Assembly (NCBI GenBank): GCA_032622095.1 | Contig: CP136069.1 | Location: 187,415,122 to 187,479,121, forward strand | Source of the DNA: Siphonodentalium dalli | Lineage: Eukaryota; Mollusca; Scaphopoda; Gadilida; Siphonodentaliidae | Reading direction: 5' to 3' | Length of the DNA: 64,000 nt | Part shown: positions 1-64,000 of the stretch, piece by piece | Layout: each line of letters begins with the position of its first letter | How positions within the stretch are numbered: the stretch's first letter is position 1 | Notes under the pieces: model-generated | What the model was told of the DNA's origin: nothing | Databases searched by the model: none | What the model saw: only the letters and a program-made list of their open reading frames with translations | Program-made: the position numbers and the translations under genes

Positions 1-105
1 AAAATAAGTCATTCGTGACCGCGACAAATGTTTATTTTCGCTCGCAGCAAGCTGCTCGCAAAAATAAACATTTGTCTCGCTCACTCATGACATATTTTTC
101 GGTAT
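1..105. repeat. Imperfect palindrome at window start
   Basis: Arms GACAAATGTTTATTTT and AAAATAAACATTTGTC surround a smaller CGCTCGCAGCAAGCTGCTCG core; outer arms GTCATTCGTGA and TCATGAC extend the pairing. May continue to the left of the window. Confidence 0.7.
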
Positions 106-195
106 CCACTCAAAAACACTAGATATCCTCTATATACTCTCAAACAACTTTGCAAAAGCATAGCAATTATTTGCACAGGTGTGAGGCAAATTGCT

Positions 196-413
196 CTATA
201 ACCCATTCCATGACTGGAGCTTCCTGAAATTTTGTGAAAACCCTGTGCCAATGCTTTCTCTTATATATGCTAGTCTCCCATAGGCAGCCTCAGATATATA
301 AGAGAATACATTGGCCTAACAATATTTACCTTGACCTTTTAAGCCAGTGCATATAATGCACTGGCACAGGATCTTTAATGCTGCAGCAGTGAAGCTCCCT
401 TCATGAAAGGGTT
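196..413. mobile_element. TTAA-type miniature element, family B (B1)
   Basis: Begins TAACCCATTCCATGACTGGA and ends TTCATGAAAGGGTTA, the family B ends (consensus TTAACCCTTCCATGA). Contains one hairpin with arms AATGC-TTCTCTTATATATGC and a second collapsed to GCCAGTGCATATAATGCACT. The TTAA at the left is changed to TATA. Confidence 0.6.
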
Positions 414-548
414 ATATCAGCCATATGAGACATAGACTAATAATGAATTCTGTTTATTGTTATGTGATGAAAATAATGAGGGTCCGACTTTTCTGCACTA
501 TGACTTGTATAAATCTTTTCATGGCATATAAAGTCCTTATTTGAGTAT

Positions 549-943
549 TTAACCCTTTACCCAACAAAACGGCCAAAACCGGCCAAATGAAGCTTCAACA
601 GCCTAAAATATCTTCGGTCTGTCTCAATAGAACCATACAAATATGGATATCATTGGAACCGGCTTATTGACCACATTGTGATAGTTACAGTTATGCCCTG
701 TGCCAATGCATTCTCTTATATATGCGAGTCGACCATAGGTCGTCTCGCATATATAAGAGAATGCATTGGCCTAAAAACAAATCTTTTTTTAACACTTTTT
801 ACCATTTTTTTCTTACATTCTTTAACAATTTTATAATTTGTTAAGCCAATGCATTCTCTTATATATGCGAGGCGACCTATGGTCGACTTGCATATATAAG
901 AGAATGCATTGGCACAGGGCCCTTCTGTTGGGTAAAGGGTTAA
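549..943. mobile_element. TTAA-type miniature element, family A (A1)
   Basis: Flanked by TTAA, with ends CCCTTTACCCAACA and TGTTGGGTAAAGGG. Holds two roughly 72-bp hairpins (about 702-771 and 846-915) with arms CCAATGCATTCTCTTATATA and an AT-rich spacer. TTAA target plus CCC-initial inverted repeats are the hallmark of piggyBac-type elements (family knowledge); the assignment is inference because no transposase is present. Shares its right TTAA with the next element. Confidence 0.8.
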
Positions 944-1316
944 CCCTTCCATGAAGGAACTTCATGAAATTTTGCGAAAACCCCTGTGGGAGACTCCCTA
1001 TGGGAGACTCGCATATATAAGAGAATGCATTGGCCTAACAATATTTAACATAACCTTGTTAGCCAGTGCATTCTCTTATATATGCAAGGCTCCCTGTGGA
1101 AGACTCTCATATATAAGAGAATTAGGCCTGTAACAATACGCTTGGCCAACGATACGATACGTATCGCGATTCGCAAAATTTGATCCCACGAGTAAATAGC
1201 TATTCAAGTTCAACACTCCAAATTTGCACAACTCTCAGATGTTATCGTAGAAAGATGAACTATACTAATTTTAGTGAACAGTATATCATTTCACAGTTGG
1301 GAGTCAGTTGCTGGAG

Positions 1317-1515
1317 TTTCTGACTGAAAATGAGCTTTTCTGACAATATACTCAGATATAACTATTGACAAGTAGTGTAAGCACCCAGCGACAGTTAGCC
1401 ATGCTCCATGGCACATGACGAAATGTCGCTGGGCAGTTGGGCTCTTATACACTACTTTTTATTATGCTCATAGTTATATCTGAGTATATTGTCAGAAAAG
1501 CTAATTTTCAATCCA
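1317..1515. repeat. Foldback inside H1
   Basis: The arm beginning TGAAAATGAGCTTTTCTGAC and running through ACTCAGATATAACTAT, AGTAGTGTAAG and CCCAGCGACA is repeated inverted from TGTCGCTGGG to AGCTAATTTTCA. Arms about 85 nt, loop about 30 nt. Could be a small nested MITE. Confidence 0.7.
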
Positions 1516-1727
1516 AAACTCATGCAACAGTGATTCAAGTCTTATTTTTTAAATTCATTTTATATTTTAATCAACAGTAATTCAACACAACAATGTGACA
1601 TTTAATAGTCACAACTCACAGTCTTAGCCAATTTAGAATACACATCTTGGAGACGCAGCTGACCTGATGATTTGGGAACGCTAGATGGGCTCGCTGGGGT
1701 TGAGTTTGTCAAGTCTATAGTCTAGAA

Positions 1728-1941
1728 TTATGTCGTTTCAAATGGTGCGACATGTTGGTCGTAACACCAGTCTTGTAACTTAAGAGGTTGCCGTCGAACA
1801 TAATTTGGATATCGTTTTAGTTCTGTCTGTCTTAATGCATCCATCCTCTTCAACGGTGTACGTCCCAAAACCGAAATACTGCCAGACTTTCGACCTGTAG
1901 GCCGCTGGCGGATTGACAAGTTTTAAGCTTTGAGCAGACAT
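1728..1941 (-). pseudogene. Decayed BED-finger start of a hAT transposase
   Basis: Within the hAT-like element 1123-2355, the - strand reads MSAQSLKLVNPPAAYRSKVW then QYFGFGTYTVEEDGCIKTDR and TKTISKLCSTATS-stop, which resembles the N-terminal BED zinc finger of ZBED/hAT transposases. The part with the zinc-binding histidines (MSHHLKRHN) follows immediately but in another frame, and the first of the paired cysteines appears to be Ser. So the finger is broken by a frameshift and a lost ligand, and the catalytic domain is absent. Confidence 0.65.
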
Positions 1942-2547
1942 CTTTCCACGGCCCACGTGTTGTTGTTTTGCCGCAGACGATATATCCAATATACTAGTAT
2001 TTGTTTGGTTGAAATCACAGCAGTTCATCAAATTAAACCAATCAGAGCATGGCTTACAGTCTGTGGCTAGGTTACGGAGGTCAGTCATTTCACTTCCGCC
2101 AACGTTTGTGTCAAAGGTCAAAGTGCGAGCTCACGGAAACAAACGAAATTTACAGATTTACTTCCGATAACACTTCGTAAGCATTCACAGCTTACGGAAA
2201 CGAACGAGGGGACCCGTTTGACTTTGTATGGTAACTGCATGATAATAGCGGAACTGTATCGTAGTGTATCGAAATTACAGTCAAATGAATCGCGTATAGA
2301 ATCGTGAATGACGAATCGCGATGCATCGAAATCGCGATGAATCGTTACAGGCCTAAAGAGAATGCACTAGCACAAGATTTTTATTGCTGCACCAGCACAG
2401 CTACCATCATGGAAGGGTTAATATATTGACCGACCATTTTGATCGCTCCCAAACAGACAGGATGCAAAAATAGAGAACTTCATTTTTCAAGTTTCCCAAA
2501 TTTAATGGAATTCAAATTGAAAATATTGCATATGTTCTTTGCTTCAG

Positions 2548-2646
2548 CCATGCCATGTGGTGTACACAGACTTCCGACCAACGCCCCTCCAGCATTATAT
2601 ATATCCAGCTGGTGGTGATGGCCTACACCTCGTTCTTGATGAAAAT
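2548..2646 (+). CDS. MTREX: MTREX exon 1 of window (end of RecA1)
   Basis: 99 nt, 33 codons, phase 0 at both ends. Acceptor ttctttgcttcag, donor gtaagt. The translation starts [18 protein letters not shown] and continues [15 protein letters not shown], which is the conserved Mtr4 stretch after the RecA1 domain. No exon for the preceding family sequence (the ATIPNA and FAEWI region) is visible between 1 and 2547, so the previous intron exceeds 2.5 kb. Confidence 0.95.
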
Positions 2647-5600
2647 GTAAGTACCATAACAAATTCTAATTTTCTTTTTTAAATGGATTCATCCATTCAG
2701 TTATAAAAGTATACATTGTAACAAATGTGGTTGATGGGACCATGTGGTATTCAGTTTACAATAAAAAAAATTCTGTCGTAAAAATAAAAACTGTTTAAGC
2801 ATGACAGAAAGTCTTTCCGTGGCTTATTTACAAAACTGATAATGACAATAAATGTGTCACCGCTATTACGTGCATTAAATAAATGCATGGAAAGTAAGCA
2901 CAGATTACGTGAACAGAGGAATTTTAGCAATGCATTCATGAAAGGGGTTCCAGGGACGAAATTTCCTACTAGTATCTTTTAGTTCTAGCGCCTACTACTG
3001 TAATATGACAATGCCTACCATTACCTAGCCTCTGCCCTCTGGTATGATAGTCATTGATATGATTGGGAAAGTTGGGTTCCAAATAGCTTGGATTAAGTTG
3101 TATATTAATATAATATAAAAAATTCAAAATCAAATTCAGATATCTAACTTATTAATTATATATTTAATATTAATAATTGTTAGCTGTTTTTTTCTCACAA
3201 AATTAACCCCAAAACAAACAACAAATTATGTTTAAGGGTCCATTTCAAGAGATTTAAACATTGCTATGCAATTCCTCAAGAGTGCTATGTAATCTCCAGT
3301 TATGCTTAGCAGTTTTCTATGCATACATTAAAAAGTAATCGGGCCCTGATTACTGATGTGATATCGTTGTGCTTGAGCATAATTGTGACCTGCCATATCA
3401 AATCCAGTCGGACTTGGTTAAGAGAGGTTTATGTCTGTCAGATGGACTTGGTTAAGAGAGGTTTATGTCTGTCAGATGGACTTGGTTAAGAGATGTTTAT
3501 GTCTGTCAGATGGACTTGGTTAAGAGAGGTTTATGTCTGTCAGATGGACTTGATTTACAACATTTGTCTATTCCAAGTTTTCTTCGACGTAAACTAGCTA
3601 GTGAAATTAGTTGGGGTTATGCTGTTTAACCCTTTGAGTGCCAGGTCCGATTTTTGTATCAACCCATATACCATGTGCCAATGCATTCTCTTATATATGC
3701 GAGTCGACCATAGGTTGCCTCGCATATATAAGAGAATGCATTGGCCTAACAATTTTTCATCATTTGTTATTATTAATAATTTTTTCTTATATTTTTTAAC
3801 AGACTTATTTTGTAGGTTTTGTGCCAGGGAATCTTACGTTTTTCATGGGCATAAACATTATTACTATGAATACTTGGTGATAGTTTTGAGTTATAACATG
3901 CCCCTAACGTTTTATCCAGTTTGTTTTTAAATTTGCTATAGCATGCTTAAGCATACCCAAAAAAAATTCAACCCAAAAAGATCTAAAAAAACAAAAATTA
4001 TATTTTCATTTTTTAGGGCCGATTTTACATTTCCTTAAATTAGGGCCGATGAGATCGGCCCCTGGCACTTAAAGGGTTGATGTTGAATCCCCAATTATTG
4101 TAAAAATATGTCACAATTGAGAAAGTGGTTTATTCCACAGAAAATGTTATATATGTTGTGAACTCCACAAGAGTTGGCAACTGAATGTAGTAATGTAATA
4201 TGAAAAATATATTTTCTCACATTGTTTACATAAATACCAACTCATTTGACCTCATGAAGTGACATTGAATTAAATGTAAACAAAGCATGTTACTCGTAAG
4301 TATGTGGCATATTATTATATGTGCAATTTAACATGAAAGTTAGATTATAATACAACATTATGACAGTAAGATGTCACTCTTTCCGAGTAAAATCAATTAA
4401 TACTGACAGAAAATCCTGGGCGTAAAGTCTGCTATAGAAAGACATATACTCAAGGTTTTTCGACGTAAATCAGCATTATCCCAACCGATTTCCTCAGCTG
4501 GTTTACGTCGAAGAAACTTAAACTACATGTGACATTTGGATTGTTGCTATAAATTGAAGGTATATGGATGACGTAAAAGCAACATATTAACAATATTATA
4601 ATGGATTACCTTGATACTAAATTGAAGTCACATACCATAAGAATTTGTATTAAATAGGGTGATCAGATATAAATGGAGAATAATCTTGTTCAAAGTAGTA
4701 AATTCTACAAATATTATATCCATATTGACAACACACACCGTCATTCTTATATATTAATTAAATGCAATCACTCTCGATGGCGAAATCGTTTTCGTTTGTT
4801 TATCGCCGATAGATGAGTCCAGAATCAAGTAGTAAATATTTACAATTCAGCGTAGTTCTGACAATGTTTTCTATGGAGTGGTAAGGTCGATTTGCTTCAG
4901 ATTTTCGGTGATGATAGTAGAATGCTACATTCCTCCAGTTGGCATAGCGCCTGATTACTAACTGATCAGTTTCACCCGAACAAGAACATAAAATGTCTTT
5001 AAAGTATTATAGAAAGCACTGATTCTAACCCAGTGGTAAAACCTAAATGAACATGTGGGGATGAAAACTGTAAGTTAGCCAATTCAATTTATACAGGTTG
5101 GAATCTTGAGGACCTCAACATCTAGCCAATTTACCAGATCATTCTTGCCAGCGTTAAATTTGTCTTGAAATAATCCAATCAGGTTGTCTTTTTCAGGGAG
5201 AATTTCGAGAAGAGAATTTTGACACAGCGATGAACGTCCTTAAAGATTCCGGGGATGCTTCGAAGGGAGATCAGCGAGGGAAGAAGGGAGGCTCGAAAAG
5301 TAAGTAAGGGAGATCAGCGAGGGAAGAAGGGAGGCTCGAAAAGTATGGTTCTCTCTCATTCATCAGTCCAAGCCTTGAAATAGTGTCTGGTTATTCAGCC
5401 TTCATAATTGGCTACGGCAATAAGCATTGCCGAAGCAATTTGCTGAAGCAAACTGGGCCACGGCATACTATTGCCGTAGCGGATTGCCGAAGCCAAACAA
5501 TCTGAATTAAGAGGGCTGGGTTATTTGCAGAATGAGGTCTCTGGATGGTGAATTTAGTGACGCTACCACTTACAGCTGGTTAGCATCACTAAATTCACCT

Positions 5601-8600
5601 TCTGGGGACCTCATACTGCTTAGGCCTCATCTTCTGGGAAGTATCTATATTATCAAATTAACATTGTTTTTAGTTACTTTTTCCCTTCTGTTAACTTTTT
5701 TTATCCCGTCATTTGCAGAAAATAAAATGTATAATCGAGGTGACTAATAGGTAAACATTGCCAACTTAAACTGAGGAACTTCAATCTGATCCTAAGTATC
5801 CCAGTTGAGCAGTTGAGGCCTCGGCAGAATGAGGTTCCCAGAGGGTGAATTTGGTGATGCTAGCTATGCTGTGCGGGAGAGCATCACTAAATTCACCCTC
5901 TGGGGACCTCATTCTGCAAATGACAAGACTATTTCAAGGCTTGCATCAATCTCATACTGACTTAGCCTTAAAATTACTGTGTGACCATTATTGGTTACGG
6001 ACTATCTCCCTGTATTTTGAGTTGGGTCAAGGACAGGTGCACTTTTAAATTTTGGTATGCCGTCGATTTGTGTATACACATACAAGTAACATTCTCATTT
6101 AACATCACATTAAAGTTTCAATAAGTTTCGTTTTTCTCATGATTCACATGTGAATCGTCGAGATTTTAAGTGGACTGATCGCTGCGATGAGTGAAATTAG
6201 GCTGTTTTGTCTGTATAGGTCGTAGGTCATAGGTCGCCTCGCATATATAAGAGAATGCATTGGCTAGTGTTGAAACGATTAGTGGTTTTGAGGAATCGAC
6301 TAGTCGCCAGAGGGAATCGACTACTAGTCGACTAGTCGGACCCCTTCCGAAATTACCGTTTTGTGCTCATATACGTATATAATTTGCCGTTTGTTTTGAG
6401 TACCAGTATCCAACATTTTCGAATGCAAAGCAAGACGTGATTTAACACTATTTGCCATGATTATTTAGCTTAATATCACTGAAGGTTAATAGGTTATTAA
6501 TTTGTCCCAGGTATATGATGTTTTATGACAATCAAATTACCATCCAGTTGATGTATGTATCTAAACGGTGGTGACAAACACCTGATCAATCGCGGAAACG
6601 CTACGGATTACGGAGTGGTTCCAAGCGCGTGCAACAATCAGAAACCGGTGCATTATTCTATATGTTTTGTGTAAAAATGTTCCTTTAAAATTGATATGGT
6701 ATGGTCTACCGGGCCGTACCGGTTCTTACATACAATCGAACATCGTTGTTTTCGAACTTGCCCAGTGTGTTTGTCACCGATTGACTTCACAAACGGGCGT
6801 ACATGAAGAAATGCAAGATATTTTGAGAAACGAACTTCATCTCCGACAGAGTCAAACAAAAGTTACAAAATAAATGTTATAACAGCTGTAGTGCGTACAA
6901 GCCTTTTATGCTCGCAGATGTCATGTACATATATCGGACACGGAATGTGGTAAAGTTCCCTGTATATATAGAGTCCGCATATATTAAAAATGGGCCATGC
7001 ATTGCGTACATAATGTTGTTCCTTGTATTCATTGCGACGTCACGATATGACATAGCTTAATCACGGACAGTCATTTTCCCGCCAAAACGCACGCGTTTTC
7101 ACTGTTTGATTTGATCGCGTACATAATCGTACATTGTAAATATATATACAATATATCCAATTTTACTCGCGAGTCCCCGAATACACAATCGATCGTGTGA
7201 GTTTCAGAAATAAAACTGCGCAGACCGGTGATGTTAATAGTACATTTCAATGCGATGTCGTAAGTTCTATATTTAGCCCGATTCCAGGAATTTGCGTCAT
7301 CCAGATTACGTTTCTGGGAACAGCTTTGTCACCACCCAATTCCGCGAAGGATTTAAGTTTGAGGTGCTAAAATACATTGTAATTTTTCACAAACACAGCC
7401 CATAAACGACGTGACTCGCCAGTTTAGCTATTCGATGCATAGCATGGCCGACCGCTGGTTGGCTTTATATTTATATCTATAATACAAAATATACAATATA
7501 TCTAGAACGTGCGATCGTATACGCTCACCCATGCGTCAGTTGATGCGTGTGGTGGTTGTAAAAAAATATCACACAATTTTACAAATAAACTTTAAAGGTA
7601 TACTGACATATAGTGCTTTAATAAACTATAATATATTGGACTTGTTATTAAACTTAAAACTTAATAATGTCACCTCGCAACTAACTTGATTGAAGTTGAG
7701 TCCTGCACACCTGCAAACACGTTGACCAGTTATCACTCAGATCAATTCCGTCACGCCGAAATAGACACGGTTGCGATAGGCGCTGATTATCAAAGCCGGC
7801 CGTCTCAACTTCAAAGAATAAGCCGCCACGGCGCCGACAAATACATTGAGTTGAGGTCATTGGGTTTCGCGCTCGTGCATGACCACCAATTACTGAAAGC
7901 AGTTATCGCATCAAAGTGACAACAAAGAAGGCTTTAACAAGCTAATTGTGATTGTGTATTTCGATAGCCTGATTGTTTAAATTGTCCAGTAAATTTGGTA
8001 ACGGCAGCAACGGCACTGCTTTCGCGATGACATAATGGTGGTGGGTGTGTTCCGACTAGTCGACTAGCCGATTTCGGAATCGACTAATTTAATAATCGCG
8101 TCGATTTCGATTAGTCGATTAATCGTTTCAACACTAGCATTGGCCTAATATATTTTATAATTGCTAAAAAATGTAAGAAAAAATGATAATTTTTTTTTAA
8201 ATAATGGAAGAAATAATGATAACAAAAAATTGAAGAATGTATAAAGAAAAATTTATAAAGATTGTAAGGACAAATAATAAAAAATGATAAAATTGTTAAA
8301 GAATGAAAGAAAAAATGATAAAATTGCGAAAGAATATAAAGAATTAAGCTTGATGCCCCTTAACCCCTCCATGACTGGAGCTTCCTGAAATTTTGTGAAA
8401 ACCCTGTGCCAATGTATTCTCTTATATATAAAACCCTGTACCAATGTATTCTCTTTTATATAAAACCCTGTGCCAATGTATTCTCTTATATATAAAACCC
8501 TGTGCCAATGTATTCTCTTATATATAAAACCCTGTGCCAATGTATTCTCTTATATATAAAACCCTGTGCCAATGTATTCTCTTATATATAAAACCCTGTG

Positions 8601-11600
8601 CCAATGTATTCTCTTATATATAAAACCCTGTGCCAATGTATTCTCTTATATATACAAGTCTCCCATAGGGAGCCTCGCATATATAAGAGAATGCATTGGC
8701 TTAACAATATTTAACTTCACCTTGTAAGCCAGTACATTTTCCCTATGGGAGACTTGCCTATCTCAGAGATTTCACTGGCACCGTCATGAAAGAGTTAAAT
8801 GGCCCGACAGCAATGATTAACAGTCCTCGGGCCTTGCTTTAAGCAGCCTGAGATGAGGAAAAGGATGCTAATAGGCCAAAGAGCTCTCAGTCATTTATGA
8901 GAGGTCCATTAATAAACCATAACGCCCAACAAATACATGTTAATTATTATACTGTTATGAACTTATCACTGACATGGTCACGTACCAGGCCGGTGTGCCG
9001 ATAATGAACAGAGCATCTGATGTTACGCTTTTTAAAATGCCTAGAAAATTCTTTTAACCCTTTCAGTGCCAGGGGCCGATCTCATCGCCCCTAATTTACG
9101 GTCTGTAAAATCGGCCCTAAAAAAATAGAAAGAAATTATTATTTATTTATTTTTTTAGAATTTTTTTGGGTTGAATTTTTTTTGGGTATGCTTAAGCATG
9201 CTATAGCAAATTTAAAAACAAACTGGATAAAACCTTAGGAGCATGTTATAACTCAAAACTATCACCAAGTATTCATAGTAATAATTTTGATGCCCACGAA
9301 AAACATAAGATTCCCTGGCACTAAACCTACAAAATAAGTCTGTTAAAGAATATAAGAAAAAATTATTAAAATTGTAAAAAAATAATAACAAATAATGAAA
9401 AATTGTTAGGCCAATGCATTCTCTTATATAAGAGAATGCATTGGCACAGGGTATATGGGTTGATACAAAAATCGGACCTGGCACTGAAAGGGTTAATGGA
9501 CTAGAGAACTGGCACTGAAAGGGTTAATGGACTAGAGAACACCCTTATAAAGCAATAATAATAATGATTTGCAGGTCATGAGTCGGATTGTTATAAGATT
9601 GTGAAGATGATCATGGAGAGGAATTTTGCTCCAGTGATAGTGTTCAGCTTCAGTAGGAAGGATTGTGAAGCCTACGCTATGCAGATGGCCAAACTAGATT
9701 GCAACACCGGTGAGTAACTCAAATTTGTCAATGCTTGAAGTATAAAATATAGTGTTGAAACGATTAGGCGACGTTGACGAATTGTTCACCAAAATATGAC
9801 TACACAAACACCAGTTTTATGCAATCGACCATGTGGCTAATAAATATACATCGTTGAACAATGGCCAGTCAAAGATAACGGTGCTGCCTGGATGAACATG
9901 AAAGATGCCGCCAACGTTATTCACACTTTCCCTGAACATCGTGATTAGCAATCGCTGGTTGGCAGCGAGGGACCCTGGACAGTGGGCTGGCTGCCACTCA
10001 GTGATTGCTAATCATGTTGTTTACATTGTTGTCATGTGAGAGTGCAGTGAAGTGAAAAGAACTCACGCATTGAAAGGCGTTAAAATTTACAATGAAATAC
10101 TCCTCCTCAAATGTTTTTACTTGGATAATTTTTATGTACCGTAAACTTCTTTCTCATGCATTAACTGTAAATATTCCGTTAATCAGCCTATTTGACAAAA
10201 TCCAGCCATTTAACCCTTTACCCAACAGAAGGGCCCTGTGCCAGTGCATTCTCTTATATATGCGAGTCGACCATAGGTCGCCTCGCATATATAAGAGAAT
10301 GCATTGGCTTAACACATTAAAAATTATAAAATTGTTAAAGAATGTAAGAAAAAATGGTAAAAAGTGTTAAAAAAAGATTTTTTTTAGGCCAATGCATTCT
10401 CTTATATATGGTCGACTCGCATATATAAGAGAATGCATTGGCACAGGGCATAACTGTAACTATCACAATGTGGTCAAGGAGCCGGTTCCAATGATATCCA
10501 TATTTGTATGGTTCTATTGAGACAGACCGAAGATATTTTAGGCTGTTGAAGCTTTATTTGGCCGGTTTTGGCCGTTTTGTTGGGTAAAGGGTTAAATCAC
10601 CTTGTATTGTTTTCGGTAAAATACTGCTTCAACTTCTAGAAATGACCATTTTCGCCTGCCCATACACCCAATTTCCTTAAAGGGTAGGATGTGAATTTAG
10701 TAATTATTTACATCACATGAAACCCCTACTAATGCATTAAAAAGGCCATTACATATTTCTTTAGCTCTCACTAGTTATGAATAGGCACATGCATCACTTG
10801 GCATCGCACCAACAAAGTGACCGGGCATCTTTACATTGATTCAGGCAGATTAATACTATTATGAAAAGCTGTGCATGACACCAATATTGCAAAATGATTG
10901 CTTTATTCAATAAAGTTAAATTCTTGTCCAACTTCGTTGCACTAACAAATATAGACACAAAAACAGAGACAAATTGGGGGACTATTTCCATCGCCAGCCG
11001 CCAGAGCATGCAATTCTGTAATATACGTTTTGTAGCGTCTCAGCCAACACTGTAAATTTTATGCATGTTTCAGCTTCTTTTAAGGATTTTTATTTTTAAA
11101 AAGGCATAAAGCTCTAGTTTTTTTCTTGTGATATACAATATCTTCAACTCGTTATGTTGGGATATAAGATTTTATGAAATCAAATTTATCAAACTCATTT
11201 CATAAAATCTTGTATACCAACATAACTTGGAGATCCTCTATATATTGGCCTTAACCCTTTACCCAACAGAACGGCCCTGTGCCAATGCATTCTCTTATAT
11301 ATGCGAGTCGACCATAGGTCGCCTCGCATATATAAGAGAATGCATTGGCTTAACACATTAAAAATTATAAAATTGTTAAAGAATGTAGGCCAATGCATTC
11401 TCTTATATATGCGAGGCGACCTATGGTCGACTCGCATATATAAGAGAATGCATTGGCACAGGGCATAACTGTAACTATCACAATGTGGTCAAGGAGCCGG
11501 TTCCAATGATATCCATATTTGTATGGTTCTATTGAGACAGACCGAAGATATTTTAGGCTGTTGAAGCTTTATTTGGCCGGTTTTGGCCGGTTTGTTGGGT

Positions 11601-14600
11601 AAAGGGTTAATACCATTATACACATATTTATTCATGATCTACGATATTATTTCTATTTTAGAGGAGGAGAAGGCTCTGGTGGATGAGGTATTTAACAATG
11701 CTGTAGAATCTTTGTCGGAAGAAGACAAAAAGTTACCTCAGGTATTTAACTTACTTTCACAAGGTCTGGTTGTTCTTTAAAATTTACAATGAAATACTAT
11801 TTCCACAAATAAATTTCGGTTGAAATAAGTGACGAAAGCAGTGTCCCGAGAATGCAGCATGCTTTCCGTTTTTCTATGTCGCTGTGGGGCGACGGGCAGC
11901 TGTCAGTGTGTGTGTAGCATTATGATGATCTGTTGACCTACATCTGTATTTATTTTCAAGTTTTTATGTGTGCTTGTTATAATGCAGTGCGTATGTATTT
12001 TATATTTTCAAGTTTTTATTTGTGCTTGTTTATTCAGCACAAGTATAATGAAGTGTGCATGTAGCTGTGTGAATGTATCCATCTGAGAGAACTTGTGTGT
12101 GTTTAATGTTGACATTGTGTGCCTGTGGGAGAATGTTTGGATGAGTGTGTGTGTTTAATGTTGACATTGTGTGCCTGTGGGAGAATGTTTGGATGATTGC
12201 TTGTGTTTAATGTTGACATTGTGTGCCTGTGGGAGAATGTTTGGATGATTGCTTGTGTTTAATGTTGACATTGTGTGCCTGTGGGAGAATGTTTGGATGA
12301 TTGCTTGTGTTTAATGTTGACATTGTGTGCCTGTGGGAGAATGTTTGGATGATTGCTTGTGTTTAATGTTGACATTGTGTGCCTGTGGGAGAATGTTTGG
12401 ATGATTGCTTGTGTTTAATGTTGACATTGTGTGCCTGTGTGAGAATGTTTGGATGATTGCTTGTGTTTAATGTTGACATTGTGTGCCTGTGGGAGAATGT
12501 TTGGATGATTGCTTGTGTTTAATGTTGACATTGTGTGCCTGTGGGAGAATGTTTGGATGATTGCTTGTGTTTAATGTTGACATTGTGTGCCTGTGGGAGA
12601 ATGTTTGGATGATTGCTTGTGTTTAATGTTGACATTGTGTGCCTGTGGGAGAATGTTTGGATGATTGCTTGTGTTTAATGTTGACATTGTGTGCCTGTGG
12701 GAGAATGTTTGGATGATTGCTTGTGTTTAATGTTGACATTGTGTGCCTGTGGGAGAATGTTTGGATGATTGCTTGTGTTTAATGTTGACATTGTGTGCCT
12801 GTGTGAGAATGTTTGGATGATTGCTTGTGTTTAATGTTGACATTGTGTGCCTGTGGGAGAATGTTTGGATGATTGCTTGTGTTTAATGTTGACATTGTGT
12901 GCCTGTGGGAGAATGTTTGGATGATTGCTTGTGTTTAATGTTGACATTGTGTTCCTGTGGGAGAATGTTTGGACTTGTGCGTGTGTTTAATGTTGACATT
13001 GTGTGCCTGTGGGAGAATGTTTGGATGATTGCTTGTGTTTCATGGTGGCTGGACTTATTATTTACTTTCCTTTCTATATATTATGTTATAATTTTATTGT
13101 AAATTGTATATTTAAACCATACTCTCCTAGCTGGAGAAAATAAAGATATATTTTATAGTTATATTCGTCTTATCGCCGAACAAAGATGCACTAATTAAAT
13201 CTGGCGGTACGCTTATTCAACAGTACGAAACTACAATACATGCATACATTGATATTTTCAGCGACAGTTTCGAATCACCGTAAAAATTATCATTTACAGT
13301 CTTATCTATATAATGGTACATGTATTATGTCTTATTAATATTCCAAGTTTTAATTCTTATTATACCGTGTTTTATCTATGTTATTTATATTTTATTTGGT
13401 ACTTTATTGAATAAAGTTAAATTCAATAATGGTTGTGTTTTGACAACTCTGTCAATTCATTCCAATCGTAGTGCGATTTTCTATATTTGGTACTTTATTG
13501 AATACAGTTAAATTCAATAATGGTTGTGTTTTGACAACTCTGTCAATTCATTCCAATCGTAGTGTGATTTTCTATAAACCGAACACCTCTCTAAACCAAA
13601 CAGAAGGGCTGATTCGAATGGTGTTTGGTTTGCTGAGGTTTTACTGTATAATAATTTTCGTCTGCCTTTCTCGATTTCCTGATGGTAATAATGCATCAAG
13701 GTAGTTTTTATTTTCAGGTAGAACTGATTGTAATAATGCATCAAGGTAGTTTTTATTTTCAGGTAGAACTGATTGTAATAATGCATCGAGGTAGTTTTTA
13801 TTTTCAGGTAGAACTGATTGTAATAATGCATCAAGGTAGTTTTTATTTTCAGGTAGAACTGATTGTAATAATGCATCGAGGTAGTTTTTATTTTCAGGTA
13901 GAACTGATTGTAATAATTCATCAAGGTAGTTTTTATTTTCAGGTAGAACTGATTGTAATAATGCATCAAGGTAGTTTTTATTTTCAGGTAGAACTGATTG
14001 TATTAATGCATCAAGGTAGTTTTTATTTTCAGGTAGAACTGATTGTAATAATGCATCGAGGTAGTTTTTATTTTCAGGTAGAACATGTGCTGCCATTATT
14101 GAGGAAGGGCTTTGGTATACATCATTCAGGGTTACTTCCCTTACTCAAAGAAACTATAGAAATTCTCTTCTCAGAAGGACTCATCAAGGTAACTATGACA
14201 AATGTACTCTTGAGACTGTTTACAACCCTTTGTCATGAATTATACTGAATTATTATTATCATATGTGCTGTTTGCCTCTTAACAAATTGTCGTGAATATT
14301 ATAATGTCTTATTCTCACTGGCAATAATTGCAACTGAAAGATTTGCCATCATAAAATCAAAAATATTAATTATTATTCTCATCTATTCTCATTGATTCAG
14401 AAACAAATATTGTCTGAAACTGAAATAATTTTTTTTGTTTGGCTTTTGCAATCATTCACCAAACATTTTTCTAACAGGTCAAACCTAATGGAATTCAAGC
14501 TCATTTAGGACCTTTTGCGACAATTTTCAGTATTTAACCCTTTCTATACTGAAAGGATTCTTCCATGCAGCTATAAAAGTATATGTTGGAATGGTCTATT

Positions 14601-17600
14601 ATTCATTTGGAGATGTGTTCAGGAAAAATCAGTCGAGAACAGAGATGAAGGGTTCCTATTGGTGGGAAATGTTCAGATAATAAGTTCAACTATGGTCGTC
14701 TGTTGAACTCAATATCCGAACATTTCCTGACGGAACTATTCATCAATGAGTATTTAGTATATAATTGGTTAAAGGATCTCTATTACGAAATTCAAGTCAG
14801 TTCATCAGAGTTCATGGCCATTTGTCAGCAATTTTCAATTTCATTCAAGATTTTTTTAAATGAGTTTAGAGAATGGTTTATGTATAACAGAAAATAAAAA
14901 AATTACAGGGCCCCAATTTAAAAAAACAAAAAAACTTTCAAGAATTTTTTTTACGACCAAATAACATCATAGACATGTGATATCTGTGAGCAAGTTCCAA
15001 TCTATATTAGCAACAAATAGATACACTAATTACTGGGTAAACTCTGATGCCACACTCCGAAATCAGTGCATACTGTAACTACCCTCCGGTGTCACTGTTT
15101 GCCACATAAAAATTTACAACTAAAACTTTTGCCAACAATATTATAATGGTATTTCATGATTTCTTCGGGTGCGCAAAATTGATAAGTTAGTACTCGGGCG
15201 CTATGCCAACCTGGTGAATGTAGTATTCTGCTAACATCGCCGAACATTTCAAATGATTTTGCCATCGAGAGTCTTTGCATTTAGTTAATATATAATAATG
15301 ACGACATGTGTTTTCAATGTGGATTAATATTCATAAAAAATAACTACTTTGAGCAAGATTATTCTCAATTTCTATTTGATTACCCTACCGGGGTGTTTCA
15401 CATCACTTTAATTACTATACGAACATCACTGTTGAGTTAGGTATTCAGGGATGAAAATTTTAGATTTTAGATCCAGGTGCACAATTTTCCTTTGTTGCAC
15501 CTACTGGGAAATATAAGATATATCCGATGCATGTGCATGTAAACGTGTAATAATAGTTTAATAGTGAATTAATACACTCAAATAACATTGTCTTGTGCTA
15601 TTTTAATAAAATAAATCTCCAAATAAAATGTTTATTGTTGGTTTACTTCAACAAAAAGTTCCTTCCTGGGGTCGTTTTGTACAGCGCTGACTCAAGGTAA
15701 TATATTTCCTGGCAGATGGCGAATTAGTAATCTGTACCATTTACTCTTCCCTGTTTCGTAAGGAGTAGGACTGGTGTCTGTTCCATTGTAACTTGGAACT
15801 ATTACCACATGCTGCGTACCAGTATTGAGCGATGATGTAATATATTTGATTGTTTTGACAATGTTGTCTCTTTGCTTACCTGCGACACACACGCATTGAA
15901 GAGTATGCGCCGACCATTACGGGTTAAAAAACTACAGTGTATAACTTTTGGTTCTATGACTTCTACAATGATCGTTGTTATCCCAACCATTACTGTTTTG
16001 CATTTTAATAAATCATTGAGTAAACTCAACCAAGATTGTGTGGTGCGCAATGTTTTGCACGATACTTTTCAATTCCATGGCTATGGCACGCAAGAGCAAT
16101 TGTGCACCTCAAAATCGAAGGAAACTGTAACAGTTGGTGAGAATTAACCCTTTACCCAACAGAAGGGCCCTGTGCCAATGCATTCTCTTATATATGCGAG
16201 TCGACCATAGGTCGCCTCGCATATATAAGAGAATGCATTGGCTTAACACATTAAAAATTATAAAATTGTTAAATTTTTAGGCCAATGCATTCTCTTATAT
16301 ATGTGAGGCGACCTATGGTCGACTCGCATATATAAGAGAATGCATTGGCACAGGGCATAACTGTAACTATCACAATGTGGTCAAGGAGCCGGTTCCAATG
16401 ATATCCATATTTGTATGGTTCTATTGAGACAGACCGAAGATATTTTAGGCTGTTGAAGCTTGTTTTGGCCGGTTTGTTGGGTAAAGGGTTAAAAAAAAAA
16501 AAAGTTGACGGCAGGTTTGTAAACCAACAAAATTAAAGGTACTCAATCCGATTAGATGCTCCTAAATTACAATTTCTTTGGCTTTGGGGGTAGAAAATAT
16601 TTGATTTGAGTCGAGGAACCCACCCATCAAAGCTCAGAGTGATTAGATATCGATTTTTGAAATCTATTAATTTTCGGAAATGTGGGCCACAAGTTGGCAG
16701 AACCACGTGCTCAAAACGGACAAATTGCGGGTGTAAGATGGATGACTCTAAAATCAAGTGGTTATTATTGTTAACAGTAATCACTATATCAATCAATATG
16801 TGGTTGCACTCAAATACATGATGCCTTGCTGTACAATAGTATAATTGATGCGTGATGTCAATCACAACATGCTATATTCAAATTTGTGCACCTATCAGCG
16901 GGGATGATTGTCAATGGAGAACCGATGTTAGTAGTTCTCAGCCAATCAGAATATACATTTTAGCCACAGTTATTGAACTTGCATTATAATTTGAATTATT
17001 ATTCTTGCAGGCGCTGTTTGCCACGGAAACCTTTGCCATGGGGCTCAACATGCCGGCCAGGACAGTCCTCTTCACTAGCCCCCGTAAGTTTGATGGCAAG
17101 GATTTCAGATGGGTAAGTACTATTACGTTATTTTAGTAGCCTGGTATAGATAGACCTCAAGTAATGGTTGTGGCCACCTTTGTCATAGTTTCAAACAAAT
17201 GACCCTGGTGTGTATGGTAATATGTAACAGTAAGGTGTAATTGTAATGGTAATATGTAATAATAATGTGTAATGGCAATATGTAATTCTAATGTGCAATG
17301 ATAAGGATTACAATGCATTACATTTTCACAAGTAATGAAAAGTAATGTGTAATGGGTCCTTTTTCCATTACATCTAATTCAATGAAATGCATTACTTCAT
17401 AAAAAAAATCATGCAAGGCCAAACAAAAAAAGTGTTTTGTATCTCAGGCAATTTTTTTTGAGAATCGATTAGGGAGCAAGGGTTTTATTTTTATTTTTTA
17501 TTTTTGTTATGGGGGATAATGCCCATAGTTAGCATGGGTTATTATACCTTCCCAGGTTAAGAAAATGTAAGGAGAACATTGTTTTGATATAAACTAATGT

Positions 17601-20600
17601 ATTCCACTATAAAGAATGACCATAATAAGATCATTCTCAACATTGTAGATGGACCAGTCTACTAACTTTTTATCACCTGTTGTCACATTGGGAAGAGAAT
17701 ATTTGCGTTTCTAATATCGTTTCGTTTAAACAAGCATGTTTAATAACAACTAACAGAGCTAAATATCCAGTTCAATTACTCAAATAAAAATACGGAAATT
17801 GAATACAATCGAAACGAAAAGATATATATAGTGATCTTCATAGAAAGTCTAGAATGACTTATTTTGCCGTATCTGAATAAGTATTATGTACCTCAATACA
17901 TGTCAGCCATAAAAACTTCAAATATTAAACCAGCATACACATCGCCAATACGCACCATATTTCTCTCCGGTTTGCGTTCCCGAAATTGTAAATTTCAGAA
18001 TTGTTTACCGTTTACCTTTTCGAATTGATAAAATACCGAAATATTTGAACACATTCGACTTAACTCTTTCGCTGCCACCCTGCCACACGGACATACTCCC
18101 CAGTGCCAAGCATTCTGGTTGTAAATACAAGTATTTTATGTATATGTGGGTAATGCAATGACTATCGGGTAATTATCAGTGTATTTAGTTGAAACTTCAC
18201 ATGTGGGTATATATGACAATGACCTATCACCTGCCCCGACGTGGAGACCCATTCAATGTCAAAGCCTTTGGGTCACGTGCCATTGGCGGCCATCTTGGAT
18301 TTGCTTTAATTTATGTTTTTCGGTAATTTTTTTCAATTCATATATGATTAAATGTTTGTTTTTTGTTCTATTGTTCTATCCCATTAATTAATGCTTCACC
18401 AGTTAATCATATTCCAGCTACTATTCCGTATTTTTCACCGACCTCATTCCGACAGAATTTTTGGACGCTAAACTGATCAGCAAAAAGGAGGCGCCAAGTC
18501 AATTATGATGTTTATTTTCCACTCATATATCGCATCCCATGCACCAAAAGTTAATTTGTCAATGGTATATTCTGGCTCGGACTGTACTCATAGAACTTCA
18601 GGAGTAGCATGACTTTGACTGACCTTTCTTCTAAATTCTTCAGCGCACACCAGCACTCTACATAAAATAAATGAACCCCCGTTGTAATGCAACAAAACAA
18701 TATAATTACGACCCGTAAACCAGGTGCACCCCTGAACTCGCATAAATGCGTATTTGGCAGCGACTGGGTAACTCGCATTTATGCGAGCTTGGCATCGAAA
18801 GAGTTAATAAACTTGGGGTTTGGGCAGCTTGTGGTGACAATATACCTGGTAGTTATTAACGTTGCCTAGTGTCAGTTTTTTTAATACCAACACATACACC
18901 ATTGAATGTCTATCATATTTGATGTTTGAAACATAACTAATTTCTGTTTTCTAGTTTCCTATTTTCGTGTTATCATTTGACAGGTTCGGTCAAATTGAAA
19001 ATCGTAATAAAATGGTTCAACGCTGGCCTTTTTTTCCAGACGCGGCTATGCCCGAGAATCAAAACAATTTTTTTGTTTTGCCTAATATAATTACATTTTC
19101 ATTACTTTTTGAATTACGTTATCAAAAATGATTGTTCTCTGACAAGTGTTAGCTTAAATCTTAAAAAAATACTATGAGCCTTTGAGTTTTTTAGGTGATT
19201 GAGATTTCTCCAACATTAACAACAGGAATTAAGTATGAAGCCATAGTGAGTGTTTTTGTTGCATGGTATTATGGTTCATGTTCAAGTCTGTGTTTAGCGT
19301 GCTTGTCATTTGCAGAATGACATCACCAGAGGGTGAATTTAGTGACGCTGTCCCGCAAGGCTAACATGAGAATATGTATTGTGTGAGGCCTAACATGTTA
19401 TTTAGCATGGCTAACATGAGCAACAATGAATATTTATTGTGTGTGGCCTAATGTGTTATTTAGCATGGCTAACATGAGCAACAATGAATTTCCTTCCAGG
19501 TGACATCTGGAGAGTATATACAGATGAGCGGACGAGCCGGACGACGAGGTCTTGATGACCGTGGTATTGTCATCATGATGATAGATGAAAAGATGACGCC
19601 ATCAGCTGGAAAACAGATCCTTAAAGTAAGTACAGTACAAGCCTGAGTCTGTGCTTGTCATGCAGAATGAGGTCCCCCAGAGGGTGAATTTAGTGACACT
19701 ACCCCGCATAGCGGGCTATCATAACCAAATTTACCCTCTGGGGACCTCATTCTGCATGGCCTCATCTGCTATGGGAGACATAGACTCATATTGAAGTTCC
19801 CAAATGGTGAATATTGTGATGTGCAGTGCACCCATTGGGAACCTTGATTATGCAATATGTCGTCTGCCAATTGGGGTTATAGAGAAACTAAACTAAAAAA
19901 GAAATAGAATCTATGTGAAGAAGTTTAAATTTGATAATAAAGAAACTTTCCAGAGAAGATGAGGCCTAAGCAGAATGAGGTCCCCAGAGTGTGAATTTTG
20001 GGGGTGATGCTAGCCCACTGTGCGGGATAACGTCACTAAATTCACCCTCTGGGGACCTCATTCTGCAGATGACAAGTACACTTAACTCAGACTTGGTCAC
20101 GAATTCACCCAATTGCATTTTCACTAAAATTTACCTCTTTAAACCAAAACCTCTCCATTCCAAAAATTAAACAGGATTTTGAGTCCATAGTGACCTCCAG
20201 AAATAGGATGTAGTCGTGTTTGTTCAGTGTTGTACCATTAATTGTCTAACGTACTGGCCTAATCAGTTGTCTTTTGTTTAGCCTGACCATAACAACTGGT
20301 GCCTAATTAGATATTGCTATGTTTCTTTCACCCCTTCAGTGAACAATTGAGAATTTACAGTTTGATTAGATCGCTGACAGTTTGTTTTTATATCAGTTGA
20401 TACACTAAAGTTTGATGGATTTTTCACAGGCAATGTCTACATATATAAACACTAACATGTATGTGGTTGTCTATAAATCTCTGGTCGTACATTTGTCACC
20501 ATAACATTTTCTTTTGGATTAATTGAACAGACTTTGCACAGCGTTGAATTCCAAGAAGAAATCTAAAGTTTATTTAATGATCTACAATCTACGCTATATA

Positions 20601-23600
20601 TTCATTATACCTATATTCATAGGGTTACAGCATAAAACATGGAATTCAATGCCAGTGACATAATTGAAAACTGAGACAAGATCATCATAAAGTCGGTCTT
20701 TGAATACATTTGGATTATTGGTTTTATATAAATATTTTTAGTATTATGACATACATAATTTATGTTGGTTATTAATTAAGTTTCATTAATTAATTTACGT
20801 TTTGATCGTTGTTTATAATGGCGGCTTCATGTTTCATAATGGCATGATTTTCTATAAACCGAGCAACTCTTCAAACCAAATAAAAGGCCAGTCCAAAGCA
20901 TCGTTTTTACTGTGAACAGACTTGTTTTCAGAAAATATGCATCAGACTGGACCAGAATTATACCATATAGATAAAGAATAATCTATTTCCCAATATAACA
21001 TGAAATGAGACCATCTATCTTCCTAGTAGAAGATTCCCCAATCAGAGTCCGGGTATAATATTTAACGAACATCAATTTATTTTTCCACGATTAATTAATT
21101 TGATCTTCACTGATTGCCAATGACGATGACTTGGTTCTCAAATACAGCCATATAAACAAATCATATAATTATTTTACATTAACTTGTACAAGTTTGATCT
21201 ATTGTCACCAAGTTAGTTTGTATGTATCAGTTTTTTACCTTGATTATTTAAAATATTTCCACAATAGTGTCTTGAAAGAAATGTAATCGAAAGATATTTT
21301 ACAAAATGTCGCATTAACTGAAATCACAGAAACAATAGCTCACATTGGAGTACAAAAAAAGAGATATATTTTATGAGAGCTTTTAGAGGACCGCATCATT
21401 AGTAACACCTAGTATAAATCAAGACAAAGAAAGGAGATAAACAAAACCCAAATTACACACAAATTACATATATATTCTCGCTTGTGGAACCCATAGTAGC
21501 TGAGATTACCAAATTTTCAACCACAAACCTTTTGGCAAGTGGTTAAAACCACAATACCAAGAGTGGTGAATTGTTTTTACTCTCGGCTACTATGGGTGTA
21601 TTTATACCATAATTATCATTTTTTATTAGTTCTATGAATTCAACTACTCCGCTGTTTACTTTTAATGTGTATCCTCACCGACTCTATAAGAAATATATGA
21701 CACTTGTATTGACACTTTGACATCATGACGTCAGCCTGTTACTAAGATATCAGTCACTTTATACTCCCATTTATATGTTTCCTAGTTCATATAACAACAA
21801 GATGTGTTTCCTTGAAATGCAGGTAATTTTCCTCATAATTAATGGATATAATAACTGCCAATTTTAAATGAATATAACAGAAGAACTATTTTGGCTATGT
21901 TATGACTGTTGTTCTGCTATGGGTATAAACATTTAAGCCATGAAATGATGTTTGAAAATTTACACCAACAGTAGAAATTTATACCTAGAGTTGGTTGCAA
22001 AGCTGAAATTTAGAAAATTTACACACACTAACATAGGTTAAAATTATTTTTATATTATAATTGACTATGTTATTGTGTGTAACACTTATTTTGTAAATTT
22101 CATCTTTACACCCTACTGTGGGTATAAAACTCTATACCTTTTTGTTAGGTATAAATTTCTATGTGGGTTTCCATCTCACTTCATGGGTTACCATAGTTAA
22201 ACAACACCGTAATTGACATCTGCCGACCTCGCTTGTGATGCATATAGTTATTTTTCAGGGTGCGCCCGATCCGCTGAACAGTGCATTCCATTTGACATAT
22301 AACATGGTGCTCAACCTGCTCCGTGTTGAGGAGATTAACCCAGAATACATGCTGGAACGATCATTTTATCAATTCCAGAATTACGCTGCTATACCAGGCT
22401 TGTGTGAAAGTGAGTTTGAATTGAGTTTACAGTGTTTGAAGATGCCCAATCTGATCTGACAACCATAAATTACTATTCTGCTCATGAGAATCCTGGACAG
22501 TTCCCCACCACTTTCTAAAATCGACAAAGTGGGCATTTTTCAACCCAGATATTTACCCATGGACAATTCCCCACTTTCTAAATATCAGAGCCAGACATTT
22601 TCCCACCTTGAGTTGACAATCTATTAACACTTTCATGACGGGAGCTGCGCTGGTGCAGCATTAAAGATCATATGCCAGTGCATTCTCTTATATAAGGGAA
22701 ACTCCCATAGGCAGCCTTGCATATATAAGAGAATGCGCTGGCTTACAAGGTCAAGGTAAATATTATTTTGCCAAGTATTCTCTAATATATGCAAGCTAGA
22801 ATGCATTGGCACATGATTTTCGCAAAATTTCCGGAAGCTCCAGTCAGAAGGATTAAATGGGTATGTGGTAAAATCAACTTCATTTCAATGGAAAACCTTT
22901 GAAAAATGCAACAGATATATGTAATAAAGGTTCATAAATAAGTCAAGGATTTGAATCAATGGTTAATTTTCACCCTGTCAGGAAAATAGATCAACAATGA
23001 ACGCTCTTATCTTTATTGTTTCATCTTTATTGTTTTATGCTAGATATGTAATCAATTATAAACAATTTTATCAATGTTTTTGAATAAGGATATATTTCAA
23101 TACACAGGTATTGTTGTTACATTTTAATATTATAGACCAACGTCTGAACATATCAAGAGAAGCTTATCATTTAGTAAGGCTGATTTTGCAACATTATGTG
23201 TGCAATTATGACACTATCATAAAACTATTGAAAACAACCCAATGTTGTACCGCCCACAAACAGTATGACGATATAAATGTTGTTCTACCCGCCAAAGCGT
23301 TAGGGCTGCAACGATTCAACATGAATTCAATGTATCGCGATACACTTTCAAACGATACGTGTATCGTGTCATGTGTATCATGATACAGGAAATCCATTAA
23401 TGTCTGATGATGGGCTAGTGTAAAAAAGCAAAACCTGCAATTATCTCTCAAGTTGACATGTATACTATGTATATATGACTCATCTACCCAGCAATTAAAC
23501 TCCATTTTAGTTTTAAATGAACTCTACCTCCAGTTATAAACTTGTTGTATTTGATAATTCAGGCAGTATTCATTTGGAAACACTAATTTAGCATATCGTG

Positions 23601-26600
23601 GTATGTATCGTATCATTATACCCCCACTTTCGAAGAAAATGGGGGGGTATACTGGATTGACTCTGTCCATCCGTCCGTCCGTCACGCTTTCTCTACGTCC
23701 GTTTGTCCGTCCGTCTGTCCGATCTCATAACTTGAACAACTATGAACCGATTTCAATGATTTTTTGTATGCAATCTCCTTAGGAAGGTCTCTCCGCATGA
23801 TGCTAATTGCTAATGACTTTTTTTTTCAAGTTACGCCTCTTTTTCGACTTATTTTAACTTAGAAAATTCTTTCCGACTTAATAACTTTAACAAATATGAA
23901 CCGATTTCAATAATTTTTGGTATTCATGCTTCTCACAATAGCCTCTCTACATGATGCGGCTAGGGATTGGCTCAGACTGTTTTTCGTAATATTACACCTC
24001 ATTTTCGACTTATTTTGACTTAGAAAATTCTGTCTGACTTAATAACTTTAACAAATATGAACCGATTTGAATAATTTTTTCTGTACAAGCTTCTTGTGAC
24101 ACCATATCGATATTATTAGTCCGAATTTTTCTTTAAAGTTAAAAATCTTTTTGGTTGAGTTTACGGATAATGCGGGTTGAATTTGCCATGGTGGGGGTAT
24201 GCTAGCACTCGAGTGCACACCTCTTGTTGATCATGTATTGTGATTCATATCATATCATGACCAAGTGTATCTTGTAGCCCTACAAAGCATCAACCCTTTC
24301 ATGGCGGGAGCTGCAATGGTGCCACATTAAAGATCCTGTGCCAGTGCATTCTCTTATATAAAGCCTCATAGGGAGCCTCATATATATTAGAGAATGCACT
24401 GCCTTAAAAGGTCAAGGTAAATATTGTTAGGCCAATGTATTCTCTTATATATGTGAGGCTTCCTATGGGAGACTCGCATATATAAGAGAATGCATTGGCC
24501 TAACAATTTTTTACAATTTTAATAATTTTTCTTGTATTCTTTAACAATTTTATAAGTTCACCCATATAGAGCCCCAGACAAACATGAGCAGACGACACTC
24601 TTCTATATGCTTCTATATATGTGTGGGGCTCCCTGCAGGGTAATGGATGTTTTTTAATTTATTTCCTAAAAATTGTCAGAAACATTTATTTTTTAAAAAT
24701 GATAAAAAATTGTTAGGCCATTACATTCTCTTATATATGCTAGGCGACCTATGGTCGACTAGCATATATAAGAGAATGCATTGGCACAGGGTTTTTCGCA
24801 AAATTTCAGGATGCTCCAGTCATGGAAGGGTTAAATACTTTCCAACATCTTTTTTAATGTCTGTTTTCTTATTATTCAGAGTTAAAAAAATCTGAAGATG
24901 AGTACAATAGCATAGCGATAGAGAGTGAAGACCAGGTTATGTCATACTATAAGATCAGGCAGCAGTTAAACAATCTCGGTCGGGAGCTTGTGTCCTTCAT
25001 ACAGAAACCACAGTACATATTACCATTCATGCAGCCAGGAAGGCTTATAAAGGTATTTACTAGCATAACACTTTCTATACTAAATACTTATTGTTGAGTA
25101 ATTGCCTCAGGAAATGTTCAGATAATATTATAAAGAAATTCAACAAATGACCTGGTTGTTTGTTTAACCCTTTACCCAACAGAAGGGCCCTGTGCCAATG
25201 CATTCTCTTATATATGCGAGTCGACCATAGGTCGCCTCGCATATATAAGAGAATGCATTGGCTTAACACATTAAAAATTATAAAATTGTTAAAGAATGTA
25301 AGAAAAAATGGTAAAAAGTGTTAAAAAAAGAGTTTTTTTAGGCCAATGCATTCTCTTATATATGCGAGGCGACCTGTGGTCGACTCGCATATATAAGAGA
25401 ATGCATTGGCACAGGGCATAACTGTAACTATCACAATGTGGTCAAGGAGCCGGTTCCAATGATATCCATATTTGTATGGTTCTATTGAGACAGACCGAAG
25501 ATATTTTAGGCTGTTGGAAGCTTTATTTGGCTGGTTTTGGCCGGTTTGTTGGGTAAAGGGTTAACTTTATTATCTGAACATTTCCCACCAATTGTTAGTA
25601 ATTGTTCTGAACTTCTACTATCTTTTTGTCTTTTTGAGGCAGGTAAGAATCCAGTGATAATTTGGGGACGTCTGTTTCCAGCAGAGGATACATGTATCCC
25701 CATATAACATAATAAGGCTTCTGCACCGAACCAACAGATGCAGCAGATACATATATTATAAATATGACATAATATTTCTTATTTCAAAATTGAACATGCA
25801 AAAATAGAGGTAAAGGCTCTATTGCAAATGCAGATTTTTTTTTTATTTACGTAGCATATTGTTGAATTGCCTTGAAAAACTGGAAAATAATCCAGGTTGA
25901 CTCAATACTGTCCACTAGGAATTTGGGGACATTTGGGCTTCTCAAGTTTAGGTGCCCATATCTGTAACATGTATCGCAACCGCCCTTGATATTTCTCTGC
26001 GAGGTGTTCTCATTATTCTGAACACCCATCCAAATGAATACAATTATTTCAATATATACCGTTATGGGTGGGAGAATCCATTTAGTATAGAATCGGTTAA
26101 ACTGGATTGAAACACTCAGCTGGGGTTTTCAAACATGCATATTAAAAATATTTCTCAACACTTTATTTTCATAAATAACTTTTCTGGGTATTACATCGTT
26201 GATAAATATAGAGTCACAAGAAATCCCTAGGAAATCTGCGCCCGGTGTGCTGGAGCATAGATAAAGAGTACAGTTAGTATGTCATGAGCTCATGACGCCT
26301 GCTAATATGGAGGCACTTACTTAAATATGACGGCAGAAGTTACATCACAGAATTTCACGGAGCACTTAGCAGATCATCTGGTCCAGGAATGATATCAAAT
26401 TTTAGCTGAACCAAATTCTCTTTTTGAAGTTTGTATATAAAATGATGTTCTCTTGATCATGCATTTATAGGTGAAGAACGATGATGATGAATTTGGATGG
26501 GGTGCAGTCATCAATATACAGAAAAAAGCAAACCAATCAAAGGTAAATTCTGTCATAGAGTGTCACAATAGGTTCTTTATCTTAAGGTAAAGTCTGTCAT

Positions 26601-29600
26601 AGAGTGTCACAATATGTTCTTTATCTTAAGTTAAAGTATGCCATAGAGTGTCACAATATGTTCTTTATGTTAAGGTAAAGTCTGTCATAGAGTGTCACAA
26701 TATGTTCTCCATCTTAATGTAAAGTCTGCCATAGAGTGTCACAATATGTTCTTTATCTTACAGTAAAGTATGTCATAGAGTGTCACAATATGTTCTTTAG
26801 GCCAAAGCGAAAAATAGGTGTGTTTCCACTCCCATCCATAAAAAAAACAGGGGCGGGGGGTGGCTTTTCACTTTTATATTTTTTTTCCACTTTATCTTAA
26901 GGTAAAGTCTGCCATAGAGTGTCACACTATGTTCTTTATCTTAAGGTAAAGTCTGCCATAGAGGCTCACAATATGTTCTTTATCTTAAGGTAAAGTCTGT
27001 CATAGAGTGTCTCAATATTTTCCTTATCTTAAGGTAAAGTCTGTCATAGAGGGTCACAATATGTTCTTTATCTTAAGGTAAAGTCTGCCTTAGAGTGACT
27101 TCTTTATCTTAAGGTAAAGTCATAGAGTGTTACAATATGTTCTTTATCTTAAGGTAAAGTCTGCCATAGAGGGTCACAATATGTTCTTTATCTTAAGGTA
27201 AAGTCTGTCATAGAGTGTCTCAATATTTTCCTTATCTTAAGGTAAAGTCTGTCATAGAGGGTCACAATATGTTCTTTATCTTAAGGTAAAGTCTGCATTA
27301 GAGTGACTTCTTTATCTTAAGGTAAAGTCTGTCATAGAGTGTTACAATATGTTCTTTATCTTAAGGTAAAGTCTGCCATAGAGTGTCACAAAATTGTCTT
27401 TATCTTAAGGTAAAGTCTGTCATAGAGGGTTACAATATGTTCTTTATCTTAAGGTAAAGTCTGTCATTGAGTGTTACAACATGTTCTTTATCTTAATGTA
27501 AAGTTTGCCATAGAGTGTCTCAATATTTTCCTTATCTTAAGGTAAAGTCTGTCATAGAGGGTCACAATATGTTCTTTATCTTAAGGTAAAGTCTGCCTTA
27601 GAGTGACTTCTTTATCTTAAGGTAAAGTCTGTCATAGAGTGTTACAATATGTTCTTTATCTTAAGGTAAAGTCTGCCATAGAGTGTCACAAAATTGTCTT
27701 TATCTTAAGGTAAAGTCTGTCATAGAGGGTTACAATATGTTCTTTATCTTAAGGTAAAGTCTGTCATTGAGTGTTACAACATGTTCTTTATCTTAATGTA
27801 AAGTTTGCCATAGAGTGTCACAATGTTTTCTTTATTAGTCCAGTTTTTCAAAAACTCGACTTATGGTTTGACGAGGGACGGGCAGCGGCGGGGCGGACCT
27901 AAAGAATGCCTTATAACTTTGACATTTGTGAATGGATTCCAAAAATTTTTGTTGGTATGGCAGTTGCTACCAATGACTATTTACTGCCTGTAGAAAATGG
28001 GTCACGTCCGAACTTTTTTACAAGAGTTATCCATCTTAGATGGTTTTTAGTTAAGTTTTTCACCGATAGCGCGATAACTCACGCAAATATTAACCAATTT
28101 CAACAATATTTGGTATATGAGACTCTTCAAACAATATCTTGGACGAGTTCGAAAACCAGGTTTGTCCGAGAAAAAACATTCCGGAGTTATGGGTCTTAGT
28201 TTGTCTTTTAGCAAATTTATCACCGTTAGCGCGATAACTCAATGAAATATTAACCGATTTCAACAATATTTGGTATATGAGTCTCCTGCAACAATATCTC
28301 GGACGACTTCGAAAACCGGGTTTGTCCGAATTTTTTTTGCGGAGTTATGGGTCTTAGTTTGTCTATTTTAGCAATTTTATCACCGTTAGCACAATAACTC
28401 GATGAAATATTAACCGATTTCAACAATATTTGGTATATGAGTCTCCTGCAACAATATCTCGAACGAATTCGAAAATCAGGTTTGTCCGAATTTTTTTCGC
28501 GGAGTTATGGGTCTTAGTTTGTCTATTTTAGCAATTTTATCACCGTTAGCGTGATAACTCGATGAAATATTAACCGATTTCAACAATATTTGGTGTATGA
28601 GTCTCCTGCAACAATATCTCGGACGAGTTCGAAAACCAGGTTTGTCCGAATTTTTTTTGGTAGAGTTATGGGTCTTAGTTTGTCTATTTTTAGCAATGTT
28701 ATCACCGTTAGCGCGTTAACTCAATGAAATATTAACCGATTTAAAAAATATTGGGTATATGAGTCTATTGCAACAATATCTCGGACGAGTTCGAAAACCT
28801 GGTTTGTCCAATATTTTTTCCCGGAGTTATGGGTCTTAGTTTGTCTATTTTAATCACAATTTTATCACCGTTAGTGCGATAACTCAATGAAATATTAACG
28901 GATTCAATTGATATTTGGTATATAGGTCTATTGCAATAATATATCACCGTCCAACTTTTTTTCCCTGAGTTATGCACCTTATTGGCAGAAGTTTGGTTCG
29001 ACTGCCAAAAAACTCGACAAAAGCATCTTAGATGCGTACCCCTTGTCTTTAGGTCAAATCTGTCATAGAGGGTCACAATATGTTCTTTATCTTAAGGTAA
29101 AGTCTGCCATAGAGTGACTTCTTTATCTTAAGGTAAAGTCTGTCATAGAGTGTCGCAATATGTTCTTTATCTTGGTATATTCCCACTATATTCAATTTTC
29201 CTTCTGATTTTTACATACAATAGCTCTTCCCTTTCTAGTTAGAGGGTTCTTAACCCTTTCTATGCTAAATACTCATTGACAAGTAGTTCCCTAAGGAAAT
29301 GTTCAGATAATAAGTTCAACAAACGACATATGATGGGAGAATGTTGTTTCTGTGTATACATTTTCCACCAATGAATATGAAAATGTTCTTATATTATCTA
29401 TATTTTTTGTCTGTCATCTGCTGTTATTACCTGAAGACCCCTTCAAATGAATAATAGACCGTTCCAATGTGTACCTCTATGCCTGAAAGGGAAAAACCAT
29501 TTAGTATAGAAGGGGTTAACCTCCTCCTCACTGCTGTGCTAGTGCTGATGTTATTGCCATTTTCCAGTTGAAAAATATTGATCAAATATGTCAAATTTCA

Positions 29601-32600
29601 CAATAAAATTGAAACATGCTCCGCTTCCTTATACAATTATGTATTAGGAAACACCTCTCAATCACATACCCAGTTGATGAGAAACTTCAATTTTATCATT
29701 TTCATTGGTCGCCCAATTGCAATGAACAATGCATCGTGTCAACTACGTTAGTGAAAACCCTGTGCCAATGCATTCTCTTATAAATGCGAGTTCCCACGGG
29801 AAGCATCGCATATATAAGAGAATACATCGGTCTAACAATATATACTTTGATCTTGTAAGCCAGTGCATTCTCTTATATATATGCGAGGCTCCCTATGGAA
29901 GACTTGCATATCTAAGAGAATGCACTGGCACAGGGTCTTTGATGCTGCACCAGCGCAGCTCCTGTCATGAAATGGTAAAGTGACAACCAATTGTTTTAGG
30001 CCTACAGTATTTCATGAATTGCCAGCTTTTGATTAAAGTATTCATTTGAAAGGATGTTCTGATATGTTTAATAAAAAACTGTAGTCTCAGGCCTGGCATT
30101 CTGAGGCGAGCGATAAAATCGCTCGCCTACCGCCCGCCTGAAAATAATCCAGGCGGACGAAATAACGCCCTCCCAAACGGCAAAACATCGCTCTCCAGGA
30201 CCCGGTTGTAAGTAATGATCTATGTACTAACAGAGTCGGCAACGAAGTGTTAAACGATGTCGGTATGGGACCTTTGATCTATAAGCCGCATTCCGACTGT
30301 CCATGGCGAAATGTACAAGCGATATTGATTACGTTGTAGTCATGAATGCCCTGGTTATTATGTAAGCGGCAGTGTGGGTTATCTATAGTCTGACTATAGT
30401 TTATATCAATGTTCAGATTTAATCGGATTATGAAAACAATAAGCCCGGCGCTTTATTCGTGATCCATTGTCTACTTAGAGGATGTTACAATGGCGACTAA
30501 TTGCATGTTTAACAAAAGCCAGTGAGTGTAAGTATTTATCAGCACTGACAAGGCAGTTGTATTTCTACTAAAACGGCATTCTGAACCTGTGACCTCTGGG
30601 GGCAAACGGTGACGGAATCTGATGAGGTTTGCCGAATGCTAAAACGTATAAAAAACGTATACACCGCGTTTGATGTTGTTCCGTCAATCTCGGATTCATT
30701 TTAATTGACGGAGACAGATTAACCCTCTTATAGCCAGTTATAGCTGACCATCACAGTGATCATACACTATAATAGTGATGTTACGGTTAACCGACCACGG
30801 CAAATCCGTGACCGGTCACGGCCATAGTTGGTGGTTAACCGGTTAACCGCCCCAGCTCTAATTTTTATCAATACTGTACATGTGGAGTGGAATATTTACT
30901 ATGTCTGATTTTGGCAAACATTTTCGCCCTCCTAGACCTTTTCAGGAGGGCGATTTTTAGCTCTCCTAGATTTCTGAGAATGCCAGGCCTGTAGTCTATC
31001 TTTTCAAATTCTTACCAGTCTATTCCTGCTAATGAATGCATATAAATCCATGTGGACTTTCTCAGCCATCCATCTGCATGTCGAGTTATCTGTGACTAAA
31101 ATATACTCCCAGCACTAATGCAGGGCGCCTGGGTGTGAACCGCACTGGCTTTATACCATACGGTGACTCCAGCATACAACCAGTAATTAATTAGCTCTCC
31201 ATATTCCTTTCATATCTCAGCCTGTGGGAACATGGCAGGGCACCCTGGCAAATTAATCACCGTTTATTATTCGATGTATAAAATGTTAAATTGTATTCAT
31301 ATTTTTAAAGGAAAAACAGAATTGCAATTAGCCAATAAAACGATAATAACAATTATGACGCAGCAAAACAAAGTTATCAAATGAATTATATTTTTTAGAA
31401 AATCAGCAAAATATAATTGAATTAGTTTCCAAAACGACAATTTAACGCTTTAGTTCGTTCAATGCAAACGGAACCCAAAACCATGTATTTCCTATAAACA
31501 ATGCGCAAACGATCGTGCATGAACATGTTTTTATCGCTAATTGCATGAATTCAGTTCTTTCTAATTTCGGGTGTAGATTATATTTTTATTTATACATGCA
31601 CATGGGTAATTTCCGTATTTATCAACGGATTCGAGCCATTGAAGTCTCAAACCACAACCGCGGATTCCAATTATACACTTGGTACATTTCGTTTTTGTCA
31701 AAAGCTGAAGTTTAATGAAATAAAAAAAATGCGATATATAGTATCAGCTTATTTTTCGATGTGTCACATGATTACGTAACTTACCCACATGCCAGACAGC
31801 AGACTGCGGCGACATAACCTTTGATCTACCGCCGACGGACTGGGTCTGGTAATGCTATTTTTAACATGGCGTAAGGTAATTAGCCTGTCACACGGACTTC
31901 TTTTCTAATGAAGCGAGAACGAAATGAGGCTGGGTGTGGGTGCGACAGACTTATTATACCAAAGGCTCGCGCGGCTGCCCAGAATGCTTCACTCCGAAAC
32001 CGCTATATCGTGAAATATTTAGTCAGCCCATATGAATATCTTTATTGGATATTATAGAGCTATATTCTCCCGACATATAGCCGTTTTCCAATCGAAAATA
32101 TATCCACGGGAACTTTGATTTATTTTAAATTTACCAGACCTGGGTGTGGGTGCGGTTTGGATATTCACAGTCATCGGCAAACTATTTAATACTTCTTATA
32201 CACAAGGCTCGCGCGGCTGTCAGAACGTTTCACTTTGAAACCGTTATATCTTGAAATATTAAGTCACAGCATATGATTCTATTTATTGGATATTATAGAG
32301 CTATATTCTCCCGACATATAGCCGTTTTCCAATCGAAAATATATCCACGGGGACTTTGATTTATTTTCAATTTACCAGACCTGGGTCTGGGTGCGGTTGG
32401 TATATTCACAGTCATCGGCAAACTATTTAATACTTCTTATACACAAGGCTCGCGCGGCTGTCAGAACGTTTCACTTTGAAACCGTTATATCTTGAAATAT
32501 TTAGTCACAGCATATGATTCTATTTATTGGATATTATAGAGCTATATTCTCCCGACATATAGCCGTTTTCAAATCGAAAATATATCCACGGGAACTTTGA

Positions 32601-35600
32601 TTTATTTTCAATTTACCAGACCTGGGTGTGGGTGCGGTTTGGATATTCACACTCATCGGCAAACTATTTAATACTTCTTATACACAAGGCTCGCGCGGCT
32701 GTCAGAACGTTTCACTTTGAAACCGTTATATCTTGAAATATTAAGTCACAGCATATGATTCTATTTATTGGATATTATAGAGCTATATTCTCCCGACATA
32801 TAGCCGTTTTCCAATCGAAAATATATCCACGGGAACTTTGATTTATTCTCAATTTACCAGACCTGGGTGTGGGTGCGGTTCGGATATTCACAGTCATCGG
32901 CAAACTATTTAATACTTGTTATACACAAGGCTCGCGCGGCTGTCAGAAAGTTTCACTTTGAAACCGTTATATCTTGAAATATTAAGTCACAGCATATGAT
33001 TCTATTTATTGGATATTATAGAGCTATATTCTCCCGACATATAGCCGTTTTCCAATCGAAAATATATCCACGGGAACTTTGATTTATTTTCAATTTACCA
33101 GACCTGGGTGTGGGTGCGGTTGGGATATTCACAGTCATCGGCAAACTATTTAATACTTCTTATACACAAGGCTCGCGTGGCTGTCAGAACGTTTCACTTT
33201 GAAACCGTTATATCTTGAAATATTAAGTCACAGCATATGATTCTATTTATTGGATATTATAGAGCTATATTCTCCCGACATATAGCCGTTTTCCAATCGA
33301 AAATATATCCACGGGGACTTTGATTTATTTTCAATTTACCAGACCTGGGTCTGGGTGCGGTTGGTATATTCACAGTCATCGGCAAACTATTTAATACTTC
33401 TTATACACAAGGCTCGCGCGGCTGTCAGAACGTTTCACTTTGAAACCGTTATATCTTGAAATATTTAGTCACAGCATATGATTCTATTTATTGGATATTA
33501 TAGAGCTATATTCTCCCGACATATAGCCGTTTTCAAATCGAAAATATATCCACGGGAACTTTGATTTATTTTCAATTTACCAGACCTGGGTGTGGGTGCG
33601 GTTCGGATATTCACACTCATCGGCAAACTATTTAATACTTCTTATACACAAGGCTCGCGTGGCTGTCAGAACGTTTCACTTTGAAACCGTTATATCTTGA
33701 AATATTAAGTCACAGCATATGATTCTATTTATTGGATATTGTAGATCTATTTTTCCCCGACAGATACCCGTTTTCCAATCGAAAATATATCCACGGGAAC
33801 ATTGATTCATTTTCAATTTACCAGACCTGGGTGTGGGTGCGGTTGGGATATTCTCAGTCATCAGCAAACTATTTAATACTTCTTATACTGGCACGGTATA
33901 TTTGTTTGGTTCCTATTTTGTCGGTTCATAGATGCCGACCAAAATATTATAGCTGAGTTTAGGCGGAGAAAACTCAGAAAATTTTCGGAAGATTAGTTTG
34001 CTACCAGTTACCATACCTAAACAGAGTGTCTTGCTACCTGTCTTCCTTTTTAAATGTAAGTTAAGTTTTAAAACTTTTAATTTCGTTTATTTATCATTTC
34101 AGATTCAGGTTTTTTTTTAAATCATAAAAATTAAATTAAAATTTTTAAAAAGTTAAACTTTGAATTTAAAATTTAAAATTATAAACTTGCAATGAAAAAG
34201 ACAGTTTTATGGTGAATATTAGGCTGGACTGAGGATCTAAAAATGTGAAGGAAAAAAAAATTTAATTAAATTTTAAAATTAAAAAAATGAAATTTGAAAC
34301 GTGATATACATTGCTTATGAAGACATATCTAAGCAGCTGACTGCAAATTAATTAGTATAACAAGCCTTAAAGGGTAAACATACGAGCTGTGTTGTCACTG
34401 TGATTACCAGCATACCGGCCGTCAGCGTTAGTTAATTAGACAGCGCTGTCTAATTAACTAACGCTAGCGGCTGGTATGCAATAACCCAGTGCGGTTCAGA
34501 TGGCTCTGGATTTAGTCACAGTTAACTCGACATGTGCTTGCATTATTTGAATAAGTGTAAATATAAAAAAACCAATACGGTGCTTACTTTTAAAATCAAG
34601 GATCAAAGGACTAATCGCAAACTCCCTAATTAATAAAAGTAATTCAGTAATAAAAGTATACATCGGAATGGTCAATTATTCATCTGGAGGGATGTTCAGG
34701 TAATAAGGACAGATGAAAATATAATGCAAGTTCTGAGGGATTCAGACATTCCTATTAAATGGTGAACAGTTCCAAAGGGAACTGGCAGTACTTGTTAATG
34801 AGTATTTAGTATAGAAAGAGTTAATGCTGTTCTAATTTCAGCTCATCGAGGACACAGGACCTGTATATGTTGTGGAAGCATTGTTGCATCTGACTAAGGA
34901 GAGTGCACAAAGCAGGAATAGTACCATGATCAAACCATGTCCTCCAGGAGAAAAAGGGGAAATGCAGGTATGTCTCCTACACATCCCCCTCATCATCAAT
35001 AGTACCATGATCAAACCATGTCCTCCAGGAGAAAAAGGGGAAATGCAGGTATGACCCCTACACATCTCCTTCCCCACCTCTCATCAGGAATAGTACCATG
35101 ATCAAGTCATGCCCTCCAAGAGAAAAAGGGGAAATGCAGGTATGACCCCTACACATCCCCTTCCCCACCCATCAACAGGAATAGTACCATGATTAAACCA
35201 TGCCCTCTAGGAGAGAAAGGGGAAATGCAGGTATGACCCCCTACACATCCCCTTCCCCACCCCTCAACAGGAATAGTACCATGATCAAACCATGTCCTCC
35301 AGGAGAAAAAGGGGAAATGCAGGTATGACCCCCTACACATCCCCTTCCCCACCCCTCAACGGGAATAGTACCATGATCAAGCCAGCCCTCCAGGAGAGGA
35401 ACAGATCTATGATATTAAACACTGGTTAAGAAGTCATGGCCCTTTTTCTGGTGCCTCAGGTGCTTGAAGAAAAATACTAGTTTGAGTCAGACCAACTGAA
35501 CAATTTCCTTCAGCATACCCTACAGGCCACATCCCTCATCATCAAACTTCAACTCTGGATGGGAGCTCTCAAATTTATATGATTTTAGATGAAAAACAGC

Positions 35601-38600
35601 AGTCAAACTTCATATGGATCTTTAGGGTCACCTCTAGATTTCTATCTTCCAAATTTCATTATAAAACATGGCCACCAGTCGCTGTCTTGGATTTTACTCT
35701 TTGCATGACTAAATAATTTGGCACACCTTAAAGACCGTAAAGCTTCTCTGTGGGCTGATAATAGTTTCAAAATACAGACAATATATGGAAACTTTGAAAG
35801 TATTTGTTCGCCAAATTTAAGATACATGCATATAGAAATATTTTAAATGAATGTCAAACAATATAGAATGTATGCTCATTATTTTGTTTCATTTGATAGG
35901 TTGTTCCTGTACTGCTACATCTGGTAGAAGCCATCAGCGCTGTGCGACTGTACATACCTCAAGATCTGCGTCCATCAGATAACAGACAGAGTGTCTACAA
36001 GTCAATACAGGTAACATTAAGTTCAAATATTTGCAGGACGTTACACAAACTGGTTTAATGACATTCACAAAACATGGGTCATTTTTTGTCTACCAGAAAC
36101 CAAGAGAACACAAAAACCTCAGATGCATCGTCTACAAGAAACTTGATTTATATTTACATTTGATTTATATTTATATATGATTCAGGGTTCCTGATTTCAT
36201 CAGAGATTCTTGTAAACATCATCTGGGTTTCTTTGGGGGGTTTTCACTCAGTGTGTACAAAGTTATTGATAAGCCATGTGATGGTTAAAGATTATTTTAA
36301 TCAGAGTTATGCCACTTGTTTCTATTTGTAAAATTTTTATGTCCGTTAGCGCGATAACTTGAACAAACGTCAACCAATTTCATCCATATTTGGAACATGG
36401 ATCTTTCACAACAATATCTTGAACAAGTTAGAAAACCAGATTTGTCCGATTCTGTTTACCTGAGTTACCTCTTAGTATGTCTATTTTTAGCAGTTTTATG
36501 ATGGTTAGTGCGATAACTTGAACAAACATCAACTGATTACATTCTTCTTTGATATGTGATCTTTCACAACAATATCTCGATCAAGATTTAAAACCATGTT
36601 TGTCTGATTTATTTTACCTGAGTTATGGCACTTAGATCGTCCTTTCTTTAGCAATTGTATGACCCTTAGTGTGATAACTGTCATATTGGGTATATGGATA
36701 TTTCACAACAATATCTCAATCGCTTTCGAAAACCAGATTTCACTTGAGTTACGGAGCTTAGTTTGTCTTTTTTTAGCAATTTGATGAAAGTTAGTGCGAA
36801 AACTTGAACAAATATCATACGATTACATTCATATTGGATGTATGGATCTGTCACAACGATATCTGGATTGAGTTCGAAGACCAGGTTTGTCCAATTTATT
36901 TTTATTTACCTGAGTTATGGACCTTATTTCTGAGATATGGTTCATTAGTTTGTCCATTTTTAGTGATTCTCGGTTAATCAGATTTGCTCTTATGGGCAAA
37001 AAAACTCGACCAGAGCCATCTTTGATTCGCAACTCTTGTTTGTTATTGTATAGTGCCTCAATCTGCATTAATTATAATGCAATATTATCAGTATACATCT
37101 ATGTTATAACAAAATATGTTTATTATAGGAAGTTAAAAAGCGGTTTCCAGATGGCTTACCTTACTTGGATCCCATTGAGGATATGGGAATAAAAGACAAA
37201 GGTCTACAAGAAACAGTCAAGGTAAGGCCAAAAAATTTACAAATTTGCAAATTATTTTCACGTCTGGATGACAATTTAAGTTATTGTTGTTAACCAGTTG
37301 CAATTGTGTTACATTGAAAATGACCCAAAAAAAAGAACATTTTCTGATCTACATCAGATTAGTGTGCCTGTCATTTGCCGAATGAGGTCCCCAGAGGGTG
37401 AATTTAGTGATGCTATCCCACATAGCAGGCTAGCATCACTAAATTCACCCTCTGGGAACCCCATTCTGCATGACCTCATCTACCATGGGAGACATAGACT
37501 CAGATTGAAGTTCCCAAATGGTGAATATTGTGATGTACACCTCAATTATGCAATTTGGGGATAAAGAGAAACTAAACTGAAAAAGAAATAGAATCTTTGT
37601 GAACAAGTTTCTTTAGAAATTGGATAACAAAGAAACTTTGGCCAAGATGAGGCCTAAGCAGAATGAGGTCCCCAGAGGGTGCATTTGGTGATTCTAGCCC
37701 GCTATGCTGGATAGCATCACTAAATTCACCCTCTGGGGACCTCATTCTGCAAAGGACAGGCACCTTATTCTCAGGTCTGCTTCTGATATCAAATATCTCA
37801 GATACAAGGTATTTGGGTGGAACTTTTGTGTTAATTTTTTTATTGCACACTCAATGGCTTATTTGTGCGAAATACAGCAAAATACAGAAGATTTCAAAAC
37901 GTTCAATAAACAATTGTGTATTGTTCTTGAACAATACAAACCGATTACGTCAACAACGCCATTGGCGACGTCAACCGTATCAGACAATTTCTTCACTAAA
38001 TTATTAGGTATAGTCTACACTAAGCACACATTTGTGCAATTAAATAAACAATATAGACCTAAATTTTAGTACAGTACAAGCTATAATCTTCAGAGTGTGC
38101 AATAAACATAGAACAAGACAGTTTTGTGAACATGTTCACGTTATTGCACTCGTTTGTCATGCCGCGAGGTAAAACTCGAACCTCCGGTTCTCGTTTTACC
38201 ATCGCGTCAGAACAAACTCGTGCAATAACGTTATCATGTTCACACACTTGTGTCATTCTATCTATTTCCTCCTATTGTCGCCTGGTGGTAGTCAGGAATT
38301 TCATTAGCACATTTTAACTCAACTTTACTTTGTAAAGTTTCAGCCATTGCCATGATTTGGTATCTGTTATCATTACGAAAATGCATATTCCATCAACAGT
38401 TTCCATTAGCACGGGCTACAGATCGTAACTTGGGTCGGATCATTATAAAATTTGTCATGACTGTCGACATTGAGATGTAGATGGGAATGAATCATTTATG
38501 GGTCATTCTGCAAAAAAAAAACATGGTCAACAGTGGTCATCTTGGAATTCAAAATTCAACCCATTAGCACAGGCAACAGGCCTTACATTTGTCTGCTCAT

Positions 38601-41600
38601 CATAAAATTTCTAATGGATGTTGACATTGACATGTAGATGGGAACGAGTCATTTTGGCATTATTCGACCAAAAAACATGGCCATCATTGGCCTTCTTGTT
38701 TTTCAGTATTAAGCAATGTAAATCTGTTAGCATGGGTTACTGGCCGTACCGTTGGTTATGAAATTTGTCACGGCTGTTGATGTTGACATGTAGATGGGAA
38801 TGAGTCACATCTCTCATCTGATCGTCACCAAACTTCATATGGATTTGGGGTGACCTTTAGTTTGCAGCCTCCCTTTTTTTCTGAAATTTATTAAGAAACA
38901 TGGCCACCAGCAGCCATTTTGGATTTCAAATTTGAATCAATCACATACCCTGCAGTCCGCATTTGAGAATAGTTTTGATAATTTACAGGCATGATTAGAA
39001 TCACCTTTAGATGGCAGCTATCGAATTAGAACTAATTTCGAAGAAAACATGGCTCCCTGCAGCCATCTTTGATTTTACTCTTTGCATGACTAAATCCTTC
39101 AGCACACCATACAGATGACATCCCTCATTCGATCATCACCAGACTTCATACTGATCTTCAGGGTCATCACTAAATGGGAGCCCTCAAAGTTTTTGAATAT
39201 TTTTTGAAAAAAATTGTTGTCTACGGGGATCTTGGATTTTGCTCTTTGCATGACTAAATCCTTCGTCACACACTAAGCAGCCCGCATTTATTGGATAATT
39301 GTTTTGGAAATTTACAGACATGTTTAGGATCACCTTTAGATGGTAGCTATCAAATTTGAATGATTTTCAATGAAAAACATGGCCACCAGCAGCCATATTA
39401 CATTGACATTTCAACTTTCCACTCTAATCGCTCCATTGGCTGTATCATATGAAATGAACCCTTTCCAAGTTGAGCTACAGTGTCATTGACACTTTCATTT
39501 CTCTCCTTGTGGTTGATTTGAACTAGTAAATGCTGTCTAGAATACTTTAATCAACAAATATGCATAGCAATACAATATCTGTCATTGATCAATCCACTTT
39601 CGATTCTGTTTCAGAAAATTGAGGCATTTGAACACCGAATGTATTCACATCCTCTACAGAAAGATACTCGATTACCTGATTTGTATTCCATGTATGAGAA
39701 AAAAGCAAAGGTTTGGTTTATAGCTTTTTATTTTCTTCAGACATTCATGCCTAAGCCAAACATTAAATATTCATCAAGCTAATTTTTAGCCTATAAATAA
39801 TTGTTTTGTTGTGGTCTACACATTGCAATAGTTGTGCTAATGTAAAATTTTCCAGGATATGGTATTTCTGTCAGACAATTGCCAGTGATAGGATCTGCTT
39901 ACTACTACTAGTCTGATTTTCTGCCAAGCTTCTGCGTTGTGTTGATTGTGATACGCCACATATGCGTTAAAGAGTGTTAGTTCACTCATTTGTTGATGAA
40001 AACTCTCAGTATAATATTCAAAGATTTCAAAGGTTTATTAGAGGACAAATCATAAATAAATGATGTCTGTCTTATACAGTAATGCCCTAAAGAATCTATT
40101 CCTTAACCACAGCAGAATTATGGGTAACTTTTCAGGATTTAGTCTGAAATATGGCTTATGACTACATGGTAAAAACATGTGTATAGAGTCTCTGGCTATG
40201 TTGGTTGATATATATATAAGTACTGTAAAAATGATTGTTCTAGTAATCTGGCTGATCAATTCCTGTATGTACTTTTAACAGATATCCAATGAAATAAAAT
40301 CCTTGAAAGCAGAATTGAAGAAAAAGAAGTCACTACTACAAATGGATGAACTGAAGTGTAGAAAGCGGGTGTTACGTCGGATGGGTTACGCGACAGCTTC
40401 CGATGTTATCGAGCTCAAAGGGAGAGTGGCTTGTGAGATTAGCAGGTAAAAATAAGCAAGCCTGCAAATAATGAGGTCATCAGAGGTTGAATATAGTGGC
40501 GCTATCCCGCACAGTGGGCTAGCATCACCAAATTCACCCTCTGGGGACCTCATTGTGCTTAGGCCTCATCTTCTGGGAAGTATCTACAGTCTCAAATTAA
40601 AATTTAGATTTTACTTTTCCCATCTGTTCAGTTTCTATATCCCCTAATCTACAGAAGATAAAATGCATACAGTAATCGAGGTGACTAATGGGTGAACATC
40701 ACCAACTTCCACTAGGGAATTTCAATCTGATCATAGTTCTCCCACAGCAGTTGAGGCCTGAGCAGAATGAGGTCCCCAGAGGGTGAATTTGGTGATGCTA
40801 TCTCGCTGATAGCATCATCGCTGATAGCATCACTAAATTAACCCTCTGGGGATCTCATTCTGCAAATGACAGATACATTATTTGCAACCTTGAAAATAAG
40901 GGAACTGCAATATTGTATTCGTACCATAATATAATTAACCCTTTACCCAACAAACCGGCCAAAACCGGCCAAATAAAGCTTCAACAGCCTAAAATATCTT
41001 CGGTCTGTCTCAATAGAACCATACAAATATGGATATCATTGGAACCGGCTCCTTGACCACATTGTGATAGTTACAGTTATGCCCTGTGCCAATGCATTCT
41101 CTTATATATGCGAGTCGACCATAGGTCGCCTCGCATATATAAGAGAATGCATTGGCCTAAAAAAATGGCCATTACGTCAGTCAATTGTTCATCGCGTCCA
41201 TTATACAGAATAATGGATGGTAATTTTACTTTTTACCATTTTTTCTTACATTCTTTAACAATTTTATAATTTTTAATGTGTTAAGCCAATGCATTCTCTT
41301 ATATATGCGAGGCGACCTATGGTCGACTCGCATATATAAGAGAATGCATTGGCACAGGGCCCTTCTGTTGGGTAAAGGGTTAAACAGCTGCACCCACAAT
41401 TGATCTGGGTTCTAAATACAGATTTTTTCTTTGTTGATGACATCTTCATCCATCTATGCATATTTGTTTATCGTCATTTGGGTGCCTTTACTGTGTAAAC
41501 AATTCTTCCTTCATGATTTATTCTTGAAGATAGAAGATTGAAACATTGGGGGATTGTTACTGACATATTCAAGATCTGCATGTATATAGATGACACAATT

Positions 41601-44600
41601 TTTTTTGATAACAGTCATGCTCTGTTTTCAATTTGGAAAAGTTTTTATGGATACTTAACTTTTGAGGTTTATTTTTTCGTAATTCATGACAAAGTGCAGC
41701 CCGCTTTTAACATATAGCTTCTGACAATTTATTCCATGTGTTTCTTGCATTTTATTTATCAATAATATTCCATAATTTCATTAACAAGTTATAACAAGAT
41801 TTTGCATTCAACCAATGCCAAATCAAATCATAGTTATACCCCCCCCCCCCCTCTTTTTAAAAGAAAAATGTGGAAAAACTGTTTTGCTGCTTTCAGTTTG
41901 TTCATCCTTCGTCGGGGCTCAATACTGGGATCTCATTGAAATTTTGTATGGATATTCACTACTATGGATCGTTCAATCATTTTGTTTGGGTTTTCCGTTC
42001 TAGGGTTATTCATCTTTGTTTATCTGGAAATGTTGGTCCGTCCTTCCATCCAATGTCTGTTCAGGTCATAACTTGAACAGTAGTGCTTGGATCTTAATGA
42101 AGTTTGATATCGATGTTCACTCTATGATGTCATTCAAAGGAGTGTATTCAATCATTATATTCTGGAGTTATTCATCTTTGTCTATCTGGTAATGTTGTCC
42201 GTCCATCCATCTGACTTGAACAGTAGGGCTTGGATCTCAATGAAATTTGACATGGATGTTCACTACTATGAGGATATTCAATGGAGTGTTCATCTGTTTT
42301 GTTTCCGTAGATTTATTCATCTTTGTTTATTTGGAAATGTTGACTTTTTGTCTGTCCGAACAGATATCTCCACCACCAGTTGTCAGATCTCAATGAAATT
42401 TGGTATGGATGTTCACTCACTACTATGAGGACATTCAATGGATCGTTCAATCGTTTTGTTCTGGTTTTCTGTTTTAGAGTTATTCATCTTTGTTTATCTG
42501 AAAATGTTGATTTTTGGGTCTCTCTGCCTCAAAGGTTATAGGTATGGCCACACAAGGCAGTATACCACATGGGGGTATACACTGGACGATTTGTTTGATC
42601 AATTAATGAGCTCATTGGTCCATTGGTTAGAACATTCTGCTTGTCGCACACACTACACAGCGATATGAGTTTGACACCCGCCAGTGGACTGCTTAGTTTC
42701 CTATAGCAGTGGCTAGGTTAACCCTTTACCCAACAAAACGGCCAAAACCGGCCAAATAAAGCTTCAACAGCCTAAAATATCTTCGGTCTGTCTCAATAGA
42801 ACCATACAAATATGGATATCATTGGAACCGGCTCCTTGACCACATTGTGATAGTTACAGTTATGCCCTGTGCCAATGCATTCTCTTATATATGCGAGTCG
42901 ACCATAGGTCGCCTCGCATATATAAGAGAATGCATTGGCCTAAAAAAAAAATTTAATGTGTTAAGCCAATGCATTCTCTTATATATGCGAGGCGACCTAT
43001 GGTCGACTCGCATATATAAGAGAATGCATTGGCACAGGGCCCTTCTGTTGGGTAAAGGGTTAAGAGTGTGACTGCTGATTCATATGCTGTTTAAATCTTG
43101 CACAAAGTTGAGCAAGGTCACTCGCACTGTACTCACTTTGTTGTGTGACTGTCATTTGCAGAATGAGGTCCCCAAAGGGTGAATTTAGTGATGCTATCCT
43201 GCATAGCAGGCTAGCATCACTAAATTCACCCTCTGGGGACCTCATTCTGATTAAGCCTCATCTTCTCTGGAAAGTTTCTTTATTATCAAATTTCTGTAGA
43301 ATCTTCTTCGCATAGATTCTATTTCTTTTTTAGTTTAGTTTCTCTTTATCCCCAAATTGGCAGATGACACATTGAATAATTGAGGTTCCCAATGGGTGCA
43401 CATCACAATATTAAATATTTGGGAACCTCAATCTGAGTCTATGTCTCCCATAGTAAATTCACCCTCTGGGGACCTCATTCTGCAAATGACAGGCGTGAAA
43501 TAGGGACCTGGATTGTTGGTTAAGCTTAAGCCACTCTATTGAAGTGCCTATAAAATGACAGAGGCATAAGACTCGGCATGGCTTAACCCTTTACCCAACA
43601 GAACGGCCCTGTGCCAATGCATTATCTTATATATGCGAGTCGACCATAGGTCGCCTCGCATATATAAGAGAATGCATTGGCACAGGGCATAACTGTAACT
43701 ATCACAATGTGGTCAAGGAGCCGGTTCCAATGATATCCATATTTGTATGGTTCTATTGAGACAGACCGAAGATATTTTAGGCTGTTGAAGCTTTATTTGG
43801 CCGTTTTTGGCCGGTTTGTTGGGTAAAGGGTTAATAACTGGGTAATAATGTGAAGCACTTAGATCTCCTTATATCCACTATCTGTTATCAGCTTTCACCT
43901 AATATGAATTTTCTTGACTTCATGTGGACCATTTTTTTCTCGGCAGTGGAGATGAGCTATTGATGACGGAGCTTATGTTCAATGGCGTGTTCAACGATCT
44001 CACAGTTCAACAGGCATGTGCGTTAGTAAGCTGCTTCGTTTTCGGAGAGAAAGCTAAGGAAACGCCAAAACTAACGGAGGCTCTGTCCGGTCCCCTCAGG
44101 ATAATGCAGGTATGGCTTGATTGTTATTTCCATCAATTAACTCTTTCTTTATTAACTCTTCCATGCGGGAGCTGCGCTGATGTCAGCGCATTCTCTTATA
44201 TATGCGAGATTCCCAGTGTTCTCGCTGTCGGTGGCCAAAGGCCACTTTTTTTTTAAAGTGGCCACAAACAAAATTCATTTGGCCAAACTTTTTTTTCAAC
44301 ACAAATGGAGACAGAAATCTAGTTAAAAAAGCGCTGAATAGATCAACGAAGTTAGGCTACAAAATATCACCTGTTTTGGACACGAGGGTTTCGTACTTCG
44401 GTTACGTCATACGATGACAACCCAAATTTATTTTGTAAGGGGAGCGTTGGTTGAATGGTGATGGTTGTACAAAGGCGATTACTAATCGTCAAAAACCTTA
44501 ATCTCTGCACTGGTAATATCATAATTATTATTATTTTGTTGATTAGGCGGTATGTAAGATGAAATATGTAAATACATTGTCCTATAATTTTATGTACCAT

Positions 44601-47600
44601 AGGGAGCCTCGCATATATAAAAAATGAACTGGCTTACAAGGTCAAGGTTAATATTGTTAGGCCAATGCATTCTCTTGTAAATGCGAGTCTCTCTATGGGA
44701 GACTCCCATACATAAGATAATTCATTAGCACATGATTTCAAAAAAATTCAGGAAGCTCCAGTCATGAAATGGTTAAATATTCATTGACGAGTAGTTCCCT
44801 TAGGAACTTATTGTCTGAACATTTCCCACTGATGAATAGGAATTGTATTAATTGTCATCTGCTTATATTCCCTAAACATCCCTACAGATGAATAATAGAC
44901 TATTCCAATGTACACGTTTATAACTGATTGAGAGAATCCATTTAGAATAGAAAGGGTTAACCCTTTACCCAACAGAACGGCCCTGTGCCAATGCATTCTC
45001 TTATATATGCGAGTCGACCATAGGTCGCCTCGCATATATAAGAGAATGCATTGGCTTAACACATATTAAAAATGATAAAATTGTCAAAGAATGTAGAAAA
45101 ATATTATAAAAATTGTTAAAAAATGTAAGAAAAAATTATAAAATTGTTTAAGAATGTAAGAAAAAATGGTAAATAGTGTTAAAAACGAATTTTTTAGGCC
45201 AATGCATTCTCTTATATATGCGAGGCGACCTATGGTCGACTCGCATATATAAGAGAATGCATTGACACAGGGCATAAATGTAACAATCACAATGTGGTCA
45301 ATGAACCGGTTCCAATGATATCCATATTTGTATGGTGTTATTGAGACAGACCGAAGACATTTTAGGCTGTTGAAGCTTTATTTGGGCTTTTTGGCCGTTT
45401 TGTTGGGTAAAGGGTTAACAGTGGTCTGAAGCTTCTACAAATCATCTCCTCTATTGTGACATACAGTTGTCGACTTCACCACAGGCAATATCTAATCTTT
45501 GCAATGATATAAGGGTTTCAGTGTGGATTTTTGGGCTTTATTTATGGTCATGTCAATCATTAGACCATATCACGACAGCCCAGTTCTCAGTCAACCCTTT
45601 TAATTAGCATCGGCCATCGATTGAGCTGAGGCAAATTGAAATTATGTCGGTTATTTTTAAGTCGAGGCAAATCTCAGAACCTGCCAATGTTTTGTGCAAA
45701 ATTGAAACAAATTGCTGCAGACATTGTATTGTCTTAATGTCACACTATGGAAGTCTGTAGACAGCAAAAATTCAATGTTGAATGCCAAGGACCACTGAGA
45801 TAACAATTATCAAACATATATGCTGACTAGAAGGTGACCCGACTTCGTCCGGGCTTTGACCTTGAATTGTGCATTTTGAAGGTCAATGTCAAGTGGGGTC
45901 ACGATTTGACCTGTCAAAAAACACTGCCCGGACAAAAGTACCCGACAAAACTACCCGTCGAAATTCATCCGGTTTTACCGATTTTACCTTGAATTGATCA
46001 TTTAGAAGGTCAAGGTCAGGTCGGGGTCACGATTTGACCCGTCCAAAATACTCAGTGGACAAAAGTAACCCTATGTATCAAATTTCGTGGAAATCCCATC
46101 AAAATTTGCGATTTGACCTTGAATTGACCTGATTTCAAAGTCAAGGTCTCGTCGCACGGGCAAATGAATAGGCTTATGAGACTCCCCATACGAAAGTATC
46201 CCTAGACACTAATTTTCATCGAAATCCCGTGATATTCGGGCGTTTGACCTTGAAATAACCCGATTTCAAGGTCACATGGCACAGGCAAATTAATAGGCCC
46301 ATGTCACTCCCCGGCCGAAATACCCCCACATACCAAGTTTCATCGAAATCGGCTTGGGCGTTTTCGAGTCCATCGATTACAGACAGACACACACACAGAC
46401 AGACAGATCTTCCAAAATATATAATAGACTAGCCGATGAGCTAGCCTGACGTTGTCCGCGCTATTCAAAAACCAAATTTCAAGTCGATAGCTCCACCCGT
46501 TTCCGAGATCTGGTCTGCGCATGCGCGAAGCTGGCGTCGCACGGGCTCGGCGACCCGATAAAATTTGTGTTCGGGCAAGATACATTCACATAGCAAATTT
46601 CAAGTCGATAGCTCCACCCGTTTCCGAGATCTCGTCTGCGCATGCGCGAAGCTGGCGTCGCACGGGCTCGGCGACCCAATAAAATTCGTATCCTGGGCAA
46701 GATACATTCACATAGCAAATTTCAAGTCGATAGCTCCACCCGTTTCCGAGATCTCGTCTGCGCATGCGCTGCACGGGCGTCGCACGGGCTCGCCAATACG
46801 ACAACGACGACCGCCTGGTCAAACTACACACACGTACCAAGTTTCGTCCCGATCGGTCGAGAATCGTAGATTTGTATTAATGACAGACAGACAAACAAAC
46901 AGACAGACAGACAGAGGTCTTCAAAATATATATGAGACTAGAAGGTGACCCGACTTCGTCCGGGCTTTGACCTTGAATTGTCCATTTTAAAGGTCAAGGT
47001 CAAGTGGGGTCACGATTTGACCAGTCCAAAAACACTGCCCGGACAAAAGTACCTGACAAACGTGCCCGTCGAAATCCATCCGGTTTTACCCGATTTTACC
47101 TTGAATTAATCATTTTGAAGGTCAAGGCCTGGTCGGGGTCACGATTGGACCCGTCCAAAACAATTACTGGACAAAAGTAACCCGCACGTATCAAATTTCG
47201 TCAAAATCCCATCAAAATTGGCGATTTGACCTTGAAGTTACCCAATTTCAAGGTCACGTCGCACGGGCAAATGAATATGCTTAAGAGACTCACCATAAGA
47301 AAGTACCCCCACATACCAAGTTTCATCGAAATCCCGTGATATTCGGGCGTTTGACCTTGAAATTACCCGATTTCAAGGTCAATGTCACGTCGCACGGACA
47401 AATTAATAGGCCTATGCCAGTTCTCGGCCGAAAATACCCCCACATACCAAGTTTCATCGAAATCGGTTCGGCCGTTTTCGAGTCCATCGCGAACACACAG
47501 ACAGACACACAGACAGATCTTCCAAAATATATAATAGACTAGCCGATGAGCCCGACGTTGTCCGGGCTATTCAAAAACCAAATTTCAAGTCGATAGCTCC

Positions 47601-50600
47601 ACCCGTTTCGATATCTGGTCTGCGCATGCGCGAAGCTGGCGTCGCACGGACTCGGCGACCCGATAAAATTCGTATCCGGGTAAGATACATTCACATAGCA
47701 AATTTCAAGTCGATAGCTCCACCCGTTTCCGAGATCTCGTCTGCGCATGCGCGAAGCGGGCGCCGCACGGGCTCGGTGACCCGATAAAATTCGCATACGG
47801 GGCAAGATACATTCACATAGCAAATTTCAAGTCGATAGCTCCACCCGTTTCCGAGATCTCGTCTGCGCATGCGCGAAGCGGGCGCCGCACGGGCTCGCCA
47901 ATACGACAACGACGACCGCCTGGTCAAACTACACTCACGTACCAAGTTTCGTCCCGATCGGTCAAGAATCGTAGATTTGTATTAATGACAGACAGACAAA
48001 CAAACATACATACAGACAGAGGTCTTCAAAATATATATGAGACTAGAAGGTGACCCGACTTCGTCCGGGCTTTGACCTCGAATTGTCCATTTTGAAGGTC
48101 AAGGTCAAGTGGGGTCACGATTTGACCAATCCAAAACACTGCCCGGACAAAAGTACCCGACAAACGTGCCCGTCGAATTGACCCAATTTCAAGGTCAAGG
48201 TCATGTCGCACGGGCAAAAGAATATGATTATGAGACTCCCCATACGAAAGTACCCCCACATACCAAGTTTCACCGAAATCCCGTGATATTCGGGCATTTG
48301 ACCTTGAAATGACCCGATGTCAAGGTCACGTCGCACGGGCAAATGAATATGCTTATGAGACTCCCCGTACGAATGTACCCCCACATACCAAGTTTCATTG
48401 AAATCCCGTGATATTCGGGCTTTTGACCTTGAAATTACCCGATGTCAAGGTCACGTCGCACGGGTAAATTAATAGGCCTATGCCCGTTCCCGGCCGAAAA
48501 TACCCCTACATACCAAGTTTCATCGAAATCGGGTCGGCCGTTTTCGAGTCCATCGCGAACACACAGACACACACACACACACACACACAGATCTTCCAAA
48601 ATATATAATAGACTAGCCGATGAGCCCGACGTTGTCCGGGCTATTCACATAGCAAATTTGAAGTCGATAGCTCCACCCGTTTCCGAGATCTCGTCTGCGC
48701 ATGCGCGAAGCTGGCGTCGCACGGGCTCGGCGACCCGATAAAATTCATATCCGGGGCATGATACATTCACATACCAAATTTCAAGTCGATAGCTCCACCC
48801 GTTTCCGAGATCTCGTCTGCGCATGCGCGAAGCTGGCGTCGCACGGGCTCGGCGACCCGATAAAATTTGTATCCGGGGCAAGATACATTCACATACCAAA
48901 TTTCAAGTCGATAGCTCCACCCGTTTCCGAGATCTCGTCTGCGCATGCGCGAATCTGGCGTCGCACGGGCTCGGGGACCCGATAAAATTCGTATCCCGGC
49001 AAGATACATTCACATAGCAAATTTCAAGTCGATAGCTCCACCCGTTTCCGAGATCTCGTCTGCGCATGCGCGAAGCGGGCGCCTCACGGGCTCGCCAATA
49101 CGACAACGTCCACCGCCTGGTCAAACTACACACACGTACCAAGTTTCGTCCCGATCGGTCGAGAATCGTAGATTTGTATTAATGACAAACATACAGACAG
49201 AGGTCTTCAAAATATATATGAGATAATTAGCAATTTTAATAAGACCAGACCCACCTGAGGTCTGCCATGGATGATGAGAAGCCAAGATCTAATTGTGAAC
49301 TGAAATTATACTTGTATGTGTAGAGCATGTAACTACATGTATGTGGGTCCTAGCCATTTTAGCCAAGGAAATATTTCTGGCCCATGCAATTTTTTAGCAC
49401 AGGCAAATTTATGCTAATTAACACAGATTAACAGGGCTGTTTAGTTCTACACTTTTATTACAGGATACGGCTCGGCGGATAGCAAGAGTTAGTAAAGAAG
49501 CCAAGCTTGAAATAGACGAAGAAACTTATGTTGATTCTTTCAAGCCACACATGATGGATATAGTTAATGCTTGGTGTAACGGTTCCACGTTCGCTCAGAT
49601 CTGCAAAATGTCGGATATCTTCGAGGGTAGGCAACATTTATTTCTCATTAGGCCAAGCAATGTTTGATTTTAATCAAAATCTTGACTTATGGTTTGACGA
49701 GAGATGGTTGGCGGGTAGCCTCATATAACATAGTCGTTTATTGATGGATTGATCGATCTTTCACATCAATATCTTGATCGAGTTCGAAAACCAGGTTTGT
49801 CAGATTTGTTTTCCTGAGTTACGGCCCGTAATTTGTATATTTTAGTAATATTCTGACCGAAAACTTGAACAAACGTCAACCGATTGCATCTTATTTGATA
49901 TTGTGGACCTTGCACAACAATAATTAAATCAAATTTGAAAACCAAATGGAGCTTTATGTAATTTTGCGAAAACCCTGTGCCAATGCATTCTCTTATATAT
50001 GTGAGTCACCCATAGAGAGCATCATATATAAGAGAATACATTGGCCTAACAATATTTACCTTGACCTTGTAAACCAGTGCATTCTCTTATATATGAGAGA
50101 TGCACTGGCACAGGATCTTTTATGCTGCACCAGCGCAGCTCCAGTCATGAAAGTTTAATAATTAAAATACACTATGCTTTTGTTTTAATGGCTGATTATC
50201 GAATATGAAGCTTTTGACTAACACAATAATATAAATTGAAATAATACTGTTTATTTTTAGCTAAGATTAACTGTTTAGTTATGTGTTCATGGAACAATAA
50301 CTAATGTTTGCTACAAGTTTTGCATCTCGAACCATTTTTAGCTCAACTTACTTTGTAAGTTTGAGCTATTGCCATGGGTTGGTGTCCGTTGTGTAGATGG
50401 GAAAGGGTCATTTTGGGGTCGCTCGGCCAAAAAACATGGCCGCCAGCAGCCATCTTGGATTTTACTCTTTGCATGACTAAATCCTTTGGCGCGGGCTACA
50501 TGGATGTTAACAATGACATGTAGACGGGAACGAGTCATTTTGGGGTCATTTGGCCAAAAAACATGGCCGCTGGCGGCCATCTTGGATTTTAAAATTCAAT

Positions 50601-52650
50601 TCATTGGCGCGGGCTACAGGTCGTACTATTCGTCTGATCATCATGAAACTTGTCATGGGTGTTAATATTGACATGTAGATGGGAACGAGTAATTTTGGGG
50701 TCATTCGGCCAAAAAACATGGCCGCCAGCAGCCATCTTGGATTTTACTCTTTACATGACTAAATCCTTTGGCGCGGGCTACAGGTCGTAGCTTTAGTCGG
50801 ATCTTCATGAAATTTGTCGTGGATGTTAACAATGACATGTAGACGGGAACGAGTCCTTTTGAGGTTATTCAGCCAAAAAACATGGCCGTTGGAGGCCATC
50901 TTGGATTTCAAAATTAAATCCATTGGTGCGGGCTACAGGACGAGTACAGGTCGTACTATTCGACTGATAATAAAAATCATGAAATTTGTCTTGGATGTTA
51001 ATATTGAAATGTAGATGGGAACGAGTCATTTTGGGGTCGTTCGGCCAAAAAACATGGCCGCCAGCAGCCATCTGACTAAATCCTTTGGTGCGGGCTTTAG
51101 TCGGATCTTCATGAAATTTGTCATGGATGTTAACAATGACATGTAGATGGGAACGAGTCATTTTGAGGTCATTCAGCCAAAAAACATGGCCGCCAGCAGC
51201 CATCTTGAATTTTAATCTTTGCATGACTAAATCCTTTGGCACAGCTACATGTAGGTTAGACATTTCAATTAGCACCTTTCCTATTCCTCCATTTACTGTC
51301 AACCATTAAATTATTCCCTTACCTAAGTTGAGCTACAGTGTCATTGACACTTTCATTTTTTGTTCCAGGAAGTATAATTCGGTGCATGCGACGATTGGAA
51401 GAAACATTGCGACAACTGATGCAAGCAGCTAAAGCAATCGGAAACTCAGAATTAGAAAACAAGTTTGCTGAAGGTGAATTTTTTTATCTAGTTACTTAGA
51501 CCAATGATCTCTAAGGTCCTTGGATCAAACAGGACCGAGATAGGAGATTAAACACCACCCTCTGATCTACAAGAGAAACTGTTTGTGCTGTTGAAATCAA
51601 GTTTTGTATATAAAGATAAGATTGCTAGGATCATACCGTAGTTTGATATCTTATTAGTTTATATAGGTGTTATAATTTCATTTGTATATAGTATGTTAAC
51701 CCTTTGCATCTATGTAACGAGATTTATAGCAATTACTAGTATGTTTGTAGAATATCTCTTGGGTACGATATCTCTAGGGTACGATATCTCTAGGGTACGA
51801 TATCTCTACGGTACGATATCTCTACGGTACGATATCTCTAGGGTACGATATCTCTACGGTACGATATCTCTACGGTACGATATCTCTACGGTACGATATC
51901 TCTACTGTATGATATCTCTAGGGTACGATATCTCTACTGTATGATATCTCTAGGGTACGATATCTCTACGGTACGATATCTCTAGGGTACGATATCTCTA
52001 CTGTATGATATCTCTACTGTATGATATCTCTAGGGTACGATATCTCTACGGTACGATATCTCTACGGTATGATATCTCTACGGTACAATATCTCTAGGGT
52101 ACGATATCTCTAGGGTACGATATCTCTATGGTACGATATCTCTAGGGTGCGATATCTCTACGGTACGATATCTCTAGGGTACGATATCTCTACGGTGCGA
52201 TATCTCTACGGTACGATATCTCTAGGGTACGATATCTCTAGGGTACGATATCTCTAGGGTACGATATCTCTACGGTACGATATCTCTACGGTATGATATC
52301 TCTACGTCAAAAAATCAAGTGTCTTTGTGTATTACATATTTGACAATCCGGCAAAATTTCGTTGAACAAAATGTTGATAAATAACAGGTTTTGGGCAATT
52401 TTATACTATAATTTTGATTTAAACATATCAATTATATACATGGGGATTGGGACACAAGTTTTGTCAACTTAGTGACTATAGTTGACTGTTTAGCACATTT
52501 TTGTGAATGACTACACTGTCATTGACTGTCTTGTTTGACAATTTCTTTCATCTTTTGACTTTGGTATAAGACAGGGATTATTATTTATTATTCACAGGAA
52601 TAAGAAGCATCAAGAGAGACATTGTGTTTGCAGCCAGTTTATACCTGTGA
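2548..52650 (+). CDS. MTREX: MTREX/Mtr4 exosome RNA helicase, 3' part of the gene (19 exons, 741 codons)
   Basis: Overall span of the coding exons; the individual exons follow. Known of the family: Mtr4 is a nuclear 3'-5' DExH helicase that unwinds RNA and threads it into the exosome, alone, in TRAMP or in NEXT/PAXT-type complexes. Seen here: helicase motif IV region ([12 protein letters not shown]), motif V ([13 protein letters not shown]), motif VI ([15 protein letters not shown]), the arch entry ([13 protein letters not shown]), and the C-terminal bundle ending AASLYL-stop, all in the order of animal Mtr4. Exon lengths sum to 2226 nt with every phase matching. The N-terminal part (Walker A, DExH box) is not in the window; the first exon here corresponds to about residue 290 of the roughly 1040-residue human protein. 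Introns range from 0.3 kb (exon 10 to 11 is 8.3 kb) and are full of mobile DNA. No promoter is visible. Confidence 0.97.
2647..3384. other. Intron 1, AT-rich
   Basis: Nothing coding seen. About 2685-2735 carries a fragment resembling family D (CAGTTATAAAAGTATACATTG). The rest is AT-rich unique-looking intron. Confidence 0.5.
3385..3560. repeat. Shell G end fragment followed by 34-35-bp tandem repeat (about 4 copies)
   Basis: TGACCTGCCATATCAAATCC matches the terminal inverted repeat of the element at 53691-54138. It is followed by four copies of a unit starting GACTTGGTTAAGAGAGG and ending CTGTCAGATG. Confidence 0.75.
3573..4523. mobile_element. Inverted-repeat element with 45-bp arms, hosting C1
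   Basis: Left arm TTTTCTTCGACGTAAACTAG... and right arm ...CAGCTGGTTTACGTCGAAGA pair over about 45 nt with a few mismatches. A second CGACGTAAA string near 4459 adds to the right arm. No coding. A TTAA miniature element (3626-4080) lies inside. Confidence 0.6.
3626..4080. mobile_element. TTAA-type miniature element, family C (C1)
   Basis: Starts TTAACCCTTTGAGTGCCAGG and ends CCTGGCACTTAAAGGGTTGA (right TTAA mutated to TTGA). Carries a single hairpin at about 3672-3743. Internal sequence matches C2 (9054-9496) in opposite orientation. Confidence 0.8.
4524..5196. other. Intron 1, no feature seen
   Basis: No coding potential or repeat recognised before the acceptor of exon 2. Confidence 0.4.
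5197..5299 (+). CDS. MTREX: MTREX exon 2
   Basis: 103 nt, starts in phase 0 after ctttttcag, ends one base into a codon. Encodes [20 protein letters not shown] then a basic linker ending RGKKGGSK. The family has the same acidic-to-basic linker between RecA1 and RecA2. The last 37 nt of the exon together with the donor are duplicated 43 bp downstream (separate entry). Confidence 0.96.
5263..5347 (+). repeat. Tandem duplication of exon 2 end plus donor site (2 copies, 43 bp)
   Basis: The segment from AAGGGAGATCAGCGAGGGAA through GGCTCGAAAAGTA is repeated 43 bp later. Donors: 5300 (AAAA-gtaagt) and 5343 (AAAA-gtatgg). Using the second would read AGT AAG TAA, an immediate stop, so it would be non-productive. 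Confidence 0.92.
5405..5500. repeat. Short interrupted palindromes in intron 2
   Basis: GGCTACGGCAATA and TATTGCCGTAG pair, together with repeated CATTGCCGAAGC and GATTGCCGAAGCC strings. Small foldback of unknown origin. Confidence 0.5.
5521..5924. mobile_element. Double-hairpin element, family E (E1)
   Basis: Outer ends ATTTGCAGAATGAGGTC and CATTCTGCAAATGACA. Two hairpins of about 95 bp with arms GGTGAATTTAGTGA-GCTA sit at each end around a 200-bp spacer. No coding. Same plan in six other places in the window. Confidence 0.8.
6215..6264. repeat. Half of a hairpin module, target of H2
   Basis: CATAGGTCGCCTCGCATATA and then AGAGAATGCATTGGC are the right half of the standard hairpin. The sequence resumes after H2 at 8137 and runs into an AT-rich spacer. 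Confidence 0.65.
6265..8136. mobile_element. hAT-like element H2 with perfect 8-bp target duplication
   Basis: 1872 bp. Ends TAGTGTTGAAACGATTA and TAATCGTTTCAACACTA are perfect inverted repeats, followed inside by GACTAGTCG-rich subterminal repeats. Both flanks (6257-6264 and 8137-8144) are GCATTGGC. Open frames inside are short and not transposase-like, so it is non-autonomous. Confidence 0.88.
8360..8798. mobile_element. TTAA-type miniature element, family B (B3), with expanded hairpin arm
   Basis: Left TTAACCCCTCCATGACTGGA, right CGTCATGAAAGAGTTAA. Between about 8397 and 8655 the left hairpin arm (unit CCCTGTGCCAATGTATTCTC plus TTATATATAAAA) is amplified in tandem with a 32-bp period, eight or nine copies, before a normal hairpin. 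Confidence 0.8.
9054..9496. mobile_element. TTAA-type miniature element, family C (C2)
   Basis: TTAACCCTTTCAGTGCCAGG at left and CCTGGCACTGAAAGGGTTAA at right. Its hairpin is shortened to a perfect 36-bp palindrome (arms GCCAATGCATTCTCTTAT, 9411-9446). The right end plus about 14 bp of flank is duplicated once in tandem (to about 9541). Confidence 0.85.
9575..9709 (+). CDS. MTREX: MTREX exon 3 (start of RecA2, motif IV)
   Basis: 135 nt; enters two bases into a codon and leaves one base into the next. Acceptor gatttgcag, donor gtgagt. Encodes [20 protein letters not shown] followed by [19 protein letters not shown]. The [12 protein letters not shown] segment is the conserved RecA2 entry strand of Ski2-like helicases. 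Confidence 0.97.
9750..10080. mobile_element. Left-end fragment related to H2
   Basis: TAGTGTTGAAACGATTAGG repeats the terminus of H2 at 9750. No matching right end was found, so this is a fragment; its right limit is not defined. Confidence 0.4.
10210..10595. mobile_element. TTAA-type miniature element, family A (A2)
   Basis: TTAA-CCCTTTACCCAACA at left, TGTTGGGTAAAGGG-TTAA at right. Two hairpins; the right one has a shortened loop (TATATATGGTCGACTCGC). Confidence 0.85.
10596..11147. other. Intron 3, no feature seen
   Basis: No gene or clear repeat recognised. Confidence 0.4.
11148..11232. repeat. Foldback in intron 3
   Basis: AACTCGTTATGTTGGGATAT and AAGATTTTATGAAAT at left pair with ATTTCATAAAATCTTG and TATACCAACATAACTTGG at right; stem about 35 bp. 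Confidence 0.75.
11251..11610. mobile_element. TTAA-type miniature element, family A (A3)
   Basis: TTAA at both ends with CCCTTTACCCAACA inverted repeats; two full hairpins and a short AT-rich spacer. Ends 51 bp before exon 4. Confidence 0.85.
11662..11741 (+). CDS. MTREX: MTREX exon 4
   Basis: 80 nt; begins two bases into a codon and ends in phase 0. Acceptor ctattttag, donor CAG-gtattt. Encodes [19 protein letters not shown] then EEDKKLPQ, a helix pair of RecA2. A ten-base string ggtatttaac occurs both inside the exon (after GATGA) and at the donor, so a cryptic internal donor is possible; using it would truncate the exon out of frame. Confidence 0.96.
12101..13040. repeat. 52-bp minisatellite, about 18 copies, intron 4
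   Basis: Unit contains TTTAATGTTGACATTGTGTG and CCTGTGGGAGAATGTTTGGA. Copies are nearly identical, with a few G/T changes, so the array is young. Confidence 0.93.
13392..13580. repeat. 91-bp tandem duplication, intron 4
   Basis: GGTACTTTATTGAATAAAG through CAATCGTAGTGCGATTTTC occurs twice, offset by 91 bp. Confidence 0.85.
13673..14077 (+). repeat. 45-bp minisatellite carrying nine 3' splice sites, in frame with exon 5
   Basis: Nine copies of a unit that contains GTAGTTTTTATTTTCAG followed by GTAGAACTGATTGTAATA. The AG positions are 13717, 13762, 13807, 13852, 13897, 13942, 13987, 14032 and 14077, exactly 45 bp apart; the last is the acceptor of exon 5. Each unit reads without stop in the exon frame ([15 protein letters not shown], with small variants). 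Each unit also has CATCAAG-GTAGTT, a possible donor. Low divergence between copies points to recent expansion. Confidence 0.95.
14078..14188 (+). CDS. MTREX: MTREX exon 5 (RecA2), shortest form
   Basis: 111 nt, 37 codons, phase 0 both ends. Encodes [20 protein letters not shown] then [17 protein letters not shown], matching the family's LLxRGIGIHHGGLLP motif (one Gly is Ser here). The start at 14078 is chosen because VEHVLPLL follows KLPQ directly in other Mtr4 proteins. Eight further copies of the acceptor lie upstream at 45-bp steps and are open in the same frame, so longer forms starting as far up as 13718 cannot be excluded. Donor AAG-gtaact. Confidence 0.96.
14395..15094. repeat. Inverted duplicate, copy 1 (intron 5)
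   Basis: Matches the reverse complement of 52861-53570 almost throughout, including an internal family D element (14534-14772) and the flanking text TCAAACCTAATGGAATTCAA. Ends at GGTGTCA in both copies. Confidence 0.88.
14534..14772. mobile_element. TTAA-type miniature element, family D (D1)
   Basis: Starts TTAACCCTTTCTATACTGAA and ends near GAGTATTTAGTATATAATTG-GTTAA. Consensus of the family is TTAA-CCCTTTCTATACTAAAT. No hairpin module inside. Confidence 0.75.
15095..16143. other. Intron 5, nothing assigned
   Basis: About 15.4-16.1 kb has strings GGTGCACAATT and AATTGTGCACCTC that could be ends of an old element. No supported gene. Confidence 0.35.
16144..16492. mobile_element. TTAA-type miniature element, family A (A4)
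   Basis: TTAA-CCCTTTACCCAACA to GTTGGGTAAAGGG-TTAA, followed by a poly-A run. Two hairpins. Confidence 0.85.
16590..16860. repeat. Dispersed repeat also present near 63.6 kb
   Basis: GAGTCGAGGAACCCACCCAT and CAAAGCTCAGAGTGAT recur inverted at 63610-63650 (ATGGGTGGGTTCCTCGACTC). Confidence 0.6.
17011..17112 (+). CDS. MTREX: MTREX exon 6 (motif V)
   Basis: 102 nt, 34 codons, phase 0. Acceptor attcttgcag, donor gtaagt. Encodes [19 protein letters not shown] followed by [15 protein letters not shown]. The [14 protein letters not shown] string is helicase motif V of the Ski2/Mtr4 family, contacting RNA and coupling to ATP hydrolysis. GC-rich relative to the surrounding introns. Confidence 0.98.
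17113..18059. other. Intron 6, low-complexity TAATGTGTAAT tract and old repeat
   Basis: 17205-17400 is rich in variants of GTAATATGTAATAATAATGT. 17420-17510 resembles the poly-A/poly-T rich text near 53530-53600. Confidence 0.5.
18060..18806. mobile_element. TTAA-type miniature element, family F (F1)
   Basis: 747 bp. TTAACTCTTTCGCTGCCA at left and TGGCATCGAAAGAGTTAA at right, with TTAA on both sides. Near the right end is a small palindrome AACTCGCATTTATGCGAGCT. No transposase. Confidence 0.75.
19309..19364. mobile_element. Family E end fragment (E2)
   Basis: TCATTTGCAGAATGACATCA and GAGGGTGAATTTAGTGACGC match one hairpin arm of family E; the rest is missing. Confidence 0.65.
19356..19490. 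repeat. 50-58-bp tandem repeat next to the exon 7 acceptor
   Basis: Three copies of GGCTAACATGAG-AATA/CAAC units with TTATTTAGCATGGCTAACAT. The array stops just before the tttccttccag acceptor; the AG itself is not repeated. Confidence 0.75.
19500..19625 (+). CDS. MTREX: MTREX exon 7 (motif VI)
   Basis: 126 nt, 42 codons, phase 0. Acceptor tttccttccag, donor gtaagt. Encodes [20 protein letters not shown] then [20 protein letters not shown] and [12 protein letters not shown] is motif VI with the arginine finger. A short tandem repeat ends about 10 nt upstream of the acceptor tract. Confidence 0.98.
19658..20076. mobile_element. Double-hairpin element, family E (E3)
   Basis: TGTCATGCAGAATGAGGTCC at left and ATTCTGCAGATGACAAG at right, two hairpins around a spacer containing AACTAAACTAAAAAAGAAAT. 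Inserted about 30 nt after the exon 7 donor. Confidence 0.82.
20077..22258. other. Intron 7, mostly unassigned
   Basis: About 2.2 kb of AT-rich sequence. A short inverted pair CCCATAGTAGCTGAGA / TCTCGGCTACTATGGG (21491-21596) and related GTGGGTATAAA strings around 21.9-22.2 kb may be an old element. No coding seen. Confidence 0.4.
22259..22409 (+). CDS. MTREX: MTREX exon 8 (winged-helix region)
   Basis: 151 nt; phase 0 start, ends one base into a codon. Acceptor atttttcag, donor gtgagt. Encodes [20 protein letters not shown] then [20 protein letters not shown] and [10 protein letters not shown], nearly invariant in Mtr4 across animals. Confidence 0.98.
22624..22856. mobile_element. TTAA-type miniature element, family B (B4), degraded
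   Basis: TTAACACTTTCATGACGGGA at left, CTCCAGTCAGAAGGATTAA at right. Hairpins are eroded (TCTCTTATATAAGGGAAAC). Confidence 0.6.
23301..24282. mobile_element. hAT-like element H5 hosting another repeat
   Basis: Ends TAGGGCTGCAACGATTC and GTATCTTGTAGCCCTA. Flanks CAAAGCGT (23293-23300) and CAAAGCAT (24283-24290) agree at 7 of 8 positions. Subterminal TATCGTGATAC-like strings are typical of this kind. A second element (about 23618-24228) is nested inside. Confidence 0.7.
23618..24228. repeat. Dispersed repeat nested in H5
   Basis: Starts TATACCCCCACTTTCGAAGA and ends GGGGGTATGCTAGCACTCGA. Internal text (AACTATGAACCGATTTCAAT) is repeated with about 170-bp spacing and resembles the repeats at 28.0-29.0 and 36.3-37.0 kb. 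Confidence 0.6.
24289..24834. mobile_element. TTAA-type miniature element, family B (B5), complex interior
   Basis: Left CAACCCTTTCATGGCGGGAG (TTAA changed to TCAA), right CCAGTCATGGAAGGGTTAA. The interior holds three hairpins and a spacer (about 24555-24660, with GAGCAGACGACACTCTTC) that also occurs inverted at 53860-53960 in an unrelated shell. Ends 45 bp before exon 9. Confidence 0.75.
24880..25052 (+). CDS. MTREX: MTREX exon 9 (entry into arch domain)
   Basis: 173 nt; starts two bases into a codon, ends in phase 0. Acceptor attattcag, donor gtattt. Encodes a variable helix ([20 protein letters not shown]) then [20 protein letters not shown] and [18 protein letters not shown]. The last part is the start of the arch (stalk plus KOW) insertion that binds NVL, NOP53-type and ZFC3H1-type adaptor motifs in known Mtr4. 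Confidence 0.97.
25062..26099. mobile_element. TTAA-type miniature element, family D (D2), split by A5
   Basis: Left CTTTCTATACTAAATACTT, right CCATTTAGTATAGAATCGGT-TAA. Interrupted by A5; the part from about 25640 to 26000 is foreign and unassigned. Confidence 0.6.
25164..25564. mobile_element. TTAA-type miniature element, family A (A5), nested in D2
   Basis: TTAA-CCCTTTACCCAACA to TGTTGGGTAAAGGG-TTAA. Two full hairpins with the TTAGGCCAATGCATTCTC right start. Sits inside a TTAA of D2. Confidence 0.88.
26471..26542 (+). CDS. MTREX: MTREX exon 10 (arch domain)
   Basis: 72 nt, 24 codons, phase 0. Acceptor gcatttatag, donor AAAG-gtaaat. Encodes [20 protein letters not shown] then NQSK; the DFGWG-like string is conserved in the family. 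The donor is the first copy of a 44-bp minisatellite that runs more than 1.2 kb into the intron. Confidence 0.95.
26543..29175 (+). repeat. 44-bp minisatellite carrying copies of the exon 10 donor site (about 30 copies), split by an insertion
   Basis: Unit GTAAAGTCTGTCATAGAGTG then TCACAATATGTTCTTTATCT and TAAG. The first copy starts exactly at the exon 10 donor, and most later copies keep AAG-GTAAAG. Copies run to about 27835 and resume at 29045-29175; a 90-bp foreign tract sits near 26800-26895. From 27241 a 300-bp block of seven units is itself repeated. Extension to the second donor adds 44 nt (frameshift); further ones meet TAA. Confidence 0.93.
27836..29047. mobile_element. Dispersed repeat inserted in the 44-bp array
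   Basis: From TTAGTCCAGTTTTTCAAAAA to GATGCGTACCCCTTGTC, flanked by TCTTTA on both sides (possible 6-bp duplication). Inside, a 165-175-bp unit with GCGATAACTCAATGAAATAT and CCGATTTCAACAATATTTGG repeats five to six times. Same family at 36.3-37.05 and 49.68-49.95 kb. No coding. Confidence 0.65.
29250..29519. mobile_element. TTAA-type miniature element, family D (D4)
   Basis: TTAACCCTTTCTATGCTAAA at left, CCATTTAGTATAGAAGGGGT-TAA at right. 270 bp, complete, no hairpin module. Confidence 0.8.
29748..29979. mobile_element. Family B element, left end lost (B6)
   Basis: Starts at GTGAAAACCCTGTGCCAATG, two hairpins, right end AGCTCCTGTCATGAAATGGT-AAA. Confidence 0.6.
30088..30989. mobile_element. 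hAT-like element H3
   Basis: Ends CAGGCCTGGCATTCTGAG and CTGAGAATGCCAGGCC(TG) are inverted repeats. TGTAGTCT flanks both sides (30080-30087 and 30990-30997), overlapping the last two bases of the right repeat. Subterminal GCGAGCGATAAAATCGCTCG is itself a palindrome. An inner GGTTAACCGGTTAACC string near 30830 may be the end of another element. Non-autonomous. Confidence 0.72.
31929..33895. repeat. 241-bp satellite, about eight units, with a four-unit higher order
   Basis: Units begin GACCTGGGTGTGGGTGCGGT and include CACAAGGCTCGCGCGGCTGT and TTCCAATCGAAAATATATCC. GACC starts at 32137, 32378, 32619, 32860, 33101, 33342, 33583 and 33824, always 241 bp apart. The first unit (31929) is divergent. 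Variants CTGGGTCTGGG and TTTTCAAATCG recur 964 bp apart (four units). Confidence 0.95.
34405..34482. repeat. Strong palindrome near the right arm of the 3.5-kb element
   Basis: GCGTTAGTTAATTAGACAGC pairs perfectly with GCTGTCTAATTAACTAACGC; outer arms CAGCATACCGGCCG and CGGCTGGTATGC also pair. Central dyad AGCGCT. Confidence 0.9.
34640..34824. mobile_element. Family D right part (D5), 17 bp before exon 11
   Basis: From CAGTAATAAAAGTATACATC to GAGTATTTAGTATAGAAAG-AGTTAA; left end lost. Its end supplies part of the 3' splice environment of exon 11. Confidence 0.65.
34842..34967 (+). CDS. MTREX: MTREX exon 11 (arch domain)
   Basis: 126 nt, 42 codons, phase 0. Acceptor ctgttctaatttcag, donor CAG-gtatgt. 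Encodes [20 protein letters not shown] then [20 protein letters not shown] and MQ; YVVEALL and KGEMQ are conserved landmarks. The last 52 nt plus donor are repeated four more times downstream. A TTAA-type miniature element ends 17 bp upstream of the exon and therefore supplies the branch-point region. Confidence 0.95.
34910..35400 (+). repeat. Tandem repeat of exon 11 end plus donor (5 donors, sixth copy partial)
   Basis: The 52-nt exon end (GGAATAGTACCATGATCAAA through AAGGGGAAATGCAG) with gtatg is repeated at spacing 81, 91, 91 and 92 bp. Donors at 34968, 35049, 35140, 35231 and 35323. From copy 3 on, each unit is also preceded by a pyrimidine-rich CCCTTCCCCACCC-TCAACAG-like tract, so each could act as a small exon. 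The second donor adds 81 nt in frame; later ones read GTA TGA. Confidence 0.94.
35900..36010 (+). CDS. MTREX: MTREX exon 12 (arch/KOW)
   Basis: 111 nt, 37 codons, phase 0. Acceptor catttgatag, donor gtaaca. Encodes [20 protein letters not shown] then [17 protein letters not shown], matching the conserved VRLYIPKDLRP motif of Mtr4 arch domains. Confidence 0.97.
36290..37050. repeat. Dispersed repeat, same family as 27836-29047
   Basis: Units with TTAGCGCGATAACTTGAACA and ATCTTTCACAACAATATCT, ending AAAAACTCGACCAGAGCC and ACTCTTGTTTG. Older and more diverged than the copy at 28 kb. Confidence 0.65.
37129..37221 (+). CDS. MTREX: MTREX exon 13 (arch)
   Basis: 93 nt, 31 codons, phase 0. Acceptor tttattatag, donor gtaagg. 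Encodes [20 protein letters not shown] then [11 protein letters not shown]. RFPDGxPxLDPxxDMGI is a strong family signature. Confidence 0.97.
37369..37762. mobile_element. Double-hairpin element, family E (E4)
   Basis: TGCCTGTCATTTGCCGAATG at left, CATTCTGCAAAGGACAGGCA at right: terminal inverted repeats of about 45 bp including GAGGTCCCCAGAGGGTGAAT. Two hairpins, spacer with a nested half palindrome (GATTGAAGTTCCCAAATGG). Confidence 0.85.
37990..38250. repeat. Foldback with long arms, intron 13
   Basis: GAACATGTTCACGTTATTGC, ACTCGTTTGT, GAGGTAAAACTCGAACC pair with GGTTCTCGTTTTACC, ACAAACTCGTGCAATAACG and ATCATGTTCAC. Stem about 55 bp with small bulges. Confidence 0.75.
38310..39505. repeat. 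Dispersed repeat, 'ACATGGCCACCAGCAGCC' family, copy 1
   Basis: Starts near AACTCAACTTTACTTTGTAA, ends AAGTTGAGCTACAGTGTCAT-TGAC. Inside, diverged units of about 170-190 bp with ACATGTAGATGGGAACGAGT and AACATGGCCACCAGCAGCCA. Same family at 50338-51350. No coding. Confidence 0.7.
39615..39710 (+). CDS. MTREX: MTREX exon 14 (arch stalk)
   Basis: 96 nt, 32 codons, phase 0. Acceptor ttctgtttcag, donor gtttgg (non-consensus at +3 to +5). Encodes [20 protein letters not shown] then [21 protein letters not shown] is conserved in Mtr4. Confidence 0.96.
40074..40165. repeat. Fragment related to the small element at 56055
   Basis: TACAGTAATGCCCTAAAG and ATTATGGGTAACTTTTCAGG match 56053-56150; right end missing. 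Confidence 0.6.
40282..40445 (+). CDS. MTREX: MTREX exon 15 (end of arch, start of helical bundle)
   Basis: 164 nt; phase 0 start, ends two bases into a Ser codon. Acceptor acttttaacag, donor gtaaaa. Encodes [20 protein letters not shown] then [20 protein letters not shown] and [14 protein letters not shown]. The coiled stalk helix returns to the helicase body at [14 protein letters not shown] double-hairpin element is inserted about 20 nt past the donor. Confidence 0.98.
40462..40874. mobile_element. Double-hairpin element, family E (E5)
   Basis: GCCTGCAAATAATGAGGTCA at left (slightly damaged), CATTCTGCAAATGACAG at right. Begins about 17 bp after the exon 15 donor. The right hairpin has an extra TAGCATCATCGCTGA duplication in the loop. 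Confidence 0.75.
40935..41383. mobile_element. TTAA-type miniature element, family A (A6)
   Basis: TTAA-CCCTTTACCCAACA to TGTTGGGTAAAGGG-TTAA. Two full hairpins; the spacer carries about 60 bp of extra text (CATTACGTCAGTCAATTG) not seen in other copies. Confidence 0.85.
41840..42560. repeat. Dispersed repeat with about 180-bp internal units
   Basis: Begins TTATACCCCCCCC and ends GGGGGTATACACTGG. Units contain ATCTCAATGAAATTTG and TGGATGTTCACTACTATG and TTATTCATCTTTGTTTATCT. Related in style to the repeat in H5; no gene. Confidence 0.6.
42605..42690 (+). repeat. Possible tRNA-derived SINE fragment
   Basis: GCTCATTGGTCCATTGGTTA-GAACA resembles a pol III A box and, 45 nt later, GAGTTTGACACCCG resembles a B box. 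No cloverleaf was verified. Weak call. Confidence 0.3.
42718..43063. mobile_element. TTAA-type miniature element, family A (A7)
   Basis: Complete, TTAA on both sides, two full hairpins separated by only about 20 bp (spacer deletion). Confidence 0.88.
43148..43492. mobile_element. Double-hairpin element, family E (E6)
   Basis: TGACTGTCATTTGCAGAATG at left, CATTCTGCAAATGACAGG at right. The right hairpin has lost its outer half. Confidence 0.8.
43583..43834. mobile_element. TTAA-type miniature element, family A (A8), one hairpin only
   Basis: TTAA on both sides; one hairpin joins left CCCTGTGCC directly to right GGCACAGGG, as expected if recombination between the two hairpins removed the spacer. 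Ends 112 bp before exon 16. Confidence 0.85.
43947..44109 (+). CDS. MTREX: MTREX exon 16 (C-terminal bundle)
   Basis: 163 nt; completes the Ser codon with one base and ends in phase 0. Acceptor tttttttctcggcag, donor CAG-gtatgg. Encodes [20 protein letters not shown] then [20 protein letters not shown] and [15 protein letters not shown]. ELMFNGxFNDLT and ALLSCFVF are conserved in the ratchet/helical bundle. Confidence 0.98.
44152..44776. mobile_element. TTAA-type miniature element, family B (B7), with insertion
   Basis: TTAACTCTTCCATGCGGGAG at left, CTCCAGTCATGAAATGGTTAA at right. About 44205-44600 is a foreign insertion that begins CCCAGTGTTCTCGCTGTCGG; its type is not resolved. Confidence 0.65.
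44773..44960. mobile_element. TTAA-type element, family D (D6), left end short
   Basis: After a TTAA shared with B7 the text starts at ATATTCATTGACGAGTAGTT (the first 16 bp of the family are missing). Right end CCATTTAGAATAGAAAGGGT-TAA, whose TTAA is shared with A9. Confidence 0.65.
44957..45418. mobile_element. TTAA-type miniature element, family A (A9)
   Basis: TTAA-CCCTTTACCCAACA to TGTTGGGTAAAGGG-TTAA, two full hairpins, long AT-rich spacer. Third member of a TTAA-sharing chain B7-D6-A9. Confidence 0.87.
45419..45829. other. Intron 16, nothing seen
   Basis: No gene or repeat recognised. Confidence 0.4.
45830..49225. repeat. Threefold 1.1-kb repeat block with inner 124-bp tandem units
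   Basis: Three units start at about 45830, 46936 and 48041 with GACTAGAAGGTGACCCGACT or similar and each contains a first half rich in GACCTTGAATT and AAGGTCAAGGTCA, an ACAGACAGACACACAG tract, then GACTAGCCGATGAGC-CCGACGTTGTCCGGGC and two to four tandem units of about 124 bp (AAATTTCAAGTCGATAGCTC, TCTGCGCATGCGCGAAGC). Each ends TCTTCAAAATATATATGAGA. All frames are open by base composition only; the apparent proteins in the 124-bp units are repeats, not genes. GC is well above the surroundings. Confidence 0.85.
49464..49626 (+). CDS. MTREX: MTREX exon 17 (C-terminal bundle)
   Basis: 163 nt; phase 0 start, ends one base into a Gly codon. Acceptor tttattacag, donor gtaggc. Encodes [20 protein letters not shown] then [20 protein letters not shown] and [22 protein letters not shown] and W.xGxxFxxIC are family landmarks. 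Confidence 0.98.
49680..49945. repeat. Fragment of the 27836-29047 repeat family
   Basis: GACTTATGGTTTGACGAGAG and GAGTTCGAAAACCAGGTTTG match that family. Confidence 0.6.
49950..50159. mobile_element. Family B element, left end lost (B8)
   Basis: GCGAAAACCCTGTGCCAATG at left, AGCTCCAGTCATGAAAGTTTAA at right in two pieces; the second hairpin is collapsed to a short form. Confidence 0.6.
50338..51355. repeat. Dispersed repeat, 'ACATGGCCGCCAGCAGCC' family, copy 2
   Basis: Starts AGCTCAACTTACTTTGTAAG and ends AGTTGAGCTACAGTGTCATT, with about five internal units (TTTTGGGGTCATTCGGCC, AAAAACATGGCCGCCAGCAG). Better preserved than the copy at 38.3-39.5 kb. It ends just before the exon 18 acceptor. 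Confidence 0.8.
51369..51473 (+). CDS. MTREX: MTREX exon 18 (C-terminal bundle)
   Basis: 105 nt; supplies two bases of Gly and ends one base into the next Gly. Acceptor ttttttgttccag, donor gtgaat. Encodes [20 protein letters not shown] then [30 protein letters not shown] is close to invariant in Ski2/Mtr4 C termini. Confidence 0.98.
51757..52305. repeat. 16-bp minisatellite, about 34 copies, intron 18
   Basis: Unit TACGATATCTCTAGGG with G/C and C/T variants. Contains GATATC in every copy. Sits in the last intron. Confidence 0.95.
52598..52650 (+). CDS. MTREX: MTREX exon 19, stop codon at 52648-52650
   Basis: 53 coding nt; supplies two bases of Gly, then [16 protein letters not shown] and TGA. 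Acceptor ttattattcacag. The AASLYL C terminus is that of Mtr4 proteins, which confirms the end of the gene. Confidence 0.98.
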
Positions 52651-52678
52651 GGAAACCTGGATAAACCAACAGTCAAAT

Positions 52679-52684
52679 AATAAA
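52679..52684 (+). promoter_or_regulatory. Possible poly(A) signal AATAAA of MTREX
   Basis: AATAAA lies 29 nt after the stop codon. If used, the 3' UTR would be only about 50-70 nt. Other AATAAA strings occur further down (for example near 53829, inside a mobile element), so the real site is uncertain. Confidence 0.25.
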
Positions 52685-52860
52685 TCGAGAATAACCTGGA
52701 GAGGTACTGCACAGAGTTACTCCAAAGTGCTCCAGCTCGGTGCCAGTGCATTCAATGGAGTGGGAAGCTTGATAATCGCTGAGAGTCTGAACTTCCAAAT
52801 GGATAAAAGTGAACACTGATGATGAAATCAAGTCAACTTCCTAAACCCATTCCTGAGTGT

Positions 52861-53570
52861 TGACACCGGAGGGTAGTTACAGTGTGCACTGATTTCGGAG
52901 TGTGGCATCAGAGAGTACCCAGTAATTAGTGTATCTATTTGTTGCTAATATAGATTGGAACTTGCTCACAGATATCACATGTCTATGATGTTATTTGGTC
53001 GTAAAAAAAAAATCTTGAAAGTTTTTTTTTTTTTTAATAGGGGCCCTGTAATTTTTTTATTTTCTGTCATCAACCATTCTCTAAACTCATTTAAAAAAAT
53101 CTTGAATGAAATTGAAAATTTCTGACAAATGGCCATGAACTCTGATGAACTGACTTGAATTTCGTAATAGAGATCCTTTAACCAATTCTATACTATATAC
53201 TCATTGATGAATAGTTCCGTCAGGAAATGTTCGGATAATGAGTTCAACAGACGACCATAGTTGAACTTATTATCTGAACATTTCCCACCAATAGGAACCC
53301 TTCATCTCTGTTCTCGACTGATTTTTCCTGAACACATCTCCAAATGAATAATAGACCATTCCAATATATACTTTTATAGCTGCATGGTAGAATCCTTTCA
53401 GTATAGAAAGGGTTAAATACTGAAAATTGTCGCAAAAGGTCCTAAATGAGCTTGAATTCCATTAGGTTTGACCTAGAACAATGTTTGGTGATTGCAATTC
53501 ATATGCATGCAATCCCAAAAGCCAAACAAAAAAAATTATTTCAGTTTCAGACAATATTTTTTTCTGAATC
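52861..53570. repeat. Inverted duplicate, copy 2 (just after MTREX stop)
   Basis: Reverse complement of 14395-15094. Includes family D element D7 (53178-53415). Starts TGACACCGGAGGGTAGTTAC, 211 bp past the stop codon. Confidence 0.88.
53178..53415. mobile_element. TTAA-type miniature element, family D (D7)
   Basis: Inverse of D1 with the same internal text (AGGAACCCTTCATCTCTGTT). Right end TTTCAGTATAGAAAGGGT-TAA. Confidence 0.75.
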
Positions 53571-53613
53571 AAAGAGAGGGAGGATTTTATTTTTATTTTT
53601 TTATTTTTTTGTG

Positions 53614-54218
53614 CACATCACAAGCAAGGATTATGATAGCTTCCCATGTCTAGTAATAGTCAGAAAATGTAGAGGTAACTTTGTTATATCTGACCCGCCA
53701 TATCAAATCCAGTCATTTTTTTACCCTGTGCCAATGCATTCTCTTATATATGCGAGTCGACCATAGGTCGCCTCGCATATATAAGAGAATGCATTGGCCT
53801 ACCGGTAACAATTTATCATTTTTTTTTAAATAAATGTTTCTTACAATTTTTAGGACATAAAATAAAAAACATCCATTACCCTGCAGGGAGCCCCACACAT
53901 ATATAGAAGCACATAGAAGAGTGTCGTCTGCTCATGTTTGTCTGGGGCTCTGTATGGGTGAAATTATAAAATTGTTAAAGAATACAAGAATTTTTTTTTT
54001 AAATTGTAAAAAATTGGTAGGCCAATGCATTCTCTTATATATGCGAGGCGACCTATGGTCGACTCGCATATATAAGAGAATGCATTGGCACAGGGTAAAA
54101 AAATCCCGACTTACGACTGGATTTGATATGGCGGGTCACATATACACTCACAAGCATGGATTACGATAGCTTCCCTTGTCTAGTAATAGTCAGAAAATGT
54201 AGAGGTAACTTTGTTATG
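53614..54218. repeat. 75-bp direct repeats flanking shell G element
   Basis: Text with GATAGCTTCCCATGTCTAGT and AATAGTCAGAAAATGTAGAG, GTAACTTTGTTAT occurs at about 53614-53687 and 54144-54218 with few differences. The element between them is 53691-54138. Confidence 0.85.
53691..54138. mobile_element. Shell G element with hairpin module inside
   Basis: Terminal repeats TGACCCGCCATATCAAATCC(AGTC) and (GACT)GGATTTGATATGGCGGGTCA. Inside, TA-CCCTGTGCC ... GGCACAGGG-TA encloses two full hairpins and the spacer shared with B5. The TA on both sides would fit a Tc1/mariner-type insertion of the module into the shell (inference). Confidence 0.8.
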
Positions 54219-54785
54219 CATAAACACCCATTTAATCTGATATAGAAAGTATATTGTTATGCTAGTATTTGACATTGTGATTACATATAATGTTCTAATT
54301 CCCCTGACTACTCACAATTGTTATTGTTGTCTACAAACTGACCACTCTGCATTATAACATTTGATGTTGAATTTCCTCCAGTGCCTTTCAAATTGTACAA
54401 TTAGTCCACCAGACCATGATGATCAGCTAATCATTTTCATCAATGTAGTCATCTACTTAATGTTCTTTGTCACTGTGTGTATACATGCTAGTCACTCTTC
54501 GCACATTACACAGAGATATGTTAAGTGTTCATGTATTTTGCAGTTAATGCTCAATGTGTATGACGGTATGGACATGTTGATAAAACATACCCAAAACAAT
54601 TTAGAATTGTTTTGTTTTATTTTTTTCTTTGGTCATGAAAATCATAATAAAATGTTCAATGCAGGCCTTTTATTTCAATGCGGCGGTATCTGAGACTCAA
54701 ATAATATTTTTTATGTGTCTAATATGCCATGTGTGATGCGAATGGGGCTACCATTGTAATGTTGTACAAGGCTGGAAATAGTGTG

Positions 54786-55156
54786 TCTGACATTTGCAGA
54801 ATGAGGTACCCAGAGGGTGAATTTAGTGGGTTAGCATCACCAAATTCACCTCTGTAGACCTCATTCTGCTTAGGCCTCATCTTCTGGGAAGTATCTATAG
54901 TCTCAAATTAACATTGTTTTCAGTTAATTCTTCCCTTCTGTTCAGTTTCTGTATCCCATAATTTGCAGAAGATAAAATGCATTAATGAGGTGACCAATGG
55001 GTGAGCATCACCAACATTCAACTGGGGAACTTCATTCCGACCCTGGGTCTCCCATAGCAGAAAGGCCTAATCAGAATGAGGCTCCCAGAGGCCAAATTTG
55101 GTGATGCTAGCCTGCGTCACTAAATTCACCCTCTGGGGGATATCATTCTGCAACTG
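54786..55156. mobile_element. Double-hairpin element, family E (E7)
   Basis: CTGACATTTGCAGAATGAGG at left, ATTCTGCAACTGTGAGAC at right; both hairpins have shortened loops. Confidence 0.75.
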
Positions 55157-55355
55157 TGAGACACACTATTTCCAGACTTGATGTTGTATATTCCACAGGT
55201 CTGGACGACTGGACCTGTTATAGTGCTGTGCTCTTGATCTGTCCATTTGGTTTAGATGAAAACGAGATAGAAAACTAAAGTGTTGAGAAAAAGTCAAGAA
55301 AAATGAATTATTTGCAAAAACTTCCTATCAAGGCCTTAGGCAAATTTAACTCATA

Positions 55356-55576
55356 TCTTACGAAATACTCATTGATGAGTAGTTCCCTTAGGAAATGTTC
55401 AGATAATAAGTTAAACAAACATAGCCGTTTGCTAAACTTGTTATCTGTTCAGTTCCCACCAATGAATAGCAATAAGTGTATAATCTGTTGTCTGCTCATT
55501 ACATGAATAATAGACTATTCTATAAATGTGTAATTTTATAACTGAGTGGGAGAATCCATTTAGTAAAGAAAGGGTT
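55356..55576. mobile_element. Family D element, left end lost (D8)
   Basis: GAAATACTCATTGATGAGTA at left, CCATTTAGTAAAGAAAGGGT-TA at right. Confidence 0.65.
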
Positions 55577-56054
55577 ACACGATTCAAGATACATGTACGA
55601 CCATGATCTGTGTGACGTGGCTCAATTCAGGCAATATACGTAATTGAATAGATCAGCATTGAAGGCACGTCTGCCACCACTTCTGTAACATCGAGGGTGG
55701 GTGGTAATTGATAAGTGACAATCGTAGTTGCGGCCGAGCTAGTGATGTCCTGATAACTGTACTCGGCCGATAATACGATAATAGCCTGTCAGATATTAAT
55801 TGGACATCGCCTTTTGCTGATTGCAAAAAAATACTCTGGTCGAAGTTCTAAGCGCAATGTCCTACAGTCGTCAAATTGAATACAAAAACACTTGTACCAG
55901 TGCAGAAAGAAGATATTAGGCCATTAAAAACAAATTCTGGGTTCTCAGGCACCTCCCTCCTCACCAAAAACCTGCCACATCAAAACATTTTACTGTCTTT
56001 TTAATGGGAAATAACGCAATTTTATGTATAATCCAACAACTTCCAATAGAAATA

Positions 56055-56174
56055 CAGTAATGCTCTAAGTGATCGCCTCTTTAACTACAGCAGAATTATG
56101 GGTAACTTTTCAGGATTTAGTCGGAAATATGGCTTGTTGCCATTCATCGGAAAGCTCTCAGGAGGCATTACTGT
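56055..56174. mobile_element. 120-bp TA-flanked miniature element
   Basis: TA-CAGTAATGCTCTAAGTG at left and GAGGCATTACTG-TA at right: inverted ends with TA on both sides, as in Tc1/mariner MITEs. Partial relative at 40074. Confidence 0.5.
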
Positions 56175-56785
56175 ATGTAATTTTTGGGTATGTTTATACC
56201 CAGACAATTTTTTTTGTTAATGGCCTTAGCATCATTCCAATAGTCTGATATGGTTATAATTGAGCATGTGAATGCATATACCCAATAAACGCCATCGAAT
56301 ATGAAGTTATTGGTTCAAACACATGGACACGAAAGATACTCTAAGAAAGCTTTGAATAGCTGAACTGATTATTAGTTATATATCGAGTAGGGATCTGTGA
56401 ATCAGTGATTTTTCATCGAATCGAATCTCCTTCCTGATATCGAATCGAATCTTGAATCGAATCAGCTAGTGATTGACATTGTCTACCATTGTGTATTTCG
56501 GTATCTCATAACAAAAAACTGCAAAATTCACTAGATACTATATAACAATGTTAATCTCCTTAAACATCCGTTAGAACTGGTGTGGTGTTTTTTTTAGGAA
56601 AATCATGATATAGGCGAGTCACTCTCAGTCTCATGGACGGTTTGGGATATGTTGCATTGAATTTCTATCTGATAAAATGAATGTCATGGCGAACATGACA
56701 CAAGAAGTGACAGTAAGACACTTAAGGACAGATTCAATCAACGTTTCACAAACCCCATGGAATGGAAGTCACTTGTCTACATTAT

Positions 56786-57107
56786 TTAACCCTTTACCCA
56801 ACAGAACGGCCCTGTGCCAATGCATTGGCTTAACACATTAAAAATTATAAAATTGTTAAAGAATGTAAGAATTTTTTTTTTTTAGGCCAATGCATTCTCT
56901 TATATATGCGAGGCGACCTATGGTCGACTCGCATATATAAGAGAATGCATTGGCACAGGGCATAACTGTAACTATCACAATGTGGTCAAGGAGCCGGTTC
57001 CAATGATATCCATATTTGTATGGTTCTATTGAGACAGACCGAAGATATTTTAGGCTGTTGAAGCTTTATTTGGCCGGTTTTGGCCGTTTTGTTGGGTAAA
57101 GGGTTAA
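56786..57107. mobile_element. TTAA-type miniature element, family A (A10), left hairpin collapsed
   Basis: TTAA on both sides. Left hairpin reduced to GTGCCAATGCATTGGC, that is the two arm ends fused at AATGCATT; right hairpin intact. Confidence 0.87.
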
Positions 57108-57406
57108 AGTTTAGCAAGGGAAGCCTAACTTTCTTAGTATTAGTAGTTGGGGTGATTAGTTACAAGAGGGCATGAACAGGTCATGCACCTTAGGGTGAGT
57201 AATCTTAATCTCAATATTGTTGATATCTTGTATTACAATCAGTAGGATCCACAAACATCACAGCATTATAGCAGGAACAGTTGACCCGGCTTAATTTCCA
57301 TGACTAACATGGACTATGTTGTTGTTGTTGTTGATCTTTGTAAAAATGTAAATCATTTTAATAAACTATGAGATGAAATGCCTCTGACTGTATGTCTGCT
57401 TATATT

Positions 57407-57768
57407 CAGGGGCGTTGGAAGAGGGGGGCAGAGGGGTCAGCTGACCCCCTGCCCTTGACCAAGGGGGGGCAGGACTTGCCCTTTTTCTGGAGACAGAAAA
57501 TGCTTTTTGTGTGTTTAATCTCGTGTTTTTATAGCAAAATGTGACTTTTTTTGTCCAAATACCACCAATTTCACAAGGAATATTAATTTTTTGTCAATTT
57601 TATCACAAAACGGCCATAAAAACCGACAAATACCATTAAAATAGGGATTTTTGCCACAATGAATTTATGGTTATTTTCCCGAGTTTGCGGAGAAAATACC
57701 CTTTTTTGCGGAAAAGTGCCCTTTTTGTAGGCTCTGCCCCCCGCCCTTGGATGCTTCCGGTGCCCCTG
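57407..57768. mobile_element. hAT-like element H4
   Basis: 362 bp. Ends CAGGGGCGTTGGAAG and CTTCCGGTGCCCCTG. Flanks CTTATATT (57399-57406) and CTTATATA (57769-57776) agree at 7 of 8. GC-rich with G and C runs. No coding. Confidence 0.72.
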
Positions 57769-58043
57769 CTTATATAAACCTTTGGGGTAGGGGCCTTTCT
57801 GAGTTAACTGCAGACCCAAATTTAAATGGTTGGTCGGACTACATGTTGTAGACTTTCTATCTCCCGAACCATGGGATTCCAAATCAGTAGCGTCAATCAG
57901 AACTTGCCATCAGCAGCTCCAAGATAAAAGTGTCCAATCGAAACAATTAATATAACGCGATGGGACATAATTTGAAATGAATTTTCACTAGAACGTTATA
58001 GATATGTCGGTATGACTAAGTTTGTTTACACAGACTGGGTAGG

Positions 58044-58277
58044 CGCTTCCTGAAATTTTGCAAAGACCCTGTGCCAATGCATTCTCTTATATATGTGAGT
58101 CTACCATAGAGAGCCTCGCATATATAAGAGAATACATTGGCCTAACAATATTTACCTTGACCTTTTAAGCCAGTGCATTCTCGTATATATGTGAGGCTCC
58201 CTATGGGAGACTCACAAATATAAGAGAATGCACTGGCACAGGATCTTTAATGCTGCTCCCGTCATGAAATGGTTAAT
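58044..58277. mobile_element. Family B element (B9)
   Basis: GCGCTTCCTGAAATTTTGCA at left (end lost), GTCATGAAATGGTTAA at right; two hairpins. Confidence 0.65.
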
Positions 58278-58449
58278 ACATAAACTATTAACATGTCCTG
58301 AATATTTCCACATTTTAACAAACAAGGCTTTATATAGTTAATATGTTGTATACAACGTGCAGTAACAGGAATAATAGGCTTATTTCTCACAACGTTTGGT
58401 GGTGGCGAGTCCAATGGAATACTCCGGTAACCTGTTCTAGTGTGGAGAT

Positions 58450-58802
58450 TTAACCCTTTACCCAACAAACCGGCCAAAAACGGCCAAATAAAGCTGCAAC
58501 AGCCTAAATTATCTTGGGTCTGTCTCAATAAAACCATACAAATATGGATATCATTGGAACCGGCTCATTGACCACATTGTGATGGTTACAGTTATGCCCT
58601 GTGCCAATGCATTCTCTTATATATGCGAGTCGACCATTTTTTTTAACACTTTTTACCATTTTTATTATTTTTATTTTTATTTTTATAATTTTTAATGTGT
58701 TAAGCCAATGCATTCTCTTATATATGCGAGGCGACCTATGGTCAACTCGCATATATAAGAGAATGCATTGGCACAGGGCCGTTCTGTTGGGTAAAGGGTT
58801 AA
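58450..58802. mobile_element. TTAA-type miniature element, family A (A11)
   Basis: TTAA-CCCTTTACCCAACA to TGTTGGGTAAAGGG-TTAA. The left hairpin keeps only its first arm; the right one is intact. Confidence 0.85.
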
Positions 58803-59885
58803 TACTCACTCTAGAATTCTCTACCCTTGACCTTTAGCAAGGGACTCCGGTATAAATGGTAAGCATATGAAGGAATCCCAAGGGGGAATGAAGTTGTGAT
58901 GCCACACTCAATTTGCAAGCAATAGGGAACCTCACATGAGAGAATGCATTTATATATGCTATAAAATATTTTCACCTGAGCCATGTCTTCCTCAGAAATA
59001 GCATCTTGAAATTGGAGACTGGTACTTTGGTGGGCATAAAGTTTCCGTTTTCCTCAGAAAATGTTCTAAATATTATTTAGCCAAAAGGCACATATTAGGT
59101 CAATATAAATAAATTGCCAGATTTACATCCAACATTTTCAGAGAAATGGGGCGTGAGTGCGAATTTTATTTGTTATATTTTATTCTTCCTAACATAAATG
59201 GTCATGGACAGTTCTAGATATTGAAGCAGAATCCTAAATGATACAAAGTGATTTAAGTTTATCCAATTTGGTCAAAATAGAATTCAATAGACTGATTAAT
59301 GGGTCATTGAAATGTAATTTAACGGTAATAAGGCATAGAAAAAAGTTTACATATACCGGTACATGTAAAAAGATATCCAAATAAAAAAAAGAGAGGAGGG
59401 GCCTAATATAGGGTTGGGAGGGGATGTAAATCCAGCATATGTTTTATTATGGCCTTAGTGATTTTTATTCACATTCAAGTTGTTTCAGAATTTCTCAAAT
59501 AAATAACTATCTATAGTCCTTTGTATACATTTAGAATCCATTCCAAGGTGTGGATCGGTTTGTTCCCTACAACACAAGGCTTGTTTAAATTACAACTGAA
59601 ATATTTATTCAAATGAATATCTAACAAATGGTATATAAATTATGACATGCATTTATATGGAACAATAATAAATCTGATGATAACATTATTTGAAGCTATA
59701 CCAGCTGGCTATACATGTAAGTTTGTACCAATAAGAAGAATATTAAGATGCAAATGTCTGATAGTTATTTTTGTAAAAATCAACAAGTGCAAACCAAACC
59801 AGTGAAATATGGTACAATATTTGCACAATGCCCTGTCCTGGCCCCCAACTTTGATAAATATTTGTCAACATTTTGAAATTTCATG
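58803..59885. other. Intergenic, nothing seen
   Basis: AT-rich, no gene or repeat recognised. Confidence 0.4.
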
Positions 59886-59889
59886 CCGG

Positions 59890-60075
59890 ACACAACATTA
59901 ATTGTCTGACAAGTACATTAATTGCCTGACAATACCTTAATTGCCTGACACTACATTAATTGCCTGACACTACATTAATTGCCTGACACTACATTAATTG
60001 CCTGACATTACGTTAATTGCCTGACAATACGTTAATTGCCTGACATTACATTAATTGGCTGACACTACATTAGTT
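59890..60075. repeat. 19-bp tandem repeat, about 9 copies
   Basis: Unit ACATTAATTGCCTGACACT with A/C/T variants. Confidence 0.9.
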
Positions 60076-60694
60076 GGAATTGTTCTGATAGTTTTGATTT
60101 TCCAAACAAAATTTAGTGGGAAATGCAGGGAAATGTGTTGTTTTAAACCAAAATTAAGATATTTTCTTACTTTCAGTCAACTTTTGGACTGAAATGTCCA
60201 TAATTTGGAAACTGTTCAACCATGCGGGTGTTAGACTTGAAATTTGCAAAATTTGGGATGTCAGTTAGCTGTGTCCAGAATATGATTGCAGACGTGGAAT
60301 GGGGGTTCTCCATTCATGGTGGCGAACTTCCACACCTAATTTCATTCAGATCAGATAACACATGGCTGAGATATGTCGGACAACAAAACAAGATTCCCAG
60401 ATAATATAAGAAAGATAACTCTAGAATGGAAAACGCGAACATCATTTACCCCTCTTTTGAGAGCACCTCCCCCCCCCCGATAGCGAACCTCCATACCAAA
60501 TTTAATTTAATCATGGTTGAGGTATATGCACAGACGCAGAAATATAACCAGGACAGAAAGATGGACAAAGTCAATGCAGTAACCTATCATTTTTGTTCGA
60601 AAAGTCGGGGTATAATTATCGGAACAATACCAAACTATAGTTGCCCTGAAATTTCCATCTAACATTATATCAGGCACGATATTGCTAACAGTTG

Positions 60695-61018
60695 AAAATT
60701 CACCACCAACCACTGTCACCATCAACCACTGTCACCATCAACCACTGTCGCCATCAACCACTGTCACCACCAACCACTGTCGCCATCAACCATTGTCGCC
60801 ATCAACCACTGTCACCATCAACCACTGTCGCCATCAACCACTGTCACCATCAACCACTGTCGCCATCAACCACTGTCGCCACCAACCACTGTCGCCATCA
60901 ACCACCATCAACCACTGTCACCATCAACCACTGTCACCGCCACTGTCGCCATCAACCACTGTCACCATCAACCACTGTCACCATCAACCACTGTCGCCAT
61001 CAACCACTGTCGCCACAT
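60695..61018. repeat. 16-bp minisatellite, about 20 copies
   Basis: Unit CCATCAACCACTGTCA or CCATCAACCACTGTCG. All three + frames are open because the unit lacks stops; the resulting Thr/His/Pro-rich translations are not taken as genes. Confidence 0.92.
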
Positions 61019-61089
61019 CCGTGGCTCAGTTTGTGGCTGCAGGGACTTTGGAGTGGTCTAACCCCCTAAAACTTTAGTCTAAATTTTCA

Positions 61090-61524
61090 ACATGCCTGAC
61101 ACAAAAAATTCAGACCAAAATTAGGTGGAACAAAATTAGCTGTTATAAACTATCAGACCAAAATCAGACCACAATTAGGTGGAACGATTGAAATTACCCT
61201 GGTAGTTTGATTTTCTAAGCAGCATATGGTGGGATTAATTTTTGGTTTTAGCAGAAAAGTCAAATATTTTCCTACTTTCGGTCAAACTGTTTGGCCTGAG
61301 ATGGCCATCACTTACTGGCCAACCATTTTGAGAAGGTATCTTTGGTTTGAAATTCAGGTAAGAAATTCCCAACACTAAGATCAAAACCTTCACAATTGGA
61401 AAATTCAAGCCCGAAGGGGAGGGGTGCAAATTGAATTTCCTGAGCTTGGATTCGATGATGGGGCGTAGTCGGGGTATACCCTCCAATCTAATGGAGACTC
61501 TTTAACCAGTCGCTGCACGTTGTG
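61090..61524. repeat. Dispersed repeat related to 60.1-60.5 and 63.0-63.8 kb
   Basis: Strings such as TTTCCTACTTTCGGTCAAAC and CCAAC-CA-T recur at 60165-60240 and 63205-63260. May be part of the 3' region of the - strand gene. No coding. Confidence 0.45.
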
Positions 61525-61672
61525 TCAATTCCCCGGCTGTGCAACTTGACTTGTAACTGTCCTCAAATCATCCTTTTTCTCATGGTCGACATTAATCGCA
61601 GGCGCTCCGAGAATCTTCATCGATGCTATCTGAGTTTTCTTCCATACATCCTTGAAGTTTGCCCCCAAAAGC
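61525..61672 (-). CDS. Last exon of an unidentified - strand gene
   Basis: 148 nt read on the - strand. Acceptor ttgtctttcatcatcacag, then one base of a codon, LLGANFKDVWKKTQIASMKI, LGAPAINVDHEKKDDLRTVT, SQVAQPGN and a stop. The strong polypyrimidine acceptor, the coding-like composition and the phase match with the exon at 63887 support a real gene, tail to tail with MTREX. I do not recognise the family. The C-terminal tail is polar and charged, as expected for a cytosolic end after a membrane segment (inference). Confidence 0.55.
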
Positions 61673-63886
61673 CTGTGATGATGAAAGACAAATATTAAGT
61701 TTGATCGTTTTGAGTTGTTGATTTGTCCGACAACAACACACACAAAAAATGGAATACACTTTGAAGTGGGTGCATGTGAAAAGGATAAATTTTAAAAAGT
61801 CTGTAAAACAACTATCATCAACAAATTCATTTGAAAATAGAATGACTTTGTTCTAATTTTCATTATTAATAACGAGATTTCGAAGATCACATTATATCAA
61901 ATATACCATTTGAAATAAAACTCCAAAACATTGTACATGTATTAACAACTTAAGACCGTGAACATGTTGTTTTTGTTGAGGGTACCGATGTGTTTTCTGT
62001 GTTAAAGTTTTATCTGGACAATACTGCAAAGTCTATTTTTTTTTTCAATGGAAGGGGAATAACTCTATATCTTAGTTTGAATTATGTTGCATTCTGGGAG
62101 CGAAACACGGGAAATGTTACTATGATTTCAGTTAGTTTCTATTACTCTATGGACATTGGATACCTTCTTAGACACAGACGTTCCAAATGGTGATGAATTA
62201 TAGTATTTTAATCATATTTTATGTCATAGATTGTTATTAAAACCGTACATGTATATCAAGGCACTACAAAAAAAATAATCGGTGATTCCAAAACTAATAG
62301 GCCTTTAAAGTATATATGTTTTTGAATGTTTCATACAGCCACTGGCTTTCTTTGATTCATTCAGAGCCAATCGTCGCGAAATTGACAACTTTAAAATTAA
62401 TAACGGTCCTACCAACATCATAGCAATTCAGCAGGACCCATCAACACAATAACAAATTAGCAGGACCACATTCCCAGAACTTGGAAAATATAAGGAGTAC
62501 AGCAATGAAATTTGGTCGATAGATACATCTTGCATGATATCCATTGAAGCATGAGCACATCAAAAACTTCGTCCGTCTTTCCTCTCCAGAGTTATCTCCC
62601 ATATATAGGGCAACCTCGAAATCTTTCTGATCGCCTGTCCTCACATAGCAAGAAAGATAGCTGGATTTAGTTTCTATGGTAGTGCTGGCCGTTGTCAATA
62701 TACTACACAAAAATATTTTGGACAGGGTCGGACTTACATGTTTTGGTTAGGGTGGGGGCTAAATTTTTCCAAAAAAAATATTGATGTTGATTCAAACCAA
62801 ACTCGATACATCGATTCCCTGGATCAAGGTGTTCGTGCAGGTGAACGAATTTTGAAAATCTCTTGAAAAATACCAGAGTTATGGCCCCTCGAAATTCAAA
62901 TCATTGCACGTAGACGGACCTCCTAACCAGGGTTATACTTGTATAAATGAATTGGCAATACATTCAGTAATCAAACAGTTAGTTCAGAGACGTAGCGACA
63001 TGGCCGGGTGGGATCTCACTCTTATCCAATTTGGCAAAAATTACAACACTCAGTCTTGGAAATTCCATGTCTGACACAACATTATAGTTAAGAAATTTCA
63101 GATCACAAGTAATTTGAATTTGATCTTATACTCTGATATTCTGACCAGTACATGGATAAAGTGTGATTTTATATTAGACAAAAACTGTACAAAAGTCCTA
63201 AATGTTCCTACTTTCGGTCAACGTTTGGACTGCAATCGGTTGGAAATGTCCAACCACGTGGGGGTGTTAGTAATTCGATTTGATGGTCCCCATATTATCA
63301 TATTCCAACAACAACAACATTTTTTAAAATGCCGCTTCGTTATCAGCATCGAGTAATTGCCCAAAAATAATGCTAACCACAGTCAGCTATAGTACAAAGT
63401 TGCCCAAAACCTGTTATTTATCAACATTTTCTTCAACGAAATTTTGGCAGTTTGTCAAATATCTGACACAAAAAAAACACTTGATGTTAGAGTTATCCAT
63501 CTTTATTAGCAATGTTGTCCGATGCCTCTTATCGTCGAATGTTTACAGGGCCACCGAAAGTATCGGTGGTGTAAAATAACAGATTTCATACATCGATATC
63601 TGATCATTCTGAGCTTTGATGGGTGGGTTCCTCGACTCGAATCAAATAGTTGTTTATCCCCGAAGCCAATTAAGGTAATAATAATTTGCGAGCGTTAATT
63701 CGGATTAGGTATCTTTAATTCCAACCCAAGAGGGTGCAAATGGAAATTCTCGGAATTGGATAATTCAATTTGGTGCAAGGGAGGGCCGCAGTTCAGTGCA
63801 AGTTGGACAGACACTACGTTAGTTGTGGCTGCACTAAACCATTAGATTCCCACCATGCTTCCACGAATCACACTCCGCTGACTCAC
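61673..63886. other. Putative intron of the - strand gene
   Basis: Between the two candidate - strand exons. Contains the repeat text shared with 52.3 kb (inverted, 63400-63490) and 16.6 kb. A - strand open stretch at 62441-62710 shows no recognisable protein. Confidence 0.4.
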
Positions 63887-64000
63887 CTGATGAAGGTAAC
63901 TTCTATGAGAATTGTAAGCCCCATGGCCAGAATGTGTTGATAGATCTGCGACAGAGAGTTCCACAGTGTATATAGCCCAAACGGACTTCCTACAATCACT
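63887..64000 (-). CDS. Exon of the same unidentified - strand gene, cut by the window edge
   Basis: On the - strand, 114 nt are open in one frame: VIVGSPFGLYTLWNSLSQIY then QHILAMGLTILIEVTFI, ending two bases into a codon at a consensus donor (CAG-gtgagt). The next exon at 61672 begins with the missing one base, so the phases fit and the joint residue is Arg. The hydrophobic run is compatible with a transmembrane helix. The 5' part lies beyond position 64000. Function unknown; the pairing with 61525-61672 is inferred from phase and spacing (2.2-kb intron). Confidence 0.5.

Follow-up and report, generated by a model that had tools for sequence, protein, structure and literature searches.

A nine-fold splice-acceptor array in MTREX of the scaphopod Siphonodentalium dalli and splice-junction arrays elsewhere in its genome

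How is a splice acceptor chosen when nine equal copies of it stand in a row before one exon? The question is raised by MTREX, an essential RNA-helicase gene, of the scaphopod Siphonodentalium dalli (GenBank assembly GCA_032622095.1, contig CP136069.1), of which forward-strand positions 187,415,122 to 187,479,121 were analyzed. This stretch of 64,000 nucleotides is termed the window, and positions are counted from its first base. An initial annotation had read the locus as a possible isoform ladder, in which several of the nine acceptors would be used to give MTREX with 0 to 8 inserts of 15 residues before VEHVLPLL, and in which copy number could also differ between individuals.

The MTREX gene and the array before exon e

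MTREX exons were located using a human sequence as a ruler and were then refined by motif. Nineteen exons (a to s) lie within the window and, with the acceptor at 14078, were joined in one frame through to the stop codon; the gene is intact. The 10 kb before the window contain three further coding stretches of MTREX, and the exon behind the array, which had been labeled exon 5, is therefore fifth in the window only; it is called exon e here. It is 111 nt long and is flanked by introns of 2336 nt and 2822 nt. All 37 of its residues were aligned without gaps to MTR4 chains in the PDB (best E 5.7e-15, 6c90_A). On the showing of protein conservation the authentic acceptor would be the last copy in the array (14077|14078), and the conserved protein should need only the acceptor at 14078.

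Tandem Repeats Finder (TRF) returned an array at 13679-14084 with a period of 45, 9.0 copies, 97% matches, no indels and a score of 770. The motif TTTTCAG|GTAGAA occurs nine times at 45-bp spacing, the last copy being the true boundary of exon e, and the last intron bases of the nine sites are 13717, 13762, 13807, 13852, 13897, 13942, 13987, 14032 and 14077. The array spans the intron-exon boundary and carries the splice signals, all nine of equal score, inside its units, two features of the 'mirages' described from amphioxus. The eight full units translate as VELIV(I/L)(M/I)H(Q/R)GSFYFQ. The tandem run of nine 3' splice sites at constant spacing, as first annotated, was thus borne out, and so was the claim that the upstream units stay open in the exon frame, which runs without a stop from 13655 to 14245. 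The nine-fold acceptor array before exon e is confirmed as real. Features of the locus and of the other loci discussed are collected in Table 1.

When the assembly was searched with the DNA, the full stretch was found once, and the array is present as one copy in the assembly used. That the array has a wrong number of units or was mis-joined during assembly is highly improbable. It is known from a single place in a single assembly, and arrays are hard to assemble; against this, three kinds of unit change occur in irregular order, the flanking exons are in order, and similar arrays are found in unrelated genes.

Just upstream of the 45-bp array, a 91-bp direct duplication lies in 13393-13576. 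It is adjoined by approximately 50 bp (in 13600-13655) matching at least 33 dispersed genomic places at 81-92%. Kinship of the 45-bp unit with a 44-bp satellite on contig C4 (42.81-42.83 Mb, loci L002-L004; 65-70% identity) was considered and rejected as probably chance, since the unit of this long array is without the CAG|GTAGAA junction in the part read and the E-value was inflated by repetition.

Table 1. Features of the MTREX locus and of further loci with arrays at or near exon ends
Feature	Position	Strand	Description
MTREX exon b donor array	5263..5345	+	43 bp x 1.9 over donor 5299|5300; unit repeats exon end and donor
MTREX exon d	11662..11741	+	precedes exon e; ends KLPQ; donor CAG|GTATTT; intron d-e 2336 nt
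First unit of 45-bp array	13673..13717	+	slightly divergent: first six bases differ, one further change; acceptor CAG 13715-13717
Eight full 45-bp units	13718..14077	+	each ends TTTTTATTTTCAG; acceptors every 45 bp from 13762 to 14077; exon frame open
MTREX coding exon e	14078..14188	+	first six bases GTAGAA part of repeated unit; donor AAG|GTAACT
MTREX exon j donor array	26540..27835	+	44 bp x 29.9 over donor 26542|26543; AAGGTAAAG 22 times
MTREX exon k donor array	34968..35397	+	after donor 34967|34968; repeats exon end with donor
SKI2-like copy L006	C9 213.36 Mb		inverted relative to L007, about 0.69 Mb apart
SKI2-like copy L007	C9 212.67 Mb		inverted relative to L006
L028			donor-side array, 63 bp
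L032			donor-side array, 39 bp
L060			donor-side array, 75 bp
L057			donor-side array, 58 bp
L114	C2 214.699 Mb		donor-side array, 46 bp x 2.7
L088 with upstream neighbor L115	C8 150.238 Mb		acceptor-side array, 71 bp, 9.0 copies by TRF, eight exact acceptors
L063			acceptor side, two acceptors 154 nt apart (self-BLAST)
L105 (uncounted)			TRF array reaches match edge; unit without junction
L098 (uncounted)			copy of exon end at a distance of about 390 bp, 83.5%
L029 (uncounted)			73% copy near exon start
L055 (uncounted)			32-bp similarity to 26-bp array
L048, L065, L093, L100 (uncounted)			short low-score arrays, inside or near match

Splice-site strength and reading frame at the array

Acceptors were scored with a log-odds matrix built from the other 18 acceptors of the gene. 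The nine acceptors of the array scored identically, at 14.39, which was the highest value among the 19 acceptors of the gene. With scores equal, strength cannot decide between the nine copies and only position can separate them.

Recursive splice sites are zero-length exons in which AG|GT stands directly at the acceptor. Every unit boundary of the MTREX array has this form (CAG|GT), and the array might accordingly be self-erasing: an upstream acceptor would be used first and the remaining units would be removed as introns of 45n nt, giving a normal mRNA at any copy number. The boundary CAG|GTAGAA does combine an acceptor with a regenerated donor. Its donor part is weak, unlike that expected of a recursive site; the score of 5.62 is low and inside the range of the real donors of the gene, 4 of 18 of which (q, n, f and c) were lower in a leave-one-out comparison. 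Units of a SKI2-like acceptor array described below start with GTCGTT and likewise give AG|GT, but those of the RPT6-like (CAG|GGTGTG) and CCT-like (AG|AGTTAA) arrays do not, so that recursion cannot be a general rule, and at MTREX the last, authentic acceptor carries the identical motif. Removal of the units by recursive splicing is considered very unlikely.

The open frame through the units was compared with chance. The remaining plus-strand frames become open only at 14052 and 14065. Two minus-strand frames, at 13514-14002 and 13641-14144, also run through much of the array, and openness is therefore no peculiarity of the coding frame. When random intronic 45-mers were drawn from the window, 43% of 20,000 draws were open in one given frame; multiplied by one third for the period, this gives a chance of about 0.14, or about 1 in 7, for an array that is both in frame and open. 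Openness in about 14% of arrays is thus to be expected without a ladder. The tandemly repeated 45-bp unit is open in three of six frames; among random 45-mers, 48% are open in three or more. The eight full units differ by three Q-to-R changes, one M-to-I and one I-to-L, all of them nonsynonymous, which gives no sign of protein constraint and, for the ladder, counts if anything against it; these three kinds of change are too few to weigh. The stop-free, in-frame unit of MTREX is most likely a coincidence of this order.

Splice-junction arrays in the window and in the genome

Three more MTREX exons in the window (b, j and k) have arrays at their donors (Table 1). At exon k five intact GAAATGCAG|GTATG donors were found (34967, 35048, 35139, 35230 and 35322), with steps of 81, 91, 91 and 92; the first step is a multiple of three and was open when read by eye, and the remaining steps are out of frame. 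At exon j the units contain a donor-like AAG|GTAAAG, the array lies directly downstream of the donor, and it is interrupted once by other sequence. Arrays make up 16.8% of the bases of the window, and exon bases are strongly depleted in them (46 of 2234). Three of 37 junctions lay inside TRF arrays, that of exon k not being among them because its array starts past the donor, as against 6.2 expected from circular shifts of the window (P of three or more junctions in arrays, 0.95). Arrays in the window are therefore common, lie at splice sites no oftener than chance, and present no enrichment that needs explaining.

The assembly searched comprised 2.23 Gb in nine contigs. A profile for mollusc hemocyanin (PF14830), tried as a clade marker, gave no match, a result that carries no weight. 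A further 107 exon loci were taken from profile matches (51 of 53 listed for chaperonin, 20 of 20 listed for proteasome, 17 of 20 for AAA and 19 of 53 for DEAD), the match lists consisting of scored candidates only; two unscored chaperonin matches sit inside other loci. After removal of three loci taken as intronless (L008, L009 and L038, excluded solely for their long open frames) and of one member of each of nine pairs, 95 exons were kept. An AAA cluster at 163-164 Mb of contig C2 (L082, L083, L086, L087, L089 and L090) was not collapsed, and its members may not be independent. A junction-spanning array was found in 7 of the 95 sampled exons, five on the donor side and two on the acceptor side. 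The pair partner of the acceptor-side locus L063, L062, was read by eye and is without the upstream acceptor. Further loci with weaker resemblances were left uncounted (Table 1).

With the four MTREX junctions and a SKI2-like exon, which was found through its homology to exon e and stands outside the sample of 95, junction arrays thus occur on donors and acceptors of several genes. Sampling shows the genome to be rich in tandem repeats and the MTREX array to be one of many splice-junction arrays in it. Array cover was 7.7% at 400-1500 nt from the profile match (reached by 41 of the 95 loci), 6.4-6.7% at 200-390 nt, about 4% at 10-120 nt, 3.5% around the edge of the match and 1.2% within it, 30-60 nt from the edge. 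Match edges stand in for exon edges in these figures; taken descriptively, arrays appear to avoid junctions weakly, not strongly.

The SKI2-like, CCT-like, PSMB7-like, RPT6-like and BRR2-like names are our assumptions from motifs in the translations, the searches having given the family only. If the BRR2-like locus L114 is named rightly, a splicing factor gene itself carries a junction array. The RPT6/PSMC5-like units of L088 also contain, in each 71 bp, exon sequence through the Walker A motif.

The SKI2-like exon is paralogous to MTREX exon e (64% identical over 33 residues), and its intron matches that of exon e in position, 13 codons before IHHSG. Identity between its two copies is 93-96% in the two longest pieces of the alignment. 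The acceptor array has an 86-bp unit unlike that of MTREX, with five acceptors in L006 and four in L007; array length has therefore changed between the two, whether they are haplotypes or a duplication. Length polymorphism of the MTREX array is plausible given this difference between close copies. The end of the SKI2-like exon has a donor-side array as well, with 19/46-bp units.

What the upstream acceptors of these other arrays would encode bears directly on the ladder. In the SKI2-like array a stop follows all three upstream acceptors of L007 and all four of L006. The RPT6-like array has seven, each of which reaches a stop after 19 residues, and the single upstream acceptor of the CCT-like array (L063) leads to a stop as well. 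These genes therefore need the exon-proximal copy, and since their proteins need the last acceptor, splicing in this animal must be able to pick it among near-identical copies.

If upstream copies were used frequently, frame-shifting or stop-bearing arrays should be rare. Periods were compared in a set of 12 arrays chosen by the analyst (MTREX e, b, j and k, the SKI2-like acceptor array, L088, L063, L028, L032, L060, L057 and L114); exon k was entered with its TRF period of 91, and the SKI2-like donor-side array was left out for its compound period (19 and 46). The period was a multiple of three in 4 of 12 arrays, or 5 of 12 when the first step of exon k is taken instead, which is near chance, and three of the four acceptor arrays give stops. 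Among donor arrays, the 63-nt step of L028 and the 78-nt step that leads to the next intact donor of L032 both stay in frame and open; the step of L060 leads to a stop. In-frame open steps are thus not unique to MTREX exon e. Across arrays in general there is no sign that selection preserves the frame; the cases are few, and selection for openness may still act.

The isoform ladder, in which the use of acceptors might be regulated or vary with array length, is accordingly held to be unlikely. In its favor are nine acceptors of equal score, every one in frame and open, the similar open steps of L028 and L032, the differing copy number of the two SKI2-like arrays, and an overall preference for upstream 3' sites among human alternative pairs (PMC9225289, in the part of the report available). 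The stops in the three other acceptor arrays and the lack of a clear bias of the periods stand against it. What survives of the initial annotation is the observation that a conserved MTREX exon is preceded by nine equal acceptors, all in frame; the ladder drawn from it does not fare so well.

Among the sampled chaperonin exons nine pairs were noted (L010/L011, L018/L019, L021/L022, L023/L024, L030/L031, L034/L037, L062/L063, L071/L072 and L074/L075), the members of which lie tens to hundreds of kb apart on the same contig and are 95.5-99.4% identical over the longest aligned piece. This suggests uncollapsed haplotypes or recent local duplications.

Known junction arrays and the choice among equal sites

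The closest published cases are the amphioxus mirages in Adh3, TnC, BflGb6/BflGb9 and PGBD5, which in the available text of two reports (PMC3087553, PMC3902484) are minisatellite-like tandem duplications over an intron-exon boundary, many with AG/GT, on the donor or the acceptor side and with copy numbers that differ between haplotypes. The acceptor-side array of BflGb6 counts 6 units on one haplotype and 3 on another, and its authors take RT-PCR to suggest that regular splicing is undisturbed; they also state that the AG/GT signals of the units could act as cryptic sites and yield alternative, possibly aberrant transcripts (PMC3087553, same portion). The arrays of PGBD5, Adh and TnC are described likewise (PMC3902484, same portion), and these accounts of arrays without effect on regular splicing also argue against the ladder. 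The MTREX unit of 45 bp falls inside the range of 10-72 bp given for amphioxus Adh3 in the same available text. Unlike the amphioxus cases, the arrays of S. dalli reach about 30 copies on one donor, lie in a 2.23-Gb genome, affect 7 of 95 sampled exons and, at MTREX, comprise nine equal acceptors that are stop-free in the exon frame.

Internal tandem repeats of minisatellite size at human exon-intron boundaries can change splicing (PMC2812944, in the part available). Those are recent primate paralogs with transcript evidence, according to the same part, whereas the genes affected here are conserved and are known from DNA alone. NAGNAG and other tandem acceptors resemble the MTREX array in having several in-frame acceptors side by side, but NAGNAG steps are of three nt, and here the steps are of 45 nt and each unit holds a whole acceptor region. 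A search of open-access literature, as far as the texts were accessible, returned the amphioxus cases and the human boundary repeats, and no such report for another invertebrate was found. A VNTR in dog MCHR2 was rejected as a comparison because, in the text available, it is not about repeated splice sites.

The initial annotation had added that the first AG downstream of a branch point is usually favored. This holds most strongly for close AGs and short introns. In the accessible part of a study of human alternative pairs (PMC9225289), the upstream 3' site is favored overall but less so with long flanking introns, where the sites nearest across the exon are favored, so that the preference should be reduced at introns of the lengths found here. 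For full-strength donors the choice was exclusive in a minigene test of that study; for acceptors its data show the upstream preference as reduced, not reversed.

The reading preferred here, and a probable one, is that the MTREX array is a neutral acceptor-side splice-junction minisatellite of the mirage type, that exon definition picks the exon-proximal copy, and that the openness of the unit is luck. A 45-bp piece made up of CTGAT, which we take to be a branch-point-like motif, a pyrimidine tract, CAG and the six bases that start the exon would have been duplicated in tandem, and the array may have grown through unequal exchange or slippage. The eight upstream acceptors would then be equal decoys. 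Across the 111 nt of exon e, the spliceosome would pair the exon's donor with the closest acceptor, and most MTREX mRNA would be normal, with leakage to upstream acceptors possible. A stop-free unit would then limit the harm of an occasional wrong choice and would not make it useful. Exon definition in favor of the last acceptor is argued from the equal scores, the short exon, the long introns and the human proximity data. Several points weigh against the preferred reading: the equal scores give no reason of strength for skipping the first eight acceptors; in the accessible part of the human study (PMC9225289) long introns only reduce the upstream 3' preference, the clean minigene result being that for donors; the amphioxus authors allow for cryptic use of the repeated signals; and in-frame open steps occur in other arrays.

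A joint account would combine these elements. In it, a few per cent of essential-gene junctions would lie in self-arrays of 2-30 copies, the exon-nearest copy would win on both sides, possibly with AG|GT re-splicing, and the MTREX array would be a nine-rung read-out leaking a graded protein ladder that varies between individuals. Taken as a whole this is unlikely.

Choice among identical splice sites has usually been studied in engineered minigenes. The arrays offer natural cases at both kinds of site, donor and acceptor, equal in sequence and graded by copy number, within genes whose splicing must be correct. Should RNA confirm the choice, proximity rules could be measured directly. On present evidence the MTREX array looks like a natural test of choice among identical sites rather than a proven switch. 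Splice-junction minisatellites, described from amphioxus, are extended by these arrays to another, much larger genome. For annotation they carry a warning, as tandem repeats can lead splice-aware aligners to false junctions (PMC10632439, in the portion available).

Six of the nine MTREX units also contain an internal donor-like AAG|GTAGTT (score 7.64), at 13701, 13746, 13836, 13926, 13971 and 14016. In the other three units an A to G change turns it into GAG|GTAGTT, with a score of 2.47. Micro-exons of 28 nt arising from the internal donor-like sites are conceivable.
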